The translations under genes were made by a program, and so were the position numbers. Shown in pieces: positions 1 to 32,994 of a stretch of DNA of 32,994 nucleotides (positions are counted from its first letter, which is position 1; every line of letters starts with the position of its first letter). This DNA comes from an uncultured Lachnospiraceae bacterium. GTDB taxonomy: Bacteria; Bacillota; Clostridia; Lachnospirales; Lachnospiraceae. Location: NCBI GenBank assembly GCA_947626795.1, contig CANQTH010000028.1, forward strand, positions 1 through 32,994, given 5' to 3'. Below the pieces are notes generated by a model that saw nothing but the letters and a program-made list of their open reading frames with translations, was not told where the DNA came from and searched no databases.

Positions 1-63
1 GCCGAAGGCAAACTTTTAATGAGCCGGATTCCGTAACTGTGAGGCCGAAGGCTGAACGGTTAC
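1..63 (+). repeat. Dispersed GTAAC element, copy A (right part, cut by window edge)
   Basis: Right-hand part of the dispersed intergenic element described at 18895-19040. It shows the second half of the inner hairpin (GCCGAAGGCAAA), the closing arm GAGCCGGATT at 21-30, and a right terminal repeat ending GGCTGAACGGTTAC at 50-63, with one mismatch to the best copy. It abuts the 3' end of the minus-strand LytTR gene. The left half lies outside the window. Confidence 0.85.
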
Positions 64-73
64 GCTTTTTTTC

Positions 74-901
74 TCACGGATCGCTTTCCGCCTTCTCTGT
101 GTTCTCATATAAGAGCTGCTTTTTGAGCTGTGTGTATTTCTTCTCCGGAAGGGGAAGCTCCGTCCCGTCGGCTAGCGTCACCGTGAAGCGGCGGACGTTC
201 GACACATGGGCGGGGTTGACCAGGTATCCGGAGTGGATGCGCACGAAAAGCCCGGGATTTTCCTCCTCAAACCGCGAGATCTTCTTATTAATGGTGATGA
301 CGTCATTTTCCATATAGATCTGCAGCTTGGCGGCCCGCTTGACTGTCGCGGCATATAAGATGTGGGACGCCGCGATCCGATGCACGCACCCGTCCGCCGC
401 CTTTACGGTCACGTACCGTTCCGATCTTGAGACGACGCTCGTCGCCGCGAACATCTTTTCCAGGTGGACGGGGTAAATGGTGTCCAGATCGTCGTAGGGC
501 CATGCGTTGCTGATGTGCAGGCTGATGATCTGGGGCTGGTATTTTGACCCGTCGTCCGTCCGCGTCCGCTTCTCGCACCAGGTGTAATGCAGGCGCTGGT
601 CATGCACGTCCGTGTTGCCGCTGGGGTAGTGCGTGTAGATGTCGTAGTGAAGCACGACTTCCTTCACGCGGTTGTGCGGGGAAATGCACAAGACTTTGAT
701 GTCGCCCATCGTGAACGTGAGGTTGTGCTGTTCCTGCGCGTAAGCCAGCATCAGGTTCTTTTTGCCATGGATCTGCTGCCCCCTGGCCGGGCCGATCCAT
801 AACACGTCTTCGCTGATATGCTCAAAGAAAGGCACCAGGTTGTTCTTGTAATATTCCGTTATGATATAGATCGAAAGCTTGATGATGTCGTCTTTTTTCA
901 T
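74..901 (-). CDS. LytTR-family transcriptional regulator with NTF2/SnoaL-like N-terminal domain
   Basis: Predicted cytoplasmic DNA-binding regulator of 275 aa. Residues 1 to about 130 look like a SnoaL/NTF2-like fold (WIGPARGQQIHGKKNL, then beta-rich segments). Residues about 165-262 form a LytTR DNA-binding domain, with the typical RIHSGYLVNPAHVSNV region and a C-terminal LPLPEKKYTQLKK stretch. There is no receiver domain, so this is not a classical LytR response regulator; the N-terminal pocket could bind a ligand (inference). I chose the ATG at 901 because a GGAG lies 5 nt upstream of it, whereas the longer frame up to 982 runs back toward the 80-bp repeats and has no domain support. The gene is divergent from the dCache kinase gene, which suggests a functional pairing, but the sequence does not prove it. 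The family call is solid; the effector and targets are unknown. Confidence 0.85.
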   Translation of the reverse strand: MKKDDIIKLSIYIITEYYKNNLVPFFEHISEDVLWIGPARGQQIHGKKNLMLAYAQEQHNLTFTMGDIKVLCISPHNRVKEVVLHYDIYTHYPSGNTDVHDQRLHYTWCEKRTRTDDGSKYQPQIISLHISNAWPYDDLDTIYPVHLEKMFAATSVVSRSERYVTVKAADGCVHRIAASHILYAATVKRAAKLQIYMENDVITINKKISRFEEENPGLFVRIHSGYLVNPAHVSNVRRFTVTLADGTELPLPEKKYTQLKKQLLYENTEKAESDP

Positions 902-960
902 GATGTCTCCATGTCTGCATAGCGTCTGCCTTTTACACCCCATATCTGCTCCGCAGATAC

Positions 961-1120
961 GGTATGTGGAGCAGGATGCCACTCCGCTTGCGCTCCGGGC
1001 GGTATAATGTCTGTCGACATTATACCATCTGCTCCGCAGAGGTATGTGGCGCAGGATGCCACTCCGCTTGCGCTCCGGGCGGTATAATGTCTGTCGACAT
1101 TATACCATCTGCTCCGCAGA
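961..1120. repeat. Two tandem 80-bp units with hairpins
   Basis: 961-1040 and 1041-1120 are direct repeats that I see differing at one base (A at 970, C at 1050). Each contains an 11-bp perfect stem, GGTATAATGTC / GACATTATACC, with a TGTC loop (1001-1026 and 1081-1106). A related short palindrome, ATCTGC-TCC-GCAGAT, lies just outside at 944-958. The array fills most of the gap between the divergent LytTR gene and kinase gene. Confidence 0.9.
1019..1027 (-). promoter_or_regulatory. Possible extended -10 (TGGTATAAT) toward the LytTR gene
   Basis: On the minus strand the hairpin reads TGGTATAAT, an extended -10 motif, and the second repeat unit carries another copy at 1099-1107. No good -35 hexamer is visible at the right spacing. 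The TATAAT is also part of a palindrome, so this is only a candidate promoter for the minus-strand regulator. Confidence 0.3.
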
Positions 1121-1134
1121 GGTAGAGGTGGGAG

Positions 1135-1797
1135 ATGCAGTTACAAAAATTAAGCTATAATGTCAATCGCAGGGCCAATCGGTCGGTGCGCAGGATCATC
1201 ATGGGATTGTGCGCTTTCGCGGGCCTGGTCGTCCTGGGGATCATCTTGTTTTATACAGTCAGGAATAACAGCGAAAGGGTGCAGCTCTACAGCTCGCAGA
1301 TCGACAGCAGGATGATGCAGAAGCTGGCGCTGGTCGACGCGGTCGCGACGGGCGCCCCGGTCGGCGCGGAAGCGGAGGATTATTACGAATATGTGGATGC
1401 GATGATGGGATTGTATGACGACGTGTCGGCGGTCTATGTCTGCGTGGAAGAGGACGGAGTGATCTACCAGGACGGGATCATGACTTATATGTCGGGCGGC
1501 TGGACGCCGGACGCGGATTTCCTGGTGACGGAGCGTGCCTGGTATTCCGGGGCGGAAGCCATGGAGGGCGTGTACGTGTCCGAGCCGTATGCGGATGAGG
1601 TGACAGGGAACATCTGCGTCACGCTTTCCAAGTCGATCGTCCGCGGCGGCGACGTCGTAGGCGTCGCCGGGCTGGATATGTACATGGACGATCTGGTGAC
1701 GCGGGGATCGCGTTCCATATCAATGCGGAGAAGAGCATCCCGGCGCAGATGTACGGCGACGAGGTGCGCATCAAGCAGATCCTGGTCAACCTGTTGA
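1135..1797 (+). pseudogene. Hybrid sensor kinase, N-terminal fragment (TM segment plus dCache ectodomain)
   Basis: Start of a membrane sensor kinase. A basic N-terminus is followed by a hydrophobic segment at about residues 22-42 (IIMGLCAFAGLVVLGIILF). An extracytoplasmic dCache-like domain follows, with conserved-looking GIMTYMSGGW, YVSEPYADEVTGN and GLDMYMDDLV motifs. The start ATG has AGGTGGG just upstream. Sensible sequence stops at about 1699; the remaining 32 residues (RGSRSISMRRRAS and on) are out-of-frame translation of the kinase ATPase region. The second membrane helix, the linker and the HisKA domain with the phosphoacceptor histidine are missing. The simplest reading is an internal deletion that also changed the frame. 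If expressed, the product would be an anchored, truncated sensor with no catalytic output. Confidence 0.8.
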
Positions 1798-3494
1798 ACA
1801 ACGCAGTCAAGTATACGCCGGAAGGCTCCGTCACGCTCTCGATCCAGCTCCAGAAAAAAGAGGGCGACGACGTGCGGATCGCTTATTCCGTCGCGGATAC
1901 CGGGATCGGGATCAAGAAAGAGAGCATCCCGTACCTGTTCAGCGCGTTCAAGCGCGTCGACGAGGAGAAAAACCGCTATATCGAGGGCAGCGGCCTGGGG
2001 CTTTCCATCGTGAAGCAGCTTGTAACGCTGATGGGCGGCGACATCGAGGTGAACAGCGTGTATACCAAAGGCTCGACGTTCGTGGTGATGCTGCCGCAGA
2101 AGGCGGTCGGCGAGGAACAGGTCGGGGAGCTGGATCTGGAGGCGCGCCATACCCTGCGGAAGCGGAAGCATTACCGATCCGTGTTCGAGGCGCCCAAGGC
2201 GCGCGTCCTGGTCGTGGACGACAACGACGCCAACCTGATGGTGGCGAAGAAGCTTTTGCAGGATACGAAAGTCCAGGTGGATACCGCGTCCAGCGGGCAG
2301 GAATGCTTAAAACTTGCGCTGCAGGCGCGGTATGAGGCGATCTTCATGGACCACCTCATGCCCGTGATGGACGGGGTCGAGTGCCTGCATCAGATCCGCA
2401 GCCAGGAAGGCGGCTTAAACAGCGCGACCCCGATCGTCGCCCTCACGGCGAACGCCGACGCGGAAAACCGGGCGATGTACAAGCGGGAGGGCTTCGACGG
2501 CTACCTGCTCAAGCCGGTCAACGGCAGCCAGCTTGAGATGGAGCTGCTGCGCTGCCTGCCGCGCGAGCTTGTCAAGATCACAAACGCGCAGGGCGGCGAC
2601 GGCGCGGAGGCCGGCCCGGTCTTAGGGCATGCGAAAAAGCAGCCGCTTTTGATCACGACGGACAGCGTGAGCGACTTGCCCGCGCATCTTGCCAGGAAGT
2701 ATCAGATCGCGGTGCAGCCGTACCGGGTGATGACCGAGCGCGGCGAGTTTTGGGACGGCGAGGAGATCGAGACGGACGGCGTCCTGGAATATCTGATGCA
2801 GAGTGAGAGGAGCGTGCGTTCGGAAGCGCCGGAAGCGGCGGACTACGAGGCCTTTTTTGCGGAGCAGCTCACGAAGGCGCAGCAGATCATCCATATCAGC
2901 ATGGCGAAGGGCGCCAGCAAGGGCTACGCGAACGCGCTGGAAGCGGCGGGGGCTTTTGGCAACGTAACGGTGGTGGATTCCGGGCATCTGTCCAGCGGGA
3001 TGGGCCTGATCGTTCTGTACGCCGCGCAGGCGGCAGCCGCCGGGATGTCGGCGGACGACGTCCTGCGTAAGATCGAGGACATGAAGGGGCGGACGAGGAC
3101 CAGCTTTGTCGTGGAAAGCACGGAATACCTGGCGAGGTCGGGCCGGATGCCGGCCAAGATCCATGCGATATGCGAGACTTGCATGCTCCATCCGGTCATC
3201 GTCCTGCGGAAAAGCAGTATGACGGTGGGCGCGATCCACATGGGCATGCGCAAGAGCGTCTGGAAAAAATACATCCGTTCCGCGCTAAGGTCGCCCGGCC
3301 GCATCGATTTGCGGATGCTGTTTATCACCTATGCCGGGCTGCGTCCCGGGGAGCTGGACGAGATCGCGGAGCAGGTGCGGGAATATGCGCCGTTTGAGGA
3401 AGTGATCTATCAGAAGGCGTCCCCGGCGATCTCGACGAACTGCGGGCCAGGGACATTCGGGCTGCTGTTTTTGGAAAAAGAGAGGGGCATTTAA
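1749..3494 (+). CDS. Kinase ATPase domain - receiver domain - DegV domain fusion (C-terminal part of a disrupted hybrid kinase)
   Basis: An open frame of 581 aa with three modules. Residues 1 to about 115 are a histidine-kinase ATPase: N box NLLNNAVKYTPEG, G1 box VADTGIGI, F box LFSAF, G2 box GSGLGLSIV. Residues about 152-270 are a receiver with acidic pocket VVDDND, phosphoacceptor Asp201 in FMDHLMPVMDG, ALTANA, and Lys255. Residues about 298-578 are a full-length DegV fatty-acid-binding domain (TTDSVSDLPAH, VVDSGHLSSGMG, ARSGRMPAK, STNCGPGTFGLLF). Kinase-like sequence in this frame begins upstream of the ATG, at about 1698 (DAGIAFHINAEKSIPAQ). The ATG at 1749 has no Shine-Dalgarno at useful spacing (GGAG ends 18 nt away), so it is probably not a true start. 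Upstream the frame joins out of phase with the dCache fragment at 1135. Translation of this part is uncertain unless through a weak internal start or frameshifting. Confidence 0.8.
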   Translation: MYGDEVRIKQILVNLLNNAVKYTPEGSVTLSIQLQKKEGDDVRIAYSVADTGIGIKKESIPYLFSAFKRVDEEKNRYIEGSGLGLSIVKQLVTLMGGDIEVNSVYTKGSTFVVMLPQKAVGEEQVGELDLEARHTLRKRKHYRSVFEAPKARVLVVDDNDANLMVAKKLLQDTKVQVDTASSGQECLKLALQARYEAIFMDHLMPVMDGVECLHQIRSQEGGLNSATPIVALTANADAENRAMYKREGFDGYLLKPVNGSQLEMELLRCLPRELVKITNAQGGDGAEAGPVLGHAKKQPLLITTDSVSDLPAHLARKYQIAVQPYRVMTERGEFWDGEEIETDGVLEYLMQSERSVRSEAPEAADYEAFFAEQLTKAQQIIHISMAKGASKGYANALEAAGAFGNVTVVDSGHLSSGMGLIVLYAAQAAAAGMSADDVLRKIEDMKGRTRTSFVVESTEYLARSGRMPAKIHAICETCMLHPVIVLRKSSMTVGAIHMGMRKSVWKKYIRSALRSPGRIDLRMLFITYAGLRPGELDEIAEQVREYAPFEEVIYQKASPAISTNCGPGTFGLLFLEKERGI

Positions 3495-3502
3495 CCAACC
3501 GG

Positions 3503-3528
3503 AAGCATCCACTTTACAGTGGATGCTT
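3503..3528 (+). terminator. Hairpin after the DegV fusion gene, possible terminator
   Basis: A 10-bp perfect stem AAGCATCCAC / GTGGATGCTT with a TTTACA loop lies 8 nt after the stop codon. The downstream T-run is weak (TCGTAATAGTTT), so intrinsic termination is plausible but not certain. Confidence 0.5.
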
Positions 3529-3530
3529 TC

Positions 3531-3669
3531 GTAATAGTTTGGCCCAGGACTTTGCACTTGCTGCAAAGTCCGTAAGAACGTGTAAATTTTGCCGGGTGGG
3601 AATCCGGCTCTTTGCCGAAGGCAAATTTGGAATGAGCCGGATTCCGTAACTGTGAGGCCGAACTGTTAC
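3531..3669 (+). repeat. Dispersed GTAAC element, copy B (full length)
   Basis: Begins GTAATAGTTTGGCCC (variant left end) and ends AACTGTTAC. Stem 1 is GGACTTTGCA-CTTGC-TGCAAAGTCC at 3547-3571. Stem 2, AATCCGGCTC (3601-3610) with GAGCCGGATT (3634-3643), encloses an inner TTTGCC-GAA-GGCAAA hairpin. The right end lost the AGGCTG part of the terminal repeat. The copy lies between the DegV fusion gene and the hisS promoter. Confidence 0.9.
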
Positions 3670-3697
3670 ACGGCGCTTTGTTGTTCCGAGGAAACGC

Positions 3698-3726
3698 TTG
3701 ACAATCCGGGAAGTGAAAAATATAAT
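3698..3726 (+). promoter_or_regulatory. Sigma-70-type promoter for hisS
   Basis: TTGACA at 3698-3703 and TATAAT at 3721-3726, 17-bp spacer: a perfect consensus match. Expected transcription start is near 3733, giving a leader of about 85 nt before hisS. The leader is too short for a T-box and none is visible. Confidence 0.9.
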
Positions 3727-3816
3727 GACAGGTAGGTATTGCGCGGGCGCGCTTATGGGAGAACGGCGTTTGGCAGCGCGGCGCAAAAGCCCGAACAGGA
3801 CAGGGAGGAAGCGGAA

Positions 3817-5076
3817 ATGGCATTAGCAAAGAAGCCGGTCAACGGCATGAAGGACATCCTGCCGGAGGAAATGCAGGTGCGGGATTACGTGATGGGCGTC
3901 ATCAAGGAGACGTATCGGAGCTATGGGTTCACGCCCATTGAGACGCCGTGCATGGAGAATATCGCGAACTTGAGCAGTAAGCAGGGCGGGGAGAATGAGA
4001 AGCTGATCTTCAAGGTGCTAAAGCGCGGGGAGAAGCTGGATCTGGCGTCGGCGAAGGAAGAGAGCGACGTCGTGGACTACGGGATGCGCTATGACCTGAC
4101 GGTGCCGCTGGCGCGGTTCTATGCGAACCATTCCAACGACCTGCCGTCGCCGTTCAAGGCGCTGCAGATGGGGAACGTATGGAGGGCCGACCGCCCGCAG
4201 CGCGGCCGTTACCGCCAGTTCATGCAGTGCGATATCGACATCCTGGGCGAGCCGGGCAACTTAGCGGAGATCGAGCTGATCCTGGCGACGACGGCGACCA
4301 TTGGCAAGCTGGGCTTTCGCGGGTTCCAGATCCGGATCAACGAGCGCAGGATCCTAAAGGCGATGGCGGCTTACAGCGGTTTTTCGGAGGAAGAGTTCGA
4401 TACGGTATTCATCATTTTGGACAAGATGGACAAGATCGGCTTAGACGGGGTGGAAGAAGAGCTTGGCAAAAGCGGCTTCCCTGACGGGGCCATCAGGAAA
4501 TACTTAGGGCTGTTCCGGGGGCTGGAAGGAAAAACGGAGGTTCCGGAGTGCCTGCTTTATCTTGAAGAGGAACTGGGGGATTTCCTGGACGCGGAGGCGG
4601 CGGCAAGCCTAAAGGAGATCGCGGAGAGCGTCAACGCCGCGAAGCAGGCGGAATTTGACCTCGTGTTCGACCCGACGCTGGTGCGTGGGATGTCGTATTA
4701 TACCGGGACGATCTTTGAGATCGCGATGCCGGAGTTCGGCGGGAGCTGCGGGGGCGGAGGCCGCTACGACCAGATGATCGGGAAATTTACCGGGAAGGAC
4801 GTCCCGGCCTGCGGGTTTTCAATCGGGTTTGAACGGATCGTCCTGCTCTTGATGGAGAACGGCTTCCAGGCGCCGGGGCAGCCGGAAAAGGCCGCTTATC
4901 TGATCGAGAAGAATTATCCGGGAGAGAAGCTCGCGCAGGTCATGCGGCAGGCGCAGGAAGAGCGGAACCGCGGGAAGCAGGTGCTGGTCGCCCGGATGAA
5001 CAAGAATAAGAAATTCCAGAAGGAAAAGCTGGCGGCGGAAGGCTATACGGAGATCCGGGAGTTTTTCGCGCGGTAG
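3817..5076 (+). CDS. hisS: Histidyl-tRNA synthetase
   Basis: Charges tRNA-His with histidine in the cytoplasm. The 419-aa product is a normal length for a bacterial class II HisRS. Visible signatures are class II motif 2 (ALQMGNVWRADRPQRGRYRQF), the histidine-specific LVRGMSYYTGTIFE segment, GGGGRYDQMIG, and motif 3 (GFSIGFERIVLLL). A C-terminal anticodon-binding region follows, ending EIREFFAR. I chose the ATG at 3817 (MALAKKPVNGMKDILPEE), preceded by GGGAGGAAG, over the in-frame upstream start at 3739, which gives a low-complexity extension. It is driven by the consensus promoter at 3698-3726 and followed 61 bp later by aspS, the usual Firmicutes pairing. No oddities in the protein. Confidence 0.96.
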   Translation: MALAKKPVNGMKDILPEEMQVRDYVMGVIKETYRSYGFTPIETPCMENIANLSSKQGGENEKLIFKVLKRGEKLDLASAKEESDVVDYGMRYDLTVPLARFYANHSNDLPSPFKALQMGNVWRADRPQRGRYRQFMQCDIDILGEPGNLAEIELILATTATIGKLGFRGFQIRINERRILKAMAAYSGFSEEEFDTVFIILDKMDKIGLDGVEEELGKSGFPDGAIRKYLGLFRGLEGKTEVPECLLYLEEELGDFLDAEAAASLKEIAESVNAAKQAEFDLVFDPTLVRGMSYYTGTIFEIAMPEFGGSCGGGGRYDQMIGKFTGKDVPACGFSIGFERIVLLLMENGFQAPGQPEKAAYLIEKNYPGEKLAQVMRQAQEERNRGKQVLVARMNKNKKFQKEKLAAEGYTEIREFFAR

Positions 5077-5137
5077 CGCAGGCCTGGCGGAAGGGAGCTT
5101 AAGGCCGTATGTTTAGGCATAGGAGGAAAAGTTAGTT

Positions 5138-6937
5138 ATGGCGGAATCAATGAAGGGGCTGCACAGGACGCACAGATGCACGGAGGTTTCCAATGCGGAG
5201 ATCGGAAAAGTTGTCACGGTCATGGGCTGGGTGCAGAAACGGAGGAATTTGGGGAGTTTGATCTTTGTGGACCTGCGGGACCGTTCGGGCCTTCTGCAGG
5301 TCGTGTTCGACGAGCCGAAGGTCGGGGCCGAGGGATTTGCAAAGGCAGGGACGCTGCGGAACGAGTTCGTGGTGGCCGTCACGGGGACGGTGGAGCGGCG
5401 GTCGGCCGCGGTCAATGAGAACTTAAAGACAGGGGAGATCGAGGTGATCGCGACAGGCTTGCGGGTGCTGTCCGAGTCCGAGACGCCGCCGTTCCCGATC
5501 GAGGAAAATTCCCTGACAAAGGAGGACGTCCGGCTGCGTTACCGCTATCTGGACTTGCGCAGGCCGGATCTGCAGCGCAACCTCATGATGAAGAGCAAAG
5601 TCGCGATGCTTCTGCGGAATTTTATGGAAAAGGAAGGCTTTTTGGAGATCGAGACGCCGATGCTCACGAAGTCCACGCCGGAGGGGGCGCGGGACTATCT
5701 CGTGCCAAGCCGCGTCCATCCGGGCAGCTTTTACGCGCTTCCACAGTCGCCGCAGCTCTTCAAGCAGCTTTTGATGTGCTCGGGCTATGACAGGTATTTC
5801 CAGATCGCGCGGTGCTTCCGGGATGAAGACCTGCGCGCGGACCGCCAGCCGGAGTTTACCCAGGCCGACATGGAACTGTCGTTCGTGGATGTGGACGATG
5901 TGATCGACGTCAACGAGCGTCTGCTGCAGTATGTGTTCCGGGAGGCGATCGGCGTGGAGATCCCGCTTCCCATCCCGCGCATGTCCTGGCAGGAGGCGAT
6001 GGACCGCTACGGCTCGGATAAGCCGGACACGCGTTTCGGAATGGAGCTTGTGGACGTGTCGGAAACAGTGGCTGGCTGCGGGTTTGGCGTGTTTGCCGGG
6101 GCGTTGGAGAACGGCGGCTCTGTGCGCGGGATCAATGCGGTCGGCCAGGGGGCGATGCCGCGCAAGAAGATCGACAAGCTCGTGGAATTCGCGAAAGGCT
6201 ACGGCGCGAAAGGGCTGGCGTATTTGGCGGTGAACGGGGACGGCACATATAAGTCCTCCTTCGCGAAATTCATGACGGAGGAAGAGCTGCGCGCCCTCGT
6301 GGAGAAGATGGGCGGCAAGCCGGGCGACCTGCTTTTGTTTGCGGCGGATCGGAATAAGGTGGTCTGGGACGTCCTGGGCGCGCTGCGCCTGGAGATCGCG
6401 AAGGAGCTGGGGCTTTTGGATCCGAATCAATATAATTTCTTATGGGTGACGGAGTTCCCGCTGCTGGAGTGGTCGGAAGAGGAGGGCCGCTTCATGGCGA
6501 TGCACCATCCGTTCACGATGCCGATGGAGGAGGACTGGGACAAGATTGATTCCGACCCGGGCGCCGTCCGCGCGAAGGCGTACGACATTGTCTTAAACGG
6601 CACGGAGCTGGGCGGAGGATCGGTCCGTATCCATCAGAACGACATCCAGGAAAAAATGTTCGAAGTGCTGGGCTTCACGAAGGAGCGCGCCCATGAGCAG
6701 TTCGGCTTTCTGCTGGACGCGTTCCGGTACGGCGTGCCGCCGCACGCAGGGCTGGCTTACGGGCTGGACCGCATGGTGATGCTGATGATGAAGTGCGGCT
6801 CCATCCGGGACGTCATCGCGTTCCCGAAGGTGAAGGACGCGTCCTGCCTGATGACGGACGCGCCGGGGACGGTGGAAGAGAAGCAGCTGGAGGAATTGGG
6901 CCTGCAGCTTCGGGAAGGGGCGGCGGACGCGCCGTAG
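5138..6937 (+). CDS. aspS: Aspartyl-tRNA synthetase
   Basis: Charges tRNA with aspartate (possibly also tRNA-Asn if the organism uses the amidotransferase route, which this window does not tell). The 599-aa length and layout are those of bacterial AspRS: an N-terminal OB-fold anticodon-binding domain (VTVMGWVQKRRNLGSLIFVDLRD), a class II catalytic core with motif 2 (CFRDEDLRADRQPEFTQ), an inserted GAD-type region at about residues 290-410, and motif 3 (GLAYGLDRMVMLMM). An AGGAGG lies upstream of the ATG. It is probably cotranscribed with hisS. The last 31 bases of the gene are duplicated downstream (see 6907-6942 and 6979-7014). Confidence 0.97.
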   Translation: MAESMKGLHRTHRCTEVSNAEIGKVVTVMGWVQKRRNLGSLIFVDLRDRSGLLQVVFDEPKVGAEGFAKAGTLRNEFVVAVTGTVERRSAAVNENLKTGEIEVIATGLRVLSESETPPFPIEENSLTKEDVRLRYRYLDLRRPDLQRNLMMKSKVAMLLRNFMEKEGFLEIETPMLTKSTPEGARDYLVPSRVHPGSFYALPQSPQLFKQLLMCSGYDRYFQIARCFRDEDLRADRQPEFTQADMELSFVDVDDVIDVNERLLQYVFREAIGVEIPLPIPRMSWQEAMDRYGSDKPDTRFGMELVDVSETVAGCGFGVFAGALENGGSVRGINAVGQGAMPRKKIDKLVEFAKGYGAKGLAYLAVNGDGTYKSSFAKFMTEEELRALVEKMGGKPGDLLLFAADRNKVVWDVLGALRLEIAKELGLLDPNQYNFLWVTEFPLLEWSEEEGRFMAMHHPFTMPMEEDWDKIDSDPGAVRAKAYDIVLNGTELGGGSVRIHQNDIQEKMFEVLGFTKERAHEQFGFLLDAFRYGVPPHAGLAYGLDRMVMLMMKCGSIRDVIAFPKVKDASCLMTDAPGTVEEKQLEELGLQLREGAADAP

Positions 6938-7014
6938 GCAAGCGGATGCCGTCCGCCCAAACGTAGAAGAGTTTAATCGCTTCGGGAAGGGGCGGCGGAC
7001 GCGCCGTAGGCAAG
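6907..7014 (+). repeat. 36-bp direct repeat of the aspS 3' end
   Basis: 6907-6942 (last codons of aspS, stop and 5 nt) is repeated at 6979-7014, separated by 36 bp of unrelated sequence. The copies look identical. The second encodes a decoy LREGAADAP-type tail and a TAG in non-coding DNA. Confidence 0.85.
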
Positions 7015-7057
7015 GGCCGGACTTCACGAAAGAAGGCGGAAGAAGAGGGTATTTTGA

Positions 7058-7100
7058 GTAACCGTTCAGCCTGGGGCTTTGCGCTTGCCAAAGTCTTGGG
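7058..7100 (+). repeat. Dispersed GTAAC element, copy H (left-end fragment)
   Basis: Left terminal repeat GTAACCGTTCAGCC followed by a degenerate stem 1 (GGGGCTTTGCGCTTGCCAAAGTC). The remainder of the element is missing. It lies between aspS and the TrpB-like gene. Confidence 0.7.
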
Positions 7101-7163
7101 TACGGAGATCCGGCCGGGGCTGGGCGGCTGCCATTTTTAAAATAATCATAAGGAGGCCATACC

Positions 7164-8552
7164 ATGAAACAAGAAGGGAATATCCCGTACAAGATCTATC
7201 TGGAAGAGAGCGAGATGCCGACGTCCTGGTACAATATGCGGGCGGACATGAAGACGAAGCCCGCGCCGCTTTTGAACCCAGGGACGCTAAAGCCCATGAC
7301 GTTTGAGGAGCTGACGGGCGTGTTCTGCGACGACCTGGTCGCGCAGGAATTGGACGACGACACGGCATATGTGGAGATCCCGGAGGAGATCCGCAGCTTT
7401 TATAAGATGTACCGCCCGTCGCCGCTGGTGCGCGCGTATTGCCTGGAGGAGAAATTGCAGACTCCGGCGAAGATCTACTATAAGTTTGAGGGAAATAACA
7501 CGAGCGGCAGCCACAAGCTGAATTCCGCGATCGCGCAGGCGTATTACGCGAAGAAGCAGGGCTTGAAAGGCGTCACCACGGAGACGGGCGCGGGCCAGTG
7601 GGGAACGGCCCTTTCCATGGCGTGCGCGTACTTGGGGCTTGACTGCAAGGTATATATGGTAAAGGTTTCTTATGAGCAGAAGCCGTTCCGCCGCGAGGTG
7701 ATGCGGACGTACGGGGCTTCCGTCACGCCGTCGCCTTCCGACAGCACGGAAGTGGGGCGCAAGATCTTAGCGGAGCATCCGGGGACGACCGGGAGCCTTG
7801 GCTGCGCGATATCCGAGGCGGTGGAAGTGGCGACGACGAATGAGGGCTACCGCTATGTGCTTGGCAGCGTGCTGAACCAGGTGCTGCTGCATCAGTCCGT
7901 GATCGGCATAGAGACGAAGACCGCCATGGACAAATACGGGATCGTGCCGGACATCATCATCGGATGCGCCGGGGGCGGCTCGAACTTAGGCGGTCTGATC
8001 GCGCCGTTCATGGGCGAGAAGCTCCGCGGGGAAAGGGACTACCGCATCATTGCCGTTGAGCCTGCGTCCTGCCCGAGCTTTACGAGAGGCAAGTTCGCCT
8101 ATGACTTCTGCGACACCGGCATGATCTGCCCGCTGGCGAAGATGTACACGTTAGGCAGCGGCTTCATCCCGTCCCCGAACCATGCGGGCGGGCTGCGTTT
8201 CCACGGCATGAGTTCCATCCTGTCCCAGCTTTACCACGACGGGTATATGGAGGCGACGTCCGTAGAGCAGACGTCCGTGTTCGAGGCGGCCGAGCTGTTC
8301 GCGAGGACGGAGGGCATCCTGCCCGCGCCGGAAAGCGCGCACGCGATCCGCACGACGATCGACGAGGCGCTGAAGTGCAGGGAATCCGGCGAGGAAAAGA
8401 CGATCCTCTTTGGCCTTACGGGAACCGGGTATTTTGACATGGTAGCGTACGAGAAGTTCCACAATGGGGAAATGAACGATTACATCCCGACCGACGCGGA
8501 CCTGCAGGCGGGATTTGACGGGATTCCGAAATTCCCGGGGAATGAGTTTTAA
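7164..8552 (+). CDS. TrpB-like PLP-dependent enzyme (TrpB2 type tryptophan synthase beta chain)
   Basis: A 462-aa fold-type II PLP enzyme of the TrpB2 class, which is longer than TrpB1 and carries an N-terminal extension. The likely reaction is indole plus serine to tryptophan, acting without a TrpA partner (family knowledge). PLP-lysine is Lys118 in NNTSGSHKLNSA. Other signatures are ETGAGQWGTALS, the phosphate-binding loop GCAGGGSNLGG, and SVEQTSVFEA. The ATG has AAGGAGG 7 nt upstream. No trpA or other trp gene is adjacent, as is typical for TrpB2; an alternative role such as salvage of indole or a side activity is possible. A promoter is not obvious. The call is firm at family level, less so for the physiological role. 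Confidence 0.92.
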   Translation: MKQEGNIPYKIYLEESEMPTSWYNMRADMKTKPAPLLNPGTLKPMTFEELTGVFCDDLVAQELDDDTAYVEIPEEIRSFYKMYRPSPLVRAYCLEEKLQTPAKIYYKFEGNNTSGSHKLNSAIAQAYYAKKQGLKGVTTETGAGQWGTALSMACAYLGLDCKVYMVKVSYEQKPFRREVMRTYGASVTPSPSDSTEVGRKILAEHPGTTGSLGCAISEAVEVATTNEGYRYVLGSVLNQVLLHQSVIGIETKTAMDKYGIVPDIIIGCAGGGSNLGGLIAPFMGEKLRGERDYRIIAVEPASCPSFTRGKFAYDFCDTGMICPLAKMYTLGSGFIPSPNHAGGLRFHGMSSILSQLYHDGYMEATSVEQTSVFEAAELFARTEGILPAPESAHAIRTTIDEALKCRESGEEKTILFGLTGTGYFDMVAYEKFHNGEMNDYIPTDADLQAGFDGIPKFPGNEF

Positions 8553-8758
8553 GAAAGGCCGGAAAGGCTGCGTTCTTTTGGCTGTTTAAGGGAGGAAGAG
8601 GGGCTGCTGCAAATGAGAGGACGGGCGGTATGCAGGACAATGGGAAGGATCCTGCCTGGATATTGCCTGCGGCATTTGCGGCGGCCCTGCTGGATTTAGC
8701 AAAAGGGCGTTCCCGGAAAATCTGCGGGAGCGTTTGCGCGAAGGAAAGGATGGCGGGC

Positions 8759-9391
8759 ATGAGAAGCGGAATTTTATTTGATCTGGATGGGACGCTGTGG
8801 GATTCCTCGCGGGAGGTCGCGGCTTCCTGGGACGCGGCGGTAAGGAAGCGCGGCTTGAAGATGCGCGTGACCGTGGAAATGATCCAGGGCGTCATGGGGA
8901 AGAGCATGGACGAGATCGCCGACATCGTGTTTGGGGAATACGGCAGGGCAAAGCGGCGGGAGCTGCTGGAGTTTTGCTGCGAGGAAGAAAACGCGTACAT
9001 CCGCAGCCATGGAGGCAGGCTTTTTGAAGGGCTGGAAGAGACGCTTTCCCGGCTGAAGGAGGAAAAGCTCCACTTATCGGTCGTGAGCAACTGTCAGGTG
9101 GGGTATATCGAGGCGTTTCTGGAATATCATAAGCTGGGGGCATATTTCGACGACTTTGAGAGCTACGGGCGGACGGGGCGGGACAAGGGAGAGAACATCC
9201 GCCTTGTCGTGGAGCGGAACCGTTTAGAAAAGGCCGTGTACGTGGGCGACACCCAGGGGGACCGCGACGCGGCCGCAAGGGCGGGGATTCCGTTTATCCA
9301 CGCGAAGATGGGATACGGGACGGTGAGCGGGGACGTGCCGCAGATCTGCAGCCTGTCGGAATTGCCGGAGGTCTGCAGGGTATTTCTGTAA
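8759..9391 (+). CDS. HAD-superfamily hydrolase (phosphoglycolate-phosphatase-like)
   Basis: A 210-aa HAD phosphatase of the Gph-like type with an alpha-helical cap. Motif I is FDLDGT with nucleophile Asp8 and Asp10. Motif II is the SVVSN segment. Motif III/IV are the lysine in GRDKGEN and GDTQGDRDAA. The substrate cannot be read from sequence. I chose the ATG at 8759 (MRSGILFDLDGTLW), which has AAGGAAAGG with 9-nt spacing. The longer frame from 8630 adds 43 residues without family support. The TAA stop (9389-9391) is part of the GTAA that begins a decayed copy of the dispersed element. Confidence 0.88.
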   Translation: MRSGILFDLDGTLWDSSREVAASWDAAVRKRGLKMRVTVEMIQGVMGKSMDEIADIVFGEYGRAKRRELLEFCCEEENAYIRSHGGRLFEGLEETLSRLKEEKLHLSVVSNCQVGYIEAFLEYHKLGAYFDDFESYGRTGRDKGENIRLVVERNRLEKAVYVGDTQGDRDAAARAGIPFIHAKMGYGTVSGDVPQICSLSELPEVCRVFL

Positions 9392-9431
9392 AACGTTCAG
9401 CCCAGGGTATTGCGCCTGCCGCAAAGCCCGC
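9388..9431 (+). repeat. Dispersed GTAAC element, copy I (decayed left end)
   Basis: GTAAAACGTTCAGCCCAGG followed by a mutated stem 1 (GTATTGCGCCTGCCGCAAAGCCC). It starts within the stop codon of the HAD gene. Nothing beyond stem 1 is recognisable. Confidence 0.65.
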
Positions 9432-9507
9432 GAGGCTGGACATTACAAATTTTATGGACGCCTCCGGATCCGGCAGGGATGGGGGCGCAAAAGAAAGGAA
9501 GAGGGAT

Positions 9508-9999
9508 ATGGAAAAAATTGCAAGCTTTACGGTCGATCACATCAAATTGGAGCCAGGGATCTATGTGTCGCGGAAAGATCACGTAGGGAAGGAGACGATC
9601 ACGACGTTTGACCTGCGGATGACGTCCCCGAACGACGAGCCGGTCATGAACACGGCGGAGGTCCATACGATCGAGCATCTGGCGGCGACGTACCTGCGGA
9701 ATGAGCCGGAGTACAAGGACAGGGTGATCTATTTCGGGCCGATGGGATGCCGCACGGGGTTCTACCTGCTGCTGGCGGGGGACTACGAGTCTAAGGACAT
9801 CGTGGAGCTGATCACGGACCTGTATGAGTTCATCCGGGATTTCGAGGGGGAGGTGCCGGGCCAGAGCCCGAAGGACTGCGGCAATTACCTGGACATGAAC
9901 CTGGGGATGGCGAAATACCTGGCGGGCCGCTACTTAGACCGGACGATCTACGGGATCGACGAGAGGCATTTGGAATATCCGGGGGCCGACGCCCAGTAA
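9508..9999 (+). CDS. luxS: S-ribosylhomocysteine lyase
   Basis: Cleaves S-ribosylhomocysteine to homocysteine and DPD, the precursor of autoinducer-2, in the cytoplasm. The 163-aa length is normal. Metal ligands are His53 and His57 of HTIEH plus Cys124 (KDCGNY); the catalytic Cys81 sits in GPMGCRTGFY. The start is the ATG at 9508 (MEKIASFTVDH), preceded by AAGGAAGAGGG; the 18-residue in-frame extension upstream has no family match. It is followed, after a full copy of the dispersed element, by mtnN, the enzyme of the preceding step. Together they form the two-step detoxification of SAH. Confidence 0.97.
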   Translation: MEKIASFTVDHIKLEPGIYVSRKDHVGKETITTFDLRMTSPNDEPVMNTAEVHTIEHLAATYLRNEPEYKDRVIYFGPMGCRTGFYLLLAGDYESKDIVELITDLYEFIRDFEGEVPGQSPKDCGNYLDMNLGMAKYLAGRYLDRTIYGIDERHLEYPGADAQ

Positions 10000-10031
10000 G
10001 CAAGCCGCCGGGAAGAAGAAAGAAAAAGAGG

Positions 10032-10172
10032 GAACAGTTCAGCCCAGGACTTTGCGCTTGCTGCAAAGTCTGTAAGAATGTGTAAATTTTGCCGGGTGGG
10101 AATCCGGCTCTTTGCCGAAGGCAAACTTGAAATGAGCCGGATTCCGTAACTGTGAAGCCGAAGGCTGAACTG
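10032..10172 (+). repeat. Dispersed GTAAC element, copy C (full length)
   Basis: Runs from GGAACAGTTCAGCCCAGG to GGCTGAACTGAT. Stem 1 is GGACTTTGCG-CTTG-CTGCAAAGTC with slight mismatch. Stem 2, AATCCGGCTC / GAGCCGGATT, and the inner TTTGCC-GAA-GGCAAA hairpin are intact. It lies between luxS and mtnN, so a luxS-mtnN transcript would carry the folded element internally. Confidence 0.9.
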
Positions 10173-10195
10173 ATATAAAAAGAGGGAGAGAAGAG

Positions 10196-10894
10196 ATGAA
10201 AAAAGTAGGGATCATTGGCGCGATGGATCTGGAAGTAGAGGCGCTGAAAGGGAAGATGACGGTCCTGCGCAAGGAAAAGCGGGCGTCGATGGAATTTTTG
10301 GAAGGGATGCTCAACGGGACGGACGCCGTAGTCGTAAAGAGCGGGATCGGCAAAGTGAACGCCGCGATCTGCACGCAGATCTTATGCGACTTGTTTGAAG
10401 TGACGCACATCATCAATACGGGCGTGGCGGGTTCCTTAAAAAATGAGATCAACATCGGGGACATCGTAGTCTCGACGGACGTGATCCATCACGACGTGGA
10501 CGTCCGCGTGTTCGGCTATCCGTTAGGCGAGGTGCCGCAGGTCGGACGCCTGGCATTCCCGGCGGACGAGGGGCTTGCGCAGCTCGCGGTGTCCTGCTGC
10601 AAGGAGGTAAGCCCGGACATTGCGGCCTTCCGGGGCAGGGTGGTAAGCGGCGACCAGTTCATCAGCGACCGGAAGGTGAAGGAAACGATCATTGAGAACT
10701 TCCAGGGCTTCTGCGTGGAGATGGAAGGGGCGTCGATCGCGCACGCCGCGTACTTGAACCAGGTGCCGTTCGTCATCATACGGGCGATCTCGGACAAGGC
10801 GGACGACAGCGCGGAAATGGACTACCCGGCGTTCGAGAAGGCGGCGGCGGCGCGCTCGGCCGCGCTGGTGGAGCATATGCTCCTAAAGATTTAA
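10196..10894 (+). CDS. mtnN: 5'-methylthioadenosine/S-adenosylhomocysteine nucleosidase
   Basis: Hydrolyses SAH and MTA to adenine plus S-ribosylhomocysteine or methylthioribose; its product feeds LuxS encoded just upstream. The 232-aa size is typical. Signatures are GIIGAMDLEVE (Glu13), the SGIGKVNAA segment, NTGVAGSL, VSGDQFI, VEMEGASIAH (Glu177) and the catalytic SDKAD (Asp200). The ATG at 10196 follows AGAGGGAGAGAAG. It is separated from luxS by a copy of the dispersed element. Confidence 0.96.
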   Translation: MKKVGIIGAMDLEVEALKGKMTVLRKEKRASMEFLEGMLNGTDAVVVKSGIGKVNAAICTQILCDLFEVTHIINTGVAGSLKNEINIGDIVVSTDVIHHDVDVRVFGYPLGEVPQVGRLAFPADEGLAQLAVSCCKEVSPDIAAFRGRVVSGDQFISDRKVKETIIENFQGFCVEMEGASIAHAAYLNQVPFVIIRAISDKADDSAEMDYPAFEKAAAARSAALVEHMLLKI

Positions 10895-10901
10895 AAAGCG
10901 A

Positions 10902-10930
10902 TTGTTTTTCCGGTCGGCCTGTGCTATAAT
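10902..10930 (+). promoter_or_regulatory. Extended -10 promoter for PAP2-pdxS-pdxT
   Basis: TGCTATAAT at 10922-10930 is an extended -10 with a full TATAAT. A weak -35, TTGTTT, lies at 10902-10907 with a 17-bp spacer. It sits just after mtnN and 54 bp before the PAP2 start. Confidence 0.7.
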
Positions 10931-10983
10931 CCAGTCGGAACGGATTTCGGAGATGATGGAATGGACGGAAAAGGGGGTTCGGT

Positions 10984-11703
10984 TTGAAAGGGAAAGCGGA
11001 AAAGCTAAGGGAGGTCTGCCATCAGTATCGGCACGCGTGGGTACTTTCGTACCTGATCTTTTACCTGATCTGGTGGGCCTGCCTGGAACAGAAGGTCACG
11101 AGGCGGTTCCATATCGTGCATATGGCGGTGGACGACAAGATCCCGTTTTTGGAGGTTTTCGTGATACCGTACATCTTATGGTTTTTGTATATGGCCGTCG
11201 TGGTGGCGTATTTCTTTTTTCGGGATGTGCAGGATTATTACAAGCTGTGCGCGTTCCTGTTCACGGGCATGACGGTCTTTCTGATCGTGTCCACCGTGTA
11301 CCCGAACGGACATTGCCTGCGCCCGCGGGTATTTGAGCGCGACAATATCTTTGTCGATCTGGTGAAGGTCCTCTACGGGACGGACACGCCGACGAACCTG
11401 TTCCCGAGCATCCATGTGTATAATTCCATCGGCGTCCATATCTCCCTTTTGCGCAGCGAGCGCCTGAAAGGGAAAAAATGGGCGCGCAGGTGTTCTTTTT
11501 TGCTGATGGCCTCGATCATCGCGTCCACGATGTTCTTAAAGCAGCATTCCGCGTTTGACGTGATAACGGGAGGGGCGATGGCTGCCGCCGTGTACCCGCT
11601 GGTATATGGGGGCGGCTGGCAGGCTGTGAGGAAATACGTTTGTGAGAAATATAAGACAGGAGGATGGAAGAATGAGTACAGAAAGCAGATGGGAGTTAAA
11701 TAA
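10984..11703 (+). CDS. PAP2-family membrane phosphatase
   Basis: A 239-aa integral membrane protein of the type 2 phosphatidic acid phosphatase superfamily, presumably acting on a lipid phosphate or pyrophosphate. Hydrophobic segments occur near residues 20-35, 57-77, 86-103, 165-180 and 190-205. The motifs are reduced: CLRPRVF, then [11 protein letters not shown] (PSxH type), then [12 protein letters not shown] (catalytic His and Asp). The start is a TTG at 10984 with GGGGG about 6 nt upstream. The 3' end overlaps pdxS by 32 bp and contains the pdxS ribosome binding site, so the two are translationally linked. The overlap ties it to the PLP-synthase operon, but no functional link is evident. 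Confidence 0.85.
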
Positions 11704-12550
11704 GGAGCTTGCGCAGATGTTAAAGGGCGGCGTCATCATGGACGTCACGACCCCGGAGCAGGCGAAGATCGCGGAAGCGGCGGGCGCGTGCGCGGTCATG
11801 GCGTTAGAGCGGATTCCGGCGGATATCCGCGCGGCGGGCGGCGTGTCCCGGATGAGCGACCCGAAGATGATCAAAGGCATTCAGGAAGCGGTTTCCATCC
11901 CGGTCATGGCAAAGTGCAGGATCGGGCATTTTGCGGAAGCGCAGATCTTAGAGGCGATCGAGATCGACTACATAGACGAGAGCGAGGTGCTCTCCCCGGC
12001 GGACGACGTGTACCATATCGACAAGACGCAGTTTAAGGTGCCGTTCGTATGCGGCGCGAAGGATTTAGGGGAGGCGCTGCGCAGGATCAGCGAGGGCGCG
12101 TCCATGATCCGGACGAAGGGCGAGCCGGGGACGGGCGACGTCGTCCAGGCGGTGCGCCATATGCGCAAGATGAATAGCGAGATCGCGCGGGTCGCGTCCA
12201 TGCGGGAAGACGAGCTGTTCGAGGCGGCGAAGGAATTGCGCGTCCCGTACGACCTGATCCGGTATGTCCATAAGGAGAAAAAACTTCCGGTCGTGAATTT
12301 CGCGGCGGGCGGCGTGGCGACCCCGGCGGACGCGGCGCTGATGATGCAGCTCGGCGCGGAAGGCGTGTTCGTCGGCTCCGGCATCTTCAAGTCCGGCAAT
12401 CCGTCCAAGCGCGCGAACGCCATCGTGAAGGCCGTGGCGAATTATACCGACGCGAAGCTGATCGCGGAGCTTTCCGAGGATCTGGGCGAGGCGATGGTAG
12501 GCATCAACGAGCAGGAGATCGAGCTTCTGATGGCGGAGAGGGGCAAGTAA
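11672..12550 (+). CDS. pdxS: Pyridoxal 5'-phosphate synthase, synthase subunit
   Basis: Makes PLP from ribose-5-phosphate, glyceraldehyde-3-phosphate and ammonia, as a dodecamer with PdxT. The 292-aa TIM barrel has Lys81 (VMAKCRIGH) and Lys149 ([11 protein letters not shown]), the two catalytic lysines, plus the phosphate loops [13 protein letters not shown] and GVFVGSGIF. The ATG at 11672 follows AGGAGG; the in-frame start at 11642 lies inside the PAP2 gene and is not needed. pdxT starts 1 bp after the stop. Confidence 0.98.
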
Positions 12551-12551
12551 G

Positions 12552-13157
12552 ATGAGGATTGCGGTACTGGCGGTGCAGGGGGCGTTTATCGAGCATGAGC
12601 GGATTCTGCGGGAGCTTGGCGCGGAATGCGTGGAACTCCGGCAGGGGAGCGACCTTTCCGGCAGCTTCGACGGCATTGTGCTTCCGGGCGGAGAAAGCAC
12701 GGTGCAGGGGAAGCTGCTGCGGGAGCTGGGGATGTTCGAGGATTTGAAGCGGCGGATCCTGGACGGGACGCCCGTGCTTGGGACGTGCGCGGGGCTGATC
12801 CTGCTCGCGGGCAGCCTGGAGAACAGCCCGGAGCGTTATTTTGCCACGATGCCGATCTTAGTGCGCAGGAACGCGTACGGCAGGCAGCTCGGGAGCTTTT
12901 CCGCCGAGGCGCGGATCCGCGGGGTCCGGAACGAGGAGGAGCCGTTCCCCTTAGAATTTATCCGCGCGCCGTATATCGTGTCGGCGGACGGGGCGGCAAG
13001 CCCGATCGCCGTGATCGGGAAAATGCCGGATGGGAGCGAAGGCGAGAATGTCGTCGGCGTGCGCTATGAGAACCAGCTTGGGTTCGCGTTCCATCCGGAG
13101 CTGACGAAGGACGTAAGGTGTCACGAGATGTTCCTGGCCATGTGCCGGGGAACGTGA
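12552..13157 (+). CDS. pdxT: Pyridoxal 5'-phosphate synthase, glutaminase subunit
   Basis: Class I glutamine amidotransferase that hydrolyses glutamine and channels ammonia to PdxS. The 201 aa match the usual length. The catalytic triad is Cys79 (GTCAGLILLA) with His181 and Glu183 (FAFHPEL); the oxyanion region is LPGGEST. It starts 1 bp after pdxS ends, with GAGAGGGG upstream. The TGA stop (13155-13157) touches the first unit of the minisatellite at 13156, so the last codons border repeat DNA. Confidence 0.97.
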   Translation: MRIAVLAVQGAFIEHERILRELGAECVELRQGSDLSGSFDGIVLPGGESTVQGKLLRELGMFEDLKRRILDGTPVLGTCAGLILLAGSLENSPERYFATMPILVRRNAYGRQLGSFSAEARIRGVRNEEEPFPLEFIRAPYIVSADGAASPIAVIGKMPDGSEGENVVGVRYENQLGFAFHPELTKDVRCHEMFLAMCRGT

Positions 13158-13380
13158 GCCTGCGGCGCGCCATGACAGAGGATGTTTGGGAGCGAGCCTG
13201 CGGCGCGCCATGACAGAGGACATTCGGGAGCGAGCCAGGAGGAGCGAGCCTGCGGCGCGCCATGACAGAGGATGTTTGGGAGCGAGCCTGCGGCGCGCCA
13301 TGACAGAGGACGTTCAGGAGCGAGCCAGGAGGAGCGAGCCTGCGGCGCGCCATGACAGAGGACGTTCGGGAGCGAGCCAG
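13156..13380 (+). repeat. Minisatellite: five GAGCCTGCGGCGCGCC units in a 90-bp higher-order pattern
   Basis: Units starting GAGCCTGCGGCGCGCCATGA occur at 13156, 13194, 13246, 13284 and 13336. They alternate between a 38-bp form and a 52-bp form with an added GAGCCAGGAGGAGC, giving a 90-bp period (13156 to 13246 to 13336). Each holds the palindrome GGCGCGCC. There are a few base changes between copies. Frames on both strands stay open across it, but this is a property of the repeat, not evidence of coding. Confidence 0.9.
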
Positions 13381-13397
13381 GGAAATAACGATCACAG

Positions 13398-13439
13398 TAC
13401 GCTTATGCAGAAGCCCGCGGCGGTTTTGGCATAGGCGTA
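13398..13439 (+). other. Hairpin upstream of the MATE gene
   Basis: TACGCTTATGC (13398-13408) pairs with GCATAGGCGTA (13429-13439), with one G-U pair and a 20-nt GC-rich loop. It lies between the minisatellite and the MATE start. It could be a terminator remnant or leader structure. No riboswitch class is recognised, and no good promoter was found in 13381-13481. Confidence 0.45.
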
Positions 13440-13481
13440 TTCTGGCTAAGGGGATTATGCGCGGCGAAAGGGGGCGGCGAG

Positions 13482-14831
13482 TTGGAGCAGAAGCACGACC
13501 TGACGGAGGGGAACATCGCAAAGACGGTGATCTGGTTTTCCCTGCCGTTCTTGCTTGCGAATTTCATACAGGCCCTGTACGGCGCGGTGGATCTGCTGGT
13601 GATCGGCTGGTGCTGCCCGCCGGAGGCGATCGCGGCCGTCTCTACCGGGACGCAGGTGACGCAGATCGTCACGAGCATGATCTCGGGCCTGACGCTGGGG
13701 GCGACGGTGACGGTCGGGAAATATGCGGGGCAAAAGCAGCCGGAGGAGATCCGGCGCACCATCGGCACGAGCCTCTGCCTGTTCGCTATCGTCGGGCTGC
13801 TGCTCACAGGGCTGCTCCTGCTCTGCTCGGGCGTCCTGCTCACGGTGCTGCAGACGCCGGAGGAATCGTTCGCCCTGGCGAAGGAGTATGTCTGCACCTG
13901 CGGCGCGGGGGTGGTGTTCATCTGCGGTTACAATGCCGTCAGCGCGATCCTGCGCGGCTACGGGGATTCCAGGACCCCGCTTTTGTTCGTCGCGGCCGCG
14001 GGCTGCCTCAATGTCGCGGGGGATCTTTTGCTCGTCCGCGTTCTGGGGTTCGGCGTGAAGGGCGCGGCCCTGGCGACCGTGCTGTCCCAGGGGCTTAGCA
14101 TGGCTTGGGCCTTGTCCTACCTGAACCGGAGGAACTTTATCTTCAAGTTCCGGCTGGCGAATTTGAAGATGCGCCGCGAGAAAGTGCGGGAGCTTTTGTT
14201 CGTCGGGATTCCGATCTCGCTGCAGGAGTGCATGGTGCGCCTGTCCTTTTTGTACCTCACGTCCGTGACGAACGCGCTTGGCGTCTCGGCGGCGGCCGCG
14301 GTCGGGATCGCGAGCAAGTACGACGTGTTCGCCATGCTCCCGGCCAATTCGGCCGCGAGCGCGCTCTCCCCGGTGGTCGCGCAGAATTACGGCGCGGGGA
14401 AATACCGCAGGATGGGGCAGGCCCTGGTGACGGCGATCCTGGCTGCGCTGCCGTTTTCCCTGGCGTTCTTCTGTTGGGCGCAGGTTTCCCCGGAGAGCAT
14501 GATCGGGCTGTTCTCGGAAGACGCGGCCATCATCTCGGCGGGCGTCCCGTTTTTCCGGACCTGCAGTTACGACTACCTCTGCGTGCTGTTCATGTTCTGC
14601 TTGAACGGGTATTTGAACGGGCGCGGGCAGACGATGTTCACCATGGTGAGCTGCTGCTTCGGCGCGCTTGCGCTCCGGATGCCGCTGATCCGCTTAGCGT
14701 GCGGTAAGGCACCCGGCAACCTGGGCGCGATCGGGGCCGTGGCCCCGGCCGTGTCGGCGTTCATCGCCCTTTACACAGGAATCTACATCTGGCGGGAAAC
14801 GAGGCGGGATCGGATTCAGGGCAAGACGTGA
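13482..14831 (+). CDS. MATE-family multidrug/toxin efflux transporter
   Basis: A 449-aa polytopic membrane protein with about 12 hydrophobic segments. It has the MATE signature near the N-terminus (FSLPFLLANFIQALYGAVDLLVIGW) and an internally repeated half containing PISLQECMVRLSFLYLTSV. It probably exports cationic compounds by Na+ or H+ antiport (family knowledge); the substrate is unknown. The start is the TTG at 13482 (MEQKHDLTEGNIAKTVIWF) with GGGGGCGG upstream. The stop codon overlaps the GTG that opens the decayed ATP-binding gene, and base composition drops sharply to AT-richer just there. Confidence 0.92.
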   Translation: MEQKHDLTEGNIAKTVIWFSLPFLLANFIQALYGAVDLLVIGWCCPPEAIAAVSTGTQVTQIVTSMISGLTLGATVTVGKYAGQKQPEEIRRTIGTSLCLFAIVGLLLTGLLLLCSGVLLTVLQTPEESFALAKEYVCTCGAGVVFICGYNAVSAILRGYGDSRTPLLFVAAAGCLNVAGDLLLVRVLGFGVKGAALATVLSQGLSMAWALSYLNRRNFIFKFRLANLKMRREKVRELLFVGIPISLQECMVRLSFLYLTSVTNALGVSAAAAVGIASKYDVFAMLPANSAASALSPVVAQNYGAGKYRRMGQALVTAILAALPFSLAFFCWAQVSPESMIGLFSEDAAIISAGVPFFRTCSYDYLCVLFMFCLNGYLNGRGQTMFTMVSCCFGALALRMPLIRLACGKAPGNLGAIGAVAPAVSAFIALYTGIYIWRETRRDRIQGKT

Positions 14832-15926
14832 GTAATGATATTTTTAATGGCACGTTCCGCCGAAATTATGAGGGTGATTATCATTGTACCAGACTGCAGG
14901 TAAAAGCGATGCTTCGGGATCAAACGGAGCGCACGATGGACATGGAAGTGCTGGACAAGGTGCCTATGGATGATCTGAACTATGATACGATCCATGGTTA
15001 TAGAAACAGCCACCGCTCGCTGAAAGGGGGACATCCGTTTGAACGCCTGAGCGATCACGAATATCTGAGAAGTATTGGTGCGGCTGCACTTTCCGAAGAA
15101 GACGGACAACTGCATCCCACAGCAGCGGGTATGCTGATGTTTGGAGACGAGTATAATATCGTGCGTCATTTCCCGGAGTATTTTTTGGACTATAGGGAGG
15201 AATTAGATCCTACCACTCGCTGGAGCGACAGATTGCAGTCCAGTTCCGGTGAGTGGTCTGGAAATGTGTGCGATTTTTATTTCAGAGTCTATAATAAAAT
15301 TATCAAAGATGTCAAAGTGCCGTTCAAGATGTCCGGCGGAGAACGCATTGACGATACTCCGGTACATAAGGTGCTTCGTGAAGCTTTGGCAAATTGTTTG
15401 ATCCATGCAGATTATCATGGATTGCGCGGTATCGTGATCAGAAAAGAAGCAGACAAGCTGATTTTGGCAAATCCCGGTTATATTAGGACCGGCAAAAAGC
15501 AGATGCGTCTCGGCGGCGAGTCTGATCCGAGAAACAAAGCGCTTATGAAGATGTTTAATCTTATCAATATCGGGGAACGCGCCGGAAGTGGTGTGCCGAA
15601 TATCTTTAATGTCTGGGCAGATGAAGGCTGGGAGGAGCCGATCATTGAGGAGAGGTTTGATCCGGATAGGACGGTACTGACGCTTTCTTTTGTAAAAAAA
15701 GTGGCGGGAAAAAAGCGTCAGAAAAAAAGTTACAGAAAAGACGCAGGCACATTATGATGCAATTCTGGCATTTATGAATACTGACGTGTGGTATAAAGCC
15801 AGTGATTTAGCGGATGTTTTGGGAATTAAGGAGACAAGAACAAAAGAATTGCTCAGAAGTCTTGTTGAGGATGGATTGTTGACGGATAATGGAGTGATTA
15901 AGGGGCGTAAATACAAAAAGGTATAA
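14828..15926 (+). pseudogene. Truncated, frameshifted ATP-binding protein of the AlbA_2/HATPase_c_4 (Schlafen-like) type
   Basis: The open frame 14828-15757 (309 aa) begins in mid-domain (NDIFNGTFRRNYEGDYHCTR) and lacks the N-terminal AlbA_2 nucleic-acid-binding domain expected for the family. A C-terminal ATPase domain is present, with REALANCLIHADYH and the GERAGSGVPNIF glycine box. At 15722-15728 a run of seven A shifts the frame: the native reading continues as KKVTEKTQAHYDAILAFMNT, then a winged-helix-like ASDLADVLGIKETRTKELLRS segment, ending at a TAA at 15924-15926. One surplus A explains the shift. The apparent GTG start has no ribosome binding site. Codon use is AT-richer than its neighbours, which suggests acquired DNA in decay. 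Related proteins are regulators or defence-associated; the function here is probably lost. Confidence 0.75.
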
Positions 15927-16286
15927 GAATGATAAGGTTTTGACTGAAGTTTTACCACAAAAATTATTATAAAGTTTTGCCCATTATTGAATGGGCAGCG
16001 GAATGGATTGATGAGGCTTACAGAGTTCTTTCAAAAAATGACAGTATGGTTATTTTAAGAAACATCTTGAATTTATGAAAAAATTAAAACAAAATGCGGA
16101 TTATATTCAGATAGACAAAGTGGATGAATTTTTTGAAAGTTTAAAAGGAGAGCAACAGGGTGAAAGGAAAACAGGATAGATTGACGGTGCAGCAAAAAGC
16201 AGCAGATGGCAGAGATTATACATTGTATTATCTCTTGGTATGTTGGGGAATGTCCTGTTTAAACAATTGACAAAACGCGAGGAAGG
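15927..16286 (+). other. AT-rich decaying intergenic patch with small ORF remnants
   Basis: No intact gene seen. 15944-16078 is open and encodes EWAAEWIDEAYRVLSKNDSM, which resembles the segment after motif IV of DNA N4/N6 methyltransferases (weak). 16075-16179 encodes a 34-aa lysine-rich peptide (MKKLKQNADYIQIDKVDEFF). 16160-16270 is a GTG-started 36-aa frame with AAAGGAG upstream. None can be assigned. Base composition matches the truncated ATP-binding gene to the left. Confidence 0.5.
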
Positions 16287-16405
16287 GTAACGGTTTAGCC
16301 TCAAGAATATGCAAATTTTGCCAATTGGGAATCCGGCCCTTTGCCGAAGGCAAACTTGAAATGAGCCGGATCCCGTAGCTGTGAGGCCGAAGGCTGAACT
16401 GTTAC
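16287..16405 (+). repeat. Dispersed GTAAC element, copy D (stem 1 deleted)
   Basis: Left end GTAACGGTTTAGCC, right end GGCTGAACTGTTAC. The GGACTTTGCA hairpin is missing, replaced by TCAAGAATATGC. Stem 2 has compensating-looking changes: ATCCGGCCC / GAGCCGGAT with the same inner TTTGCC-GAA-GGCAAA. It lies just upstream of the aldolase promoter. Confidence 0.85.
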
Positions 16406-16427
16406 GAGGAAGGCGGGATCGGCTGGC

Positions 16428-16456
16428 TTGACAAATGGGGGAATATCTTATATGAT
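16428..16456 (+). promoter_or_regulatory. Sigma-70-type promoter for the aldolase gene
   Basis: TTGACA at 16428-16433, 17-bp spacer, TATGAT at 16451-16456. Its predicted start gives a leader of about 50 nt to the ATG at 16514. It begins 22 bp after the end of dispersed element copy D. Confidence 0.85.
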
Positions 16457-16513
16457 AGAGACGCTTTACTGATTTAAAGTGCAAAATTAAGGACAGAAAA
16501 CGGAGGAAAAAAG

Positions 16514-17500
16514 ATGGGCAGCGAACAATACGGCAAACGGACCTTGATGGATTATTGCCCCGACATCAAAGTCGTGGACTGCACGATGCGGGATGGCGGG
16601 CTTGTGAATAATTTTGCGTTCACCGATGAATTTGTGAGGGACCTGTACAAGGCGAACATCAAGGCCGGGGTGGATTATATGGAGTTTGGCTATAAGGCGT
16701 CCAAGGAGATCTTCGACCCGAAGGAGTTTGGGAAATGGAAGTTCTGCGACGAGGACGATATCCGCGCCATCGTCGGGGAGAACGACTCGCCGCTTGGCAT
16801 TTCCGTCATGGCGGACGTGGGGCGGTGCGACTATAAGAAGGACATTCTCCCGAAAAAAGACAGCGTGATCGATATGGTGCGCGTGGCGACGTATATCCAC
16901 CAGATCCCGGCGGCCATCCAGATGGTGGAGGATTTCAAGCAGAAAGGGTACGAGGTGACGGTCAATATCATGGCTGTTTCCAAAGTCAATTCCGACGACC
17001 TGGACGCGGGGCTTGAGCTGCTCGGCAGAAGCCCGGCGGACGCCATCTACCTGGTGGACAGCTTCGGCTTCTTTTACCCGGAGCAGATCACGAGGCTCGC
17101 CCAGAAGTACCTGGCGGTCGCGGAAGCGTCCGGCAAGGTGGTCGGGATGCACGCGCACAACAACCAGCAGCTTGCGTTCGCGAACACGATCGAGGCGTGC
17201 CGTATGGGCGCGAGCCTTCTGGACGCGACGGTATGCGGCATGGGGCGCGGCGCCGGAAACTGCTATATGGAAGCGCTCCTCAGCTTTTTGAAGAACCCGA
17301 AATACGATGAGGTGCCGATCATCCGTTTTGTGGAAAAACATATGCTGAAATTGAAGGAAGAGGGCGTGGTATGGGGATACGACATCCCGTACCTGCTGAC
17401 GGGGATCTTGAACAGCCATCCGTCTTCCGCGATCAAATTCATGAAAGAGAAAAGGAGCGACTATTGCAATTTCATGCAGGAGCTGCTTGACCTTGAGTAA
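16514..17500 (+). CDS. Aldolase/HMGL-like (DRE-TIM metallolyase) protein
   Basis: A 328-aa TIM-barrel protein of the HMG-CoA lyase/4-hydroxy-2-oxovalerate aldolase superfamily. The DRE-TIM signature is VVDCTMRDGG (residues 21-29), and the metal-binding pair lies in MHAHNN (His213 and His215). A glycine loop, CGMGRGAGNCYMEALL, follows. These enzymes cleave or form C-C bonds via a divalent metal enolate; the substrate here cannot be named. No dehydrogenase (MhpF-like) partner is adjacent, so a classical meta-cleavage role is doubtful. The ATG follows GGAGG. It stands alone between its own promoter and the tig promoter, whose -35 lies within its last codons. Confidence 0.85.
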   Translation: MGSEQYGKRTLMDYCPDIKVVDCTMRDGGLVNNFAFTDEFVRDLYKANIKAGVDYMEFGYKASKEIFDPKEFGKWKFCDEDDIRAIVGENDSPLGISVMADVGRCDYKKDILPKKDSVIDMVRVATYIHQIPAAIQMVEDFKQKGYEVTVNIMAVSKVNSDDLDAGLELLGRSPADAIYLVDSFGFFYPEQITRLAQKYLAVAEASGKVVGMHAHNNQQLAFANTIEACRMGASLLDATVCGMGRGAGNCYMEALLSFLKNPKYDEVPIIRFVEKHMLKLKEEGVVWGYDIPYLLTGILNSHPSSAIKFMKEKRSDYCNFMQELLDLE

Positions 17501-17516
17501 CGAAGTGTGTTATAAT
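17487..17516 (+). promoter_or_regulatory. Promoter for tig
   Basis: TTGACC at 17487-17492, 18-bp spacer, TATAAT at 17511-17516 with an upstream TGT (extended -10). The -35 overlaps the 3' end of the aldolase gene. The leader to the tig ATG is about 80 nt. Confidence 0.85.
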
Positions 17517-17602
17517 ATCAGAATGACTGTAAGTGGCAGAAGAGAGGAAAAATAGGAAGGACAGAATAGTCGCGTGATTGTTTTAAGGAGGAAGTTGTTT
17601 TC

Positions 17603-18898
17603 ATGAGCGTACAGGTAGAGAATTTGGAAAAAAACATGGCGAAACTCACGGTCGAGGTTCCTGCGGAAACGGTGGAAAAGGCGATCCAGAACGCATATCT
17701 GAGGCAGAAGGGCAGGATCAGCATCCCGGGCTTCCGCAAAGGGAAAGTGCCGCGCGTCATGATCGAGAAGATGTACGGCGCAGCCATTTTTTATGAGGAC
17801 GCGGTAAATGAGATGCTGCAGGACGAGTATCCGAAGGCGGTGGACGAGTCGGGCGTCGATATCGTGTCCCGCCCGACGATCAATGTGGAGCAGATCGAGA
17901 CGGGGAAGCCGTTTATTTTCACGGCGGAGGTCGCGGTGAAGCCGGAAGTGAAGCTGGGCGATTACGTAGGCGTCCAGGTGGAGAAGGCCGACACGGACGT
18001 GACGGAAGAAGAGCTTACGGCGGAAGTGGAGCGTGAGCGTGAGAGCAACGCGCGTATGATCACGGTGGAAGGCCGCGCGATCGAAGACGGGGACACGGCG
18101 GTCATTGATTACGAAGGGTCGGTCGACGGCGTGCCGTTCGAGGGCGGCAAAGGGGAGAACCATCCCCTTGTCATCGGGTCCCATTCTTTCATCGACACGT
18201 TCGAGGAACAGTTGATCGGGAAGAACGCGGGGGACGAGACGGAAGTGAACGTCACGTTCCCAGAGGAATACCATGCGGCGGAGCTGGCGGGCAAGCCGGC
18301 CGTCTTCAAGGTGAAGATCAACGAGGTCAAGTCCAAGGAGCTTCCGGAGCTGGACGACGAGTTCGCGCAGGACGTTTCGGAATTTGACACCTTGGAGGAA
18401 TATAAGGAAGATCTGAAGAAGCAGATCGCGCAGCATAAGGAAGCGGACGCGAAACGCAAGCAGGAAGACGAGGCGATCTCGCAGATTGTGGAGAAGTCCG
18501 AGATGGAGATCCCGGACGCGATGGTGGACACGCAGGTGCAGTCCATGATCGAGGATTTTGAGAGCAGGCTGATGCAGCAGGGGCTTGCCCTTGATCAGTA
18601 TATGCAGATGATGGGGATGACGATGGAGGGGCTGGACGAGCAGATGCGGCCGGAGGCTTTGAAGCGCATCCAGACCAGCCTCGTTCTGGAAGCGATCGCG
18701 CAGAAGGAACAGATCGAAGTCACGGAGGAAGACGTCAATGCCGAGATCGAACGCGTTGCGTCTCTTTATGGCATGGAAGCCGACAAGATGCGGGAACAGG
18801 TGCAGGGAAGCGTGGAAGAAGGCATGAAGAAAGACCTTGCCGTGCAGAAGGCGGTAGACTTTATCATGGAGCATGTGCAGGAATGTGAGAAGAAGTAA
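17603..18898 (+). CDS. tig: Trigger factor (ribosome-associated chaperone, peptidyl-prolyl isomerase)
   Basis: Binds the ribosome exit tunnel and shields nascent chains. The 431-aa length and the three-domain layout are typical: an N-terminal ribosome-binding domain with signature GFRKGKVPR; an FKBP-like PPIase domain at about residues 150-245 (EDGDTAVIDYEGSVDG, VTFPEEYHAAELAGKPAVF); and a long helical C-terminal chaperone arm. AAGGAGG lies upstream of the ATG. It leads into clpP, clpX and lon, the conserved proteostasis cluster. The TAA stop at 18896-18898 lies inside the first bases (GTAACAG) of a dispersed element copy, which ends the gene after CEKK. Confidence 0.97.
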   Translation: MSVQVENLEKNMAKLTVEVPAETVEKAIQNAYLRQKGRISIPGFRKGKVPRVMIEKMYGAAIFYEDAVNEMLQDEYPKAVDESGVDIVSRPTINVEQIETGKPFIFTAEVAVKPEVKLGDYVGVQVEKADTDVTEEELTAEVERERESNARMITVEGRAIEDGDTAVIDYEGSVDGVPFEGGKGENHPLVIGSHSFIDTFEEQLIGKNAGDETEVNVTFPEEYHAAELAGKPAVFKVKINEVKSKELPELDDEFAQDVSEFDTLEEYKEDLKKQIAQHKEADAKRKQEDEAISQIVEKSEMEIPDAMVDTQVQSMIEDFESRLMQQGLALDQYMQMMGMTMEGLDEQMRPEALKRIQTSLVLEAIAQKEQIEVTEEDVNAEIERVASLYGMEADKMREQVQGSVEEGMKKDLAVQKAVDFIMEHVQECEKK

Positions 18899-19040
18899 CA
18901 GTTCAGCCCAGGACTTTGCACTTGCTGCGAAGTCCGTAAGAACGTGTAATTTTGCCGAGCGGGAATCCGGCTCTTTGCCGAAGGCAAACTTGAAATGAGC
19001 CGGATTCCGTAACTGTGAAGCCGGAAGGCTGAACTGTTAC
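18895..19040 (+). repeat. Dispersed GTAAC element, copy E (full length, best terminal repeats)
   Basis: 146 bp with perfect 14-bp terminal inverted repeats, GTAACAGTTCAGCC (18895-18908) and GGCTGAACTGTTAC (19027-19040). Inside are stem 1 (GGACTTTGCA-CTTGC-TGCGAAGTCC, one mismatch), stem 2 (AATCCGGCTC / GAGCCGGATT) around TTTGCC-GAA-GGCAAA, and a small AGCC-GGAA-GGCT hairpin overlapping the right end. It contains the tig stop codon. No coding capacity. It can fold into a closed multi-stem structure. Confidence 0.93.
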
Positions 19041-19048
19041 AAGAAGAA

Positions 19049-19121
19049 GTAACAGTTCAGCCCAGGACTTTGCACTTGCTGCAAAGTCCGTAAGAACGTG
19101 TAATTTTGCCGAGCGGGAATT
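19049..19121 (+). repeat. Dispersed GTAAC element, copy F (left half, tandem to copy E)
   Basis: Left terminal repeat and perfect stem 1 (GGACTTTGCA-CTTGC-TGCAAAGTCC), then stops at GAGCGGGAAT, at the beginning of stem 2. The preceding AAGAAGAAG repeats the last tig codons, so copies E and F look like a tandem duplication rather than independent arrivals. Confidence 0.88.
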
Positions 19122-19183
19122 CAGACAAAAAGATAAGGAATGACGCCCCGCGCGGGGGAGCAAAGAGATAGGAGGGATAGACA

Positions 19184-19768
19184 TTGAGTTTAGTGCCTTA
19201 TGTCGTAGAACAAACCAGCCGGGGGGAGCGGTCGTATGACATTTACTCCAGGCTGTTAAAGGACCGGATCATTTTCCTGGGAGAGGAAGTCAACGAAGTG
19301 ACGGCGGGACTGGTGGTCGCGCAGCTCCTTTTCCTGGAATCGGAAGACCCCGGGAAGGATATCCATCTATATATCAATTCCCCGGGCGGGGTGGTGACGG
19401 CCGGGCTTGCCATCTATGATACGATGAATTATATCAAGTGCGACGTCGAGACGATCTGCATCGGCCTTGCGGCGAGCATGGGCGCGTTTTTGCTGGCCGG
19501 AGGCACGAAAGGGAAGCGGTTCGCCCTGCCGAACGCCGAGATCATGATCCATCAGCCGTCCGGCGGCGCGAAGGGGCAGGCGACGGATATCCAGATCGTG
19601 GCGGACAACATCTTGAAGACCAAAAAACGGCTGAACACGATATTGTCGGAGAACACGGGGAAGCCGTATGAGGTGATCGCAGCAGATACCGAGAGGGATA
19701 ATTATATGTCTGCGGAGGAAGCAAAGGAATATGGACTGATTGACGGCGTAATTACAAACAGAAAGTAA
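19184..19768 (+). CDS. clpP: ATP-dependent Clp protease proteolytic subunit
   Basis: Tetradecameric serine peptidase that degrades substrates fed by ClpX. It is 194 aa, with catalytic Ser98 (GLAASMGAF), His123 ([10 protein letters not shown]) and Asp172 (TERDNYMS). The handle motif [10 protein letters not shown] is present. Translation starts at a TTG (19184) with AGGAGGG upstream; the following [20 protein letters not shown] is the normal ClpP N-terminus, so the non-ATG start is well supported. clpX follows 54 bp later. Between tig and this gene lie elements E and F; no clear promoter was found there. Confidence 0.97.
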
Positions 19769-19773
19769 GTGTG

Positions 19774-19804
19774 AAGGGACAGAGAGCATATGCCGCTGTC
19801 CCTT
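19774..19804 (+). other. Hairpin between clpP and clpX
   Basis: AAGGGACAG (19774-19782) pairs perfectly with CTGTCCCTT (19796-19804) around a 13-nt loop. It begins 5 nt after the clpP stop and ends just before the clpX ribosome binding site. There is no T-run, so it is more likely an RNA-processing or stability element than a full terminator. Confidence 0.5.
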
Positions 19805-19822
19805 AGTATATGGAGTGGAGAT

Positions 19823-21091
19823 ATGGCAGGAAGATTTAATGACAGGATCCGCTGCTCTTTCTGTGGAAAGGCAGACGGACAGGTACGTAAATTGATAGCG
19901 GGGCCGAACGGCGCGTATATATGCGATGAGTGCGTGGATATCTGCGCGGAGATCATTGAGGAGGAGCTGTCGGAAGGGGAAGACGGCTTTTCGGCGGACG
20001 ACGGGGAAGAGGAAACGGCCATCAACCTGGTGAAGCCGCAGGAGATGAAAGATTTTTTGGATCAGTATGTCATTGGGCAGGACGAGGCGAAAAAAGTGCT
20101 TTCCGTCGCCGTTTATAATCATTATAAGCGGATCCTGGCGCCTGCGGACCTGGGCGTGGAGCTGCAGAAGAGCAACATCCTGATGCTTGGGCCGACCGGA
20201 TGCGGGAAGACGCTGCTGGCGCAGACGCTGGCGCGCATCATCAACGTGCCGTTCGCCATCGCGGACGCGACCGCGCTGACCGAGGCCGGGTATGTCGGCG
20301 AGGATGTGGAGAACATCCTGCTCAAGATCATACAGGCGGCGGATTACGACATCGCGCGCGCGCAGATGGGCATCATCTATATTGACGAGATCGACAAGAT
20401 TACGAGGAAATCGGAGAATCCCTCGATCACCCGCGACGTGTCCGGGGAAGGCGTGCAGCAGGCCCTTTTGAAGATCCTGGAGGGGACGGTCGCGAGCGTC
20501 CCGCCCCAGGGCGGGCGGAAGCATCCGCAGCAGGAGCTGATCCAGATCGACACGACGAACATCCTGTTCATCTGCGGCGGGGCGTTCGAGGGGCTGGACA
20601 AGATCGTGGAGACCAGGATGGACCAGAAGTCCATGGGGTTTGGCGCGGAGATCGCGGATAAGCGGGAGAAGGACCAGGGCGTCATCTTAAAGCAGGCGCT
20701 CCCGCAGGATTTTATCAAGTTCGGGCTGATCCCGGAATTTGTCGGGCGCGTCCCGGTGACGGTTTCCTTAGACGGGCTGGACAAAGAGGCGCTGGTCCGC
20801 ATTCTGAAGGAGCCGAAGAACTCGCTGATCAAGCAGTACGAGGCGCTGTTTGAATTGGACGGCGTGAAGCTGGAATTTGACGAGGACGCGGTGGAGGCGA
20901 TCGCGGAAAAAACATTGAAGCGGAAGACCGGGGCGCGCGGGCTGCGCGCGATCGTGGAGAAGACGCTGATGGACCTGATGTACCGCGTCCCGTCGGACGA
21001 GGCTATCACGAAGTGCCGCATCACGAAAGAGGCTGTGGAGGACAGCCAGAAAGTGGAGATCGCATTTGGCAGTGAGAGCAAGACTGCGTAA
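19823..21091 (+). CDS. clpX: ATP-dependent Clp protease ATP-binding subunit ClpX
   Basis: AAA+ unfoldase that recognises and threads substrates into ClpP. The 422 aa show an N-terminal zinc-binding domain (CSFCGK and ICDEC pairs), Walker A GPTGCGKT, Walker [10 protein letters not shown], the pore loop GYVGED, an IGF-type ClpP-docking loop represented by MGFGAE, sensor-2 GARGLRAI, and the usual C-terminus. The ATG at 19823 ([14 protein letters not shown]) is chosen with GGAG 7 nt upstream; the longer frame from 19790 passes through the intergenic hairpin. lon starts 11 bp after the stop, probably in one operon. Confidence 0.97.
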
Positions 21092-21102
21092 GGGGAGAGG
21101 AC

Positions 21103-23415
21103 ATGAAAGGTGATTACAGGAAAATACCTGCGGTGGCGCTCCGGGGCATGACGATACTCCCCGGGATGGTGGCGCATTTTGACGTGAGCAGGGGCAAGTC
21201 CGTCCGCGCGCTGGAAGCCGCCATGATGGAAGACCAGATCGTGTTCCTGGTGGCTCAGAAGAACATCGAGCGCGAGGATCCGGAAGCCGGGGACCTGTAT
21301 GGCGTCGGCATCATAGCGGCCATCAAGCAGGTGATCAAGCTGCAGAACGAAGTCGTGCGCGTGCTTGTGGAGGGGGAGACGCGCGCGCGCCTGGTGTCAT
21401 TGGAAGAGGACGAGTACCTGCTGGCCACGGTGGAGCTGCCCGACGGCACGGAAGAAGAGCTTCCGGAGGAAGTGAAGGAGGCGATGAAGCGCGGGATCGG
21501 GGAGACGTTCGCCCAGTACTGCCTGCTGAACCCGAAGCCGGGGAAGGAGCTGATCAGGCAGGTGCGCGAGATCCGGGATCTGGACAAGATGCTGGATTAT
21601 ATCGGGAACAACCTCCCGGTAGGGTACGAGAAGAAGCAGAAGATCTTAGAGGCCGAGACGCTGCAGGAACGGTATGAGACGATCATGGTGATCCTGATCA
21701 ACGAGTCGAACATCATACGGATCAAGCTGGAGTTCCAGAGCAAGGTCAAGGAAAAGGTGGATCAGAACCAGAAGGAATACATCCTGCGCGAGCAGATGAA
21801 ATTGATCCGGGAGGAACTGGGCGAGGACAACACCCAGTCGGAGGCGGACCATTATCTGGCGGAGACGAAGAAGCTCAAGGCGGATAAGGAAGTCAAGGAC
21901 AAGCTGAAAAAGGAGATCGAGCGGTTCCAGAACGTCGCCCCAAGCTCCTCGGAAAGCGCGGTGATCCGGGGCTATATCGAGACGATCCTGGAGCTGCCCT
22001 GGAACAAGGCGTCGAAGGACAACCGGAATCTGGAGGACGCGGAACGCATCCTGGAAGAGGACCATTACGGGATGGAGAAGGTCAAGGAGCGTATGCTGGA
22101 ATTTCTGGCTGTGCGGAACCTGACCAGGAAAGGGGACAGCCCGATCATCTGCCTGGTCGGGCCGCCCGGCACGGGCAAGACGAGCATCGCGCGCTCCGTG
22201 GCGCGCGCGCTTGAGAAAAAATACGTGCGCATCAGCCTGGGCGGAGTCCGGGACGAGGCGGAGATCCGGGGACACCGCAAGACGTACGTCGGCGCGATGC
22301 CGGGGCGCATCGCGAACGGCTTAAAGTACGCCGGGGTGAAGAACCCGCTCATGCTGCTGGACGAGATCGACAAGATGAGCAGCGATTACAAGGGGGACAC
22401 GGCGTCCGCGCTTTTGGAGGTGCTGGACAGCGAGCAGAACAATCGGTTCCGCGACCATTACGTGGAGCTTCCGATGGACTTGTCGGAGGTGCTGTTCATC
22501 GCGACCGCCAATTCCCAGCAGGACATCCCGCGTCCGCTTCTGGACCGCATGGAGATCATTGAGGTCAGCAGCTATACCGAGAATGAGAAGGCGCACATCG
22601 CCAGGGAGCATCTGATCGCGAAGCAGATGGAGAAGAACGGCCTGCGGGAAGGCCAGCTCCAGATCAGCAGCCGGGCGCTGGACAAGCTCATACGCGGGTA
22701 TACCAGGGAGGCCGGGGTGCGCAACCTGGAGCGCAGGATCGGGGAGATCTGCCGGAAAGCGGCCCGGGAGATCTACCAGAAGAACAAAGAGAAAGTAAAA
22801 GTCACGGAAAACAACCTGGAAAAATTCCTTGGGAAAGAAAAATATAATTATGATCTGATCAATGAGACGGACGAGGTCGGGATCGTCCGGGGGCTTGCCT
22901 GGACGGCGGTAGGCGGAGACACGCTCCAGATCGAGGTCAACCTCATGCCGGGGAAAGGGGAGTTCCAACTGACCGGGCAGCTCGGAGACGTCATGAAGGA
23001 GTCCGCGCAGGCGGGCATCAGCTATATCCGCTCTGTCAGCGGGCAGTACGGGATCGACAAGGAATTTTTCAAGGAGAACGACATCCACATCCACATCCCG
23101 GAAGGCGCGGTGCCAAAGGACGGGCCTTCCGCAGGGATCACGATGGCGACGGCGATGCTTTCCGCCATCACGAAGAAAAAAGTGCGCAAGGACGTGGCCA
23201 TGACCGGGGAGATCACGCTCCGCGGGCGGGTCCTCCCGATCGGGGGCCTCAAGGAGAAGATCCTCGCGGCGAAGAACGCGGGGATCAGGACTATTTGCGT
23301 GCCGCAGAAGAACCGCCCGGACGTAGAGGAGATTTCCCAGGAGATCAAGAAAGGGCTGGAGATCGTCTTTGTGGAGAATATGGAGCAGGTTTTGGACGTG
23401 GCACTGGTAAAATAG
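21103..23415 (+). CDS. lon: ATP-dependent protease Lon (LonA type)
   Basis: Cytoplasmic AAA+ serine protease for misfolded and regulatory proteins. The 770 aa include an N-terminal substrate-binding domain (residues about 8-200), a coiled region, an AAA+ module with Walker A GPPGTGKTS (about 353-361) and Walker B LMLLDEID, and a C-terminal protease domain with catalytic Ser676 (PKDGPSAG) and Lys719 (GGLKEK). GGGGAGAGG precedes the ATG. There is no transmembrane segment, so this is LonA rather than LonB. A vestige of the dispersed element follows the TAG stop directly, and engB begins 34 bp downstream. Confidence 0.97.
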   Translation: MKGDYRKIPAVALRGMTILPGMVAHFDVSRGKSVRALEAAMMEDQIVFLVAQKNIEREDPEAGDLYGVGIIAAIKQVIKLQNEVVRVLVEGETRARLVSLEEDEYLLATVELPDGTEEELPEEVKEAMKRGIGETFAQYCLLNPKPGKELIRQVREIRDLDKMLDYIGNNLPVGYEKKQKILEAETLQERYETIMVILINESNIIRIKLEFQSKVKEKVDQNQKEYILREQMKLIREELGEDNTQSEADHYLAETKKLKADKEVKDKLKKEIERFQNVAPSSSESAVIRGYIETILELPWNKASKDNRNLEDAERILEEDHYGMEKVKERMLEFLAVRNLTRKGDSPIICLVGPPGTGKTSIARSVARALEKKYVRISLGGVRDEAEIRGHRKTYVGAMPGRIANGLKYAGVKNPLMLLDEIDKMSSDYKGDTASALLEVLDSEQNNRFRDHYVELPMDLSEVLFIATANSQQDIPRPLLDRMEIIEVSSYTENEKAHIAREHLIAKQMEKNGLREGQLQISSRALDKLIRGYTREAGVRNLERRIGEICRKAAREIYQKNKEKVKVTENNLEKFLGKEKYNYDLINETDEVGIVRGLAWTAVGGDTLQIEVNLMPGKGEFQLTGQLGDVMKESAQAGISYIRSVSGQYGIDKEFFKENDIHIHIPEGAVPKDGPSAGITMATAMLSAITKKKVRKDVAMTGEITLRGRVLPIGGLKEKILAAKNAGIRTICVPQKNRPDVEEISQEIKKGLEIVFVENMEQVLDVALVK

Positions 23416-23429
23416 GAACAGTTCAGCCC
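23416..23429 (+). repeat. Dispersed GTAAC element, copy J (vestige of left end)
   Basis: Only GAACAGTTCAGCCC remains, directly after the lon stop codon, then unrelated sequence carrying the engB ribosome binding site. It matches the left terminal repeat and is too short to be sure alone, but the position fits the pattern of the other copies. Confidence 0.5.
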
Positions 23430-23449
23430 CGCGCGGCGAGGAGGGCCAT

Positions 23450-24376
23450 ATGGTGATCAAGACGACAGAATTGGAGATCGTGTGCGGCGTCACGAGCAAG
23501 CTGCCGGATACGGACAAGCCGGAGATCGCGTTCGCGGGGAAGTCGAACGTCGGGAAATCCTCGCTGATCAACGGCCTGATGAACCGGAAATCCTTAGCGC
23601 GCATCTCCGCGCAGCCGGGCAAGACGCAGACCATCAATTATTACAATATCAATCACGCGATGTACTTAGTGGACCTGCCGGGGTACGGCTATGCGAAAGT
23701 CCCGCAGCGGGAGAAGGAAAAATGGGGGCGGATGGTGGAAAATTACCTCCATTCTTCTAAGCAGCTCAAAGCGGTCTTTCTGCTGGTCGACATCCGGCAC
23801 GCTCCGTCCGACAACGACAGGCAGATGTACGGATGGATCGTATACCACGGGTACGACCCGATCATCATCGCGACGAAGTCGGATAAGGTGAAGGACAGCC
23901 AGCAGGAAAAGCATTTGGAGATGATACGGGAAGGGCTGGGCGTAAAGCCCGGCACGCCGATCCTACCCTATTCCTCGCTGACGAAGCGGGGGCGGGAGGA
24001 GATCTGGGAGCTGATGGGCCGGATCGCGGGGCTTGAAGAGCCGAAGCAGGCGAAAGATCCCGCGAAGGCCGGAGCGCCGGGGCAGGCGAAAGGTTCCGCG
24101 AAGGCCGGGAAGCCGGATCAGGCGAAAGGTTTCGCGGGTGCCGGGAAGATAGAGCAGGCGAAAGGTTCTGCAAGGGCCGGGAAGCCTGGGGATTTTGCAG
24201 AAACCGGGGGGCCGGGGCAGGAAAAAAATCCCGCGGGGGACGCGAAGCCGGGACGCGAAAAGGAGCGGAAGCCCAGAAGGCCCAGAAAGCCCGCGAAGGC
24301 CGCGAAAGGAAGAACCGCGAAGGCCAGGAAAAAAGCGAAGGCCGGGAAGGGGATTTCCCGCAAGGGGCGAAAATGA
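23450..24376 (+). CDS. engB: Ribosome-assembly GTPase EngB/YsxC with a basic repetitive C-terminal tail
   Basis: GTPase needed for large-subunit ribosome assembly. Residues 1 to about 198 are a complete YihA/YsxC domain: G1 GKSNVGKSS (residues 30-38), G3 DLPGYGYAK, G4 TKSDK and the late PYSSLTKRG switch. The family normally ends near residue 200. Here about 109 more residues follow, rich in Lys, Ala, Gly and Pro. From residue 200 (24047) come four 12-residue repeats of the form QAKGSAKAGKPD, then a strongly basic run (KPRRPRKPAKAAKGR and similar). The tail resembles histone H1-like or rRNA-binding extensions, so RNA binding is a plausible inference. GGAGGG lies upstream of the ATG. The stop overlaps the next gene's start as ATGA. 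Confidence 0.93.
   Translation: MVIKTTELEIVCGVTSKLPDTDKPEIAFAGKSNVGKSSLINGLMNRKSLARISAQPGKTQTINYYNINHAMYLVDLPGYGYAKVPQREKEKWGRMVENYLHSSKQLKAVFLLVDIRHAPSDNDRQMYGWIVYHGYDPIIIATKSDKVKDSQQEKHLEMIREGLGVKPGTPILPYSSLTKRGREEIWELMGRIAGLEEPKQAKDPAKAGAPGQAKGSAKAGKPDQAKGFAGAGKIEQAKGSARAGKPGDFAETGGPGQEKNPAGDAKPGREKERKPRRPRKPAKAAKGRTAKARKKAKAGKGISRKGRK
24047..24190 (+). repeat. Four in-frame 36-bp repeats in the engB tail
   Basis: Imperfect 36-bp units encoding QAKDPAKAGAPG, QAKGSAKAGKPD, QAKGFAGAGKIE and QAKGSARAGKPG. Unit length is a multiple of three, so copy-number change would keep the frame. Confidence 0.85.
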
Positions 24377-25326
24377 GAAGAAAGAAGTACCTGTTTGTTT
24401 TTTGTATGCTGGCGGCGATCGCCGCGTCTTGCGGCATGTTTGCGAAGCTGTATGCGGGCTTTCGCGGAAGCGGCGGCGGGCTGCGGGTCGTCACTTCGTT
24501 TTATCCGGTCTATATCGCCGCGCTGAATGTGGCGGGGGAAGATGGGACGGTGTCTTTGGAGAACTTGAGCGAGCCGCAGACCGGGTGCCTGCACGATTAC
24601 CAACTGACGCCGGGGGACATGGAGCTGCTGTCTCAGGCGGATCTGTTCCTGGTGAACGGCGGCGGGATCGAGAGCTTTTTAGCGGACGTCGGGGAAGCGT
24701 ATCCTGCGCTTAACGTCGTGCGGGTGTCGGAGGGGCTTGAGCTGTTGGACTCCGAGGGCGCGCAGGCGGACGAAGGGGCGGCGGAAGAGCTGGAAGGGAA
24801 GAACGCGCACTGCTGGATGGACACGGAATTGTACGCGCAGATGGTATGGAACATCGCGGACGCCCTTAGCGAGGCGGATGAGAGCCATGCGCAGGGCTAC
24901 CGGGAGAACGCGCGGCGTTACTGCGGGAAGATCGGCGGGCTGACCAGCCAGATCGAGGAAATAAGAAAAGAAGTCCTAAGAAAAGGCAGTAGGACGTCCG
25001 TGATCTTATTGCATGAGGCCTTCGCTTACACGGCGGCGCAGTGCGGGTTTGGGACGGCCTATTGCATCAACCTGGACGAGGAGCGCCAGCTCGGGGCCGG
25101 AGAAGTGGCGGAAGCCATAAAAGCGGCGGAATCCGACGGCGTGTCCGCAGTCTTCGCGGAACGGCAGTACGGGGAAGCGATGGCAGGCACGTTAGAGGCC
25201 GAGGCCGGGTGCAGCGTATATTACCTGGATTCCCTGGTGCGCGGCGAGTACCGGGCGGACAGCTACCTTTCGGGGATGCAGGAAAACATCGATTCCATAA
25301 AAGCGGCATGGGAGGAAATGAGGTAA
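24373..25326 (+). CDS. Metal (zinc/manganese) ABC transporter substrate-binding protein
   Basis: A 317-aa cluster A-I (ZnuA/TroA-type) binding protein. The N-terminus has a basic start and a hydrophobic stretch ending AAIAASC; Cys20 could be a lipid-anchor site, though the lipobox is poor (Ala at -3), so a signal anchor is also possible. Metal-ligand candidates are His in GCLHDYQLTPGD, His in KNAHCWMD, His in LLHEAFAY, and a late Asp or Glu (YYLDSLV, FAERQYG). An acidic insert (SEGAQADEGAAEELEG) precedes the second His, where zinc proteins often carry a flexible loop. It overlaps engB by 4 nt (ATGA) and is followed by the ATPase and permease genes. Confidence 0.9.
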   Translation: MRRKKYLFVFCMLAAIAASCGMFAKLYAGFRGSGGGLRVVTSFYPVYIAALNVAGEDGTVSLENLSEPQTGCLHDYQLTPGDMELLSQADLFLVNGGGIESFLADVGEAYPALNVVRVSEGLELLDSEGAQADEGAAEELEGKNAHCWMDTELYAQMVWNIADALSEADESHAQGYRENARRYCGKIGGLTSQIEEIRKEVLRKGSRTSVILLHEAFAYTAAQCGFGTAYCINLDEERQLGAGEVAEAIKAAESDGVSAVFAERQYGEAMAGTLEAEAGCSVYYLDSLVRGEYRADSYLSGMQENIDSIKAAWEEMR

Positions 25327-25327
25327 C

Positions 25328-26062
25328 TTGCGTAAGATGGTCAAAAAGCCCTGCGGGCTGCATTGCATCAAAGTGAAGGATTTAGGGGTTTCGGCGGGCG
25401 GCCAGGAGGTCTTGCGCGGGATCAACCTCCATATCCACTGCGGGAGCCTGAATGTGCTGATCGGGAAGAACGGCGCGGGGAAATCCACGCTGATCCGCGC
25501 TATTTTGGGGGATATCCCGCACACGGGGAAGATCGAGTTCAAGGACAGGGAGGACGGCAGGATACAGAGATTGCGGATCGGCTACGTCCCGCAGTCTTTG
25601 AACGTGGAGAAGCAGACCCCGGTCAGCGTGTATGACATGATCGCGGCGTACCAGGGAAACGTCCCGGTGTTCCTGAGAAAGAGCCGGAGCATGAAGGAAC
25701 GGATCGTAGAAAGCCTCCGCGTGTTCGAGGCGGAGCATTTGCTGGACCAGCAGGTGTGCAGCCTTTCCGGCGGGGAGCTGCAGCGCGTCCTGCTCTCCAT
25801 GGCGATCATGGATTCCCCGAATCTGCTGCTTTTGGACGAGCCGATCTCCGGGATCGACAAGAACGGGATGGAGCTTTTTTACCGCACGATCTATGAGCTG
25901 AAGGAAACGTACGACTTAGCGGTCATCCTCGTCTCCCATGACCTCGATCAGGTGAGGCGGTATGCGGACTGGGTCGTCCTGCTGGACCATACGGTCTTAA
26001 AGCAGGGGAGCGCGAAAGAAGTTTTCCAGAGCGAGGAATTTCACGCGCAGTTTGGGATATAG
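25328..26062 (+). CDS. Metal ABC transporter ATP-binding protein
   Basis: A 244-aa ABC ATPase: Walker A GKNGAGKST, Q-loop YVPQSL, signature LSGGELQR, Walker B LLLLDEP, switch His in VSHDLDQV. The length and context match ZnuC/MntB-type subunits that power metal import. The start is a TTG at 25328, 1 bp after the binding-protein stop, with GAGG close by; an ATG at 25337 is an alternative start three codons in, with poorer spacing to a Shine-Dalgarno. The permease follows 15 bp later. Confidence 0.92.
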   Translation: MRKMVKKPCGLHCIKVKDLGVSAGGQEVLRGINLHIHCGSLNVLIGKNGAGKSTLIRAILGDIPHTGKIEFKDREDGRIQRLRIGYVPQSLNVEKQTPVSVYDMIAAYQGNVPVFLRKSRSMKERIVESLRVFEAEHLLDQQVCSLSGGELQRVLLSMAIMDSPNLLLLDEPISGIDKNGMELFYRTIYELKETYDLAVILVSHDLDQVRRYADWVVLLDHTVLKQGSAKEVFQSEEFHAQFGI

Positions 26063-26077
26063 AAGGGGGCATGGCAA

Positions 26078-26878
26078 GTGGGCCTTTCCTGGATGCAGTA
26101 TGATTTCATGCGATACGCCTTCGCGGCGGTCCTGGTGATCACGCCGTTGTTCGGGCTGATGGGGACGATGGTCGTCAGCCGGAAGATGGCGTTTTTTTCA
26201 GATGCGCTGGGGCATTCCGCGCTGACGGGGATCGCGGTCGGCGTCGTGTGCGGCGTGCGGGACACGGATGTGTCCATGGTGATCTTCGCGATCGTGTTCG
26301 CGCTTCTGCTGAACCGGATCAGCAGCCGCATAGCGGCTTCCGCGGACACGGTGATCTCCGTGTTCTCTTCCTGCAGCATAGCGGTCGGGCTTGCGATCCT
26401 GTCAAAGGACGGGAATTTCAGCAGGTATTCCGGCATCCTGGTGGGCGACGTGCTGAGCATCACCCGGCGGGAGATCCTGTACCTTGTCCTGATCTTTGTT
26501 ATCACGCTCGCGTTTTGGCTCTTCGGGTTCAACAAGATGCTGGCGGCGAGCTTAAACCGCGCGCTGGCGAAGAGCCGGAACATCCCGGTCGCCTTTTTGG
26601 AGAACGCCTTCGCGGTCCTGACGGCGCTGGTCGTCATGGTGTCCATCAAATGGGTGGGGATCCTGATCATCAACGCGCTCTTGATCCTGCCTGCGGCCGC
26701 GAGCCAGAATATCTCTGAAAATATGCGGGAATACCATTTCTTTTCCATTCTGTTTTCCATGTTTTCCGGCGTGACGGGCCTTGTGCTTTCTTATTATGTC
26801 AATGTAGCGGCCGGGCCGGCCATCGTGATCCTCGCTTCGGCGATCTATTTTGCGACATATCTATGGGGAAGCCGGTAA
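26078..26878 (+). CDS. Metal ABC transporter permease
   Basis: A 266-aa integral membrane protein of the ABC-3 (ZnuB/MntC) family with about eight hydrophobic segments. Signature-like stretches are SDALGHSALTGIAVG near residue 42 and WVGILIINALLILPAAAS. It completes a three-gene metal importer; the metal is not determined by sequence. The start is a GTG at 26078 with AAGGGGG 8 nt upstream; an ATG at 26071 is out of frame and opens only a 10-codon ORF. The TAA stop (26876-26878) lies inside the GTAATAG that begins dispersed element copy G. Confidence 0.92.
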   Translation: MGLSWMQYDFMRYAFAAVLVITPLFGLMGTMVVSRKMAFFSDALGHSALTGIAVGVVCGVRDTDVSMVIFAIVFALLLNRISSRIAASADTVISVFSSCSIAVGLAILSKDGNFSRYSGILVGDVLSITRREILYLVLIFVITLAFWLFGFNKMLAASLNRALAKSRNIPVAFLENAFAVLTALVVMVSIKWVGILIINALLILPAAASQNISENMREYHFFSILFSMFSGVTGLVLSYYVNVAAGPAIVILASAIYFATYLWGSR

Positions 26879-26950
26879 TAGTTTGGCCCAGGACTTTGCA
26901 CCTGCTGCAAAGTCCGTAAGAATGTGTAGATTCTGCCGAGTGGGAATCCG
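26875..26950 (+). repeat. Dispersed GTAAC element, copy G (left half)
   Basis: Starts GTAATAGTTTGGCCC, the same variant as copy B, has stem 1 GGACTTTGCA-CCTGC-TGCAAAGTCC, and ends at GTGGGAATCCG at the start of stem 2. It contains the stop codon of the permease gene. It breaks off within a few bases of where copy F does. Confidence 0.88.
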
Positions 26951-26982
26951 CGCAAAATAAGGAAAAATAAGAAAAGTTACGC

Positions 26983-27011
26983 TTTACGAATTTCGCAAGA
27001 TGTGGTATGCT
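26983..27011 (+). promoter_or_regulatory. Promoter for the AI-2E-family gene
   Basis: TTTACG at 26983-26988, 17-bp spacer, TATGCT at 27006-27011 preceded by TGG (extended -10). This places transcription start near 27018 and rules out the in-frame ATG at 27000 as the translation start. Confidence 0.7.
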
Positions 27012-27050
27012 AATATCGGAAGCATACAAAAGTTCCAGAAGGGCAGTAAG

Positions 27051-28172
27051 ATGAAAAAGTCTGTAAAATACTTAAAAATACTGGTCAATCTGCTTGTTGC
27101 CGTATTTGTTATTTTCTGCATCTGCTTTGTCGTTCCCAGGGCAGCTGTCTTTTTCATGCCTTTCGTGGTAGGTTGGGTCATATCCATGGTCGCCAACCCG
27201 TTGGTGCATTTTTTGGATAAAAAGCTGAAGATCGTCAGGAAACACGCCTCGATCATGGTCATCATCGCCGTATTGGCGGCCGTGATCGGATTGGGATACC
27301 TGGGGATCTCGCGCATTGTGGTCGAGGCCGTGAACCTGGTGGAGAGCCTGCCCGAGCGGTACGAGGGGCTTCAGGAAGAGTTTGCGGAGATCGAGGAGAA
27401 CCTCCAGGTCTTTTACAGCCGCCTCCCGCAGAACATCCAGGAAAATATCACGGGAGTGGCGGACGGCCTTTCTGATTATGTCGGCGTCGTCGTGCAGAAG
27501 ATCGGCGAGCCGACGTTCGACGCGGCTGGGAATTTTGTGAAGAACGTGCCGGGCGCGCTGATCGCGATCATCATCAGCATTCTTTCCTCTTACTTTTTCA
27601 TCGCGGACCGGGAGCGCATCCTGGAAGGCCTCCGGGCGCATATGCCGCGGGGCGTGTGGGATCGGGTTTCCGGCGTATGGAATGACTTAAAGCGGGCGGT
27701 GGGCGGATATTTTAAGGCTCAGTTTAAGATCATGGCCGTGATCTATGTGATCCTTGTGATCGGGCTTTTGGTTCTGAGGACGGATTATGTGCTGTTGGCC
27801 GCGCTCTTGATCGCGTTTTTGGATATGCTCCCGTTTTTTGGGACGGGGACGGTCTTAGGGCCATGGGCCGTCATCAAGCTTTTGTCCGGCGATTACCGGA
27901 CCGCGGCCGGGCTGGTCATATTGTATGCGGTCACGCAGGTGGTGCGCCAGGTGATCCAGCCGAAGATCGTGGGCGATTCGATCGGGATGAGCCCGCTGAC
28001 GACGTTGTTTTTCATGTATATCGGATATAAGGTCAGCAGCATTTTGGGGATGATCATTGCCGTCCCGGTCGGGATGATCCTGATCAACCTTTACAAGGCG
28101 GGCGTCTTTGACAACCAGATCCGGTGCGTCCGCGAGCTGGTGGACGATATCAACGAGTTTCGGAAATTTTAG
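27051..28172 (+). CDS. AI-2E/PerM-family membrane transporter
   Basis: A 373-aa polytopic protein with seven to eight hydrophobic segments and a soluble amphipathic loop at about residues 85-150 (VESLPERYEGLQEEFAEIEENL). The C-terminal half shows family traits: DMLPFFGTGTVLGPWAVI, QPKIVGDSIGMSPLTTL and GMIIAVPVGMILINLYK. Members include TqsA (autoinducer-2 export) and cation/proton exchangers, so the name does not fix the substrate. luxS occurs in the same window, but not adjacent. The ATG at 27051 (MKKSVKYLKILVN) with AAGGG upstream is preferred over 27000, which lies within the promoter. The TAG stop is followed at once by a run of G. Confidence 0.9.
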   Translation: MKKSVKYLKILVNLLVAVFVIFCICFVVPRAAVFFMPFVVGWVISMVANPLVHFLDKKLKIVRKHASIMVIIAVLAAVIGLGYLGISRIVVEAVNLVESLPERYEGLQEEFAEIEENLQVFYSRLPQNIQENITGVADGLSDYVGVVVQKIGEPTFDAAGNFVKNVPGALIAIIISILSSYFFIADRERILEGLRAHMPRGVWDRVSGVWNDLKRAVGGYFKAQFKIMAVIYVILVIGLLVLRTDYVLLAALLIAFLDMLPFFGTGTVLGPWAVIKLLSGDYRTAAGLVILYAVTQVVRQVIQPKIVGDSIGMSPLTTLFFMYIGYKVSSILGMIIAVPVGMILINLYKAGVFDNQIRCVRELVDDINEFRKF

Positions 28173-28182
28173 GGGGGGGGGG
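28172..28182 (+). repeat. Run of 11 G abutting a stop codon
   Basis: Eleven consecutive G, the first being the last base of the TAG stop of the AI-2E-family gene. Such tracts are unstable during replication. Here it lies outside the coding frame, 120 bp before the diguanylate cyclase start. The exact length may also be a sequencing uncertainty. Confidence 0.85.
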
Positions 28183-28302
28183 CGAGGCAGCAGGACGCTG
28201 CCCGCCGTGGGATACTGCGGCTATGGGGCGCGCGGGACGCATTGGATGGGCGGCGCGGGCGCAAGATAGGCGCGAGGCTATGTTTGAAAGGAATGCTGTA
28301 GA

Positions 28303-30639
28303 ATGAAGGAACAGCAAAAAAAGCGTTATACGATCGCGATCATGTTGGGGGATACGCAGTCAGATTATTACGAGGAGCAGTTGAGAGGTTTTTATGCGTG
28401 CGCGGAGCGGGAAAATGTGCATATCATATTCCTGATGGGTTCCCAGATGCCGCAGTATTGCACGGATATCCTGTACGGCAACATGGAGGAGGAATACCAT
28501 TCCCAGTTTGAGACGGTTTATGAATATGTGCATTATACCAGGCCGGACGCGATGATCATTACTTATGCGGCGCTTGCCTGCTTTGACAGCAGCATGGAGA
28601 AGCGGGAGTTTTTGGAACGGTACGCGGGCGTCCCTTATCTTTTGCTGGGGGATACGCTGGACGATTACAGCGTGCCATATGTGATGGCGGACAATTATAA
28701 GGGGATGCGCGCCTGCATGGAGCATCTGGCGATCGACCACGGATACAAGAAGATCGCGTTTTTGAGCGGGCCGATGAAGAACCGGGACGCGAACGAGCGT
28801 CTGCAGGCTTATTACGACGTCATGAAAGAGTGCAACCTGAAGGTGGAAGACACGATGGTCGCATATGGCAATTATTCAGAACACGTCAGGAAGCAGGCGG
28901 AATATCTGCTGGACAAGAATCCCGGCCTTGAGGCGATCGTCTGCGCCAACGACAACATGGCGAAATGCTGCTACCGCGTCTGCGAGGCGCGCAACCTGAT
29001 GGTGGGCAAGGACATTGCGATCACCGGGTTCGACGATGTGGAGCTTGCGCGCACGCTGCGGCCGCTGCTCACGAGCGTCAACCAGAACGGCTTCCAGTCC
29101 AGTTACGTCGCCTTGAAGAACGCGATCGCCCTGTGCGAGAAGCCGAAGATGTTCGCTGAGCGGATGCCGGTCGCCCTGCATAAGCGGGAATCCTGCGGCT
29201 GCAAGGTCGGCGGACTGCATACCGGCACAGTCGTTAGCCGCAAGGAGATCGAGCGTTTCCTGCGGAAGGCGGTCAGCGACATTACGACGGACCTGCTGTC
29301 GGAGATCCCTTACCCGCAGGAGCGGGAATATTTCGCGAAGTCGATCCGCGAGTTTTTTGAAAATATCTATGACGACATCTTCCAGCGCAGGAACGCGAAG
29401 TTTGACATGGACCGCCTGCACGATATCTTAAAGGAGCTGGTAGAGTACCGCCATATCTCCAATGCGCTGCTTTTGGAGCGGTTTTCCGACCTGCTGTGCG
29501 TGCTGCTTGACAGCACGGAAGTGAACCGGGAGCAGGAGCAGCTCGCTTCTGTGCTGAACTTCACGAGGCAGTACGTGAATTACACGAATTTGTCAAAATT
29601 GGAAAAAGAAGTCGTCGATTCCAACCGGAAGGCATGGTTCGTGCCATTTTTCTCAAGGGACTTAACAGCCGCGGTGACGACCGACGCGATGCGGAAGGTG
29701 CTTCCGCAGATCATGAAGCGTTTCCAGATGATGGACGTTAAGGGCTGCTATATTTACTTGTTTGAGGAGCCGATCATCCATGTGAAGAAGCAGCCGCTGG
29801 TGTTCCCGGACAAGATTTACCTGAGCGCGTGGTTCAGGGGGGATGAGTTTGTCTCCTACAAGATGGACGAGCGTCCCTGCGCCACGAAGGAGAACGGCTT
29901 TTCGGATTTCATCCATTTTCAGGACTCGATGCTGCTCACGACGTTCGTGCTGTTTTCCGGGGATCGGCAGTACGGCGTGATGCTGTGCGAGACGGAGCAG
30001 TCGGACATCCCGTTCATGCAGATCTGCAGCGTGCAGTTCGGCGCGCTGCTGCGGTTCCTTGAGCTGAACCAGATCGAGTGCGAGGCCCATGAGGAGCTGC
30101 AGGAGTCGCTCCGGGTCATCCGGGAGCAGAACCATGTCTTGAGCTTTGTGTCGGAATATGATGAGCTGAGCCAGCTTTTGAACCGAAGGGGGTTCATGGA
30201 ACATGCCATCCATTGCTGCCGGGAGAACGCGGGCGACCAGGCGTATCTGATCTTTGCGGACATCGACCATTTGAAGGAGATCAACGACTGCTTTGGCCAT
30301 GCGGCGGGCGATTATGCCATCTGCAGCGCGGCCGAGCGATTGAAGGAAACGCTGCCGGAGGACGCGGTGATCGCGCGGATCGGCGGGGACGAGTTCATCG
30401 CGCTCGTGGTATCAGACGACCCGGGCTATGAGGCGGGCATCTTAAAGGACTTGAAAAAGGCGGGAGAGGCGTTCAACGCCTCGTCGGACAAGCCGTATTA
30501 TGTGGAATTTTCCGTGGGCATCCATCCGTTTACCTGCAGCACGAAGATACAGCTCAACGAGCTGATCCAGAAGTCGGACGCGCTTTTGTACAAGGCGAAG
30601 GCGTCCAGGCGGCGGAGCATAAAGAAAGCGGACGGCTGA
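28303..30639 (+). CDS. Diguanylate cyclase with LacI-like ligand-binding sensor domain
   Basis: A 778-aa soluble protein; no signal peptide or membrane segment is visible. Residues about 8-295 match the periplasmic-binding-protein fold of LacI/PurR regulators without the HTH (MLGDTQSDYYEEQLRGF, YKKIAFLSGP, AIVCANDNMAKCCYRV, ITGFDDVELA, TSVNQNGF). A long middle region (about 310-600) contains helical and GAF-like segments. The C-terminal GGDEF domain has DELSQLLNRRGF, ADIDHLKEINDCFGHAAGD and an intact RIGGDEF at about residues 692-698. The upstream inhibitory site reads LPED instead of RxxD, so product inhibition by c-di-GMP is probably absent. The likely role is sensing a cytoplasmic sugar or nucleoside-like ligand and making c-di-GMP. 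AAAGGA lies upstream of the ATG. Confidence 0.9.
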   Translation: MKEQQKKRYTIAIMLGDTQSDYYEEQLRGFYACAERENVHIIFLMGSQMPQYCTDILYGNMEEEYHSQFETVYEYVHYTRPDAMIITYAALACFDSSMEKREFLERYAGVPYLLLGDTLDDYSVPYVMADNYKGMRACMEHLAIDHGYKKIAFLSGPMKNRDANERLQAYYDVMKECNLKVEDTMVAYGNYSEHVRKQAEYLLDKNPGLEAIVCANDNMAKCCYRVCEARNLMVGKDIAITGFDDVELARTLRPLLTSVNQNGFQSSYVALKNAIALCEKPKMFAERMPVALHKRESCGCKVGGLHTGTVVSRKEIERFLRKAVSDITTDLLSEIPYPQEREYFAKSIREFFENIYDDIFQRRNAKFDMDRLHDILKELVEYRHISNALLLERFSDLLCVLLDSTEVNREQEQLASVLNFTRQYVNYTNLSKLEKEVVDSNRKAWFVPFFSRDLTAAVTTDAMRKVLPQIMKRFQMMDVKGCYIYLFEEPIIHVKKQPLVFPDKIYLSAWFRGDEFVSYKMDERPCATKENGFSDFIHFQDSMLLTTFVLFSGDRQYGVMLCETEQSDIPFMQICSVQFGALLRFLELNQIECEAHEELQESLRVIREQNHVLSFVSEYDELSQLLNRRGFMEHAIHCCRENAGDQAYLIFADIDHLKEINDCFGHAAGDYAICSAAERLKETLPEDAVIARIGGDEFIALVVSDDPGYEAGILKDLKKAGEAFNASSDKPYYVEFSVGIHPFTCSTKIQLNELIQKSDALLYKAKASRRRSIKKADG

Positions 30640-30658
30640 CAGGCTGCGGGGGCGGGAA

Positions 30659-31294
30659 ATGGCGGAGCAGGAATATTTTAAGCGCGCGCTTTCGGATTTT
30701 GCGTTCGAGGCCGCCGTCGGCGGGGAGATCCGCCATTTGACGGATTTGGGCTATACGGTGAGGCAGATCGAAGAGCGGCTGGATTTCCCGGCGCCAGGCC
30801 GGAAGGTGCGGCAGGCGGCATGGGAACGGCTGTTGGACACAGGGGCCGTGCTTTTGGAAGAGCCCGGGGCAGGGACGGCCAGGGAGCGCGTTTCTTATGT
30901 GAAGGAATATGGCAAGTATGGGAAGCCGAGCTTTCGGAAAGTAGGGGGCGGCATGGGAGGCCGGGAAAAGGCCTGCTGGGCGGAGTCCCTTTTTTCAGAG
31001 GAACGGGACGGGAGCTTAGCGTCCGTCCTGTCGGAAAAGTGCGGCAGGAACGGGGAGAAGGACGCGTATGCCTCCTGGAATTTCGGCCTGTATGGGCCGG
31101 AGCGCAGGGAAGGGCTGCTGCGGCTGCTGGAGGAACATCAAAGGGAATATGTCGAGGGGCTTCCATGGGAAGGAAAGACCGTGTACCACCGCCTGGACGG
31201 GCGCATGCGCGGGATCGTCGCCAGGCTGCACGCGGCGGGCGCTTACCACGGAAGCTGTTATTTTATGAAAATCGGGGAAAAACTGACGATCTGA
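30659..31294 (+). CDS. Conserved-looking hypothetical protein (211 aa)
   Basis: I do not recognise this family. The product is soluble and charged, with no signal peptide or membrane helix. The N-terminus (EIRHLTDLGYTVRQIEERLDFPAPGRKVRQAAWERLLDTG, here a helical stretch at residues about 23-62) looks like a helix-turn-helix-type arrangement, which is only a suggestion. The C-terminal half is GLYGPERREGLLRLLEEHQ followed by a basic segment. A GGGCGGG stretch precedes the ATG. It starts 19 bp after the cyclase gene and ends 10 bp before the YoaK-like gene, so it is probably cotranscribed with both. Coding is supported by codon bias like its neighbours and by tight packing. Confidence 0.7.
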   Translation: MAEQEYFKRALSDFAFEAAVGGEIRHLTDLGYTVRQIEERLDFPAPGRKVRQAAWERLLDTGAVLLEEPGAGTARERVSYVKEYGKYGKPSFRKVGGGMGGREKACWAESLFSEERDGSLASVLSEKCGRNGEKDAYASWNFGLYGPERREGLLRLLEEHQREYVEGLPWEGKTVYHRLDGRMRGIVARLHAAGAYHGSCYFMKIGEKLTI

Positions 31295-31304
31295 GGTGGG
31301 AAAT

Positions 31305-32021
31305 GTGTGCGAAGGGCAGGAACAGGAGTTTTTGGAGTGCGAGAGGAGCCGGGTGTTTTACCTGCTGATGATGTGCAGCGGGCTGTTCGGGGCATATACG
31401 TATGTGATCCGGGGCGGGGTCTTCTGCAATGCGCAGACGGGAAACCTGCTGCTGTTCGGCATGGCGCTCGGGGACGGGGAATGGCTCAAGGCGGCCTATC
31501 TGCTCGTCCCGATGGCGGCTTACGTTTTAGGGGCAGCCGTGTCGGAGATCCTGCCTGTGTCCGTGAAGAAAGCGGGGCTTTTGCGATGGGACACGCTGTT
31601 GATCGGATTTGAGATCCTGGTGACGCTTTTTTTGGGCTTTGTCCCGGAGGCCGCGCCGGATCAGATTTCGCAGTTGGCCGTTAATTTCATCTGCTCCATG
31701 CAGTACAACACCTTCCGGCAGGCGGAGGGCATCCCGATGGCGACGACATTCTGCACGAACCATGTGCGCCAACTGGGGCTTTGCCTGGTGAAATGGTCGC
31801 GCAAGAAGGATGCGGCGTTTTTGCGGCGTTTCCAGCGCCATGCGGAGATGATCCTGATGTTTGTCGCGGGCGTCTTTGCGGGGACGGCGCTGTGCCGCCG
31901 TTTTGCGGGGAAGGCGATCTGGTGCGCGTCGCTTTTGCTGCTGGCCGTGTTCCTGGATCTGCTGCACGCGGATCTGACGAAGGAGAAAGGGATGCTGGGG
32001 CGCGTGCCGCACGGGCATTGA
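31305..32021 (+). CDS. YoaK/DUF1275-family membrane protein
   Basis: A 238-aa membrane protein with about six hydrophobic segments. Family features are the N-terminal SGLFGAYTYVIRGGVFCNAQTGNLLLFG region and the later NFICSMQYNTFRQAEGIPMATTFCTNHVRQLG stretch, which match the conserved core of DUF1275. Function is unknown for most members. I placed the start at the GTG at 31305, because GAGGTGGG lies 5 nt before it; the GTG at 31296 is in frame but lacks a ribosome binding site. It follows the hypothetical gene closely. Confidence 0.87.
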   Translation: MCEGQEQEFLECERSRVFYLLMMCSGLFGAYTYVIRGGVFCNAQTGNLLLFGMALGDGEWLKAAYLLVPMAAYVLGAAVSEILPVSVKKAGLLRWDTLLIGFEILVTLFLGFVPEAAPDQISQLAVNFICSMQYNTFRQAEGIPMATTFCTNHVRQLGLCLVKWSRKKDAAFLRRFQRHAEMILMFVAGVFAGTALCRRFAGKAIWCASLLLLAVFLDLLHADLTKEKGMLGRVPHGH

Positions 32022-32093
32022 GGAAGCGAAGGGCGGATCCTGTGACAGGGGAGCCGCAGGAGGAACGGTCACGACAAGAACGGAGGGTACGGG

Positions 32094-32597
32094 ATGGAAA
32101 CCTGGGATATTTACGATAGCAAGAAACAGAGGACAGGACGCACGATGAAGCGGAACGATTGGAATATGAAGGAGGGGGATTACCATCTGACGGCGCTTGG
32201 CGTGATCATGCGCCCGGACGGACGGTTCCTGATCACGCGGCGGGTCATGACGAAGGCCTGGGCGCCCGGCTGGTGGGAAGTTCCCGGCGGCGCGGTCCTC
32301 GCGGGCGAGGATTCGAGGGACGCCGTGATCCGGGAAGTGCGCGAGGAAACGGGGTTGGACGTCTCCGCGGCGGAAGGCGGCTATCTTTTTTCTTACCGCA
32401 GGGACAACCCGGAGGAAAAGGACAATTATTTCGTGGATATTTATCGGTTTGTCCTGGATTTTGAAGAAAGCGAGATCCGGCTGCAGGAAGAGGAGACGGC
32501 GGAGCATATGCTGGCGGACCGGGCGCAGATCGAGGAATTTGCGCGCCAGGGGATCTTTTTGCATTACGACAGCATCAAGCAGGCGTTTGCGGAGTGA
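32094..32597 (+). CDS. Nudix hydrolase
   Basis: A 167-aa Nudix protein. The box GGAVLAGEDSRDAVIREVREETGL fits G-x5-E-x7-REVxEExGU with all acidic metal ligands present. The N-terminus (WDIYDSKKQRTGRTMKRN, then HLTALGVIM) resembles the isopentenyl-diphosphate isomerase-like/YfcD-type Nudix subgroup, which acts on various nucleoside diphosphate-linked compounds; the substrate is not assignable. GGAGGG lies 6 nt before the ATG. There is a 72-bp gap from the YoaK-like gene, with no clear promoter. Confidence 0.92.
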   Translation: METWDIYDSKKQRTGRTMKRNDWNMKEGDYHLTALGVIMRPDGRFLITRRVMTKAWAPGWWEVPGGAVLAGEDSRDAVIREVREETGLDVSAAEGGYLFSYRRDNPEEKDNYFVDIYRFVLDFEESEIRLQEEETAEHMLADRAQIEEFARQGIFLHYDSIKQAFAE

Positions 32598-32774
32598 CCG
32601 GGAATCCGTGACGCGCCGCGGGGGCGCCGTGTGCCAGGGACGCACGTTTGACGCCGATTGAAACGAACGGCAGCGCATGGAGATTCGGATGAGAAGATGC
32701 CTGCAAAGGCAGATTTGGATCTCGCGCCAAGGCTCGCAGGCAAGGCTTGATGGGCAGGAAAGGGGAAAGAGTGG

Positions 32775-32994
32775 ATGGATATGAGAAGGAAACGGTTGTT
32801 GTGTTCGGTTTTGGCAGCTGCGCTTTGCGTCCTGGCTCCGGCTGAGGCGCTTGCCGCAGGGACTTACGGCGCGTCCGCGCCGTCGGTGGAAGAGGCGAAT
32901 GGAGCGGCTGCACTGTCAGAGGGAGAGGCGAATGGAGCGGCTGCGCTGTCAGAGGGAGAGGCAAATGGAGCGGCTGCGCTGTCAGAGGGAGAGG
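32775..32994 (+). CDS. Secreted protein with 11-residue tandem repeats (5' part, runs off the window)
   Basis: Starts with a Sec-type signal peptide: basic MDMRRKR, a hydrophobic LLCSVLAAALCVLAPA core, and a likely cleavage near ALAA-GTYG at about residues 30-31. From residue 40 (32892) come three full 33-bp repeats encoding EANGAAALSEG, and a fourth begins at the window edge. The ATG has GGGG at 9-nt spacing. The repeat is low-complexity, acidic and Ala-rich, as in linkers of cell-surface proteins. Downstream domains are not visible, so no function is assigned. Confidence 0.8.
   Translation, partial: MDMRRKRLLCSVLAAALCVLAPAEALAAGTYGASAPSVEEANGAAALSEGEANGAAALSEGEANGAAALSEGE
32892..32990 (+). 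repeat. 33-bp in-frame tandem repeats of the secreted protein
   Basis: Units at 32892-32924, 32925-32957 and 32958-32990 are nearly identical (changes at GCA/GCG and GCG/GCA positions), and a fourth unit begins at 32991. All encode EANGAAALSEG; the silent changes suggest the peptide is maintained. Confidence 0.92.

Follow-up and report, generated by a model that had tools for sequence, protein, structure and literature searches.

Between tig and clpP lies a 146 bp sequence with paired ends and nested stems, and pieces of the same sequence recur across the window (by which we mean the whole stretch of 32,994 nucleotides that was analysed). The initial annotation offered three descriptions, a MITE, a REP-type element or a mobile RNA structure, and the locus raises the question of which of these it is, how it came to lie between these genes and what keeps its stems intact.

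Structure and copies of the element

The full element occupies 18895–19040 on the + strand. Its terminal inverted repeats, GTAACAGTTCAGCC (18895–18908) and GGCTGAACTGTTAC (19027–19040), match at 14/14 bases, and the TAA of the 5' repeat (18896–18898) is the stop codon of tig. Hairpin 1 (18911–18935; GGACTTTGCA) has a 10 bp stem and a five-base loop, with one change in the 3' arm that gives a G–U pair. Hairpin 2 (18962–19008) has a 12 bp outer stem, AATCCGGCTC, around an inner 6 bp hairpin at 18974–18988 (TTTGCC-GAA-GGCAAA), and in hairpin 3 (19009–19040) an internal end-like motif (19009–19022) pairs with the 3' terminal repeat. The ends and both of the 10 bp stems described in the initial annotation are as claimed, apart from the one G–U pair; this third copy of the end motif was absent from it. 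The 3' end has two alternative partners, the internal motif (hairpin 3) or the 5' end. Hairpin 3 has a tandem G–A/A–G loop, seen in 88/136 and 86/125 cells when 147 matches are aligned by fitting them to the local structure. The folding z-score of the element is −7.4, and the other strand also folds strongly (−7.7). As had been proposed, no protein is encoded: the 146 bp are not called as a gene, only 1/186 copies lies inside a called gene and the antisense frames through the element are open by chance, with no sign of use. Scanning both strands of 18850–19190 gave neither an intrinsic terminator nor a sigma-70-like promoter. Rfam gave no match at the gathering score in the window and two chance-level matches (E of 1 and 8.9) in 18850–19200.

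All ten places at which copies had been listed in the window hold element sequence, some with corrected limits. A full element lies between luxS and a phosphorylase-family gene (corrected to 10031–10176), with an 8/8 duplication at 10023–10030 and 10177–10184, and a 119 bp element without hairpin 1 (16287–16405) also has an 8/8 duplication (16279–16286 and 16406–16413). The near-full element at 3531–3669 lacks a clear target duplication (2/8). The remaining copies are a second element next to the reference copy, present as a 5' fragment (19049–19123); another 5' fragment (26875–26950), the TAA of which terminates the upstream ABC-3 gene; the 3' part of an element truncated by the contig start (1–63); an eroded 5' fragment consisting of an end and hairpin 1 (corrected to 7058–7096); a 59 bp short form read by eye as end, hairpin 1 and end (corrected to 9388–9446); and a lone end sequence (23416–23429). 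Sequence profiles recover eight of the ten places at E ≤ 0.001 and that at 7058 at E ≤ 0.01; the 23416 site is matched by the end motif only. Every copy in the window is on the + strand, as had been noted, and the genes called there are also all on + except for one at the left edge, so that the 'same orientation' of the copies amounts to the direction of the genes. It does not extend to the genome, which carries end-like sites on both strands (153 forward, 157 reverse). Elsewhere in the window, a run of about 11 G (approximately 28172–28182) begins inside the stop codon of the gene ending at 28172.

The element is not confined to this locus. The source genome (G000) is a 2.89 Mb draft in 144 contigs, 96% complete, and contains 310 end-like sites with at most one mismatch vs one for a reversed-pattern control, and 121 hairpin 1 sites with at most two mismatches vs none for the control; together with the folding z-score, these counts exclude chance. 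A sample of 832,994 bases, comprising the window and 40 stretches of 20 kb (one of which, L069, was placed knowing the end sites), was searched with three profiles, one derived from 34 copies of the source genome and the others from 16 and ten copies found in relatives. The profiles gave 100 non-overlapping matches, 36 of them near full length, or about 1.2 per 10 kb. Among the end sites of the sample, 84 lie inside known copies and 28 outside, the latter inspected by eye across no more than 170 bases. DNA matches were found in 13 of 61 genomes (the source genome included), 12 of one genus and one (G031) of another, and the hairpin 1 pattern was found in five of 250 genomes across the family. 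The core 27-mer occurs in seven stretches from records titled uncultured Roseburia, Eubacterium, Lachnospiraceae and Clostridia. Plasmid and phage records gave no match, and viral contigs gave none for hairpin 1.

Insertion, decay and the search for a partner

The reference copy is flanked by an 8 bp target duplication at 18887–18894 and 19041–19048 (7/8 match), a feature absent from the initial annotation. Such duplications are common in the family: among sampled near-full copies, 14/35 match at 7 or more of the eight positions in exact register, and with a slip of up to three bases the count is 16/35 vs 1/35 for random flank pairs. Taking all genomes together, and allowing a slip of one base, 64 of the 98 testable full copies match at seven or eight of eight positions and 34 do not (the base is 100 full copies, two of which lie too close to an edge). 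By genome, the fractions are 25/54 in G000, 10/12 in G028, 11/11 in G025, 5/5 in G011, 3/4 in G031 and 1/1 in each of G013 and G003, with 8/10 at other loci. The tig–clpP distance here is 285 bp, with the full element and the second fragment in between, and in 27/27 readable relatives this spacer, read by eye, is element-free and only 12–127 bp long; at two further loci no tig adjoins ClpP. The tig proteins of the relatives are 66–73% identical, and the exact target is thus not readable from the empty spacers. In one relative (G006; L212) the spacer holds a different short tandem repeat, with about 127 bp between the genes. The paired ends, the 8 bp duplications and the element-free spacers are as expected of a MITE that a DDE-type transposase mobilizes in trans and bear out the first description in the initial annotation. 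The element is a MITE that inserted with an 8 bp stagger and then decayed in place; we have very little doubt about the class.

Decay can be followed at one site. A contig from a metagenome-assembled genome (uncultured Clostridia bacterium isolate Lapin-030 bin27; L100), which aligns with the window along 3.3 kb at 98% identity, holds a 146 bp copy at the 16287–16405 site, where the copy in the window lacks 27 bp including hairpin 1 and has the same 8 bp duplication. The 119 bp copy thus arose by internal deletion. Shortened copies in general measure about 119, 72, 55–59, 47 or 31 bp. The 31 bp palindromes consist of hairpin 3 alone (L038:14725–14755, with an 8/8 duplication, and L053:15962–15992, with 7/8) and may be either end-products of deletion or the smallest mobile form.

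A DDE-type transposase acting in trans would bind the 14 bp ends GTAACAGTTCAGCC and insert the element by 8 bp staggered cuts, which would leave the 8 bp duplications. The element might instead be derived from IS66 and mobilized by an IS66-family transposase, since it starts with GTAA and makes 8 bp duplications, while the ends given for that family in the excerpt of PMC11946415 are GTAAGCG with 8 bp repeats; IS66 genes were also found in seven of the eight related genomes searched. The end letters after GTAA differ, however, and G011-type ends begin GTTAC. The sole IS66 locus with readable paired ends (L105) has GTAAGCGCC rather than GTAACAG, and no IS66 match (PF03050) was obtained in the G000 draft, from which the gene might be missing, or in G011, despite its 44 exact end-pattern sites of nearly uniform sequence. 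We regard this derivation as unlikely. Nor did the G000 draft match PF00872 (IS256) or PF01609 (DDE_Tnp_1), or G011 match PF00872 or PF01797. G011 has two PF01609 matches, one of which (L133) adjoins a single element end in the manner of an insertion sequence lying beside or in a copy; this 575-residue transposase gene, which we take to be IS1634-like, was considered as the autonomous partner and rejected, as a second matching end was not found. Spread of a REP-type palindrome by a RAYT (Y1 transposase), the second description in the initial annotation, would suit a small intergenic hairpin, and G000 does have one Y1_Tnp gene. The product of this gene has 152 residues, an ordinary size for IS200, and the gene is not near a terminal-inverted-repeat pair with duplications. 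The paired ends of the element carry 8 bp duplications, and Y1_Tnp matches are missing from three of the seven element-bearing genomes searched (G011, G017 and G276), which makes the REP type very improbable.

The expectation of a transposase or RAYT gene with ends matching those of the element was not borne out at 45 transposase loci: within the approximately 1.5 kb of flank available for each, there are no paired ends of the element type with duplications, and single end-like motifs occur in five (L120, L121, L133, L140 and L141). Among end pairs 160–6000 bp apart in the G000 sample, likewise, none bounds an element of transposon size that combines good ends with a duplication. One of the loci examined, L128:703–2567, has a 497-residue frame with a weak Transposase_mut match between 13-of-16 inverted ends with an 8/8 duplication; these ends are unlike those of the element. 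According to the excerpt of PMC2229807, the partner transposase is often missing for bacterial MITEs, and the failure to find one here, which does weigh against our explanation, is therefore not taken to exclude the MITE class.

Hairpin conservation and orientation

The hairpin plan is maintained across species and genera through compensatory changes. When 19 copies are aligned by sequence alone, 93.3% of cells are paired and both sides have changed in 13 of the 40 pairs; the covariation score is above that of each of the 500 shuffles and every slid version, and for one of five covariation measures, further pair types, the shuffles were not clearly exceeded (62/500). In the structure-fitted alignment both sides have changed in 39/40 pairs (shuffled mean 28), with a covariation score of 0.261 vs 0.103. 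The elements of G011, G031, G013, G010 and G025 have the same plan with different stem letters. Hairpin 3 is paired in 0.87–0.98 of cells at ten of 14 positions among the 147 fitted matches, with weaker pairing at two loop positions and at positions 120 and 122; the alternative end-to-end pairing is at 0.59–0.85 in this set, which includes many fragments missing one end. End-to-end pairing also covaries, and the two are nearly alike in full copies (94% for hairpin 3 vs 91%) and in the 19 varied copies (90.7% vs 89.8% of cells), so that we claim no preference between them. Divergence among full copies is 0.047 in hairpin 1 vs 0.108 in the linkers. Low divergence of fragments was set aside as proof of constraint because fragments are detected by their conserved part. 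Strand-specific wobble pairs, which RNA should show, are mixed, in counts that inherited changes enter many times: G–U exceeds A–C in hairpins 1 and 3 but not in hairpin 2, and wobble pairs were dropped as proof of RNA for this reason.

Orientation was scored against genes called by a simple codon-score method, with copies counted singly (tandem ones included); the strand of a few near-palindromic short fragments may be wrong, from which noise rather than bias is expected. The 186 distinct copies comprise 132 in spacers between co-directional genes, 25 between divergent and eight between convergent genes, 20 at edges and one inside a called gene. In the co-directional spacers the ratio of sense to antisense copies is 103:29. 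This sense bias is stronger in decayed copies: the ratio is 46:23 for full copies (32:14 for copies with duplications) and 57:6 for decayed copies (Fisher p = 0.0013 for full vs decayed), the latter made up of 5' fragments (32:6), 3' fragments (19:0) and other fragments (6:0). Outside G000, full copies have no clear bias (19:12, p = 0.28) and decayed copies stand at 12:1. Sense-placed copies start a median of 32 bases (full copies, n = 48) or 15 bases (5' fragments, n = 36) from the stop codon of the upstream gene. Stems that mutate without compensation in copies with no preference for 3' ends were accordingly not what we saw: the stems compensate and many copies closely follow gene ends. In ten of 111 sense-placed copies the preceding gene terminates in bases 1–4 of the element (nine with the TAA of the element and one with a TGA). 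We considered whether supply of a stop codon explains the sense bias and rejected this, since it concerns these ten copies only and the bias persists at 70:23 after removal of copies within five bases of the upstream gene.

That the bias is mild in full copies and strong in decayed ones suggests that selection after insertion favours sense copies, perhaps through their folded RNA. Copies sit between genes, often just 3' of a stop codon, and read in sense the insert can fold into three local hairpins, the third from the internal end-motif copy and the 3' end. Sense copies would then outlast antisense copies, which would be lost, and would be tolerated or even useful as structured RNA spacers in mRNA, with possible effects on 3'-end stability, processing or translation termination; internal deletions then shorten copies. 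We consider RNA-level selection on sense copies a candidate with an even chance of being correct, having lowered our estimate because hairpin 3 is hardly better kept than the end pairing in full copies. The description of the element as a mobile RNA structure is supported in part, by compensatory changes and sense bias.

The hairpins could also have been conserved for transposition, as binding sites or single-strand DNA structures that source elements require and inserted copies simply inherit, with the sense bias produced by transcription-coupled insertion or by antisense harm for unrelated reasons. We find this somewhat less probable than selection on the RNA, though it deserves serious weight. 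Both strands of the element fold strongly, the low divergence of hairpin 1 relative to the linkers could stem from active source elements, and the copies that bear duplications are already mildly sense-biased. Against this, the bias is far stronger in decayed copies without one end, which points to loss after insertion, and duplicated forms without hairpins 1 and 2 exist (the 31 bp form at L038), although these may be post-insertion deletions. Taken as a whole, the explanation that combines a MITE with RNA-level selection on its sense copies is one that we hold to be probable.

Related elements and known systems

One related genome, G028, has 82 end sites (vs one for the control), and the stretches retrieved from it contain three 133 bp copies with the three-hairpin plan, all with 8/8 duplications. 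Alongside these are elements of 174–176 and 73 bp (L224:293–466, L225:290–463, L226:265–440, L228 and L229:321–393) with the same 14 bp ends and different hairpin interiors, which were read rather than folded. In L228 the copies are arranged head to tail; of the single elements, 3/4 have 7-of-8 duplications by eye. A 460 bp element (L223:4338–4797) has perfect inverted GTAACCATTCAGCC ends, no duplication and a longest inner frame of 110 residues. One end type is thus common to different interiors. A wider and decidedly tentative reading, which we think is probably not correct in full, is that GTAACAGTTCAG-like ends with 8 bp duplications have spread several hairpin modules in Lachnospiraceae (of about 131–146 bp with the three-hairpin plan, and of 174 and 73 bp with other hairpins) that hosts have kept as sense-strand parts of mRNA. 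If so, the modules would supply intercistronic and 3'-UTR RNA structure in mobile form, with some further transposase family as the driver.

A literature search with the end and hairpin letters, and by topic in titles and the starts of abstracts, returned nothing evidently on this element. The closest systems are likenesses of type. In the excerpt of PMC2229807, the NEMIS/Correia elements of Neisseria are similar in size (about 105–155 bp), inverted ends and target duplications, and their folded transcripts are proposed as RNase III targets; they differ in having TA at the ends and a 24 bp end repeat, where the present element has 14 bp GTAAC ends, 8 bp duplications, the three-hairpin plan and a Lachnospiraceae host. 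The same excerpt describes ERIC of enterobacteria as a 127 bp intergenic MITE the orientation of which affects mRNA stability; ERIC has TA ends, a 7 bp end repeat and open reading frames, of which there is no such evidence here. It also describes RUP of Streptococcus pneumoniae, a 107 bp non-coding Firmicute MITE with about 108 intergenic copies, a TA target and ends matching IS630-Spn1, whereas our element is without a found partner IS. EFAR of Enterococcus and bcr1 of Bacillus cereus, Firmicute MITEs that adjoin genes in the excerpt of PMC3733652, are likened here by description. The ends, the length of the duplication and the hairpin plan are peculiar to the element, and we therefore file it as a new MITE family, with a likeness to NEMIS and ERIC drawn by analogy from what the excerpt of PMC2229807 describes. 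MITEs with folded transcripts are already known in Proteobacteria and some Firmicutes; the present family is dense, has copies with intact duplications and has stems that covary between genera, and the rise in sense bias, mild among full copies and strong among decayed ones, offers a gauge, read from sequence alone, of the way in which insertions in transcribed spacers are sorted by selection.
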